A DNA stretch of 64,000 nucleotides from Salvelinus alpinus (Eukaryota; Chordata; Actinopteri; Salmoniformes; Salmonidae): contig NC_092096.1 of assembly GCF_045679555.1 (NCBI RefSeq), forward strand, positions 28,218,364 to 28,282,363, written 5' to 3'. Within the stretch, counting starts at the first letter, position 1, and the number at the start of each line of letters is the position of its first letter. The position numbers were made by a program, and so were the translations under genes. The notes under the pieces are model-generated. The model was not told the DNA's origin. It made no database searches and saw only the letters and a list, made by a program, of their open reading frames with translations. Positions 1 to 64,000 of this stretch are shown one piece after another.

Positions 1-423
1 GGGAATCTGTCTAAAGCACACAGGTGACCCCTAAAAATTGAGATTTACACAAATCCCCCATTGTTTAATTGGATTTATTACATGCAGACATTTGAGGCAC
101 CAGGAATTATTAATACATTTAAAAACCAAAAACATTGCATGTTATAATTCCTATATTCAGTACATGTATATAAAAAATATATAATTGCAACTACCTGTAT
201 GCAACAAAGAATGAGGGTAAAAGGATGACATGAAATGCATAACCAAATAGTGTCAAAAGTACATCAAAATACGTTATTTTAATGTAACAGTGTATATTTC
301 ATTGTGTACTAAAACCATCTGTAAGACAAAGGCAGCAGCACCATATTAGTATATATAAAACATGGTACAGTCTTCTATACAAAAAAGCCCACGTCATTAA
401 AGGCAAAACCTAATGGTGACTGT

Positions 424-490
424 TAAAGTGATAATTCACCCAAATTACAAAATTACATATTGGTTTCCTTTGGGTGAACTATCCCTTTAA
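424..490. repeat. Short hairpin (MITE-like) repeat
   Basis: Imperfect inverted ends: TTAAAGTGATAATTCACCC at the left and GGGTGAACTATCCCTTTAA at the right, with a short AT-rich core. A longer relative lies at 24672-24806. The rest of 1-700 shows no gene; it is AT-rich sequence downstream of ttll1. Confidence 0.6.
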
Positions 491-737
491 CAACTCTGGG
501 GACCACAGTGAGGTGGGGTGGTGTGTATGGTACTGTATATAAGAAATGAATAAAGATACTCTATGGGTTATTACATCATGTTCACTTTCACACAATCAGA
601 ATGGTTCAGTCTGTTGTAGCTCAGTAGCCACTTCAGCTTTAGTCTCTTGTATGCCAACCACTCGAGGTGACCACACACTATGACCAGAATGGGATTATCT
701 TAAACACACAGGCAGACCAAGGGTGTTCTGGTCAGTG

Positions 738-835
738 TCTCAAATGGCACCCTATTCCCTATATAGTGCACTACTTTTAACCTGGGCCCATAGGTAATAG
801 GGTGCCCTTTGGGACGCAACCCTGGTTTCGAGGTC
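738..835. repeat. Short palindromic interspersed repeat
   Basis: The left arm (CAAATGGCACCCTATTCCC, ATAGTGCACTACTTTTAACC) is partly mirrored on the right (TAGGTAATAGGGTGCCCTTTGGG). This hairpin repeat is very common in salmonid DNA. From about 840 to 1738 I see no gene. Confidence 0.6.
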
Positions 836-1738
836 ACCCCTCCAAGGTCACAGCACAGGAAAATATTTGTTGGCATGGCAATGTCATCCACAACACAAAA
901 TGAAAGGTACTTCAACGTTTGAAGAGCTGACCTCATCACTTTATATCCAGATATTTAACTGTGAAAGCATTTCTTTATCCCAAAGTTGAATTTATGAGTA
1001 ACAACTCAAAAGTAAAGTTGTATAACCAAACATTGAACAAGTCTCTCAGTTTTATAAAAGTAATTCCAATACATTGACTGTCCTATGCATACTGTAGCCT
1101 TATACACTTTATAGCCTACTCCAGTGGCTTGAAAAGCAAACGCTTCAAAGCTCACTTTCCAGTCTTACTTTCGTTTGTTGTTAGCATTGTCCATTACACT
1201 ATGTTTTATACAGTCAACAAATAGCAAATGCTTTTCGGGTCATGCATTTCAGAATAAAGAGGTGAAACATGTCGGTTTTCAGACATGAACAGAATAATTA
1301 CACACGTCAATGTGTCTTAACCTAGCAAATATTCTGCTTGAAAACATAAAAAACATTCAAAGTAAAACAATTCCACAACAATATATGTAAACATTATTCA
1401 AACAGGTGCATTGATTGAAATCCTCTAACAGTCATCTGAGAACGCCCCTTCCCATTGCTATATAAACGGTTGATAAATGCTATTATTTACTGTATTATAC
1501 AGAGCTTCTGATAAACGTGAGTGTGTGTGACCCTTTCTTTACTGACACACACGTGTCCTTGCTTGTGATGTATGGCAGGGTCCTCAGAGCTTACTGGGTC
1601 CTCTCCCTCCCTCCCTGTCATCCTTCCATCCCTCTGTTTGGGTCGTCCCTTGCCCCCGACCCCCTTTACCCCATGAATGACACAGGAAGAGCAACGAGAG
1701 GTCAGTGAAGGGACAGTGAGGCATTGGACATTACCACC

Positions 1739-7317
<5,579 letters not shown>

Positions 7318-7532
7318 TTAGCACGTGTAATAAACATAGCTATAACTAACGTTAATAGTCTATTGTTTTGCCCATGATGAGCCACTGCTGTTAGCTATCT
7401 CGCAAAAACACTGAATTCATGTGCTATATTCACAACTAGCATTTTGGTGTACTGTAAAGCATTGGACACAATCGCGTTATGTCAGCTAGCTATGTATCCT
7501 TCCACACCAAATAACAGTTTTAGCTAGCTACC

Positions 7533-7611
7533 TGGAAATCGATCTTCTAATCTTCTTGTCAAACAACCGGTCATCAGCCCCAGCTAGCTGGATCCACCCT
7601 GCCTGAGACAC
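7533..7611 (-). other. ttll1: Probable non-coding 5' exon of ttll1
   Basis: On the minus strand, a TTTGCAG acceptor at about 7612-7618 and a CCAG|GTAGCT donor at about 7532 bound a 79-nt block upstream of the first coding exon. It would splice to the CTCTAG acceptor just 5' of the start codon. The transcription start is probably nearer 7.8-7.9 kb, in a CpG-richer stretch. This is inferred from splice signals only. Confidence 0.4.
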
Positions 7612-8667
7612 CTGCAAAGGATAATGATTTTCATCCAATCGTGATGTCTGGTTCAACCGCCTTCAAGGGGAATTTAATGCAAAGTATAAAGGAGAAATCC
7701 TCAATTTATTGACTTCACCCATGTAACGTTAATCTGCTAAAAGGGTGGATGGTAGTTATCTCTTATCTTGATTTATCGATCCATCCCAGTCAGCTGGAAG
7801 ATGAATACCGTGCTCTTCCGGGTGAATAACCTAGCAACCGACGACGCTTCGAACTGTCAAATATTCCTCGCTCGTTTCACCACAGGGTTGCGCTAAATGC
7901 ACATGGTCCAATTTTTAGCATGCAGGGACATTTTGCGCCTCATGATGCCCTCTAGTGGTTGTTGAGAGAAACACACCTCAAGGATCTTCCTGGTGTAACT
8001 GCCATAGGCGTGGCTGTTGAAATGATAATTGTGGCAGTTACCTGAAAACAACAAGATTAAAGGACGCTGCTGTAAGTAGGAACATTATAAACAACTGTGA
8101 AATGTTCAAAATATTTTTATATTTAGGATATTGTTCTATAATGCCCATATTATTTGCGTTACAGGGCGGCGTCTACTTTAATCTACAAAATAGGTAAGTT
8201 TGACATTTTTGTTATTCTACAATGCACCTGTTCCTTTGTTGTCAGACAAGGAACATTGTGTAGACAGATAGTGACTGCAGTACTGCTCTTCTATAGATGT
8301 GAAACTCGATGACAAAATATGAATAATGATAGGATCATTATCATTGTTTAAATATTTTACATTCAAATAGGGCAAATTATACTGTATTTCTTGCTTGTGT
8401 GATCTTCAAATCGACCTTAGGTTTGTTTGGTGAAGAGGATGACATCACCTTGTTTTGACAAACCCCTATCAAACATTACTATCCACAAATAATATTTTCC
8501 CCCAATTATTATGATTTGATCATGCTGTAGAGCTAAGGCATATATGATGTTATTAACAATAATACTATTATTAATTTAATAGTTAAATAATTCATATTAT
8601 CTTTATTACCTATATTTTACATTGTATTTATTTTTATTTGCCAATTATTTTGCCGCTTTCCATGTTG

Positions 8668-8995
8668 TCTGTTGTCTGTAGCTTGTGAGGTGTGGAAACA
8701 CTTTGTTGCTTTTATGAATTTTGTCTTGCTGCTTTTTGTTCTATGTTGCTCTGTCTGTATGCCACATCTTGCTTGCCCTATGTTGCTCTGTCTGTATGCT
8801 ACGTCTTGCTTGTCCTATGTTGCTCTGTGTGTGCTCACTGCTCAATGGTTGTCTATATTGTAATTGTTTTTAATAACCTGCCCAGGGACTGCGGTTGAAA
8901 ATTAGCCGGCTGGCTAAAACCGTCACTTTTACTGAAACGTTGATTAATGTGTACTGTCCCTGTAAAAATAAAATCAACTCAAACTCAATAAACTC
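8668..8995 (+). repeat. LINE-tail-like repeat with internal tandem copies
   Basis: A T-rich block with a roughly 47-bp motif (CTATGTTGCTCTGTCTGTATGC) repeated about 2.5 times. It ends in CTGTCCCTGTAAAAATAAAATC, like the 3' tail of a non-LTR element. No coding part is seen. The rest of 7900-9190 holds no recognisable gene. Confidence 0.45.
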
Positions 8996-9350
8996 AAGAC
9001 TAATGACAAATCCATCCTTTCATTGGATTGGCTTGAGACATTACATTTGTAAAGACATTCTGTAATATTACAAAATCAAATGTATATTTTAAGATGACAA
9101 AACAAGGAAGCAAATGTTTTGCGATGGTAGCCGTTTGGTTGATTTGAGTAATGGAAATCCACCATTTGCATTGCGACTACCTCTCCAACAGCACGTGAGC
9201 AGAGGGACAGAACAGCTTAGGTACAGGTGAGCAGAGCCAGGGGTGTGTTCAACACTAAACTCTCTTGTGTTTCACATTGAGATTCCTAGTAAAAACTGAC
9301 GTGACATGCATTAATGTAGGTCACACACACATATGTGTGTTTATTTTCTG

Positions 9351-9354
<4 letters not shown>

Positions 9355-9420
<66 letters not shown>
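9355..9420. repeat. (CA)33 microsatellite upstream of bik
   Basis: An uninterrupted CA array about 290 nt before the bik start codon. A shorter CA run lies at 9594-9612. Confidence 0.95.
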
Positions 9421-9422
<2 letters not shown>

Positions 9423-9709
9423 TATCTTGAAACCTCACTGAGCCCATCCTGTGCAGTGAATCCTGCAGTAATCTCCCCGGCAACACACTTCTGGTCATAT
9501 GACTCAATATTTACACAGGTAGATAATTATGGGCGTTAAATTTATTATGACCATAGTCACACACACAGCTAGGTGCACTCACTCACCTGTTAACACACAC
9601 ACACACACACAAAACTGTTGTCCTGACATGGCTTCCACATTATTTATGTGTAACACCCTGAAACTCATAACATGTGTGTGGCAAACTCTTTTCTTTATCA
9701 GAAAACAAA

Positions 9710-10749
9710 ATGGTGGAGCACAGAAGAGAGCGACGCCGTGCCATTTCCCTCAGGGCTGGACCTAGTGAGGTGGACAACGTCACCCTGTCTGATGTGAATC
9801 TCAGGTAGAGGCTACGTCACACCAGTCCTGACCTCTTGATCAAATCCAATTTTATTGGTCACACACATATTTAGCTGATCTTATCTCTTATGTCATAACA
9901 GACATTCAAAGGAGGTATTCGAACCCAATTTTTTTCCTCCATTGAAGTAGTCACTAATTTGACATTATGGGTGAAAGCAAAATGCTTGAAACTGGACACT
10001 TTGTTGCTACCCAATCACTGATTACCTCAAGGAATAAAGAACGCATTTCTAATGTTTTGTGAACATAATTTCTGTCCGTCCCTCCTTTAGGATCCACGCC
10101 AGGGCTGCCCGGACTACAGGTCGTCAGCTGGCAGAGATTGGTGACAGACTGGACCGTGAATGGGCAGAGAGACTCCCTAACCAGTGGCATGTGCCACAAA
10201 CTCTCCATGTGACAAGGCCTGCCCACGCCCTGACTAGAAGCATCTACAGGTGAGAGGGCTCAAAGACCAGGATGTATTGTGCCAAACAACTAGTAAATCA
10301 GTGCTTACTTTGCACATAAGAAACATTTTACACGCAATAAATTTAAATAATATGGTTAACAAAGATCTCATGTAACTCATTATCAGGGGGATACAAGAAC
10401 AGCTTTGGGGAGTGAAGAGTTTGCCTGGCGTGGCCAGAGCCTGGTTGGCCTCTGCTGTCCACAGGCAGGCTACACAGAGAGCAGAGACTTGCGTAGCCTG
10501 GGTAAGAGTCACTAGCACACTTCCTATACCTACAGTATGTACTTCTCCTCATGTGCATTGGGGGTAGGGGCTAAGGGTAGATTTGGGATTGGGGATAAGT
10601 CTCTTACTACTACTCATGTGTTGTCCCTTGCCCCTACACAGGTTTCCAGTATTGAACCTGCTAACTGCCCTGGTTGGGCCAAAGCAACACTTGCCACTGT
10701 GGCACTGGTGGCCACGGCAACCATTTGCACTGCATTGTGGAAGGAGTAG
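9710..10749 (+). CDS. bik: Bcl-2-interacting killer (BIK), BH3-only protein
   Basis: A pro-apoptotic BH3-only protein that binds anti-apoptotic Bcl-2 family members at membranes. Exons: 9710-9804, 10091-10249, 10387-10501, 10642-10749, all with GT-AG borders and matching phases. The total is 477 nt, 158 aa, close to human BIK at 160 aa. A BH3 core LAEIGDRLD lies at residues 45-53 with the invariant Leu and Gly-Asp. A hydrophobic C-terminal anchor (TLATVALVATATICTAL, about residues 139-155) is followed by WKE and stop. The start is the first ATG after a TTTATCAG acceptor, so a non-coding first exon is likely; a possible donor is the ACAG|GTGAGC near 9228. Position between ttll1 and mcat matches human TTLL1-BIK-MCAT and supports the name, because BH3-only proteins share little sequence outside the BH3. 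Confidence 0.93.
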
Positions 10750-11271
10750 AAAGGCTAACCGTTGCACTGAGGGCCTTGGCTGGACTTCTGGCTACAATGT
10801 TTTGTGTTGGACAATTTCCTAATTGAGTGAGATTTTTAAACAATTTTTACTATAGACTTTAATTTAAGAAAACAATTAATACAGTGTGTGTTATTGAATC
10901 GATTGTGCTGGATCACGGTTTTTATAGTCTTATCAACTAATGCATGTTTTAAAGACTGTTGCTGGTCTGCAGTCTTTTCTATGAAGATTGGGCCTGTTAC
11001 TGGTTAGACATTTAATTGCCACAACTATCTTATGTAGCTTATTACACCATTAAATGGAAGCTGGAAAATGATTTTTTAATGACTTGAGGAAAAAATTAAA
11101 CGTGAGAAAAACCAAACTGACTTGACTCTCATAAATACCAGGTATTTATTTATTGGTGCAAGGTCACTTGAATGAGTTCATATGGACTGAGTCATTTCTG
11201 TCACATTGAAGGAAGTATACTGTAGGTAATGTATGTGTGTCTGTCTTTAGTACTGTTTTACTCCTTTTGGG

Positions 11272-12468
11272 TGTCATGACGTGGCCCTCTTTGGATATAG
11301 CAAGCACCAACTCTCTCTCTCTCACCACCTCTCTCTTCCCCCTACACCCAGGCTCTGTTATCTCAGGTTGTAAATTCCTGGAGACTCTCTCCCTCATGCA
11401 GTAGAGAGAGAGAAAGGTTCACAGTAGAACAAAGGAACTTCTTCTACCTCACAGAACTTGAGAACTAAACAATATCCATGTTTTGGAGAATGTATAACCG
11501 GTCGGTGGAGAATCCAGCTACGACCGGTCCATTTTGTTTGTTTGTGACCTCATTGAGAGACAATAGAGCCACATTACCATAACTCTGTTTATACAAGAGT
11601 CTCCATTATGAGATTTGCATCTAAATATAGTATAAAATTAATGAGTAAAGATGAAACTATTTGTGAAATTATGTAATGTGATTTTAAACTTTAATGAAAG
11701 AGAATCCAATTCCCTTTAAAGTTAACTAAGTCATTGGCCCGCCCCATGAGCACACACATTGATCTGGCGTCATGGGACAGCCTTTTCTGCTGTTCCGAAT
11801 AAAACCCCCACCTAAAGAAGCCCACTTCAGACCAAGCGTACCTCGATTATCGAGAGGGCTAAGGTTTGAGACGGACGATTCCAACAGAGATCATGACGAC
11901 ACACTGAGCGTAAATATATATATTGATTGCAATTATTCCCGAATGAGTGAGTTTTCATGTGCAAAGGATTAGCATTTCAATTATTATAATTATCAACTTG
12001 TGTAGTGTCTTTTGTCTTTCCCGGCCTTCTCAGCCACACCCACTTCCTCTTTTGTCTACCAAGCCGTCATATCGGTTTAGCCCACTAGGGCACATCCCCT
12101 ATCATTTCCTTATAACCGTATCTACTGTTTGTTTGTTATGCATTTCTGTGATTATTTAGTTAGTAAATAAATGACTAAGACAATTGATGTATGGATGATT
12201 TATAGTGAAGACTGGGTTCGTGCAGATAACCAACGATTTACGACGTTCGGAATGAGACTAACGTGAGGTTAAGAATGATTAATTAGAAGACTAATTGATC
12301 AGATATTAAAATATTAGGAAAATTATAACTTTAATCTGAAGATTTTCCTTGGTGCCCCGACTTCCTAGTTAATTACATTTACATGATTAGTTTAATCACG
12401 TAATAATAAGTACAGAGAATTGATTTGATAAAATAAGTCTTCACTTTAATGATGCCAAAGACACGACA
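11272..12468. mobile_element. Solo-LTR-like repeat (fossil), about 1.2 kb
   Basis: Bounded by TGTCATGACG at the left and CACGACA at the right (TG...CA) and flanked by a 4-bp direct repeat TGGG at 11268-11271 and 12469-12472, the usual size for a Ty3/Gypsy LTR. No internal coding region is present, so it reads as a solo LTR. A clear relative lies at about 34028-35423. The family name is not recognised. Confidence 0.65.
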
Positions 12469-12578
12469 TGGGTGATTGTCAATGGGTGTACACTGTACAG
12501 TATGTAGACTGTACTGTATTGATACGAGTCTCTTCACAAATCCATGAGTCCTGTCTTACTCCTCAGACCATAATCCTC

Positions 12579-14577
12579 TCAGTCATCGTGGGTGGTGACG
12601 TCCACATGTGTGTAGCTCTTGTAGGCCTTCATGTTGCACTTCTGCAGCGTGGCCCCGAGCTGCTTCCCGGGGCCCACCTCGTAGGTGTGGGGGAAGCTCT
12701 GACCCTGGGTCCTCTCGTACACCTCGTGGAGGGTCTGCTCCCACTTCACTGGCGACACTAGCTGCTTGACCAGCTGCCTGCGCACGTGGCCCTCATGCAT
12801 GTAGCGCTTGGCGTCCACGTTGGAGTACACGTTGATCTCGGGCCGACGTACCTAAGTTGGGATGGGTAGAGAGATGGCTTTGGTAAAGGATTTTTCCACT
12901 CCTTTACATTTATTTTGGCATTTATGAAGGGAAACTGTAAATGTTTTTAAACAGACTTATACAATAGACAATCTGTCTGTGGTCCATGTTAGGAATCAAA
13001 TCTTGTAAAGTCCACCATACTTCAACCAACACGACTGGAGATATTCTATACTTGACGTATGCTGTATATTGTAACGTCCTGGCTGCACAGTACATTGACC
13101 AACTGGAAATTGAAAATATATTATTGACTGATTGATGAAGTTCCGTACCTCCACCTGTCTGAGGACATCTCTCAAGGGCTCGGTGGCAGACTCCATCAGT
13201 GCCGTGTGGAAAGCCCCACTCACCGGGAGCGGCCGCGCACGCAGGAAGTGAAGTTTCCTCGAGTTCTGTTGTAGGAAGTCCAGTGCCTGAGGGAGGGAGG
13301 ACAGGAGGAAGTGTCTGTGACTCATTCCCAATGTCAATTCCACCCCTAGCCCCTTTCCCTAACCCATTTAGGTATATCTGAGAAGTAGGCCTATAGCCTG
13401 CTTGACTCTGATCTCAAATAAATGTGAGGTACGTAAATCCAGGATGTTATGGCCCAAGAGAGTGACCCAACTCCCCATCCATCCACTACCTCTTTGTGGC
13501 CAGCGATGACTCTCCCATCGGGGAAAAGGTAGTTGGCCACACTGCAGACAGGCTCCTTGATGCCCAGGCTAAGGCAGTGCTCCCTGGCCTGCAAACAGGC
13601 ATGTTTGTACTTAGCCTGGGGCCGTCCCATTACCGACAGCATGCCGCTAGAGATCAGCTCTGACGCGTTCTGCATGGCCTCTGCCCGCACCTTCACCGCA
13701 TACAGGGCTGTAGGATGAAAGACAAAAAAACTATGGCGACTTAGAATTGTTTACCGTCCGTTCATAATTAAGTATAGCACAGCATTGGATAGACTATTGA
13801 GGCTCACCTTCTGTGAAATCCATGGCACCAGAAAACACCAGGGCTGCAAACTCTCCCACACTAAATCCTGCAGCAGCCACACAATTCTCAATGGCCTTGA
13901 GATGGATGAGGTCGCATATGATGACAAGATGTGCGATGAGAGTTTTGTTTGTGGTGAAATACAATAATATTATTAGTATAAAACATCAGGGTCTCTTAGG
14001 CTGTATAGTTAAACATATATTTAATGTATACTTTGCCATTAAATGCACACGTGTAACTATTTAAATAAGATGCAACTCACAGCATCGGCGCATAAGCGGC
14101 TACAGACATGGCAACTACTATGTGGCTTACCGCTGGGTTTTCGTGGTTCAGCCTCTCCACAGCTGCCAGTGACGTGACAAACACGGCGGGCTGACAGTGG
14201 ACTGTCTTCATCAATTCATCCTCTGGCCCATCTAGGCACAGAGACAGCAAGTCGTAGCCCAGTATCTTCTGCGCGACGGCAAACATGTCCTTGACGTTTC
14301 CGTATTTCAGAAGCCCGCGACCCATACCCACGAACTGACTCCCCTGCCCGGGGAAGAGCAGCACAGAACACTCGCTCGGTTTCTTTTTGAGTCTCCGTTG
14401 CTCTTCCTCCGTGGGCTCATTCTCCATGAGTTGGTCTTTGGTCTCGGGTGATGTTTGTGTCCCGTTCTGTGAGCCATGCTGATGGGGGGTGTTTGACACT
14501 TTCCTGCACAAGGGAAATGACCTAAGCTCCGTTATTGAGGGTGTCCTCATCATGTTGAGGAGAGTAGCGCCTCTCAT
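12579..14577 (-). CDS. mcat: Mitochondrial malonyl-CoA:ACP transacylase (MCAT)
   Basis: Transfers malonyl from CoA to acyl carrier protein in mitochondrial fatty acid synthesis, which feeds lipoic acid production. Exons: 14577-14131, 13895-13808, 13707-13490, 13286-13149, 12851-12579. The sum is 1164 nt, 387 aa, against 390 aa in human. Visible motifs are the oxyanion-loop LLFPGQGSQFVGMG, the nucleophile elbow GFSVGEFAAL with Ser near residue 161, and the catalytic-His motif VSGAFHTALM with His near residue 278. The C-terminal region includes SPVKWEQTLHEVYE and YEVGPGKQLG. The Arg-rich N-terminus before the domain fits a mitochondrial targeting peptide. All junctions keep phase; the acceptor of exon 2 is CTCAAG rather than the commoner CAG or TAG. 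No disruption was seen. Confidence 0.95.
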
Positions 14578-16042
14578 GTTGACTGATACACCTTTTCGCA
14601 GGACGACAACCTTAATGTGCGTAGTATTGCCACATGCAATCTCTAAATTTGGTGTCCACCGAAGCGGTTCATAAGTTTTTATACGTTCACGGTACTCATA
14701 TTATACACTCCATGAGACTATCAATCGGCGCAGGGCGCAGCCATATTGCTTAGGAGAGAAAAGTCGCTTTCAAATGACGTAGAACGACGGTCAGTGTTTG
14801 GGCGCGTTGCAGATTCACAAGAAATCACACAAAAACATCACCTGTCAAAAATACTCACATTGAAATAGCAATCTTTTGTTAGAAATATTGCACTTGACTG
14901 TTTGAATATTTTTTCATTGCTTGGTAGGCCTACTTACCTACACAAACAAATATATTAAACTTCGAAAAAACATCAACCACTCGATATACTGTATAATACT
15001 ATATGTGACATATGGACATGGGTAAGACATGTATTTAGATATTTTTATTTTAAATATTAGTACATATTACATATATTTAATATATGTCGATATATTAGGC
15101 ATATGTGAGCCACAGATTTAAGACATTACTTCAAAGAGATTGCATTTCAAGAATAAAAGAGGGAAAACAAGAATGTGTTGTGCTGAATACTAGGCCTATT
15201 TCAAAAGGGGACTGTACATATTTGCGTGTCCCGATTTTTCCTGACATGACACTTTTCCTTTCCTGACAAAAAAATGGCATACATGGGTTTGTTAGACTGC
15301 CTTGGAGAAGAGAGCAATCACTTTGTTCACACACAACATACCATTATGTGCACTTCTTTTGTACAGAAATTCAAACCTGTCATTTATTCTCGGTATTCTA
15401 TCATTTACAATGACTGTTGTCCCCGAGCAAGATGGAAATCTGAACAGTCAGTTGGTTGATGAGGTGTTTCTCAGTTCTTGAAGTAGTGTATAGGCTACTG
15501 GGTCCACCTGTCAAGAATCATAGTCCTCATCATGGGACATGTTCGTACGGAACGGAATATTTTTTGTGAAGGAAGAAACTAAAATTAGCATTCTTATTGC
15601 ACAGGTAGTATCTCCTCGATCAAAGCACTTTCTAATAGGAAGACAAATTCCCTTTAATTTATTTTTTACAGATCCTACTCATCTCCTAGTCAGCACTACC
15701 ATTGGTAGAGGTCGAGTTCCTCCCCGACTACATTCCAGATCTTCAAAGCCTGGATTGGTATTTAACACATCAGCTAAGCACCTCAATTGATGTAGAAATC
15801 TGATGCCCGACTGCACAGTCGATGACGTGGCACACAACCATTGATTGATGCAATGCAACACCTGCACATCTAGTCAGGCAGGAACTCGGCCAGACTGTTG
15901 ACATGTAAAACAACTGGGAATGTTCGACATTGCAGACGACAGTGCAGACGACTGCCGAATGACTGATCTGCAAAGATCCTTGCATCATAAATAACTACAA
16001 TATTATTTGTAGATCAGTCAGTCACAATTTACCCATGACACA
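14578..16042. other. Intergenic region between mcat and def6
   Basis: 14580-14820 is the mcat 5' side, with CpG-bearing sequence near 14720-14810 that may hold its promoter. 14850-15120 is very AT-rich. 15120-16042 is ordinary non-coding sequence and would include the def6 3' UTR. No repeat family or gene could be identified. Confidence 0.4.
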
Positions 16043-19000
16043 TCACGATTCCCCAGGGTCTGACAGGGTGATAGCCTCCACCTGTTCCTGTAGTCCTTTC
16101 TCTTCTGTAGCCGATTGGCTCTCAAGTATTTGCTGAGTTTCTTGATTGGCTCTTGGTTGGAGTTTAGCGATAAACTCACTGCTGGCTAACGCCCCCTCCT
16201 GTTTCGAGCAGGTGATTTTCGCTGGCAACGATGATAACTTGTCTGTAGCAAAAGATATGGCATACCATATTGAATATATTTTATTGACTGTCCATCAAAT
16301 CTGATTTCTTATTGTAGTATTTTTTTTTATTGCAACACACACACACACACAGAGAGAGGGAGAAATACATGGCAGAGCATTACCCCCAGGAGCGACGGGT
16401 TTCATTAGGCGGTTGAGCTGAACGTTCCAGTGTCGGACATGGAAGCTGGCTTTACGTAGCTTCTCCTGAACTTCCTACAGACCCAGAGAGAGGGAAACAA
16501 GGACACGAGAACACAGTTAAAGTTGATGTCAGTTGCACTTTGTTTTACCATCTATCATTTACTAGGTGTTATTGACTTATAGGTGCCCTATGCAACAATT
16601 CCACCTGCAAATAATTCTATAAAGCTTTTTCACTGTGGAAATTATGGCTGCCTAAAGTCCAATGTAGCAAGATTCCCACCTAAAAAGATCCTGAACAATA
16701 GCCTTATCCTGCTCTCCCCTCACCTCCTGCCACCTCTTCCTCTCATCTCCTCTCTCTCACCTCCAGGTGCTGGTGACTCCTTTCTCGGGTCTCTCGGAGG
16801 CTCTGGAGCTCCTGGGAGGCGTAGTGGAGGGCAGAGGGGGCCGGCCGCTCTTCCTTAGCTCTGTTTGGGGCCTCCTCCATGGGGCTGAAGTGGCGGGATG
16901 CCTCCTGCTGCTCCTGGAGGAGCAGACACTGCCTGCTCTTCTCCTCCTCTGCCTGCAGTACTCTGGGAAAGGAGAGGAAGGAGGACAACGGTAGAGACAG
17001 TAGAAAGGGAGACAAGGATAGTTAGGAGAGAGGATGAGGGATATAAGTACACAGAAGACAATTCTACTGCAATAGACAGGGACGTTTGGTGATCTGATCT
17101 GTGTCTTTAGTCTTGCAGCCATGTGTGTGTGTCCGTGTGTGTGTGTGTGTGTGTGTGTAAAATTGCGTGTGTGTGCCTGACTCTCTCCTCTATGTGGGCC
17201 TGTATCTCCGTGTTGAGATACGTTTTTGTAGGCGTGTTACCCTTCTAGCTCCAGCCTGACTCTCTCCTCCTCCATGTGGGCCTGTATCTCTGTGTTGAGA
17301 GCAGCCTCCAGTTTGTGCTGGGTCAGCTCCAGCTCCTGGATCCTCTTCCTCTGCTGCTCGGCCTCCTTCTCCTTCTCTGCCATCTCAGCCTGCATGCTCT
17401 CCCGCAACTGGGGAACACACGCAGGCAGGCAATCAGGCACGTATACATGTACACCGGCTGCATTCTCTCTCTCTCACACACACACTAATCATTTATCTGG
17501 GGAACCTACATAGGTGCACTGATAAACCTCATTCTTCAGTATTATCTTACCTTCTCTGCCTCCTCTAGCTGTCTCTCCAACTCTCTCTGGACCTCCTTCT
17601 GTTGCTCCCTCTCTTTCTCCTCCTCCTCCCTGCGCCGTGCCTCCACCTCTCGCTGGTGCTGTGGGACACAAATACATCCTAGATGTCATGTTAGGTACTG
17701 TATGCATTACCCCCTCTTTCCCCCCTTCTCTTTAATGCCTCACTCTCTCTCCCTCCTGCTCACCTGAATAATACTCTCTATCTCCTGTCCTTGCCGTTCC
17801 TTTTCCTTCTCCAGGTCTTGAATGGTAAGCTCTTCTGATTGGCTGCCGTGGCTGCTGCTGGCGCTCAGGCTGCGCTCCCGTTGACTCTGCTCGCGCTGGA
17901 CCCGCCTCTTCAGCTTTAGTTCCTGGTGGAGGGAGGACTTGCGCTCACCCTGGAGACGGACGGCAGTCTGCAAGGCTGGGGAGAGAAAAGACACACACAG
18001 GAGAATCAGAAAAAAGTGATGTTCCTTCCCTAATGCTTTTCAACCGAGGGGTCTCCCAAATGTTTTAACCATTAAGGCAACAGGATATCCTCTTGGTCCG
18101 AGGACGACAATTAGGCTTGTGTCTCAGGCAGGGCGTTACACTTGTTCACATCCCCTCACCTTGGGTCCATTCCACCCTCTGTCTCTGGTCGGCGGCACTC
18201 ATCTCATAGGTCTTGCTGGTGGTCTTCACACAAAAGAGACAACGCTTCCCATCCCTGTCTGGAATAGCCTAAGACAAAGAGAGGACAACTGGTGGTTGAC
18301 TACCAGGGTGACATTGACTTATCAACACCCCAAGTTCCGCTCAGGTAATCCCAACCATAAATGATCAGTATTTGCATCAGGCTCGCAACAGGTAACCCTC
18401 ATTGACTCTTGTTGTAATCCACATCTTAGTTCAAAATATAGGCCCAATGGTACAATTCTAGACAAGCTTGTATCTATACCAATTCAAGCTAACCCTATGG
18501 TATTTTCAAATAAGGGGTTACCAACTGAGCATATGTGCTGATATTAGAGTCTGATATGAAATCCTGCAGCTGTGGCGTTGGACTGATTCATGTAAATGTC
18601 AGAAGTTTGATCTTGAACTCTGACCTCTCAAACCAATGTGGACATTCTGGTAATATCTGAAACATCATAAATGGAAGAGGGAAAGAGTAAGGAAATTGTC
18701 GGTCGGCCCTGCATTAAAGACCAAAAGTGGTTAAAGAAAATGATAAATAAAAAAGTATACCAGTTTCATTTAACTTCCAAAAATGAACAGCTGTGCCATA
18801 TAGATTGCCAAATAGTTGGGAAGAGATTTCCAATACACCAATTCCATGGCACATGGTTTATGAACTGATACACAAAACAACACCGGATTCAAAACTTTAA
18901 ATTGTTCCATTTAAATGATTATACAAAATTCTTGCAACCAATTACATTTTATATATAGGGGATAAAACCATCTCAGCACTGCAGATTTTGCTGCGAAAAG

Positions 19001-22000
19001 ACAGAATCATTAGATAATTTGTTTTGGTACTGTCCATATGTGGCTTGTTTTTGGTCACCGGTTCAGGAATGGCTGAAGAATTGCAACATTTACTTGGAGC
19101 TAAGTCTGCAAATAGCACTGATGGGTGATTTGAAAAGTCATTGACAATCAATTAATATAATAATAATTTTAGCAATTTTTTAAAATTTAATTTACAATCT
19201 GTACAAACTATGAGAATAGAAAGGTTCAGAACTTTTGTGAAACATAGCACAGTTGAAAAATATATGGCTAATAGAAAAAACTGGATGGTGTTCAGAGATA
19301 GATGGGAGGGGTTGAGGGAAACTTGTCTAAATTAGACTGTGCCGGATAATGATGTGTCTCTAGCTGGTTATAATGTTTTGGATCTGACAGAGGTGGAGGT
19401 GTCGCCATATTTACAAAGGACAACTTAAATGTTTCTGTATCTCTCACTACCTCTGTCCCTAAGCAATTTGAATGTCTAGTTCTAAATGTGGCCCTTGGTG
19501 ATAATGCCCAATTTATGCTAGTTAGAATTTATAGTCCTAATCAGAATAGAAAGAGGAGTGGAAGGCCCCGGTGCACAACTGAGCAAGGAGACAAGTACAG
19601 TAGTGTCTAGTTTGAGAAACAGATGCCTCAAAAACAGCTCTAGTGGACATTCCTGCAGTCAGCATGCCAATTGTATGCTCCCTTAACTTGAGACATCTGT
19701 GGCATTGTGCGGTGTGACAAAACTGCACATTTTAGAGTGGCCTTTTATTGTCCTCAGCACAAGGTACACATGTGTAATAATCATACTGTTTAATCAGCTT
19801 CTTGATATGCCACACCTGTCAGGTGGATATTTTTGTTCAGTATAGTATACCTTTTTTCAAGGATGAGTGATGACAAGAGAATCATCCAGCCTTTTGGGTA
19901 TCTCACTACACCCCCATATGTCATGTCTTGAAATATGCAGACGGATTAACAGACATAGCACTGTTTCAGCAGCTATACTTGTCTAGATGATGTGCTATAT
20001 TGTTTACACCATAACAATCATTGTGCTGCCTTATTGACCTGTCAAAAGTATTTGATACTGCTGACCATTTCTTACTTGTACAAAGGTTGTGTGAAATATG
20101 TTAGATCAGGCATCTTGCAGTTGGTTCAATAACTATCTAATGGAGAGGACACAACTTGTACTGACGGTATCAAATCTAGCTTCCTCAATATTATTTAAGG
20201 TATGCCGCAGGGGTCGATTTTTGGCCCTGTTCTCTTCACTATTTCTATACATAATATTGGTCTATCTGTTAAAACCTGTAACATTCATCTCTATGTGGAT
20301 GATACAGTTATTTACTCCTGTTCCCCCTCTTAAGAGCAGGCCATTCATAACCTTCAGCATGGTTTTGACTCTATTCAAAAATTGCTTACTGATCTAAACT
20401 AGTGCTAAATACTAATAAAACCAAGTTTATGTTGGTCTCCAGGTCTCGTAATATTAACTTTGAGGACCTACATATTTGCACATTGACTACAGGAAAAGGA
20501 GGACCGAGCACGCCCCCATTCTCATCGACGGGGCTGTAGTGGAGCAGGTTGAGAGCTTCAAGTTCCTTGGTGTCCACATCAACAACAAACTAGAATGGTC
20601 CAAACACACCAAGACAGTCGTGAAGAGGGCACCACAAAGCCTATTCCCCATCAGGAAACTAAAAAGATTTGGCATGGGTCCTGAGATCCTCAAAAGGTTC
20701 TACAGCTGCAACATCGAGAGCATCCTGACTGGTTGCATCACTGCCTGGTACGGCAATTGCTCAGCCTCTGACCGCAAGGCACTACAGAGGGTAGTGCGTA
20801 CGGCCCAGTACATCACCGGGGCTAAGCTGCCTGCCATCCAGGACCTCTACACCAGGTGGTGTCAGAGGAAGGCCCTAAAAATTGTCAAAGACCCTAGCCA
20901 CCCCAGTCATAGACTGTTCTCTCTACTACCGCATGGCAAGCGGTACCGGAGTGCCAAGTCTAGGACAAAAAGGCTTCAACAGTTTTTACCCAAGCCATAA
21001 GACTCCTAATTTCATTGTGAGCCCCCCCCCGGCAACCTCTCTTTTACACTGCTGCTGCTCTCCGTTTATCAAATATGCATAGTCACTTTAACCATATCTA
21101 CATGTACATACTACCTCAATCAGCCTGACTAACCGGTGTCTGTATGTAGCCTCGCTACTTTTATAGCCTCGCTACTGTATACAGCCTGTCTTTTTACTGT
21201 TGTTTTTATTTCTTTACCTACCTATTATTCACCTAATACCTTTTTTGCACTATTGGCTAGAGCCTGTAAGTAAGCATTTACACCAGTTGAATTCGGCACA
21301 CGTGACAAATAAACTTTGATTTGATTGAAGTTAGCCCAAATTGAACAAGTCCTCCATTATAAGTGCTTGGGTGTTTGGATTGATAAGCTGTCTTTTAAAA
21401 ACACACATTGACAAACTGACAAGAAAGTTGAGAATTAACATTGGTTTCTTTTATAGAAATCAATCCTGCCTCACTTTGGAAAGTAGAAGGAAGATTGTTC
21501 AAGCAACGCTTCTCCCAGTACTTGATTATGGTGATGTAATCTACATGCATGTGGCAGCCTCTGCTTTAAAACCTTTAGATTCAAACTAGCATTCAGCACT
21601 TTGCTTTATCACTGGGGACAATGTTCCGTACACATCACTGCATTGTGTATAGTTCTGTTGGCTGGGAGTCTCTAACTACCAGAAGGGTCCAGCACTGGCT
21701 ACTTTTTGTACATAAAGCGGTTCTTCAGAGACTCCCCCCACTATATCAGCTCACATATTAACTGAAGATCCAGCTCATGGAATAGACTCACTGTTAGACT
21801 AGACTCACTGCTCTCCATTGGACAGCTTAGATGGAGTTTAAGGGAGGTGATGTGAGAATTGTGTTTGTTTTGATTAATCCTGTTTTATTTCTTGTATTGA
21901 TATTATTTATTGTATGTTAATGTTCACAGGGATCCCTTTCAAATTAGACCCTGGTCTCAATGGTGACCCACCCTGTAGAAATAAAAGTTGAATAAAAAAA

Positions 22001-23464
22001 ATACAAAACATGACAAAGTATGTGGACATCTGCTCGTCGAACATCTCATTCCAAAATCATGGGCATTAACATGGAGTTGGTCCCCCATTTGCTACTATAA
22101 CAGCCTCCACTCTTCTGGGAAGGCTTTCCACTAGATGTTGGAACATTGCTGCAGGGACTTGCTTCCATTCAGCCACAAGAGCATTTGTCAGGTGGGCACT
22201 GATGTTGGGCGATTAGGTCTGGCTCGGAGTCTGCATCCCAATTAATCACAAAGGTGTTTGATGGGGTTGGAGTCAGGGCTCTGTGTAGGCCAGTTAAGTT
22301 CTTCCACATCGATTTTGACAAACCATTTCTGTATGGACCTGGCTTTGTGCACGGCGGCATTGTCATGCTGAAACATGAAAAGGGCCTTCCCCAAACTCTT
22401 GCCACAAATTTCGAAGCACAGAATCGTCTAGAATGTCATTGTATACTGTAGCGTTAAGATTTCCCTTCACTGGAACTAAGGTGCATAGGCCAAACCGTGA
22501 AAAACAGCCCCAGACCATTATTCCTCCTCTACCTAACTTTACAGTTGGCACTATGCATTTGGGTAGGTAGCGCTCTCCTAGCATCTGCCAAACCCAGATG
22601 TCTGTCGGACTGCCAGATGGTGAAGTATAATTAATCACTCCAGAGAACGCGTTTCCACTGCTCCATAGTCCAATTGCGGCGAGCTTTACACCACTCCAGC
22701 AGACGCTTGACATTGAGCATGGTGATCTTAGGCTTGTGTGCGGCTGCTCGGCAATGGAAACCCATTTCATGAAGCTCCAGACAAACAGTTCTTGTGCTGA
22801 CGTTGCTTCCAGAGGCAGTTTATTACTCGGTAGTGAGTGTTGCAACTGAGTACAGAGGATTTTTTGCAGCTGGCGGTCCCGTTCTGTGAACTTTTTCCGG
22901 CTGAGCCGTTGTTGCTCCTAGACGTTTCCACTTCACAATAACAGTACTTACAGTTGACCGGGGCAGCTCTAGCAGGGCAGATATGACAAACTGACTTGTG
23001 CCAAGTTGAATGTCACTGAGCACTTCAGTAAGGCCATTCCACTGCCAATGTTTGTCTATGGAAATTGCATGGCTGTGTGCTCGATTTACTTTTGTGTCCA
23101 CATACTTTTGTATATATAGTGTACTTCTCAGTCTCAGGTACACAGTAGCGATTCACTCAGCCATTAACAAAAAAAATGTATTACCCTAGCCAAGATTTTT
23201 GTGGATTGAAAGATAAACCAGAAAAACAAGATTACCTCCACAACACAATACTGGTCCAATGGAATCTCTCCCTTCTTGTCTTTCAGGTCCTCGCTGGCGT
23301 AGTAGGCCATGAAGGATGGCCTGAGTACAAACCAACGCTCCATCCAGTTCCTGCGCACATGTCCCTTTTTCCACATGTAACCCTGCGAGAGAGAGACAGA
23401 CCGAGAGAGAGGGAGAGAGAGGGATCAATCATTGTCCCTGTAATGTGAATTTCATTCAGCGCAA

Positions 23465-23505
<41 letters not shown>

Positions 23506-26500
23506 AACAGCCCACACACACAGCCCCACATCCATACAGTCCCACCAACTCACCCTCTTGAGGACGTTGTGGTACATCTCAAAGAAGACCTGGTCCAGAG
23601 CCAGACTGAAGGCACCCGCATTGCTGACCCTCAGCAGCCTCCCGGCGCCCATGTGATCCAGGAACACCCACACCGACATGACCTCCTCCTGGACAGAGGC
23701 ATTTTGGGATAGCAGGTCCTCCAGGGGCTTGCCATCCCACTCCTGGTTCATCGCAGTGGAGATTTTCTTCATCAGGTACTCCACCTGCGTGTGTGTGTGC
23801 GTGCGTACAAGTCAGAAAAGATCTTTATCCTTCTATGGGCGAATTTGCTGGGACCCATATTCAGAAAGTTATCTAGTAAAGGGATAATGCTGTGGTCAGC
23901 AAGTTGCAACACATCTTCATAAAGCCTGCAGATGTTATCAACAGGAAACTAAACCTCCCTCCTATTGGTTTATTCTACTCTGACTTCCTGCTTAGGGGGA
24001 GGAGAACAGGAAGTAAGGACCTAGAGTAGAGATATTTTAGAAAATGCACCGGAGGATTGTGGCACCATAATTGAGGAGGACGGGCTCGTTCCAGCCATTA
24101 TTATGAGCCGTCCTCCCCTCAGCAGCCTCCACTGAGCAAGGGGCTAATCGATAAACATACAGTTTGTATACTGCAAGCGTCAAAGCACACAGTGTAGTCA
24201 AAATGGCCACTGGACTGCATAACTACAACTATTCTCTTACTGTTTATATACAGTACGTGTGTCTATTAACCCTCTATTCTCCCTCCCTCTTTTTCAGATT
24301 AACTATTTCCTCTCTACCTGTACATCTCTTTTCTCTCTGAAAGATACTATTTGGCTTTATATTTAAATGTGCCAATGGAGGTCAGTCTCTCCCTGGCCCC
24401 CTCATCCCTCCAACCCCCTCACCTCCTGTGGAATCATGATGAGTGGGTAGTGGTCCTCCGAGAGCAGGTTGAAGAGACAGAAAAGTTTGAAGCAGTCTCT
24501 CAGGGAGCACAGCAGCCCCCCCTGGCCACTGGTAGGTCTGTAGTTTTTCTTCATGGTCATCATCCAGCACAGGTCGTCAAACGTCTCCTTGTCGTATGCA
24601 CCCTCTTTGACCTGGGTGCAGCACACCAGGGGTTCATTTGTTCATTAGTACTGGTAAAGAGTTTTAGATATTAAACGGATAGTTCACCCAAATGACATAT
24701 TGGTTTCTATACTCTGTAAGCAGTCTATGGACAAGGTAAGACAGCAATGCATGCTTCGGTTTTGCTCACAGGTTAAGGAAACCAATATGTAATTTTGGGT
24801 GAACTAAGATCAAGATCAAGTGCAATTCATCTCCTGAATGGACTGGAATTCACTCATCTCAATGTGAAAATCCTCAATTGAGTATGATGGGATGGTTACC
24901 TTGGCCAGTATGTATTTGTTGAGGTAGTTTACCTTGGCCAGTATGTATTTGTTGAGGTAGTTTACCTTGGCCAGTATGTATTTGTTGAGGTAGTTTACCT
25001 TGGCCAGTATGTATTTGTTGAGGTAGTTTACCTTGGCCAGTATGTATTTGTTGAGGTAGTTTACCTTGGCCGGTATGTATTTGTTGAGGTAGTTTACCTT
25101 GGCCGGTATGTATTTGTTGAGGTAGTTTACCTTGGCCGGTATGTATTTGTTGAGGTAGTTTACCTTGGCCGGTATGTATTTGTTGAGGTAGTTTACCTTG
25201 GCCGGTATGTATTTGTTGAGGTAGTTTACCTTGGCCGGTATGTATTTGTTGAGGTAGTTTACCTTGGCCGGTATGTATTTGTTGAGGTAGTTTACCTTGG
25301 CCGGTATGTATTTGTTGAGGTAGTTTACCTTGGCCGGTATGTATTTGTTGAGGTAGTTTACCTTGGCCGGTATGTATTTGTTGAGGTAGTTTACCTTGGC
25401 CGGTATGTATTTGTTGAGGTAGTTTACCTTGGCCGGTATGTATTTGTTGAGGTAGTTTACCTTGGCCGGTATGTATTTGTTGAGGTAGTTTACCTTGGCC
25501 GGTATGTATTTGTTGAGGTAGTTTACCTTGGCCGGTATGTATTTGTTGAGGTAGTTTACCTTGGCCGGTATGTATTTGTTGAGGTAGTTTACCTTGGCCG
25601 GTATGTATTTGTTGAGGTAGTTTACCTTGGCCGGTATGTATTTGTTGAGGTAGTTTACCTTGGCCGGTATGTATTTGTTGAGGTAGTTTACCTTGGCCGG
25701 TATGTATTTGTTGAGGTAGTTTACCTTGGCCGGTATGTATTTGTTGAGGTAGTTTACCTTGGCCGGTATGTATTTGTTGAGGTAGTTTACCTTGGCCGGT
25801 ATGTATTTGTTGAGGTAGTTTACCTTGGCCAGTATGTATTTGTTGAGGTAGTTTACCTTGGCCAGTATGTATTTGTTGAGGTAGTTTACCTTGGCCAGTA
25901 TGTATTTGTTGAGGTAGTTTACCTTGGCCAGTATGTATTTGTTGAGGTAGTTTACCTTGGCCAGTATGTATTTGTTGAGGTAGTTTACCTTGGCCAGTAT
26001 GTATTTGTTGAGGTAGTTTACCTTGGCCAGTATGTATTTGTTGAGGTAGTTTACCTTGGCCAGTATGTATTTGTTGAGGTAGTTTACCTTGGCCAGTATG
26101 TATTTGTTGAGGTAGTTTACCTTGGCCAGTATGTATTTGTTGAGGTAGTTTACCTTGGCCAGTATGTATTTGTTGAGGTAGTTTACCTTGGCCAGTATGT
26201 ATTTGTTGAGGTAGTTTACCTTGGCCAGTATGTATTTGTTGAGGTAGTTTACCTTGGCCAGTATGTATTTGTTGAGGTAGTTTACCTTGGCCGGTACGTA
26301 TTTGTTGAGGTAGTTTACCTTGGCCGGTACGTATTTGTTGAGGTAGTTTACCTTGGCCGGTACGTATTTGTTGAGGTAGTTTACCTTGGCCGGTACGTAT
26401 TTGTTGAGGTAGTTTACCTTGGCCGGTACGTATTTGTTGAGGTAGTTTACCTTGGCCAGTATGTATTTGTTAAGGTAGTTTACCTTGGCCAGTACGTATT

Positions 26501-28205
26501 TGTTGAGGTAGTTTACCTTGGCCAGTATGTATTTGTTGAGGTAGTTTACCTTGGCCAGTATGTATTTGTTAAGGTAGTTTACCTTGGCCAGTATGTATTT
26601 GTTGAGGTAGTTTACCTTGGCCAGTACGTATTTGTTGAGGTAGTTTACCTTGGCCAGTACGTATTTGTTGAGGTAGTTTACCTTGGCCAGTACGTATTTG
26701 TTGAGGTAGTTTACCTTGGCCAGTATGTATTTGTTGAGGTAGGGCATGTAGCCATGTTTTGACACCGGTCCATCGTCATCGTCTTGGAAGTGTTCCTCCA
26801 ATGCCACGGGGTCGTGAGGGATGTTAAACACCGTATACAGGTTGTGGGAGAGAACCTGCGACATGCACACACACAGACACAGAGAGAGAGTGAGAGAAAT
26901 GAAGAAAATGCCTGTGTCAAAGGGAGATTCTCAATTGGTTCGCTCAACTCTGTCCTCAGTTGTCCTCTCCTCACCTCCTTTTGAAAAAGCGAGGACACTC
27001 CTCCGTTTTAAACTAATTGACACTATCCTCAACCACTCTACAACTTAGCGGTTTCTGGGTCACCAAGGAGAGAGGACAGAGGATTCGAGGAGAGGATGGT
27101 CTTTTGGCCAAATGAGAATCTCCCAAAAATGACCCTTTAAATGTATAATGTTACTGTCAATATTACATCTACTATTCCTATATTTATATACAGTATGTAA
27201 GTGGTTACTGAAATAGTTCACAACTTCTAATCATCTCAAATCATATGAAAAAACAAAGCGGTCAATGATAAAAACCAAAGCAAGCAGTGTAAACAACATT
27301 GCAGGCCTCTGTTGACTGACACCCACACACCCACACACAGCCCCCTCGGTGTGAGCATGTCTGAACACCTGCCTGCTATTTCCTGGGATTCTCACCAAAG
27401 GGAGAACGCAACTTGTTTGAACTCGACAGGCCAGAGACTAAGTGAAGGGGAAGATGACTGGGGAAGATGTCTGAACACACAGCACCGTCTGTTTCTGTTG
27501 TACAGTAAACTCTGATATGTTGTCATGTGTACAGGTTGACTGCAGTAAAGGGAGAGGGCCAGTCCTGGACTTTGAAACGAGGGCATAGGTGACTATCGAC
27601 TGACTTTAATGCTCCCATTTCTGTGTGTAGGCTGCCGCTGTTGTGATAACTCACTGAAAGAGGGTTTCATAGATACACACTCATGAGGGTGCATCCATGT
27701 ATTAAAGACACCAATGTATCCAAATTGTGTGTGAGTGAGAATGTTTTCATGTGCATTTTTCTCATACTGAGCAGTATTCCTGCATGATCCATGCTAATTA
27801 TTATTTTTACTGGTGGACTGTTAACTTTATACATGGCATACATCCCTAGATTCAAGCAGAATAATGTATTATAGCCTAATATAATAACTTGTAAGAGGCT
27901 AACAATGTATTTTTTAGGCTATCTTGATCAGATCTTCAAACCTCAAAATGTTTGTTTATAAGGTTATCTAAACAAACGATTATGTGGATATTATTATGTG
28001 AATTGTAGGCTATGAGTAACAAGCTGGCGCCAGTGGCACAGAAGCAATTCAACGCCCATTTCATTATTATAAAGCTCAGCACTTGGAAATATTACACTTC
28101 AAATCTAACCTTCAGCTGGGACTTCGATACTTTGCCGCATTTCTCCATGTCCAGCGATGTGAACGCGTACCAGATGGACTTGAGCAGTTCGGATTGCAGT
28201 TCCAT
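16043..28205 (-). CDS. def6: DEF6/SWAP70-family guanine nucleotide exchange factor
   Basis: DEF6 (IBP/SLAT) is a Rho-family GEF acting below antigen receptors and on actin. Exons: 28205-28110, 26855-26715, 24611-24423, 23784-23554, 23382-23236, 18268-18160, 17975-17764, 17658-17551, 17407-17241, 16962-16761, 16474-16384, 16242-16043. Using the first donor of exon 2, the sum is 1893 nt, 630 aa (human DEF6, 631). Order: EF-hand-like N-terminus ([24 protein letters not shown]), PH domain ([17 protein letters not shown] ... [13 protein letters not shown]), Glu/Arg-rich coiled coil, then [16 protein letters not shown]. The sequence is nearer DEF6 than SWAP70 ([26 protein letters not shown]). All junctions are in phase. 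The oddity is exon 2: its 3' end and donor are amplified 55-fold (see the array at 24900-26714). Intron 5 (18269-23235) is packed with transposon remnants. Which fish def6 paralogue this is cannot be told here. Confidence 0.94.
18675..19340 (+). mobile_element. L1-like LINE fragment, ORF2 3' end
   Basis: Plus-strand decayed frames contain [17 protein letters not shown] and [16 protein letters not shown], the C-terminal motif of L1/Tx1-type ORF2 proteins. It is truncated and degenerate, inside def6 intron 5. Confidence 0.65.
19533..19848 (+). mobile_element. Tc1-like transposon remnant
   Basis: Internally deleted Tc1 copy: GAAAGAGGAGTGGAAGGCCC (transposase DNA-binding region) joins directly to a 3' part, TTAATCAGCTTCTTGATATG, and a terminal TTTTTGTTCAGTATAG. 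It interrupts the LINE around it. Confidence 0.7.
20483..21330 (+). mobile_element. LINE 3' fragment (RT C-terminus and tail)
   Basis: An open frame from about 20476 to 21000 carries [36 protein letters not shown] and [18 protein letters not shown], the C-terminal part of a fish non-LTR reverse transcriptase (L2/Rex1-like; clade not certain). It is followed by a 3' tail ending in AAATAAACTTTGATTTGATT. This 5'-truncated copy inserted into an older LINE. Confidence 0.75.
22009..23124 (-). mobile_element. Tc1-like transposon, degenerate
   Basis: Inverted ends share AAGTATGTGGACA (left) and TGTCCACATACTTTTG (right). Minus-strand fragments in three frames give transposase segments: DNA-binding [34 protein letters not shown] and FQHDN-type [12 protein letters not shown]. 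At least two frameshifts make it inactive. It lies at the 3' side of the LINE stack in def6 intron 5. Confidence 0.8.
23467..23500. repeat. (CA)n microsatellite in def6 intron 4
   Basis: About 12-17 CA units within the 170-nt intron between the 23784-23554 and 23382-23236 exons of def6. Confidence 0.85.
24051..24137. repeat. Truncated CAGTGGAGGCTGCTGA-type repeat
   Basis: Reverse-oriented relative of the repeat at 2705-2872. It ends in CCCCTCAGCAGCCTCCACTG and contains TTATTATGAGCCGTCCTCC. It lies in def6 intron 3. Confidence 0.65.
24672..24806. repeat. Hairpin MITE-like repeat
   Basis: Inverted ends GGATAGTTCACCCAAATGAC and ATTTTGGGTGAACT, the same family as the short copy at 424-490. It sits just downstream (in def6 orientation) of the donor array. 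Confidence 0.65.
24900..26714 (-). repeat. def6: 33-bp coding/splice-donor minisatellite in def6, 55 units
   Basis: In def6 orientation each unit begins GTAAAC, continues CTACCTCAACAAATAC and ends GGCCAAG, so every boundary reads AAG|GTAAAC, a good 5' splice site. The span is exactly 55 x 33 = 1815 bp between the first donor (exon end 26715) and the last (exon end 24900, followed by GTAACC). Units encode [11 protein letters not shown] or variants with V for I and P for L. Variants fall in blocks: 8 mixed IL/VL units nearest the exon, 5 VP, about 14 IL, about 23 IP, then 5 IL. The parent segment is the end of exon 2 ([10 protein letters not shown]). Reading never meets a stop. CTACCTCA is in all but two units. 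Confidence 0.97.
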
Positions 28206-29970
28206 TGTGGAGACAGACGTATTTGCGTCTACATTCCGAAGCGAGCGGAGTTGTGCACAGCACAGTGATATCAGTATTGTAAACTGAAGTGGAAGCACTT
28301 AACGAGAAGGCGAACAGGACATGTTAAGAAAAGGGGTGGAGAAGAGAGGAAAAATTATGTAACCAAAGTAAAATACTACCTACCTTATAAACCTATAATT
28401 ATGTTTTAGGTCACTCAAAGTTAAAACTTCGAAAGACTTTGGAAAACTCTGGCATCCTTGTAAATGATTGACCTCTCTTTCAAGTGGGTGGTGGTAAATT
28501 ACCCCCAGCTCTTGGTTGATGTCATTGATATACATACGCGATATGCGACTTTTCCCCAACGCAGTTAAGACAAAACCACACCCCGTTTTTCAGAGAGGCG
28601 TTCTACTACGCTCCCACTGGCAAGCTAGTGTTGTATGAAGTTATATTATCAATAGTAGTCTATTATCAGGTAAAATCATATGCTTACAATTCATAATTTC
28701 TCAAATATGTATTAGCTAATCATTCAGTCGAATAAGCAATGCTACAACCATTGAATCTGTCTTTGAGCGTTAAGGGATGTTAATGGCTAGTTTGGCCCAC
28801 TACATTATGTTATTATATTTTTCAATCTTGAAATACAAGGGTAAATGTTATTAAACAGTGACTGACATTTCGCGCTTCGTGATATTCACTTCCGGACTTG
28901 GAGAGCGCTCAAGGCTTTGTAGAACACCGGTTATTCAGAATAACTTGGCGTGGTTTTGGCTTAACTGCGTCGGGAAAAAGAAAGACGTAGTCGGCGTTAT
29001 CACCCACCACGCTTACATCCCCCAGCAGCCACTCTGGGTTTGAGTCACACTCTCATACGTCCACAAACTCACAAGTTGTTTCCTTAAAAGCCCGCTCTAC
29101 CGTACACCTTGCCAGTCCAAATAAAATATTTAAATATTGATAGTTTATTTGACTTTGACCGCGACGTACGCGGACAGAAAGACGCATCGATCTCAGTTAA
29201 AGCATCCGCGCGAGCGAAACAGCGCCCCGCTGTCTCAGTATGTGTAGACCATGTATCTGATGCTGTCTGGACCAAAAGAGAATAACATGTCATACTAGTT
29301 CTGTCCAGCCATCGTCAGATACATGGGCTACTCATAGAGGGGCACTGTTTTACTCGCTCGAATGCTTTCTCCGCAAACATAGTTTCAGCAGAAAGGAAGA
29401 AGCGAAGCGAGAGGGCTCACTCTCGCCAAAATCTGTCCAGAGTAAGACAATGCGTTTTTATGGGCATAATATGCAGACATAAGATAATCGGCTGTCTTCC
29501 CCCCTTTGGGACAAAGACTACCATTGTTAGGGCGGAGACAGCAGCGTCTCGTCATTATATACAGATCTCTTGTTTCAGCCTCTTGCGAAATGGAAAGGAA
29601 GGTTAGCGGGTGCACAGTCACTGTTAGGATGCTGGATTCCCCTAAAGTAAATTGAGCTTTCGCCAAAATTATATAATTACTCCTGTCTAAATAAAATCAT
29701 TCGAAATATTTCACCAGGGAGGATGAGGATCATTAGCCTCTTTTTTTCTTTTCTTTTTAAATAGCTGTGGACAGAGGGGTGTCCGGGGTGGCACCCTGGG
29801 TGTCACCCCAAAATTCCATTCGCTACTGCCAGTTTGATGCTGATTGACATCTAATTTCACCTCTTGTTGAAAGAAGCATTTATTTTGACATTCGGCGGCT
29901 CCATGAGCTCTTTTCGTGATTGGCGAAAGCATCATATTTGAAGTAAATTTTAAGGTTTAGCATCGGGTTT
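28206..29970. other. def6 upstream region and intergenic sequence
   Basis: 28206-28320 should contain the def6 5' UTR and proximal promoter. Further up are scattered CpGs near 28860-29230 but no gene or repeat I can name. Confidence 0.35.
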
Positions 29971-29971
29971 A

Positions 29972-31067
29972 GGTTTACATTTACATTTTACATTTAAGTC
30001 ATTTAGCAGACGCTCTTATCCAGAGCGACTTACAAATTGGTGCATTCACCTAATGACATCCAGTGGAACAGCCACTTTACAATAGTGCATCTAAATCTTT
30101 TAAGGGGGGGGGGGGGGGGGGGGGCAGAAGGATTGCTTTATCCTAGGTATTCCTTGAAGAGGTGGGGTTTCAGGTGTCTCCGGAAGGTGGTGATTGACTC
30201 CGCTGTCCTGGCGTCGTGAGGGAGTTTGTTCCACCATTGGGGTGCCAGAGCAGCGAACAGTTTTGACTGGGCTGAGCGGGAACTGTACTTCCTCAGTGGT
30301 AGGGAGGCGAGCAGGCCAGAGGTGGATGAACGCAGAGCCCTTGTTTGGGTGTAGGGCCTGATCAGAGCCTGAAGGTACTGAGGTGCCGTTCCCCTCACAG
30401 CTCCGTAGGCAAGCACCATGGTCTTGTAGCGGATGCGAGCTTCAACTGGAAGCCAGTGGAGAGAGCGGAGGAGCGGGGTGACGTGAGAGAACTTGGGAAG
30501 GTTGAACACCAGACGGGCTGCGGCGTTCTGGATGAGTTGTAGGGGTTTGATGGCACAGGCAGGGAGCCCAGCCAACAGCGAGTTGCAGTAATCCAGACGG
30601 GAGATGACAAGTGCCTGGATTAGGACCTGCGCCGCTTCCTGTGTGAGGCAGGGTCGTACTCTGCGGATGTTGTAGAGCATGAACCTACAGGAACGGGCCA
30701 CCGCCTTGATGTTAGTTGAGAACGACAGGGTGTTGTCCAGGATCACGCCAAGGTTCTTAGCGCTCTGGGAGGAGGACACAATGGAGTTGTCAACCGTGAT
30801 GGCGAGATCATGGAACGGGCAGTCCTTCCCCGGGAGGAAGAGCAGCTCCGTCTTGCCGAGGTTCAGCTTGAGGTGGTGATCCGTCATCCACACTGATATG
30901 TCTGCCAGACATGCAGAGATGCGATTCGCCACCTGGTCATCAGAAGGGGGAAAGGAGAAGATTAATTGTGTGTCGTCTGCATAGCAGTGATAGGAGAGAC
31001 CATGTGAGGTTATGACAGAGCCAAGTGACTTGGTGTATAGCGAGAATAGGAGAGGGCCTAGGTTTCC
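29972..31067 (-). mobile_element. L2-clade LINE (RSg-1-like), 5'-truncated
   Basis: An open reading frame runs on the minus strand from about 31067 to the TAG just below 30138, including the RT catalytic motif [32 protein letters not shown] and [13 protein letters not shown], typical of L2 reverse transcriptase. The 3' tail (minus strand) reads TAAGTCGCTCTGGATAAGAG, then GCGTCTGCTAAATGAC and ATTTACATTTAC-type ends. From published work, RSg-1 LINEs share this tail with the salmonid HpaI SINE. A run of about 20 G lies at 30103-30124. The copy lacks everything 5' of the RT core, as is usual for a LINE, yet the remaining frame is open, so it is fairly recent. Confidence 0.85.
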
Positions 31068-31394
31068 TGAACAACTTTTACAAAAGTTGAGTCACTGTGT
31101 AAGTTAACGTTAGACCTTTGGCTCCATTAACAGACAGTTAATCAGATGAGAGAGATCGGTTCCCAATTTAGCCTAACATTATGTTTACATCTGTGCTAGT
31201 AATACACTCATATACAGTGCAGTGTCGTAAGTTACAGTATATGAATGTTTAGCTAACGTGGGGTAACTAGTAGGCTACAGCTGTCTGTGTTCAGCAAGTT
31301 AACATTCAGTACTTGAACTCAAAACGAACAACTGTTATTATCAATCTGTTAACGTTACTCAAATAGGAGAGAGAAAAGTGGTCAGGACAGACCG

Positions 31395-31660
31395 TCTACT
31401 CTCCTTGACTTTGTTGTGTTTCTAGAACCTTATAAAGAGGTCTTCCATGAGCTATTTCGACTTTGTAAGATTTCTGTTACTCCAGTCAGCAGGGCTTCTT
31501 GCGAGAGAAGCTTCTCAGCTTTAAAACTGATTAAAACCCACCTTAGGACAACAATGGTTGATGACAGGATAAGTCACCTCGGAGGGCACGCTCCCTCAAC
31601 ATGGATGAGTTTGTGAACATTTTGCCAGTTCTCACCAGAACCGCAGAATTATGCTGTTTT
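31395..31660 (+). mobile_element. hAT transposase C-terminal remnant
   Basis: Plus-strand frame with SVTPVSRASCERSFSALKLI and KTHLRTTMVDDRISHL, the dimerisation-domain signature of hAT transposases (ZMYM1/TTF-type). Flanking sequence at 31080-31394, 31661-31846 and 33335-33500 probably belongs to the same element, which the Tc1 at 31847-33334 later split. Confidence 0.75.
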
Positions 31661-31846
31661 AAATCTACCAGGGATAATTTGGCATTTAGGTGGTCCCTCT
31701 GGTCATGATTAAAACCTGCACTGTGTACTAGCTAGTACACTGACATTCTAAAATGATAAATCCAAAGGGTATCATGTCACACAGATTTTATTTGGTCTTG
31801 ATTAGGCCAATTCCAAAACATTTCTTTGCTATTAGTTAACATAATA

Positions 31847-33334
31847 TAAACTCAGCAACAAAAGAAATGCCTTCTCACTGTCAACTGCGTTTATTTTCAG
31901 CAAACTTAACATTTGTAAATATTTGTATGAACATAACAAGATTCAACAACTGAGACATAAACTGAACAAGTTCCACAGACATGTGACTAACAGAAATTGA
32001 ATAATGTGTCCCTGAAAGGGGGGGGGGGGGTCAAAATCAAAAGTAGCAGTCAGTGTCTGGTGTTGCCACCAGCTGCATTAAATACTGCAGTGCATCTCCT
32101 CATGGACTGCACCAGATTTGCCAGTTCTTGCTGTGAGATGTTACCCCACTCTTCCACCAAGGCACCTGCAAGTTCCAGGACATTTCTGGGGGAAATGACC
32201 CTAGCCCTCACCCTCTGATCCAACAGGTCCCAGACGTGCTTAATGGGATTGAGATCCGGGCTCTTTGCTGGCCATGGCAGAACACTGACATTCGTGTCTT
32301 GCAGGAAATCACGCACAGAATAAGCAGTATGGCTGGTGGCATTGTCATGCTGGAGGGTCATGTCAGGATGAGCCTGCAGGAAGGGTACCACATGAGGGAG
32401 GAGGATATCTTCCCTGTAACGCACAGCGTTGAGATTGCCTGCAATGACAACAAGCTCAGTCCAATGATGCTGTGACACACCGCCCCAGACCATGACGGAC
32501 CATCCACCTCCAAATCGATCCCTCTCCAGAGTACAGGCCTCGGTGTAACGCTCATTACTTCGACGATAAACGCGAATCCGACCATATCCCCTGGTGAGAC
32601 AAAACCGCGACTCGTAAGTGAAGAGCACTTTTTGCCAGTCCTGTTTGGTCCAGCAACGGTGGGTTTGTGCCCATAGGCAACGTTGTTGCCGGTGATGTCT
32701 GGTGAGGACCTGCCTTACAATATGCCTACAAGCCCTCAGTCCAGCCTCTCTCAGCCTATTGTGGACAGTCTGAGCACTGATGGAGGGATTGTGCGTTCCT
32801 GGTGTAACTTGGGCAGTTGTTGTTGCCATCCTGTACCTGTCCCGCAGGTGTGATGTTCGGATGTACCGTTCCTGTGCAGGTGTTGTTACACGTGGTCTGC
32901 CACTGCGAGGACGATCAGCTGTCTGTCCTGTCTCCCTGTAGCGCTGTCTTAGGTGTCTCACAGTACAGACATTGCAATTTATTGCCCTGGCCACATCTGC
33001 AGTTCTCATGCCTCCTTGCAGCATGCCAAAGGCACATTCACGCAGATGAGCAGGGACCCTGGGCATCTTCATTTTGGTGTTTTTCAGAGTCAGTAGAAAG
33101 GCCTCTTTAGTGTCCTAAGTTTTCATAACTGTGACCTTAATTGCCTACCATCTGTAAACTGTTATTGTTTTAATGACCGTTCCACAGGTGCATGTTCATT
33201 AATTGTTTATGGTTCATGGGAAACAGTGTTTAAACCCTTCACTTTGAAGATCTGTGAAGTTATTTGGATTTTTATGAATTATCTTTGAAAGACAGGGTCC
33301 TGAAAAAGGGCAGTTTCTTTTTTTGCTGAGTTTA
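31847..33334 (-). mobile_element. Tc1-like transposon with full-length ORF
   Basis: Terminal inverted repeats TAAACTCAGCAACAAAAG (left) and CTTTTTTTGCTGAGTTTA (right), flanked by the TA target duplication at 31845-31846 and 33335-33336. The transposase ORF fills 32050-33072. The element sits inside a hAT remnant. A run of 12 G lies near 32018. Confidence 0.92.
32050..33072 (-). CDS. Tc1-family transposase, uninterrupted 340 aa, active site altered
   Basis: The uninterrupted reading frame has the length of a full Tc1 transposase (about 340 aa). The N-terminal helix-turn-helix half (MRTADVARAINCNVCTVRHL) and the GRPR hinge-like motif RPRSGRPRVTT are present. In the catalytic half the second Asp is kept (LQHDNATSHTA), but the first Asp motif, normally FTDESRF, reads FTYESRF, and the Glu of NPIEHVWD reads NPIKHVWD. 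Two of the three DD34E residues are therefore replaced although the frame stayed open. It is probably unable to cut DNA; DNA binding may remain. Confidence 0.88.
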   Translation of the reverse strand: MKMPRVPAHLRECAFGMLQGGMRTADVARAINCNVCTVRHLRQRYRETGQTADRPRSGRPRVTTPAQERYIRTSHLRDRYRMATTTAQVTPGTHNPSISAQTVHNRLREAGLRACRHIVRQVLTRHHRQQRCLWAQTHRCWTKQDWQKVLFTYESRFCLTRGYGRIRVYRRSNERYTEACTLERDRFGGGWSVMVWGGVSQHHWTELVVIAGNLNAVRYREDILLPHVVPFLQAHPDMTLQHDNATSHTAYSVRDFLQDTNVSVLPWPAKSPDLNPIKHVWDLLDQRVRARVISPRNVLELAGALVEEWGNISQQELANLVQSMRRCTAVFNAAGGNTRH

Positions 33335-33982
33335 TATGAGGATAAATATGATACTGTAAGTTTGTAATATTGATGGGCACCAAATGTATTTTTACTTTTC
33401 AAGTCCATTTCTGCTTGATACCTGGTATGTCAAATTGCAGTGTGCTTTTTTATAAATGTACTTTTTTGTAAATAAACTATGCAATTTATGTAATAGTCCT
33501 ACATGATTGAGTTGCGGCTGTTAGTTATAAGCATTTAAAATGTTGCAACAAGAAGTAGGGGAGGTGTGTGTGCAGTGCTTGACTTGGGCAGGAGCTCACC
33601 AGAACTGAGTACCAGAACCTTACATTTTCTACTGCTTGAGTTCCTGCACATCTTATAAATATTATATCAAAAGTATTGTACAGTTCCTGCACCTAAATAT
33701 AAACAGTACCCCGACACCAAAAAGGAGTACCGGCATCTATTTTAGTCCAAGTCAATCACTAGATGTGTGGCGAAGATATGGCTTGTCTCTCTGGAATGAA
33801 TGCACTCAGCTCTCCAGAATGCGCTCAGCTGTTTCCCGCTAATTCTTGTGCATTCATTGTTTCATTGTGGGAATAGTTTCCTCTTCGATTGCTTATTTTT
33901 GATCAATTCCCCATTACATATGTTTTCCAATGTCATGAAGCTAGCCTTTTCAGTGAATTGGCTAGCAGAGATGTGAACAACC

Positions 33983-34024
33983 CCCCCCCACCCCTCTCCT
34001 GTTAGGAGGGGAGGGGGGGGGGGC
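33983..34024. repeat. C-run/G-run inverted repeat
   Basis: A C-rich arm (CCCCCCCCACCCCTCTCC), a TGTTA-type loop and a matching G-rich arm (GGAGGGGAGGGGGGGGGG). It could fold as a hairpin or G-quadruplex. It adjoins the LTR-like repeat at 34028. Confidence 0.8.
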
Positions 34025-34027
34025 AGT

Positions 34028-35423
34028 TTTACAACTTAACCACACTCTCATAAATTCTGTAAAGAGACTCTCCCTGGCCATGCAGTATGGAGGGAGAGTT
34101 TCACTGTAAGACAAAGGGATTCTCCGGCCCAATTCTACTCCATCCCAGAATTTGGGAACTGAACAATATTCCTATTTTGGAGAATGTATAAATGGTCGGT
34201 GGAGAAGCCAGCTACGACCTGGTCCGTTTTGTTTCATGTTTGTCACCTCATGAAAGACAATACAGCCACATTACCCAAACTCTGTTTATACAGGTGCCTC
34301 AGTTATGAGGTTTGCATCTAATTATTGTATAAAGTGAATGAGTGAAGATGAAAGTATTTACGAAATGATGTTAACATTTAAAATGACAGAATTGTTTTCA
34401 TAAGTAAAATATGCTCACTCAGTGGCCACACCCAAGTGAATAGGCATTGGTTGGAAATGATGAACCAACCCCTTTTCTACATTTCTATAAGAGCCCCCTT
34501 TACCCAATTCACATCAGACCACGCAAACCCTGGTGTAAACTATGGTTGCAATGGTTGTTGAATTCCTAACCATACCACGTGGAGCATTGGCTACACAGCT
34601 GGAAATGGTTAAACTCTGAGACTATTGATCCCTACAGAATAAGAGCAAATCTTAGATACTAATTACTAGACTGCACCTACAAATTATGTAAACCTAGGAT
34701 GCGAAAACCGACGAAACATCTATACTAAGAACAATGGACGCCTGACGTATCCATTACAACAGACGCTATCAGGAGCCGCCGATAGAGCTACAACCATGAA
34801 AGACTTCTGTCTTCTGACTTCTGTGACTTCTAGGGAAGTAACCAGAGACTCTCTGATGAACTGACTCTTCAGCAGACGGACCGACAATTCCAACAGAGAA
34901 GATCACAACAACAGATGGGCGTAAATATATTGATTGCAATTATTCCCGATTGAGTGAACGTTCATGTGCAAAGGATTAGCATTTCAATAATTATTATATA
35001 ATTATCCACTGTGTGTAGTGATCCATTTTGTCTTTCCCGCTCCTTTATCGGTTTAGCCCACTATGGGATCTTCCCTATCATTGTTAGTAACCAATATACT
35101 GTTTGTTTGTTATGCATTTCTGTGATTATTTAGTTAGTTAGTAAATAAATGATTAAGCCAATTGGTGTATGGATGATTCATAGTTTAGGCTGGATTCGTG
35201 CAGATAACCAACAATTTACGACGTTTGGAAAGAATAATTCATTAATAGAAGACTAATTGAGTTATATTTGGAAAATTATAACTGTAATCTGAAGATTTTC
35301 CGTGATTCCCCAACTTCCTAGTTAATTAAATTTACATGATTAGTTTAATCACGTAATAATAATTATAGAATTAATTTGATAAAATAACAGTCTTCACATT
35401 TAATGATAGCCAGAGACACGACA
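34028..35423. mobile_element. LTR-like repeat (fossil), relative of 11272-12468
   Basis: Shares long similar stretches with 11272-12468, for example ATATTGATTGCAATTATTCC, GTTATGCATTTCTGTGATTA and the right end AGACACGACA. The left border is not clear. No internal coding part was seen. It looks older or more diverged than the 11 kb copy. Confidence 0.55.
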
Positions 35424-35753
35424 CCAGTAGGCCTAGTAAATGTACCGTTAATCCCGTGTCATTTACATTCATTTCTGTTAATGCATGTATTAACTATAGT
35501 CATTTACCGTTCTCATTATGTTGTTTACGGTGTTGAGTTCACAACCTCCTACACTATTGAGAAACAAGTTTTGGTAAATTTCATAACAATTACAAGTTTA
35601 GTCAAATATTTGTTTATTGTCTTTTGTTTGGAGTGCTCCGTGAGCATGTTCTCTGTCCTGATAAAGTCGAGGGAGCGTGCGCCTGAGCACGCACAGAAGT
35701 AGACGTACCTGGCCTGCTGCATGCAAAAGTAGGAAAGTGTCTATTTTGCAATG

Positions 35754-36237
35754 TCAGATTTCGTGATTGTCATAACTCACCACGTACACCACTAATAATC
35801 TGAGCTTCGCAGTCATTTTTTTCTTGACCTCACACAGTAAGTCAAGGAAGTCTGTTTCTTTAACATCCATGGCGAATGATAGTTCCTCAGGATTTGAAAT
35901 AGCTTTCCAACACTCCCGGCCTCGATAATCACCAAGCCTCGATGTGAAAGAGTGAAATATCATGATCTGATCATTCCATATATCCATCAACTTTAATATA
36001 ACACCCATAACAAAATGATGCGTGCACACATAGGAGGACCCATGAAAAAAGTCAACGGCATTCAACTGATTTGTCTGTAGAGGAGTTTTTCTCAATAGTT
36101 GGAAGAAATTTACTCCTATAAGGAATGTCTCTCCTTATCAGCTTTCCTTCATCTGACTGCAATGATTTAAAGAACTGAACAGGTGTAAGCAAACCCTGGA
36201 CCCCGGTCATGGCTAGGCGGGATCCTGCTTTTGACAA
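35754..36237 (-). other. Unrecognised coding-like relic
   Basis: Two overlapping minus-strand frames (36237-36052, beginning MSKAGSRLAMTGVQGLL; 36095-35754, containing VDFFHGSSYVCTHHF and YRGRECWKAISNPEEL) could be one broken coding region. I do not recognise a family. It lies among transposon debris and may itself be transposon-derived. The flanks 35424-35753 and 36238-36600 show nothing else. Confidence 0.25.
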
Positions 36238-36600
36238 ATTAACGTCAGATTTGACTTTTTATGCAGCAGTTTAGGATAATTACCGGAGCAAGTTATGATA
36301 ATCAAGCTAATGTTAGGAAAAGGGTTAGAGTTTAGCTAAAATTCACAACAAAACTACTTTTGACATTAATTTGACAAAAGCTGGATTCATTCTAACCAAG
36401 GTCCCCCCACATATTGGGTACATCTCAATAGTCTATAGTGGCTTCTTCTTCACAAAGGGGGAATCTGTCTTCTCTCCTGCACTCTTCACTGATCTGAAAC
36501 ACAGTACAGGTGAAAGAAATGGGTACATTTCAACAGTCTACAGTAGCTTCCGCTCTCCTCGTTTTCTAGCCCTCATCTGCTCTTAGACAAGATAACAGGA

Positions 36601-36768
36601 TTGTATTGTAGGGGTCAGTTGGGTCAGAGCATGGTGCTTGCAACACCAGGGTTGTGGGTTCGATTCCCATGGGCGACCAGTGCAAAAAAAGTAAGAAGAA
36701 TGCCATGCACTCACTACTATAAGTCGCTCTTGATAAAATGGACCAAACATTTTAATGTAAAAAAAAAA
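36601..36768 (+). mobile_element. HpaI-type tRNA-derived SINE
   Basis: The tRNA-like head GTTGGGTCAGAGCATGGTGC contains an A-box-like part, then GGTTGTGGGTTCGATTCCC is the B box, followed by a body and TATAAGTCGCTCTTGATAAA, the LINE-type tail. Matches the salmonid HpaI SINE pattern from memory. Plus-oriented, modestly diverged. Confidence 0.8.
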
Positions 36769-36954
36769 ATGTATTCACTAGCTGTATTCATTAAATTTGT
36801 CCAATAAGAAACGCTTTTTTTTCTTTTCGGTTGCAAAACGTTTTGATACGGTGTGCACTAATGAATATGATCCAGGTGAAAGCAATGCTAGATGCCCACT
36901 AAGAATTTGCTTTCACCTGGTAACTACATTTTCCACTAGAGGGTAATTATACAG

Positions 36955-37205
36955 CGAACTGCCAAAATAAAAGAAACACCCAGATAAAGTGTTTTAGTAG
37001 GGCGTTGGGCCACCACAGGCTGCCAGAACACCTTCAATGTGCCTTGGCATAGATTCTACAAGTGTATGAAACTATTGGAGGGATGCGACACCATTCTTCT
37101 ACGAGATATTCCATCATTTGCTGTTTTGTTGATGATGGTGGAAAACGCTGTTTCAGGTGGCGCTCCAGAATCTCCCATTAATGTTCAATTGTGTTGACAT
37201 CTGGT
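36955..37205 (-). mobile_element. Tc1-like transposon fragment
   Basis: Begins GCCAAAATAAAAGAAACACC and contains GGCGTTGGGCCACCACAGGC and ATTGTGTTGACATCTGGTG, a Tc1-type end and the region coding the SPDLNPIE part on the minus strand. The remainder was lost where the next element begins. Confidence 0.65.
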
Positions 37206-37251
37206 GAGACTCACTCACTCACTCACTCACAGAACTTTGGAACTGAGTTAT

Positions 37252-38385
37252 ATACAGTGCCTTCGGAAAGTATTCAGACCCCTTGAATATTTTCACATTT
37301 TGTTATGTTACAGCCTTATTCAAATATGGATGAAAAAAAAAAAATTGTCAGCAATCTACACACAATACCCAATAATGACAAAGTGAAAACAGGTTTTTAG
37401 AAATGTTAGCAAATTTATAAAAAAATAAAACAGAAATACCTTATTTACATAAGTATTCAGACCCTTTGCTATGAGACTTGAAATTGAGCTCGGGTGCATC
37501 CTGTTTCCATTGAAAATCCTTGAGATGTTTCTACAACTTGATTGGAGTCCACCTGTGGTAAATTCAATTGATTGGACATGACTTGGAAAGGCACACTCCT
37601 GACTATATAAGGTCCTGAACCCGGCAAATCTGAGCAATCGGGGGAGAAGGGCCTTGGTCCAGGAGGTGACCAAGAACCCGATGGTCACTCTGACAGAGCT
37701 CTAGAGTTCCTCTGTGGAGATGGGAGAACCTTCCAGAAGGGCATCCATCTCTGGAGCCCTCCACTAATCAGGCCTTTATGGTTGAGTGCCCAGACGGATG
37801 CCACTCCTCAGTAAAAGGCACATGACAGCCTGCTTGGAGTTTGCCAAAAGGCACCTAAAGACTCTCAGATCATGAAAACAAGATTCTGATGTTCTGATGA
37901 AATCAAGATTAAACTCTTTGGCCTGAATGCCAAGTGTCACGTCTGGAGTCTCTGAATGTTCTTGAGTGAGCCAGCCAGAGCCTGGACGTGAACCCGATCG
38001 AACATCTCTGGAGAGACCTAAAAATAGCTCCCCATCCAACCTGACAGAGCTTGAGAGGATCTGCAGAGACGAATGGGAAAAACTCCCCAAATACAGGTGT
38101 GCCAAGCTTGTAGCGTCATACGCAAGAAGACTCGAGGCTGTAATTGCTGCCAAAGGTGCTTCAACAAAGTACTGAGAAAGGGTCTAAATACTTATGTAAA
38201 TGTGATACTTTAATTTTTTTATTTTGAATAAATAAGCAAAACATTATAAAAACCTGTTTTTGCTTTGTCATTATTGTGTGTTGATTGAGGAAAACACAAT
38301 TTAATACATTTTAGAATAAAGCTATAACCTAACAAAATGTTGAAAAAGTCAAAGGGTCTGAATACTTTCCAAAGGCATATTTCAA
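37252..38385 (+). mobile_element. Tc1-like transposon, degenerate
   Basis: Inverted ends CAGTGCCTTCGGAAAGTATT and a matching AATACTTTCCAAAGGCAT. The 3' coding part is open (NLTELERICRDEWEKLP, VASYARRLEAVIAAKG), the transposase C-terminus; the N-terminal and catalytic parts are broken. Inactive. Confidence 0.8.
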
Positions 38386-39992
38386 TATGTTAATGAATAA
38401 TTCAACTTTATTCTTTGCCCATCTTCCTATAAGTGGGTGTAAAAACAAACAAGGATGTGGTCGAGCAACATATCTAAGTATGGGCTTTGTGGGTGGTGGG
38501 TGTGTTTTGTGCTGATCAGCAGCATATAAGAAAGGGACGATTGAGCACTAATAAACACACACTCACTGTAGACGGCCACCTCTTCATACCTGTCTGCCTC
38601 TAGGGGGGCCAAATGGAGCGTTGGAGGTTGAGCTTACAGGGTAAGTGTAGTATTATATATTTTAAATTATTTTATTGTTTTAGAATGGACTTTAGAATGC
38701 AGCTTGAAATATTTTTCCATTTTATATTAATTTCGCAATGTACTGTATATGCACATTTGTAAATGCAGTTCATGGAATGCACCTTGAAATGTTGTTCCAT
38801 TGTTAATGTTTTTTGGCTGACTTTCAAGGGGAAGTTCAGGATTTTATATCTTAGTGTTAGATGGTTCCTCACCCTGAAAGTAGTCTATGGGCCAAGAGAA
38901 ACTATAATCCTTTGTTCGGTTTTCATTAAACAGCAACTACAAGCAGCTAACTTTAGCCACCGCTAGCTAAAAATCAGTGGGAGTGATAGGGATAAAAGTG
39001 CAATTAATTTTTTTTTATTGACAAATCAACTGAAATCAACTCATTATTTGGTTTAAGTTTACTTGGAGTGATTTAGCCATGTAGCCCTTTCCTGCAGTCA
39101 ATGACCAAAAGCGCCCTCTTTGGCCTCATGGGTGGAATGTTATTAATATTTTTCATAATTTAATAATTAATAAAGATTATTTCAAAATACCTAACGAAAA
39201 ACCGGTGTTTCTAACAGTTTTTCTATATTTCAGTCTTCTGTGATGTATATGAAGTGTAATATTGAGATGCAAACTCAAAATTGAATGCATTTCAACTCTA
39301 TATCTGACATAGTACAGGTGTCTTCTTTTTAAGCCCATAACCATGTGTGAGGTGTATACTTTTGTTTCGAAGTAGATTTGTTTGACTACCAATAATCACT
39401 TTGTGTGACCCTGATTTAGCCCACTGCAGTAAAAGGTTAAAGAAATTAATCTGGGTTCTCTTTTCACTACCATTGATTGTTCGCTAGCGATAGCTAAAGT
39501 TAGCAAAAGTTTGTACTGCCTATTTTTGTTTCGATTTGAGTTACTTCCATTACAGATAAAGCAAACCATGAAAACCCATTGTTGGTTTGTGAAAAAAATA
39601 GGGTGCATTGGCACATTGTTTCTTATTCAACCATCTAACAAGAAGCTTGTAATGCAGCTTTGGTGCAGCTATGCAAATCACTATTTTTGCATTTAATGTC
39701 ATCAATAGGACAAGATAACACAACAATGAAAGCTCAATTTGATTATCTTTCCCTGTGAGTTACATTTACTGCACTCTCCAATGTGTTATAAGGAAATGAA
39801 TGTCCAGCTACAAGCTGTACAGTTACGTATGCCATGCCTGTTTATAGTTTATCTGTCTTTATGACCTAGGAAATATGGAGTTGTATCAGCATGTTTAGCA
39901 ATTCACATGACATGATTGTTTCTACCAAATTCCCCTGGTTTCTTGTTCATGATGCTAAACTGACTTGGCCTACTTCCTCACTCACAGCCAGC
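38386..39992. other. Region upstream of the Ig/apple gene
   Basis: A TATATAAG-like box with GACGATTGAGC near 38524-38545 and AT-rich sequence. 38825-38890 resembles a short dispersed repeat (TAGTCTATGGGCC). No gene recognised. Confidence 0.3.
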
Positions 39993-42900
39993 ATGTTTCA
40001 GTTCATGCTGTTCACTACTCTTCTGCTGGGTAAGTTAAATCTAAGAATTTTGCTACATCGCTGGATATGCAGAGATTCACTGAAAACCTGCACTAACACA
40101 CGATTATATTAACAGTATTGCACTTTTCAAGTAGCCTACTTTTGGCCAGCTAAAAGCATATAACCACCGTTCAAGCAACATTATGGACTAAATGTTCAAA
40201 TCCTGTTGCTGCAGGATTATTTTGCTGTGACAATATGGGTGAAATTAAGATCCTACATCTGTATAGTGATTTGTGAATGTTTGGTGGTCTTATGGTTTGA
40301 ATTGCTATGTGGATGCTCTTCCCACAGATTTATCCTCAGTGTCCAACACAGCTGTTCTAGTACGGGATGGATCCTCTGTGACTCTGCTCTGCAAAAACTC
40401 TGACATGAGTAATGCTTGCTGGAGCAGAAAATGTAGTAATTGGTTTTGGTGCGTTGAACCAATAGTGGATGTATCCGGACCTGACATCCTTTTTGGCCCG
40501 ACACACCCTGACAAATACAGTCTCAGAGGAGACCTGAGCATTGGAGAGGTAGACCTCACCCTTTCAAATGTGAAGCCAGCAGATGACGGGACCTACTGCT
40601 GCATGACCAGTGCATCACCAAACCCAATGACCTACCGTCTGAAAATAGTTAATGGCAAGTGGTTTTAAGTCAATGCCCTTAAATTCTGGTCCAGGGAAAG
40701 TACTCCCTTTCTAAGTATGTTTGCCTTTATTGTTGCTTGTGTCACTGACAGTTGTCACAAACAGTATATTTACTATCAACTCACTGCGATACTAGACTTT
40801 TGTCCAACAGCCGCAAATGTCCGATTTTGGAATGTTGAATCATCACTAGAATTGACTTGCCTGGTCAAAATAATGACAATAGCTCATCACATTGATGACT
40901 TCAATGACGCAATAACCCAGATTTGGTTAAGTTTAGGCAAGGACTCAACTTGGTCAGGGTCAGGGCTACTGTTAATTAAGGGAGAAGTTACACGACCATT
41001 AGACCTGATCACGTGATAACACCTGCTCAACAGCCCTCTGGTGGACGAACTGTCATACTGCCTTGGTCAGACGTCCAATAGCGCAGTCTGAGGCTTGCGA
41101 CCTGGCTGACTTGCCTGAACTGTTTTATTTTGTCTTTGTCACACAGGTTGTGTGAGGGAGCTCTTGAAAGATGTTTGTTTCATTTATAATGACATTAAGA
41201 ACTTTGCAAGCCCGAATGCAAACCAATGTCAACTGCACCCAACTTGATGCCTGTCAGTATTTCACATATATTCACAGGTAGACATGTTCAATTGAAATAT
41301 ACAACATTCCAATGGTACAGCTGTTAGTGTAGTTTTTATAACTGTTACTGGTACCCACAGATATCCTATCAAATTACAATATATCTACAAATTCATTGTT
41401 TTATCCAATATTTTACCATATTTGATATGTTTCTAGAATTAAAGCTTTTCTTTACCAATATGGATGATTCTGTTAGAATCTCATTGTGCATTCTAATAAT
41501 TCTGTATGTAATTTTATGCTGCTACCAGTAACACTGATCATATTAGTTCGTAAACCATGAAAAGGAATCTCCAGCTGCACATAGCTTCATAACCTCAACA
41601 GCAAATTTACCACGTGACTGAGTTAGCAATTACACAAACTTTCATATGCAACAGATATCAACATAATCAAAAGATAAAGTCTAACTAAATGTTGATCTTC
41701 TCACAAAGTCGACAGGAGTGCTATCTGAAGGGTTCAGCTGGTGGCAGGGCAATGAATGTGATACACTTAGAAGACAGAGTTTCAGGCTACACCCTTAAAG
41801 ACTGCGAGGAAAAAGGTAAGCACCCCCACCTATTTTTATCTGAAGATCGTTATAAAGACACATTCCGCAGCTTTTCCTTCTCTTTTGGACTACTATCATG
41901 GGTAGTATTCACTAGAACCAAAAAAGGAAGCAAACGGGCCAAACCAGAGCTGTCTGAATTTGTCCAATACGCTATGCAAGTGATGCATTGTTTTCGAGGA
42001 AGTAGCCTTGTCGTTTGTTTTGAATGGTCTTCAGGGCTAAAACTTTACAAAAGCCATCTGGCCATCCACCAACACAAATATAATTATATATACACTACCA
42101 CTCAAACATTTGGATACACCTACTCATTCAGGGGTTTTTCTTTATTTGCACTATTTTCTACATTGTAGAATAATAATGAAGACATAAACTATAAAATAAC
42201 ACATATGGACTCATGTAGTAACCAAAAAAGTGTTTGGTTAAACAAATCTAAATATATTTTATATGTTAGATTCTTCAAAGTAGCCACCCTTTCCCTTGAT
42301 GACAGCTTTGCACAATCTTGGCATTCTCTCAACTAGCTTGACCTGGAATGGTTTTCAAACAGTCTTGAAGGAGTTCCCACATAGGCTGAGCACATGTTGG
42401 CTGCTTTTCCTTCACTCTGCAGTCCAACTAATCCAAAACCATCTCAATTTGGTTGAGGTTGGGTGATTGTGGAGGCCAGTTCATCTGATGCAGCACTCCA
42501 TCACTCTCCTTCTTGGTCAAATAGCCCTTACACAGCCTGGCGGTGTGTTGGGTCATTGTCCTGTTGAAAAACAAATGATGATCCCACTAAGCGCAAACCA
42601 GATGGGATGGCGTATTGCTGCATAATGCTGTTATAGCCATGCTGGTTAAATGTGCATTGAATTCTAAATAAATCAGACAGTGTCACCAGTAAAGCCCCCT
42701 CACACCATCTCCTCCATGCTTCACGTTGGGAACCACACATGCGGAGATCATCCGTTTACCTATTCTGCGTCTCACAAAGATATGGCGGTTGGAACCAAAA
42801 ATTGCTAATTTGGACTCATCAGACCAAAGGACAGATTTCTACCAGTCTATTGTCCATTGCTTGTGTTTCTTGGCCCAAGCAAGTCTCTTCTTCTTATTGG

Positions 42901-44260
42901 TGTCCTTTAGAAGTGGTTTCTTTGCAGCAATTCAACCATGAAGGCCTGATTCACGCAGACTCCTCTGAACAGTTGATGTTGAGATGTGTCTGTTGCTTGA
43001 ACTCTGAAGCATTTATTTGGGCTGAAATCTGAGGTGCAGTTATTCTAATGAATTTATCCTCTGCAACAGAGGGAACTCTGTATACCACCCCTACCTTGTC
43101 ACAACACAACTGATAGGCTCAAACGCATTAAGAAGGTTAAGATATTCCACAAATGGACTTTTAACAAGGCACACCTGTTAATTAAAATGCATTCCAGGTG
43201 ACTACCTCATGAAACTAGTTGAGAGAATGCCAAGAGTGTGCAAAGCTGTCATTAAGGCAAAGGGTGGCTACTTTGAAGAATCTCAAATATAAAATATATT
43301 TTGATTTGTTTAACACTTTTTTGGTTACTACATGATTCCATATGTGTTATTTCATAGTTTTGATGTCTTCAGTATAATTCTACAATGTAGAAAATATAAA
43401 GAAAAGCCCTGAAATGAGTAGGCGTGTCCAACCTTTTCACATATCTTAAATTACTGCGTTTTTACAAATGTTATGATATAATCGTCAACCCCATTGAAAG
43501 GATTAGGGGACATGATACGGAATGAGAGGCAGTTAAGAGGCAGTTACTTTCAAAGGGTATAAGAAACGTTTGTTTTCGTTTTCTGTTGCAAAACCTTTTG
43601 CTACGGTGTGCACTAATGAATAAGAGCCTGATGTCAAGATGTTTCTCTTCACAGGAAAGAAAACTGTAAGCATGGTGAAGATGTTTCTGAAAGTACCTCC
43701 AGGAGTTGACCTTAATGACCCTCTGGTGAAAGAGCAAATTCTCACACAGGTGGGAGGAGAGGTTTCAGGGAGGAACTTTGGATCTTTGCTATAGATTTGC
43801 TATGGCTCTTTTACAGCGTTGTACTGTAGCCTAATCAATGAAGTGAAAAAATACCTCTCAGACATGTGACAACCCTTATACAAATGAGGAAATGGCCATC
43901 AGATCATTTCCTGTGGATCACATCTTTATACAGCATTTGTCATCCATGTTGTTTTAAGATACAGGCAGAGATCGCCCAGACAGATGGAGGTGCATCTGTG
44001 CGATGGAAGGAGCAGCCGGATGGAAAAGTCTTCCAGAAGAAAGAGAAAAAGGAGAGAAAGAAAGAACGTAAGTCAAAAGACACAAGACATGACCACTTGA
44101 ATGTTCCAAGTCTGTTAGTCCATTTGGTTGTTATTCTGGGTTAATACCTCAATATAATGCATCATAATAAAAGTAGCAATACATGTTACAATACCTCTTT
44201 GTGTGTGTGTGCATAATTATCTCTTCAGGACAGTGTGTAAAGAAATCACAGGAATGCTGA
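39993..44260 (+). CDS. Secreted TIM-like IgV / apple-domain protein, partly frameshifted
   Basis: Exons by splice signals and phase: 39993-40029 (signal peptide [13 protein letters not shown]), 40328-40654 (IgV), 41147-41277 and 41709-41815 (apple/PAN halves), 43655-43749, 43959-44067, 44229-44260 (stop). The IgV exon has TIM-family Cys spacing ([21 protein letters not shown]) and [19 protein letters not shown]. It is a 1-1 phase module and uses a GC donor (AATG|GCAAGT). The apple part has [23 protein letters not shown] and VSGYTLKDC. The C-terminal exons ([40 protein letters not shown]) end [11 protein letters not shown] do not recognise that domain. Exon 41147-41277 is 131 nt, one off the length its neighbours need, with a frame change near NQC, so the apple part is either frameshifted or mis-modelled. 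Whether Ig and apple exons form one transcript is inferred from shared phase 1. Confidence 0.6.
42091..43440 (-). mobile_element. Tc1-like transposon, degenerate
   Basis: Long inverted ends: GGTTTTTCTTTATTTGCACT and ACATTGTAGAATAATAATG at the left are mirrored by TAATTCTACAATGTAG and AAAGAAAAGCCCTGAAATGA at the right. Minus-strand transposase debris includes [14 protein letters not shown] (second catalytic Asp). It is broken. It sits in an intron of the Ig/apple gene. Confidence 0.85.
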
Positions 44261-46350
44261 GTGAGACAGGTGACAAAGTGGGCTTCATTTATTTGAAACA
44301 GAAATTAAATTGTTGACGAAGACTTTCTTCTAATTGTTCTGCTTTATCTGAAATGTTACGTCATGTTCAAAGAGTTGTAGTAGGCACAACAGGGCATGTT
44401 GATTTGTTAATCATAATCTGTTCATCAAAGTTGAAGCCTTCATTCTTTTTATGCTTGATTTAACCATGATCAGTCACATTGAGATCTCTTTTTCAAGTGA
44501 GCCCTGGGATTAATGTAGCAATGTGTAACAAAGCTAAATATCCCTATTCAATCAAAGCTAGAAACCAGGCTTCTAGGGTAGGAGAACAACAACCTATTTA
44601 CTCTATGATGAGAAACCATGAATGATTTAATATGCAATAAGTACAACTTTGTATTTCACTTGAAACACAGAGCTTTGAATGTGTGAATTCAAGCATGTTT
44701 ACAGGGCAAAATAATGGTGTCTGAACTTTATTGAGTATGGGCTAAGTGTGTGCTTAACAAATGTTCTAAAGATAATTATATTTGAAAACGCATGCAATGT
44801 CAACATTCCAGACTATAAATTATGTCAAACACTTTAAACTGTTCACATTAGATATGCAGAATTGTCGCAGTGCAACAAATAAAACTTCCACATGGTATTT
44901 TCTCTTCACTGAAAACATGGTGACTCTGACCATGTTGGACTTATAGACCATAACTGGTCAAGTGTTTTTATTTTAGTAAGTTAAAGATAAGTTTCAGTAT
45001 AGTTTTGTTTGTCAAACCTTGCCTTGTTTTATTTCAGTTTACGAAATAGTTTTCATGATTCGTTTTCGTATTAGTTTGCTGTAATAATCTTCTTCCACAC
45101 AGCCTTGAACATCATGCGGCTCGCTCGGGCCGAGTATGGGGCAGGTCCTTTCCAGGTCTCCCAGTGGAGGCCGGAGGCCCAGCCGATGTGTTCGCCGGCG
45201 GGGTGCCAGTCTCCGTTTAGGCTGGCAGAGCCACAGCGACTGTACCACCACCCTCCTCCTCCCTCCGAGAAGCTGCACGTGTTCTCGGCGATGTCGCCAA
45301 AGATGCAGGGCGAGCAGCCATCATTGTCCTTGTCGTTTGTGCTGAAGCCAAAGCCATTTTGGTCAATGCCGGCGTATTTCCCACGGATGGCGTCACCTAC
45401 GGAGAGACAGGGAGTGATGAAGAGAGAGTACATCAGTTCTACTTCACTCTTGATTGTATTGACTTCCAAAGGATACACCATTTAAGAATATCAACCCAGA
45501 ATACATATCATATGACATATATGTGATGTGTAGAGGTCCCATTGCTGCCACCAAATGTGAAATAACTATAACACTGAAGTAAATAATATGCCCACTGTCA
45601 CCTTGTGCTGTTGAAATCACATTTATCTGCGTTGCCCCTGTAGGCTCCAACGTTCAGCTTATAGGCCTCCTTCTCCGTGCCCAGACGGAAGTCACTGTAC
45701 TCAGCGAAGGCAGTGCCCCCTTCAAAGTCCCACAGATCGACCCACATGGTCGATCTCAGCCCCCGACCCCCCTTGGTTAGAGCAAACACCTTACTCAGAC
45801 CCAGCCAGTGGTCCTCTAGGAAACAACAGCAAAGAGAACTGAATTGAGAAGGGAAAAATGTACATAACATAACACTGCAGCATGCGGAACCCTCTATGAT
45901 AGGTTGACTTAGAAGTAAACATGAGCATTATAAACAAATTCATTTCAATGTTTGCAACATTGCCTCAGTAAACTACACAGTTTTCAGTATCAGTTGCTGG
46001 TGGAATGTGAGGTGCTCAGAGGGACCATTCCTTACTCTGTAGATTTCCAAAGCCTTATTCGTACTTGGCCCACTTCCTGTTGAAAAGAACCTCTGCCACA
46101 GAGCGCCTCTGAAAGACTGTCCAGCCTCCGTCCGCACGCAAGCATTTCACAAAACACCTGAATTCAATATCAATGTACTTTTGAATCAACTATGTTTTTG
46201 ACAAGTTGTTTTGTTGTGAACAAAACGGTCCAAGAATGGAACCTTGTGGAACTCCATTAACTCTTGCAAGCCTGGCAACACCTTCAACATTCTATAGCTA
46301 AGCTTTACCGCCCCTGTGTGGTTGTGTAACCAAATGACAATAGTAGATAT

Positions 46351-47888
46351 TAGTGATGCACCAATATGATATTTTTGTCCGATACCGATATTTTCCTTGC
46401 CAAAAAAAACGATACCGATAACCAATATTAAAAATTTTAGCGGCCTTTTAAGCATTCTAGTACAGTTAAATAGTTAACACACACACACACACACACATGG
46501 ATGCAGCGGTCTAAGGCACTGCATCTCAGTGCAAGAGGCGTCACTACAGTCACTGGTTCGAATCCAGGCTGTATCACATCCGGCCGTGATTGGGAGTCCC
46601 ATAGGGCGGCGCACAATTGGCCTAGCGTCGTACGGATTTGGCCGGAGTAGGCCATCATTGTAAATAAAAATGTGTTCTTAACTGACTTGCCAAGTTAAAT
46701 AAAGGTTACACACACACCACACCACACTGACCAAAAAGTTATTTTGTTGGCATTTACGTATGTCCCCATTACCAGTAAAACATAATCAAACCTATTTTTT
46801 TAACTTCCTTGCTGTGCTCTTTCATGGTTAATATGTTCAGTTGTTTCATTCTCAACCAGGATTTCATCATACATGTCAAGCAGTGAAGTTTCAGCTCTGT
46901 CTGTCCATGGCCTCTCTTCCTCTGTGCGCACTGTCACTGTGTCCGTTTCCATCTTGTCCTGTTGTGTATATAACATTTCACATAAACCCTGTTTCTGGTC
47001 TGGATCGAAGTAGCGGTCCTTGTACCTAGCATTGAGCATGGTGGTGACACAGTAAAGAGGCTCAGAGAGAATGCCACCAAATCGCTTGTTCATAGCCTTG
47101 AGTACTTTTGTAAGTTTTAACCCCACGGTCTGTGTCGGCAGTTTAGTTGAGCAGGCGTTTCAATACAGAGGGTATCACGTCTGCTGCAGACGCAGTTGAT
47201 TAGCTAATTTATCGAGTCAGTTGTTCGAATGGCGCTAGGAGTGTTCATGTTTCAAACATGTTCTCAAATGCCATTGAAATGGCAGCAGCGGTAGGAGAAC
47301 CAGCACATTCATGAGCATGCAATACGGCTTTCCTCAGTACGAAATCCTCGTCGACCCACTGTGCTGTCAGACTCAGCATGCTCATAGGGCTGACATCGCT
47401 GGTCCAAATGTCAGTTGTGACGCCCATAGCAAGTAGCTCACAGATGCACATTTCAACAAAACTGTGTAACTCCGGTAGGGCAACATCTGAAAAATAGTGT
47501 GTACCGGGGCTCGACCAGTCGGTGAAAGCCAACATCATCCACGACAGAGGACGGTTGATTGTCAACTGCAATGAAACCATTATCTTGGCGTTAATGGATT
47601 TCGCCTTTGAGTTGTCTCGCTGAAATGTTCTTACTCTTTCAAATGACTGCTGGACTTGAACTTGTTTAGTTGTTGGAAGTGTGCGCTTAGTATTTTTCTG
47701 CTTTTGTTCTGTGTAACGCTGTACTTTCGTGGCGTCATTACGTCATCTACCTACGTTATATAGGTATGCACATCAGCTTTGACATCGGTTTTGCACGTCA
47801 GCGTTAAACAAGACATTGGGCCGATGTTGGCATTTTTAGCTAATATCGTCCGATTCCGATATGCTCACCGATATATTGTGCATCCCTA
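46351..47888 (-). mobile_element. hAT (ZBED-like) transposon with 8-bp target duplication
   Basis: Ends TAGTGATGCACCAATATGAT and ATATATTGTGCATCCCTA are inverted. Flanks are the 8-bp repeat GTAGATAT at 46343-46350 and 47889-47896, the hAT hallmark. The minus strand codes transposase pieces (VTTDIWTSDVSPMSMLSL, LTAQWVDEDF; then LYCVTTMLNARYKDRYF). The frame is broken and the C-terminal dimerisation block is not intact. The equivalent intron of FReD copy 2 lacks it, so it inserted after the duplication. A SINE is nested at 46495-46712. Confidence 0.88.
46495..46712 (+). mobile_element. tRNA-derived SINE nested in the hAT element
   Basis: The head GCAGCGGTCTAAGGCACTGC is followed by a B box, GGTTCGAATCCAGGCTG, then GGCGGCGCACAATTGGCC and a tail TTGCCAAGTTAAATAAAGGTT. 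This is a common salmonid tRNA-SINE; CA-rich runs flank both ends. Confidence 0.8.
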
Positions 47889-48331
47889 GTAGATATAGTA
47901 CCTGGCCTAAATATTTTGATGTTTCCATACCTTAAAGGGGGATGTGACTCCTGCAGGCTGAATGACATAAACTCCACTGGTGGCTCGAGGGGAGAGAGTT
48001 TTGATCTGTGTGCAATCTGTCCCTAAAACAAGCAAACACACATGCACATACACAATAACATATTGAAAAAGACAGGGGTTAGGGTAAGAATGGTTGTCTC
48101 TTGTGTTTTTCATGTAAGTAAAACAAATAAGTGTTACATTTACCTTGAACAACTAAAGGTTTTTTCTGGACCTGTACAAAACCAGCAGATAAGTAATGGT
48201 TACTCCCAGGTTTAAAGGGAATAACATTTTTCATGTTTATCAGTGTTGACTGACTGTATATTTACCTGAGTCTGGTCAGTGAGGCAGATGAGACAGACAA
48301 CCAGTCCACAAAAAATGATCCTATTCCACAT

Positions 48332-49120
48332 TTTGTCAAATTTTCTGAGAGAGAGGGAGAAAGAGAGGGGGAGAGTGATGAGAGAGGGGGGGGGGAGTGA
48401 TGAGAGCGAGAGGGACAGAGAGACAGAGAGAGAGGGAGCGATGAGAATGTCATTTTATTTTCAGCTTTTTCCTTTTAATGGATATCATTGATATCACATG
48501 ATTTTTTTTATTGTAATCCCACCAAAATTATCATATTTTTGAAATGGCTAAAAAGACTGATATTAATGTCTAATTTATCTAAAATCTTAGCAAACTAGTG
48601 TCAAATATCACAACATTATCACAGAGAACCTGAAACTTCACCATTTCCACTCCACTCACAACATAGTGGTCACCATACATGTACCCTTGAAATTCAGTTT
48701 GACCCAATTAGGCGGAAATTAAACAGTTAAATACTAGTTAGACATTTCACACAGGATACATATTATGTAAGTTATTATAATCATGCATGTGACTAATAAA
48801 TGTAGAGAACCTACCTACTCCTGTGTATTCCGTTACGGTCTATGGTCTACTCCCAGTCAGTTTAAAGTTCATTCAGAGAGGGTTTCCTGTAAACGTATTT
48901 ATTTAGGTTGAGGGTGCGGAGCCGTAGGTAATCCCCCGTTCCGTCCCTGTCCCACCCCCGTGGATCCCCTGGAAAGATCCTTATCATGATCTGTGCATGT
49001 GTTTCTTTATCGCAACCATTTGTCACGGTCAGAATACATGACAATAAAAGTAATCTGATTACTTTTGGACACTCCTCAGTTTATGCTGTAGACCAATCAG
49101 TTCCCTCTAACACTGCTCTG
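48332..49120. other. Upstream of FReD copy 1
   Basis: Includes a GA-rich stretch with a G run at 48350-48440 immediately 5' of the start codon, repeated at the same place in copy 2 with a longer G run. The rest is the copy-1 promoter side, similar to 60830-61620. Confidence 0.5.
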
Positions 49121-49127
49121 TGGATGC

Positions 49128-50290
49128 TCTTCCCTCAGATTTATCCTCAGTGTCCAACACCGATGTTCTAGAATGGGATGGCTCCTCTGTGACTCTGCAA
49201 AAACTCTGACATGAGTAATGCTTGCTGGAGCAGAAAAATGTCATTGGTTTCGATGCATTGAACCCATAGTGGAGGTATCAGGACCCAAAAAATGTTTTGT
49301 CTTGACACACCCTGCCAAACACAGCCTCAGAGGTGACCAGATGGGTAACCCTACGAAGCAGGTTCGAGGTGGTAGCGAGGTAACTCTGCAACTCTGAAAA
49401 ACTGGTCTTACAAAAGTGGCTCACCTTTTAGCCAGGTCAATTTCTATTGCAACAAATCCTTCAGAAGTAGCCTGCTCCGGGGCAGGCTAACTCCTCTTAA
49501 ATATATCACATTACACATTTAGTAATGACATAATGCAATTTAAACTAGCTAGGAGAAAGGTGCTTGTGGTTGTGCATTGATAAGCTCACAAGTCGACCAT
49601 TAACGATAAGTAAAACAATAAAGACAGCACTTCTAAAATACTATTTCATACCATAGCTTGCAGAATTTGCAAGATAACTTTTTCTTTCACTTTGATTTCA
49701 GTACAAATTAAAATGTGGCAGACTTGCCCATGGATTTATGTTTTAACATTGTCTCAATTAAGATTTTGGTGTGTGATCAGCCGTGTGCGACATGCAAGCG
49801 GAGTTACAAGTCTGCTAGAGGTTGTAGTACGGATTAACCCTGAGCTGGAACATGAAGCTAACTGAAGCTGGTTAGCTTTAGAAAACCCTGAGTAGATGTA
49901 GCTTGCTTCGTAGGATACCCTTCTGAGCACTGGAGAGGTAGACCTCACCTACAGCTGCATGACCAGAGCTTCTCCAGACCAGCTGACCTACCATCTGAAG
50001 ATAGTTAATGGCAAGTCGTTTTAAGTCAACGTCCTTCAATTGTGGTCCAGGGAAAGTACTCCCTTTTCTAAGTATGTGTTTGCCTTTGTTGCTTGTGTCA
50101 CTGACAGTTGTCACAAACAGTATATTTACTATCAACTCACTGCGATACTAGACGTTTATCCAACAGTCGCAAATGTCGGATTTTGGAACGTTGAATTATG
50201 ACAAGAATTTACTTGCCTTGTCAAAATAATGACATTAGCTTATCAAAATGATGATTCAATTTCACAATAACCCAGGTGAAGTTAAGCCAA
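49128..50290 (+). pseudogene. Degraded TIM-like Ig exon, duplicate of 40328-40654
   Basis: Starts with the same TTATCCTCAGTGTCCAAC and keeps GACATGAGTAATGCTTGCTGG, but has lost CTCTGC (one core Cys), carries further small indels and is split by a MITE (49338-49923). The segment after the MITE resumes at GAGCACTGGAGAGGTAGACC and keeps the GC donor TTAATGGCAAGT. Similarity to the first copy continues to about 50290, and a piece near 50840-50910 matches 40965-41015. No apple or C-terminal exons were found downstream. A pseudogene. Confidence 0.85.
49338..49923. mobile_element. MITE inserted in the Ig pseudogene
   Basis: Inverted ends GGGTAACCCTACGAAGCAGG at the left and GCTTGCTTCGTAGGATACCC at the right. 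About 580 bp with no coding content. Its limits are given by comparison with the uninterrupted exon at 40328-40654. Confidence 0.75.
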
Positions 50291-51525
50291 CGCTTCAACT
50301 TGGTTAAAGTGCAATTGGCACGTGTTTTTCTGTAGCTCATTAGAAAAACAAGATTTCAGTCTTGGAGGTGTTTCCTGACTGATTCTGCATTTGGTTAATG
50401 ATTTTTGTCCACCATGAGACACTGTAGCCTATTTCACTTCCTAAAAATCCCCAGAATGAATCTAAAATAACTCAATAAATCTGTAATTATTTTTTCCATT
50501 ATAACTAAGGTGTTTGGGGCAGTTTTTCTCAAGTAAAAAATTGTGCAACGTGTTGTCTTATGAAAACAGAGTCGTAGATGCTAGGCAGGTCTGTCTCACT
50601 GTCTATGCTATTGGGTAGAGAGCAATCACCACAACTGTTCACCCCATGTTAGTGGGCAAATGGACATTTTTAAATTGAAACCCAACGTTAATTCAGCTGT
50701 TATGACGCACTGATGTTCCAAACTCCGACTTGACCAAAATTAGAAGTAAATTTTGACACTAAAATAACTGTTTCTGACTCATATTGATGCCACATAGGCC
50801 ACTTTTAAAGGGATTTGTGTCTTTTTAAAGGGAGTCACTCTTTAAGGTTAGGGCTATGGTTAAGGGAGAAGTTACACGACAGTTAGACCTGATCAGGTGA
50901 TTCTGTGCATGCGTGTAGCCAGCTAACGTCGCCATGATATCGCCTTCATGTGTAGTCAGGGATTTATATTCGCTGTGAAAGTGACAGCTGCTTATGCTTT
51001 ACTTCAGTATCCTTTCCCATGCTGTTTTGAATGGGCTTCAAGATTATATAATAAAATTCATTAAAAACACTGTCATTTAAGATATTGTAGTGAACAGCAG
51101 GGCAGGGATGTGAAACAGGGATTGACACTAAGGGTTGCCCTATTGTCTGCGGGAAGTGTACTGAGCAGTCGTACTAGTTGAGCCTACTCTGAGGTTGCCC
51201 CATTGGGCAGGCAATTTTTCTTTTTTTTAAACAACCAAACTGCAAATAATTCCAGTCTAAAACTGATCTTTCTCGTTCCTCCCCATTTTTTATTTTTATT
51301 TTTTACTGACCACTAAAATACAAAGAATTCCACAACTGATCGTTCTGGTCACTCGGTCAAGTGATTATAATCTTTGGGCAACCAAAAAAGATTCCTGACT
51401 TGTCCTACGGGCAACTGCCTTTCAAACCTTCACATCAATCCCTGCAAACACCTTACGCATCACGCCAATAGGGTTAACTCACATGGTGGGAATTGTAACG
51501 TGGCTCATATAGCGAGGATTGCTAC
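50291..51525. other. Non-coding flank of the Ig pseudogene
   Basis: Partly similar to 40800-41020, otherwise AT-rich with no gene recognised. Confidence 0.35.
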
Positions 51526-51527
51526 AA

Positions 51528-52066
51528 TATACACTGATTATAAAAACATTAGGAACACATGCTTTTTCCTTGACATAGACCAACCACGTGAATCCAGTTG
51601 AAAGCTATGATGCCTGATTGATGTCACCTACTAAATCAACTTCAATCAGTGTAGATGAAGGGGAGGAGACAGGTTAAATAATGATTTTTAAGCCTGGAGA
51701 CATGGATTGTGTATGTGTGCCATTCAGAGGGTGAAGACAAAATATTTAAGGGCCTTTGAACGTGGTATGGTAGTACGTGCGAGGCGCATCGGTTTCAGTG
51801 TGTCAGGATCTGCAATGCTGCTGGGTTTTTCACACTCAACAGTTTCCCGTGTGTATCAACAATGGTCCAACACCCAAAGGACATCCAGCCAACTTGACAC
51901 AACTGTGGGAAGCATTGGAGTCAACATGGGCCAGAATCCCTGTGGAACGCTTCGACACTTTGTAGGGTCCATACCCTAACGAATGGAGGCATGTTCTGAG
52001 GGCAAAAGGGGGGTGCAACTCAATATTAGGAAGGTGTTCTCAATATTTTGTACACTCAGTATATAT
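51528..52066 (+). mobile_element. Tc1-like transposon, internally deleted
   Basis: Left end CACTGATTATAAAAACATTAGG and right end TATTTTGTACACTCAGTATA. Coding debris FERGMVVRARRIGFSVSG and STVSRVYQQWSNTQRTSS is the N-terminal DNA-binding part; the catalytic middle is gone. Confidence 0.75.
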
Positions 52067-52244
52067 ATGTTTTTTTCAATCACTTTGGCACATTTATGAA
52101 ATGTAAGTGGTATATTTACAAAACTCGAATTTTACTTTTAATGCCCTGTGTTTTATGTTCAGAATCTTTGATGAGCACAATTTGGTTTTGAACACTTCCA
52201 CCACAGAGTCATTAATGCAAAATCTTTTTTGTTTGTTTATGTGA

Positions 52245-53185
52245 AATACCAAAGTTTAGTCACAAGATGCAGAACTCCTTATTGTTCCTAGAATTTCTAA
52301 GCAAACAGCTGGAGTCAGGGCTTTCTCCTATAGAGCTCCTCTTTTATGAAATGGTCTGCCGATCTATGTGAGAGACGCAGACTCTGTCTCAACCTTTAAG
52401 GCTTTACTGAAGACTTACTGAATACTTATCTCTTTAGTAAGTCCTATTATTGAGCATAGTCTGGCCGAGAGGTGCAAAGGTGAACGGCAATAAGGCACTG
52501 GAGTGATGAACCACCCTTTCTGTCTCTGCCTGGCTGACTCTCCACTGGGATTCTCTGCCTCTGATCCTATTACGGGGGATAACTCACTGGCTCCTCTGCT
52601 CATACGGTGGGGGAGATATTTTGTGAGCTATACCTGACCATGTCTCAGGGTAGTAAGTTAGTGGTCTGTTGATATCACTTGTGGGTCTGTGCTTTCGGTA
52701 AATAGGTGGGATTATATCCTGCCTGACTGGCCCTGTCCAGGGGTAACATTGGACGGGGCCACAACCCCCTCTGTCCCCCAACCCCCTCTGTCTCAGTCTC
52801 CAGTATCTATGCTACCCTATGTGGCGGTGGGCTCGGGTCAGTCTGTCCTATCTGCTGTACTGTGTGATCTTAGGCTGACTCCCTTTAAGTCTCCTCTCTC
52901 TCTTTATGTCCCCCCTCCCCCATCCTGGAGAACCTGAGCCCCAGGACTACCTGGCCTGATGACTCCAGTCTGACCCTGTCCCCAGTCCCCCTAGTAGTGC
53001 TGCCAATCTAGTTCTAGTGTTTCTACCTGCGGCTATGGAACCCTGACCTGTTTTACCAGAGGTGTTACCTTGTCCCGGACCTGCTGTTTCAACCCTGTCT
53101 CTCTCTCTCTTGGACCTGCTGTCTGGACCTCTGAATGCTTGTCTATGAAAAGCCAACTGACATTTACTCCTGCGGTGTTGAACTG
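52245..53185 (+). mobile_element. LINE 3' fragment
   Basis: Plus-strand frame ELLIVPRISKQTAGVRAFS then LWNGLPIYVRDADSVSTF, the C-terminal end of a fish non-LTR RT protein, followed by a long CT-rich 3' region. 5'-truncated. Confidence 0.6.
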
Positions 53186-53189
53186 TTGC

Positions 53190-53535
53190 ACCGTCTAACC
53201 ATTCCGCTTTGCGTCGTGCCTAAGAACAGCCCTTAGCTGTGGTATATTGACCATTATGAACTGGGTGGTTGAAGCCCTGAATTCTGATTGGCTGACAGCC
53301 GTGGTAAGTGTATGACAAGTGTATGACAAAACATTTATTTTTACTGCTATAATTATGTTGGTAGCCAGTTTTAAATAGCAATAAGCCACCTCGGGGGTTT
53401 GTGGTATATGACCAATATACCACGGCTAGGGGCTGTATCCAGGCACTCCGCCTTGCGTTGTGCTTAAGAACAGCCCTTAGCTGGTTACTTAATTAGTGCA
53501 TTAGACCGGGCCTTATTGCTTAATTATACCAAACC
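53190..53535. repeat. Palindromic interspersed repeat
   Basis: AAGAACAGCCCTTAGCTG occurs twice (53222 and 53467), with GGTATATTGACCAT and GTGGTATATGACCAATATACC between. It ends GGGCCTTATTGCTTAA, an abundant salmonid MITE-like repeat. Confidence 0.65.
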
Positions 53536-53546
53536 GCCTCGGACTG

Positions 53547-56500
53547 TCACGTCTACTCCTGCTCCTGCCCTCCGGCGTGAGACATCGCCGGAATAATAAC
53601 CACCGATCCTGGGAATCATCATTACGCGCACCTGGCACTCATTATGATTCACACCTGGACCTCATTATAGGTCCCTTTCCTTTGTTCATTCTTCAAGTTA
53701 GTGTTATTCCTGTTTTCATGCATCTTGCCACTGTTATGCTATCTTGTTTCATGTTTGTTGTTTATTGAATGTTTTACCTGCACCTCGACTCACTGCGTCA
53801 TCGTTACAGAATACCAACTCAAACCATGGAAGCAGCAGGAAATTTAAATCTCTCTCAGACGGTCAATGAACAGGTTTCTCTTTTACATCAACACCATGAC
53901 CGGCTGGCATAACTGGGATTGGCTATGGAGGAGGTTCTTCACAGTGTGCAACATCTCAAACACACCCGGGGGGCGTTGCCTTCATCCAGCGGAGGATACC
54001 AGTCGACCCAGTGAGCCAGTACATCAGCCCATTCATCAAACCGCTCAAGTCAGCGATCCCTCCCGGATAAATATGATGGTACACCATCCAAATGCCGTGG
54101 CTTCCTACTTCAGTGCTCCCTCAACTTATCGCATCAGAGGGGAGCTCCCACCACAGAGAGGTCCACGGTAATTTCTCTGCTGACTGGGCGGGCGTTGGAA
54201 TGGGTTACGGCTGTCTGGGAGAGAGGAGAGGAGGAGCTGGATTCATGAAGGGTTCATGGCTCTGTTTTAAATGTATTTTTGATAATTCCCCGGAGGGCAG
54301 AGAGGGAAGTGAGCGGCTACTGCAATTACGGAAGGGGAATCAGACGGCTGCTGAGTACGCGTTCACCTTTCGAACTATAGCAGCATCCAGTAGGTGGAAT
54401 GAGCCGGCACTTCGCACGCTATTTAGAAGAGGTTTGTGTGAAGAGGTCCAGACGGAACTGGCCTGTCAAGACGACAATCTCACCTTGGAGGCACTCATTG
54501 CAATGGCCATCCGTCTGGATAACCTACTTCTGGAGCGCCGGTCCTCTCATCATTTCTCTCCCTCCCTCAGTGAATACTCGGGATCAGAGCCAGAACCCGT
54601 GGAGGTAGGGTTCACTCGTCTCCCCGCTGCGGAGTGCACAGACGGATACAGCTGGGGTGCTGTCTGTACTGTGGACAAGGAGGGCATGAGGTCCAGAGGT
54701 GTCTGGCATGTCCAAATTTTGGATCCACAAGAGCAGAGAGATGGTCATGTGAGGCTCCAGCACCTAGGGCAGGAGTGAGTATTCCATCTTCATCAGGCCC
54801 TTTTTGGTGTCATTACACTAGCTGACTGTCCCTCATGTACTGTCAACAGCGTTAGTGGATTCCGGTGCCGCTGGGAACTTTATTGACCAGACCCTTGCCT
54901 CCTCTCTTAACATCAACTCATATCCGCTCTCCTCTCCTTTCCCGATTTAAGACCTGGATAGTCGGCCTCTTGAGTCCAGAACCGTCACCCACATCACTCA
55001 ACCACTCACCCTCACCGTTTAGTCCGTGTAGTCCAATCATCAGGAAAACATCCCCTTCTTCATCACCAGTTCACAAGATAATTCTCGGTCTCCCTTGGCC
55101 TCAACGCCATAACCATATCATTTCATGGTAAAGGATGAGAATCACAGACTGGGCACTTTTCTTCACCAGGTTCGACTTCACGCTGACCTATCGCCCAAGT
55201 TCCAAGAACATCAAGGCCGATGCCTTGTCCTGTATCTATGATTCGGGATAGGGTCCTGTCCAGAATGCACCTATAATCCCATCCTCCCAAGTCGTAGGTC
55301 CAGTGGCCTGGGACACAGAGAGGGAGCCCACAGCCCTGAACTGTCCTCCTGAGCGCATCTACGTTCCCACAGGGACAAGGGATCGACTGCTGACCTAGGC
55401 ACACACAGCTGTTGTTGCTGGACATCCAGGTATTTCTCGCACTATCCACTCCATCGCTGAGAAGTACTGGCGCAGGAAGTAACTCATTATGTCAACTCCT
55501 GTTCCATATTGCCTTAACCAAGTCCCCCCGGAATGCACCAGCAGGGATGCTCCTGCCGCTTCCCATGCCTCAGCGACCCTGGTCTCATCTATCCATTGAC
55601 TTTGTAACCGATCTCCTCTCTGACGGTTTCAGCACCATTCTGGTGGTAGTGGATAGATTTTCTAAGTCATGTTGTTTAATCCCTCTTCCTGGTTTCCCCA
55701 CTGCTCTCCAGGTCACTGAGGCACTCTTCCAGCAGGTCTTCCGGCATTATGGCCTTCCGGAGGACATCGTCTCTGACCGTGGCCCCCAATTCACATCACA
55801 AGTATGGAGGGCATTCATGGAGAAGGTCACGGTCAGCCTCACTTCCCTGAGGAGTCACTGTCAGGACCGGCAGGGTGAGTGGGCACGGTTTCTTTCATGG
55901 CCAGAGTTTGCCCAGAACTCGCTGCGTCACTCCTCCACTGGGTTGACCCCCCTTCCAGTGTGTTCTGGGTTTTCAGCCGGCCCTAGCCTCGTGGACTCCC
56001 CGCCAGACTTAAGCTCCTGCAGTTGATGAGTGGTTGTGGCGCGCAGAAGTGTGGAGAGACGCTCACGTGAGACTCCAGCGCGCCGTCCATCGTCAAAAAG
56101 AACAGGCAGACTGCCACCGCAATGAGACCCCTGTGTTCCACCCTGGGGATCGCATCTGGCTCTCTACCAGGAACCTCCCACTCCGCTTGCCCTGCAAGAA
56201 ACTGAGCCCGTTTTGTTGGGCCGTTCAAGGTTCTCCGGAGGGTCAACGAGGTGACATATAGGTTACAACTGCCCAGTCACTACCGTATCTCACCCTCGTT
56301 TCATGTCTCCCTTCTCAGGCCGGTGGTTCCTGGTCCCCTAGCTGATGCTGTCCTCCACGACAGCCCACCCCCACCCCCCGGACATCGAGGGCAGTCCGGC
56401 ATATGCTGTCAGATCTCTGCTGGACTCCCTGCGCCGTGGGGGTCGACTCCAGTATCTGGTGGACTGGGAGAGATGTGGACTGGGAGAGATATGGCCCCCG

Positions 56501-56660
56501 AGGAGCGGTGTTGGGTTCCGGTGGAGGACATTCTGGATCCCAACATCATCCGTGATTTCCACCTTCGCTGTCTGGATTGACCCGCACCTCGTCCCCGGGG
56601 TCGTTCTCCTGGTCGGCATCGTCCTGCGGCAGGAGCCGCGCGTCTCTCCTTTCTGGGGAG
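53547..56660 (+). mobile_element. Ty3/Gypsy chromovirus fossil, broken
   Basis: Left LTR about 53547-53809 (TGTCACGTC ... CGTTACA). Then gag-like coding with a retroviral zinc knuckle (CLYCGQGGHEVQRCL, near 54650-54690), an integrase core ([37 protein letters not shown], near 55570-55800) and a chromodomain-like end ([14 protein letters not shown], near 56450). It is clearly dead, with many breaks (roughly half a dozen or more), and no matching right LTR was recognised. Old, on the evidence of its decay. Confidence 0.85.
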
Positions 56661-56664
56661 GTTC

Positions 56665-56912
56665 CTATTGCTTGGAAGGCAGCCACGGTTTGTCCTTTAT
56701 TTAAAGGGGGAGATCAAGCTGATCCTAACTGTTATAGGCCTATTTCTATTTTGCCCTGTTAATCAAAGTGTTGGAAAAGTTGATTATTGACAAGTTGACT
56801 GGCTTTCTTGATGTCTATAATATTCTCTTTGGTATGCAATCTGGTTTCCGCTCAGGTTATGGATGTGTCACTGCAACCTGAAAGGTCCTAAATGATGTCA
56901 CCATATTTTTTT
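56665..56912 (+). mobile_element. LINE reverse-transcriptase fragment
   Basis: [18 protein letters not shown] and NCYRPISILPC, the N-terminal part of a non-LTR RT, probably the same family as 19345-21995. It ends where the FReD duplication begins. Confidence 0.65.
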
Positions 56913-57589
56913 AAATGTAGCAACGTTTAACAAAGTTAAAGATCCTTAATCAATGAAAACTAGAAACCAGGCTTCTAGGGTAGGAGAACAACAAACCTAT
57001 TTACTGTATGATGAGAAACCATGAATGATTTAATATGCAATAAGTACAACTTCTATTTCTCTATAAACATTATTGAATGTTTGTGCTAAACAAATGTTCA
57101 AAAATGTATTTTATTTAAAAATGCGTGCAATATCAACATTCTACAATATAAATTGTCAAACTATGTGATGAAACTTCAGAAGTTGGATGTAGAATTGTTG
57201 CAGTGTAACAAATAAAACTTTCACAAGGTATTTTCTCTTCACTGAAAACATAACTCATGGTAGACTTTAGAGGGTAAAAAAATTGATATTTTCTATTTCT
57301 GTCACTTCCATGTTGGCTCTGATTTATGCACCATGATATAATAAAACAAAGCGAATGGGAAAAACTAATACAGTGTGTTGATTGCACAACAGACTCAAAT
57401 AAACAGACCATTCAAGCGAAGCAATATGGCACAATATGCAGGCATCACTCCATGGAACACATAGCTGTGTGTGTTCCAGTTATTTCAATGGTTTCCTCTA
57501 CTCATGCCCACTAACGTGGCGCAGACCGGTGGTCATAAAGCAAAGGAGACAGGCCTAGGAAACCATTTCAGATGTATTGAGACATGGCC

Positions 57590-60500
57590 TCACACAGACT
57601 TAATCATCATGCGGCTCGCTCGGGCCGAGTATGGGGCAGGTCCTTTCCAGGTCTCCCAGTGGAGGCCGGAGGCCCAGCCGATGTGTTCGCCGGCGGGGTG
57701 CCAGTCTCCGTTTAGGCTGGCAGAGCCACAGCGACTGTACCACCACCCTCCTCCTCCCTCCGAGAAGCTGCACGTGTTCTCGGCGATGTCGCCAAAGATG
57801 CAGGGCGAGCAGCCATCATTGTCCTTGTCGTTTGTGCTGAAGCCAAAGCCATTTTGGTCAATGCCGGCGTATTTCCCACGGATGGCGTCACCTACGGAGA
57901 GACAGGGAGTGATGAAGAGAGAGTACATCAGTTCTACTTCACTCTTGATTGTATTGACTTCCAAAGCATACACCATTTATAAATATCAACCCAGCATACA
58001 TACAATATCATATGACATATACAGTGGGGAGAACAAGTATTTGATACACTGACAATTTTGCAGGTTTTCCTACTTACAAAGCATGTAGAGGTCTGTAATT
58101 TTTATCATAGGTACACTTCAACTGTGAGAGAAGGAATCTAAAACAAAAATCCAGAAAATCACATTGTATGATTTTTAATTAATTAATTTGCATTTTATTG
58201 CATGACATAAGTATTTGATACATCAGAAAAGCAGAACTGAATATTTGGTACAGAAACCTTAGTTTGCAATTACAGAGATCATACGTTTCCTGTAGTTCTT
58301 GACCAGGTTTGCACACACTGCAGCAGGGATTTTGGCCCACTCCTCCATACAGACCTTCTCCAGATCCTTCAGGTTTCGGGGCTGTCGCTGGGCAATACGG
58401 ACTTTCGGCTCCCTCCAAAGATTTTCTATTGGGTTCAGGTCTGGAGACTGGCTAGGCCACTCCAGGACCTTGAGATGCTTCTTACGGAGCCACTCCTTAG
58501 TTGCCCTGGCTGTGTGTTTCGGGTCGTTGTCATGCTGGAAGACCCAGCCACGACCCATCTTCAATGCTCTTACTGAGGGAAGGAGGTTGTTGGTCAAGAT
58601 CTCGCGATACATGGCCCCATCCATCCTCCCTTCAATACGGTGCAGTCGTCCTGTCCCCTTTGCAGAAAAGCATCCCCAAAGAATGATGTTTCCACCTCCA
58701 TGCTTCACGGTTGGGATGGTGTTCTGGGGGTTGTACTCATCCTTCTATTCCTCCAAACACGGCGAGTGGAGTTTAGAGCAAAAAGCTCTATTTTTGTCTC
58801 ATCAGACCACATGACCTTCTCCCATTCCTCCTCTGGATCATCCAGATGGTCATTGGCAAACTTCAGACGGGCCTGGACATGCGCTGGCTTGAGCAGGGGG
58901 ACCTTGCGTGCGCTGCAGGATTTTAATCCATGACGGCGTAGTGTGTTACTAATGGTTTTCTTTGAGACTGTGGTCCCAGCTCTCTTCAGGTCATTGACCA
59001 GGTCCTGCCGTGTAGTTCTGGGCTGATCCCTCACCTTCCTCATGATCATTGATGCCCCACGAGGTGAGATCTTGCATGGAGCCCCAGACCGAGGGTGATT
59101 GACCGTCATCTTGAACTTCTTCCATTTTCTAATAATTGTGCCAACAGTTGTTGCCTTCTCACCAAGCTGCTTGGCTATTGTCCTGTAGCCCATCCCAGCC
59201 TTGTACAGGTCTACAATTTATCCCTGATGTCCTTACACAGCTCTCTGGTCTTGGCCATTGTGGAGAGGTTGGAGTCTGTTTGATTGAGTGTGTGGACAGG
59301 TGTCTTTTATACAGGTAACGAGTTCAAACAGGTGCAGTTAATACAGGTAATGAGTGGAGAACAGGAGGGCTTCTTAAAGAAAAACTAACAGGTCTGTGAG
59401 AGCCGGAATTCTTACTGGTTGGTAGGTGATCAAATACTTATGTCATGCAATAAAATGCAAATTAATTACTTAAAAATCATACAATGTGATTTTCTGGATT
59501 TTTGTTTTAGATTCCGTCTCTCACAGTTGAAGTGTACCTATGATAAAAATGACAGACCTCTACATGCTTTGTAAGTAGGAAAACCTGCAAAATCGGCAGT
59601 GTATCAAATACTTGTTCTCCCCACTGTATGTGATGTGTAATGGTCCCATTGCTGCCACCAAATGTGAAATAACTATAACACTGAAGTAAATAATATGACC
59701 ACTGTCACCTTGTGCTGTTGAAATCACAGTTACCTGCGTTGCCCCTGTAGGCTCCAACGTTCAGCTTATAGGCCTCCTTCTCCGTGCCCAGACGGAAGTC
59801 ACTGTACTCAGCGAAGGCAGTGCTCCCTTCAAAGTCCCACAGGTCGACCCGCATGGTCGATCTTCGCCCTCTGCCCTTTGTTAGAGCAAACACCTTACTC
59901 AGACCCAGCCAGTGGTCCTCTAGGAAACAACAGGGAAGAGCACTGAATTGAGAAGAGAAAAACGGACAGTATAGGGAAACCTCTATAAGTTGCCTTAGAG
60001 GTAAACATTATTATAGACAAAAATTAATTTCAATTTGGCCAACATTGGCTCAGCAAAGTACACAGTTTACAGTATTAGTTGCTGGTGAAATGTGAGGTGC
60101 TCAGAGGGACCCTTTCTTACTCCGTAGATGCCCAAAGCCTTGTTTGTACACTGCCCACTTCCTGTTGAAAAGAACCTCTGCCCCGGTGCGCCTTTGAAAG
60201 ACTGTCCAGCCTCCGTCCACCAGCATCTCACAATACACCTGTATACAACATCAATGTACTTTTGAATCAAGAAATAGTTTTTTTGTGAACAAAAACGGTC
60301 CAAGAATGGAACTCTGTAGAACTTCAGTAACTCTGGCAAGCCTGGCGACACCTTCAACATTCCATAGCTAAGCTTTACTGCCCCTGTGTGGCTGTGCAAC
60401 CAAATGATATAGTACCTGGCCTAAATATTTAGATGTTTCCATACCTTAAAGGGGAATCTGACTCCTGCAGGTTGAATGACATACACTCCACTGGTGGCTC

Positions 60501-60813
60501 GAGGGGAGAGAGTTTTAATCTGTGTGCAATCTGTCCCTGAAACAAGCAAACACACATGCACATACAGCACATGAATTCTTGTCTTTCCAATATGTCAGTG
60601 ATTTAAAAAAATAACTAACACTTACCTTGAACAACTAAAGGTGCTTTCTGGCCCTGTACAAAACCAGTAGATAAGTAATGATTACTCCCAGGTTTAAAGG
60701 AATAACATGTTTCTCTGTTTATCAGTGCTGACTGACTGTATATTTACCTGAGTCTGGTCAGTGAGGCAGATGAGACAGACAACCAGTCCACAAAAAAATA
60801 TCCTATTCCACAT
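57590..60813 (-). CDS. Secreted fibrinogen-related domain (FReD) protein, copy 2, intact
   Basis: Exons: 60813-60748 (signal peptide [17 protein letters not shown]), 60653-60626, 60536-60445, 60238-60121, 59919-59734, 57891-57590. All GT-AG, phases match, 792 nt, 263 aa. After a short linker nearly the whole protein is one fibrinogen C-terminal domain: [60 protein letters not shown], a Ca-site-like [13 protein letters not shown], then [17 protein letters not shown] and [14 protein letters not shown]. FReD proteins such as ficolins, FIBCD1 and angiopoietin-like proteins are secreted or surface lectin-like or ligand proteins; which subfamily this is cannot be fixed from sequence alone. No collagen or long coiled coil is present. 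A Tc1 element fills the last intron. This copy looks functional. Confidence 0.9.
58022..59626 (-). mobile_element. Young Tc1-like transposon in FReD copy 2 last intron
   Basis: About 200-bp terminal inverted repeats beginning CAGTGGGGAGAACAAGTATT, flanked by TA at 58020-58021 and 59627-59628. The empty site is visible in FReD copy 1 (ACATATATGTGATG near 45515). The minus-strand transposase lies in two frames: 59193-58705 ([40 protein letters not shown]) and 58708-58259 ([45 protein letters not shown]). All three DD34E residues are present. One frameshift near 58700-58740 and few other changes make this a young but inactivated copy. Confidence 0.93.
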
Positions 60814-63690
60814 TTTGTCAAATTTTCTGAGAGAGAGGGAGAAAGAGAGGGGGGAGAGTGATGAGAGAGGGGGGGGGGGGGAGTGATGAGAGCGAGAGGG
60901 ACAGCGAGACAGAGAGAGGGAGCGATGAGAATGTCATTTTAGTTACTTTTTCTTCTGCTGTTTCCTTATTATCCCTGTTGTGACCCAACGTTGTAAAAAT
61001 GCAATGTTTCCTAAATTGCATCCTTTACAGGTCTTAAACAGAAAAGTCATGTCAAACATAGATCTTTGTCTAAGGATATTATCTATCTCTTAGTAGTATT
61101 CGGTGTGTGTTAGTATGATTATTGTGGCATCAGTAACCTGTCCACATCTGAACCCACACTGGTCCCCTACACAAGCAAGCATTTGTTGTAGGCCATTCAT
61201 GCAAGTAAATTACTTTTTCTGTCTCCTCTAACATGTAGTGATTATGTAGAAAACCAAAAATTGAGAAACAGACATTCTGAGCCAGAGCTACTGTACATTT
61301 GTGTTAGAAAACTCAAACATTTGGAGAGAACTTGAAACATCACCATATCCACTCCATTAACAGAACAGTAAACACCATACATATTCCCAAATAAGGGAAA
61401 AGGAAAAATTATAGATGTTTTTTTGTTATGCTGACATCATTAGACATTTCACACAGGATAAATATTATGCAAGTTATTATAATCGCAAATTTGAAATTGT
61501 CATCAGGTGATTCACATATGTAGAGAACCTACCTCTGCCCGTGTATTCCTTTATGGTGTATTGTCTACGACCAGTCAGTTTAGAGAGGATTTCTTGTAAG
61601 CCTATTTATTTATTGACTCAAGCACCGCCTACTGTACACACTCTGACTCCACGTTTCCAGTTTAGCGTTGTCAGATGCCTCTAAGTATCACAGACAGGGC
61701 TCACAGACAGGGAGATTTCACTTAAGGACCAATGGAAGGTTCTAAAATGTGAAAACTCCTCCCAACCGGGGTACCAGGCCCATGCAAAATGAACTTGCCC
61801 ATAGTGTTGTTGCGGGAAAACACTCCCCCACACCGTGCTTGTGCTAATGTTATTGTGGGCGATCCCTGTTACTCAGAGCCATAGCTCCAAAGCAAACACT
61901 CTTGACATTCCAATACTGGACTTTACAGGAAATTATGAACAGCCAGGAATACACACAGCATAGTCCAATGAACAAGAAATCAAATAAAAGTACAGACACT
62001 TGTTACCAAATCCATGTGTGTTTATCTCTTAAATGTCTTTAGATATATCCTATTCAAAAGGAATTGTTTTCTAACTACTAGCGCCACCCTCTGGTCCAGG
62101 TAAGATCAACCATTGAATTGGAGAACTACAGGATTAAAATGAATAAAACCAGGACACACCTGTAGTACTGTGCCTGATTTATGTAACAAGACTATGGCCA
62201 TAGCTCTAGGTCCACTCTACCACAGTACATGTGTTAGACTGTATCTTGTGGGTTGGTTGTAGCAATCAGGACAGTCAAATCAAGCCCTCTTATGATAACA
62301 ATCCAAGTGAGGATAATAAAATGTGGCACATTGGCTGCGTACTGAGTACTGTTCTGTATGTACTATCAATATGAAACAAACGTACAGCATTATCTACATT
62401 CTGAAAAGACATGTGAAAAAGCCCATCGCAATCAAATCCAGAAGAATTTAAAGATACAGCTGAATATAAAGTAGTGATAGGTTTATTAAAATGTTTGCTG
62501 TTTTGACAGAGTAACATGGTACAGCAAGTTATCAATAAGCAATTCCAAACCTGCTGTACATAAAAATTTGCATACATATTTTTTAAATGCACATCGAAGT
62601 TCAGAACAAACTCATTTTAAAGCCTTTTTTCTCACTTTCAACACATCACATAATATACATGAACATAACATTGTGTGAAATCTTGCCTCTTGTATTAAGA
62701 TGTATTATTAAGATATACATTATTTTATTTATGGATTCAAGAGATTGTGTCTAGATACAGTTTTTAACCACTGTTCTAAGATGAAGACCATTTGCGGGTG
62801 TTAGTAAGATGATCAATGATTATGTTCCTGAATGTATGAGTTTATTTGATTATATCTCTTTAATCATGCATACACTACATGATGTGTGTGAAACAATCTA
62901 AATACATGCAAATTTCAAGTGTGTGTGTGTGCATAGACACACAGTCAGGGTGCTCCTGGTCTCTCCAACACAGACAGGTCACTGACTGATTACCTGAGTC
63001 TTCATTCACCATCAGTTTATTCTACTGATTGACATCCAGGAGCACTCTGAAGTATACACTCTGAACTACCTCCCTTGACATTAACCCAACTGACTCAGAA
63101 CAAAGAGCAGGGTCCCATCATTGAAAAGCGGAATGGCCCTAGAACAGTGCCCTGAGGAACACCATCTACATCTTTCTCCACTGTCAGTTGAGTTTTGGGG
63201 TCAGGGAGGCACTATGACGATCAGGTGACACAGATCTCTCGTGCCCACACAGGAGGCTTGCTGTCATATGGGACACAATTTTGGTTTCCATCTGTCCTCC
63301 CCTCGTCCTTCCTTCCCTCTTTGTCTTTCTCCATCCCTTTCTGGTACCTCTCTCCAAATGTTTTAGGCCCACCAGGTAGTTCTGACTCAGGATGGGCAGA
63401 GTAGGGGTTCTCTAGAACTTTTAGAACTCTGCGGACCTGAGAGATTGAACAAGAGTTGATTTAACATAATGAGCAATGGGTGAGCAACAGGGTTGGGTAC
63501 TAACGGATTACATGTAACAGGGATGACATAATTAGACTACAAAAATGAATTAACTAATCAACCCAGATTACAATTTTTTTAAATAATAAATCGGATTACA
63601 GTTAGTCTTAAACAGCTGATTACATTTTGGATTACTTCAACTAATATCAAGATGTGAGCTGCATGTGTTTGACTCAAGCACACTGAAGTA
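60814..63690. other. Upstream of FReD copy 2 and gene-free tail
   Basis: 60830-60915 is the GA-rich block with a G run that matches copy 1. Similarity to copy 1 continues to about 61610. 61620-63690 shows no gene; 63480-63640 is AT-rich. Nothing else is recognised. Confidence 0.4.
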
Positions 63691-63692
63691 GC

Positions 63693-64000
63693 AGGTTTTT
63701 ACATTTTTTTTTTATCCCCTTTTCTCCCCAATTTTCGTGGTATCCAATCGCTAGTAATTACTATCTTGTCTCATCGCTACAACTCCCGTACGGGCTCGGG
63801 AGAGACGAAGGTCGAAAGCCATGCGTCCTCCGAAGCACAACCTAACCAAGCCGCACTGCTTCTTAACACAGCGCGCCTCCAACCCGGAAGCCAGCCGCAC
63901 CAATGTGTCGGAGGAAACACTGTGTACCTGGCCCCCTTGGCTAGCGCGCACTGCGCCCGGCCCGCCACAGCGTGATGAGACAAGGATATCCCTACCGGCC
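63693..64000 (-). mobile_element. tRNA-derived salmonid SINE, cut by window end
   Basis: A T-rich tail, then TATCCCCTTTTCTCCCCAAT, GTCTCATCGCTACAACTCCC and GGAAGCCAGCCGCACCAATG. The tRNA-like head should lie beyond base 64000 on the minus strand. Common in salmonid genomes. Confidence 0.7.

Follow-up and report, generated by a model that had tools for sequence, protein, structure and literature searches.

Tandem copies of a 5′ splice site at the end of def6 exon 2 in Salvelinus alpinus, and which of them may be used

In the def6 gene of Salvelinus alpinus the 5′ splice site of exon 2 is not single, but is followed by a long series of near-identical copies of itself, and this locus raises the question of which of these donors the spliceosome takes and what becomes of the protein when it takes one other than the first. 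The window analysed here is a 64,000-nt stretch of contig NC_092096.1, and all positions given below are positions in this window.

The def6 gene and its donor array

The def6 gene was modelled on the minus strand with twelve coding exons, from 28205 down to ~16040, in which all borders are AG/GT (Table 1). When donor 1 of exon 2 was used the model yielded a protein of 630 aa, and the comparison of the spliced product with Pfam returned the SWAP70-type N-terminal EF-hand PF25530 over residues 2-95 (6e-43, 145.2 bits, cut-off 27) and a PH domain (3.6e-19, 69.7 bits, cut-off 25.1), so that with both domains above the Pfam cut-offs the product belongs to the DEF6/SWAP70 family. In a search with 466 of its residues, the product shared 97-98% identity with the top-scoring DEF6 representatives from Oncorhynchus, and in a tree of 12 rows (11 of the 16 fetched proteins plus the window model) it grouped with four Oncorhynchus rows (97/95); both Salmo trutta loci (P0004 and P0005) were not resolved against the window sequence in this tree, so that P0008 may be either the orthologue or the paralogue of the window gene. 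These two trout def6 loci, P0004 and P0005/P0008, lie on contigs that differ in length, and repeat units were seen only in the locus named 'FDCP 6-like'. Further downstream in the gene, the salmonid DEF6 proteins P0004 and P0007 carry six extra residues (AVCVPQ, DVCVPQ) ahead of exon 8, which would fit splicing to an AG placed 18 nt before the usual one; at the corresponding place in the window (17658-17680, minus strand) this AG stands at a distance of 20 nt, and its use would shift the frame.

Table 1. Positions of the def6 exons and of the donor array in the window
Feature	Position	Strand	Details	Basis
Coding exon 1	28110..28205	-	96 nt
Exon 2 as ended by donor 1	26715..26855	-	141 nt, phase 0	Pfam match (PF25530) of the spliced product
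Source of the repeat unit	within 26715..26855	-	last 27 bases of exon 2
Donor 1	26709..26714	-	AAG/GTAAAC	array reading
Extra units	24900..26714	-	55 units of 33 bp, each closed by the next donor	TRF and array reading
Donor 56	24894..24899	-	AAG/GTAACC; alone in having C at +5 and alone without TACCT after it
Rest of intron 2 outside the array	24612..24893	-
Exon 3	24423..24611	-	189 nt, phase 0, common acceptor exon
Exons 4-7	23784-23554, 23382-23236, 18268-18160, 17975-17764	-	within 16384..23784
Exons 8-11	17658-17551, 17407-17241, 16962-16761, 16474-16384	-
Exon 12	start ~16242	-

TRF detected a single tandem array in the window (24896-26742; period 33, 56.0 copies, 99% matches, 0% indels), the copy number being the one present in the contig as assembled, and this array spans the end of exon 2 and the start of intron 2. 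On its minus strand there are 56 AAGGTAA sites, with 55 of 55 spacings equal to 33 bp, and the G of the donor GT moves from 26714 at donor 1 to 24899 at donor 56. The 5′ splice site AAG/GTAA, where the slash marks the exon-intron border, is present in all 56 units; the full donor is AAG/GTAAAC in 55 of them and AAG/GTAACC only in the last one. The unit reads GTA AAC TAC CTY AAC AAA TAC RTA CYG GCC AAG, i.e., VNYLNKY(I/V)(L/P)AK. All the donors are in phase 0 and none of the units contains a stop codon, and the reading frame remains open across the whole array and through 27 codons of unique intron before a stop is reached. Since this follows from a unit of 33 bp and from the homogenised copies, it has to be taken as one fact and not as 55 independent ones. 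A chance origin of 56 donors spaced by 33 bp is far out of reach. Intron 2 measures 2103 nt with donor 1 and 288 nt with donor 56, and the use of the latter would add 55 x 11 = 605 residues, leading to a protein of 1235 aa. Hence, the original prediction of a def6 gene with a phase-0 exon 2, of 56 donors exactly 33 bp apart, of a unit boundary that is itself the splice donor, and of a 630-aa product with at most 605 extra residues was borne out.

The strength of the donors was scored against the U1 end and with a frequency table. Each unit contained a 5′ splice site of near-equal strength, with a U1 duplex of -6.8 kcal/mol for the array donors and -6.5 kcal/mol for the last one, and 4 of the 10 remaining donors of def6 did not surpass those of the array. 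The modest and nearly uniform strength of the array donors reflects the lack of a G at position +5.

Variation among the units and a possible origin

The 55 inserted units belong to five types, with 23, 21, 5, 4 and 2 copies, which differ at three columns only (CTC/CTT, ATA/GTA and CTG/CCG), and two of these three columns are CpG/TpG or CpG/CpA differences. A Leu-to-Pro change is carried by 28 of the 55 units, and a proline in half of them does not suggest coding selection. The donor, which takes up 9 of the 33 columns, was free of variants, a result that is not significant with only three variable columns in the units; selection on the coding capacity of the units was therefore discarded as unsupported. 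Along the array the types are ordered in eleven runs: units 2-9 are of mixed types, and they are followed by runs of 5, 14, 23 and 5 equal units. Most of the variation is thus found at the proximal end, and the remainder looks recently spread.

The sequences at both ends of the array suggest how it may have arisen. In a first step, a 33-bp stretch that comprised the final bases of def6 exon 2 together with its donor would have been duplicated in tandem, with putative breakpoints at two CC dinucleotides, ATGC-CC-TAC in the exon and GTAA-CC-ATC in the intron behind the last copy; a duplication between both would make the unit exactly 33 bp long and would keep the donor GTAACC in each copy. One copy would then have undergone a C-to-A change at donor position +5, from GTAACC to GTAAAC, with the outermost donor staying GTAACC, and the GTAAAC copy would later have been amplified to 55 extra units. 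In the units of a Salmo trutta protein (P0008, see below) the second residue is Asn (AAY), and GTAACC would read Val-Thr; hence, position +5 of the trout donors is an A, as it is in 55 of the 56 donors here. As judged from these sequences, the A at +5 in both fish points to a single origin that predates the split of their lineages.

Repeat arrays that supply splice sites in other genes

A minisatellite that supplies multiple splice donors in the human interferon-induced gene 6-16/IFI6 (G1P3) was reportedly described by Turri, Cuin and Porter in 1995, and the suggestion that a layout of the def6 kind had not been described had to be given up in view of that precedent. IFI6 is a gene unrelated to def6, and it is in def6 that the units are of 33 bp, the donors are 56, and each step of 11 residues falls inside an EF-hand-like domain. 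According to PMC4526556, IFI6 gives rise to three mRNA species because two of its downstream repeat units serve as splice donors; both genes have a tandem array at an exon end whose repeat units provide multiple donors, and they would work alike in outline. The layout of the def6 array is therefore of a kind already known and its principle is ordinary, and it is its length that is extreme. In IFI6 the repeat units are shorter, at 12 bp.

A second system is human UBC, in which, according to PMC10809524, a tandem AGGT array is spliced and an RT-PCR ladder is visible; the same paper reports 77 unit-multiple introns in human tandem repeats, of which 45 have a unit length that is a multiple of 3, and an 8.4-fold enrichment. 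Def6 resembles UBC in having AGGT at the unit boundaries and a unit divisible by 3, and the copy number in the UBC mRNA is set by splicing. In UBC, however, the 228-nt unit encodes one complete domain and the array contains the two ends of the intron, whereas in all the def6 models the acceptor is a unique site outside the array. The gain of introns by AGGT tandem duplication (e.g., PMC4974935) likewise involves a duplicated AGGT piece near a splice site, but in def6 an old donor was multiplied and a new intron is not needed. A repeat in intron 5 of LHX3 in dogs was considered as a precedent and rejected, since that repeat does not carry the splice site. Among the listed publications joining def6, salmon and splice, none dealt with such an array, as judged by title or abstract start. 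Most of the DEF6/SWAP70 relatives are without the array at the protein level.

Possible use of the downstream donors

The annotated proteins of Salmo trutta bear directly on this point. The 'FDCP 6-like isoform X4' (P0008, 674 aa), which is a database entry carrying the name of an isoform X model, contains three extra 11-residue units at the exon 2/exon 3 junction, and isoform X5 (P0005, 641 aa) contains none there; the contig is 25483426 long in both entries, and at the exon 2/3 point they differ only by the three units. As far as database proteins can tell, this pair fits the use of donors 1 and 4 in this relative. When the motif was counted in the 168 fetched DEF6 sequences, which are representatives standing for clusters whose other members lie outside the count, it was found once in 165, was absent in 2, and occurred four times in 1 (P0008). 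A unit-bearing query against proteins of ~500-1580 aa (4309 candidates, 468 at E <=0.001) revealed units only in P0008 among the 120 matches listed, and among the 7991 best word-sharing candidates no shorter protein or fragment with units was found at E <=0.001, in a weak search that also missed ordinary DEF6 fragments. Exact unit patterns gave 0 matches in collections of prokaryote genomes and viral contigs, as expected for a fish sequence, and this result is uninformative. To count the units in a product, a read of ~140 nt is needed for donor 4 and of ~173 nt for donor 5, so that an annotation built on reads of 150 nt would probably miss anything beyond three additional units, and short reads are easily misplaced within a 33-bp array. 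The evidence would reach donors 1 and 4, both in Salmo trutta.

The length of the exon provides a second indication. Exon 2 has 141-273 nt when it is ended by donors 1-5 and 1956 nt when it is ended by donor 56, and the usual size in the former case, set against the latter, argues that donor 1 is taken first and the next few donors occasionally, with hardly any use further along. Given the exon length that they would produce, the most distant donors are unlikely to be used. The original idea that a downstream donor can be used was sustained in part: the three extra units of the trout X4 protein speak for the nearer ones, and for the far ones it is improbable. We consider it rather probable that this is an exon-boundary donor minisatellite of the IFI6 type, in which donor 1 is mainly used and the next few are sometimes used. 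The spliceosome would mostly take donor 1, so that the normal 630-aa DEF6 is made; low use of the next few donors would add 11 residues per step after residue 79, in the N-terminal EF-hand-like region; the distant donors would have little or no use; and every transcript would stay readable because the unit is 33 bp.

The array RNA could also influence the choice by its fold. The TACCT at the start of the unit is the reverse complement of AGGTA in the donor, and a 5-bp hairpin, AGGUA-AAC-UACCU, with AAC as the loop (-3.2 kcal/mol), is possible at donors 1-55 (24932-26714, minus strand) and impossible at donor 56. The predicted accessibility was 0.000-0.003 for donors 1-55 and 0.025 for donor 56, the median of 213 other GU sites being 0.0115 (quartiles 0.0017-0.0387). 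Ordinary def6 donors gave 0.0 (exon 1) and 0.004 (exon 4), and as the exon 1 donor is equally hidden, a low value by itself is no sign that a donor goes unused. For the fold, the array had a z-score of -5.7, with 0 of 200 shuffles as low, though these shuffles break the repeat; in the fairer control, arrays of shuffled units keeping the donor, 5 of 400 were as low in energy and 10 of 400 hid the donor as well. On these predictions, masking of the donors by hairpins is a lead only. The location of donors without G at +5 in predicted hairpins counts against the IFI6-type reading, as do the lower AlphaFold confidence of the N-terminal region when the three units are present, the finding that P0008 is alone with extra units among the 168 representatives and the Leu-to-Pro change in 28 of 55 units.

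The last two observations, i.e., the absence of extra units in 167 of the 168 representatives and the Leu-to-Pro variants, fit a passive intronic minisatellite, in which donor 1 alone is used, the 55 copies are silently removed with intron 2, and the trout X4 protein is an artefact of alignment or annotation. Short reads that extend less than ~30 nt into the sequence before the junction would fit every donor equally, and an array RNA that is predicted to be more folded than the shuffled-unit arrays could mask the downstream donors. However, in the X4 protein precisely three units are followed in frame by exon 3, and complete silencing of an identical donor only 33 nt further on is difficult to achieve, such sites being used in IFI6 and UBC; we regard this explanation as unlikely, if worth keeping in mind. 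Each hairpin at donors 1-55 exists only because the next unit follows, and a ladder of masked rungs could be envisaged in which these donors are each closed by their own hairpin and the last one is open, so that donor choice would be a random walk over half-hidden sites, with a broad, genotype-dependent DEF6 range of 630-1235 aa in immune cells and with the array length as an inherited dial; this we hold to be improbable. A true locus with one or few units, of which the long ladder would be a false expansion, would be favoured by the runs of 23 and 14 identical units, which are hard to assemble, but the array is not uniform, with its runs of different unit types, the last donor is distinct, and the trout relative has at least three units, so that an assembly artefact is very improbable. 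Finally, dual-specific AGGT splicing of the UBC type, with AAG/GT as both 3′ and 5′ site and the removal of 33-bp multiples leading to a random copy number in the mRNA, has in its favour the AAGGT at every boundary and the enrichment of unit-multiple human introns mentioned above, but it would leave no mark in the mRNA except the unit number, the unit (TACATACTGGCCAAG) has no pyrimidine tract before AAG, the exon 3 acceptor lies outside the array, and neither intron length, 2103 or 288 nt, is divisible by 33, so that it can hardly be credited.

If downstream donors are used as the IFI6-type reading proposes, the additional residues enter within the PF25530 match. AlphaFold models of the trout proteins had a helix at 69-81, a loop and a helix at 87-102 in X5, and one long helix at 70-114 in X4 with its three units, the latter with a pLDDT of ~44-53 in that region and hence of little weight; the mean of the N-terminal block was ~49 with the three units versus 62 without them. 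Longer forms may disturb the EF-hand-like domain. The 11-residue period had also been proposed to form a hendecad helix, a proposal that was abandoned: the helical hydrophobic moment of 0.294 at 11/3, calculated with a hydropathy scale, was matched or beaten by 957 of 2000 shuffled units, and Pro is present in 28 of the 55 units.

A natural gene with 56 near-identical, equally spaced donors is a ready-made experiment on the choice of the spliceosome among equal 5′ splice sites, and the same array bears on the relative weight of RNA hairpins and exon size in that choice. DEF6 is an immune regulator, and an array length that varied from fish to fish could be a heritable cause of variation in protein length. 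The locus also shows how an expanding repeat that includes a splice site can reach a great length with the gene unbroken, as the normal protein is still obtained from donor 1.

Some minor observations were made on the same gene and its surroundings. In 17 of the 168 DEF6 representatives exon 2 is apparently joined to exon 4, with in-frame skipping of exon 3, and the residues after the end of exon 2 are then VEY in 13, LEY in 2, TEY in 1 and VGY in 1. Def6 intron 5 contains, by eye, broken pieces at 22050-22920 (minus strand) that resemble a Tc1-type transposase. A stop-free open frame of ~354 codons at 32053-33114 (minus strand) resembles by eye a Tc1/mariner transposase, and upstream of def6, at 30141-31091 (minus strand), an open frame of ~317 codons looks by eye like the end of a LINE reverse transcriptase.
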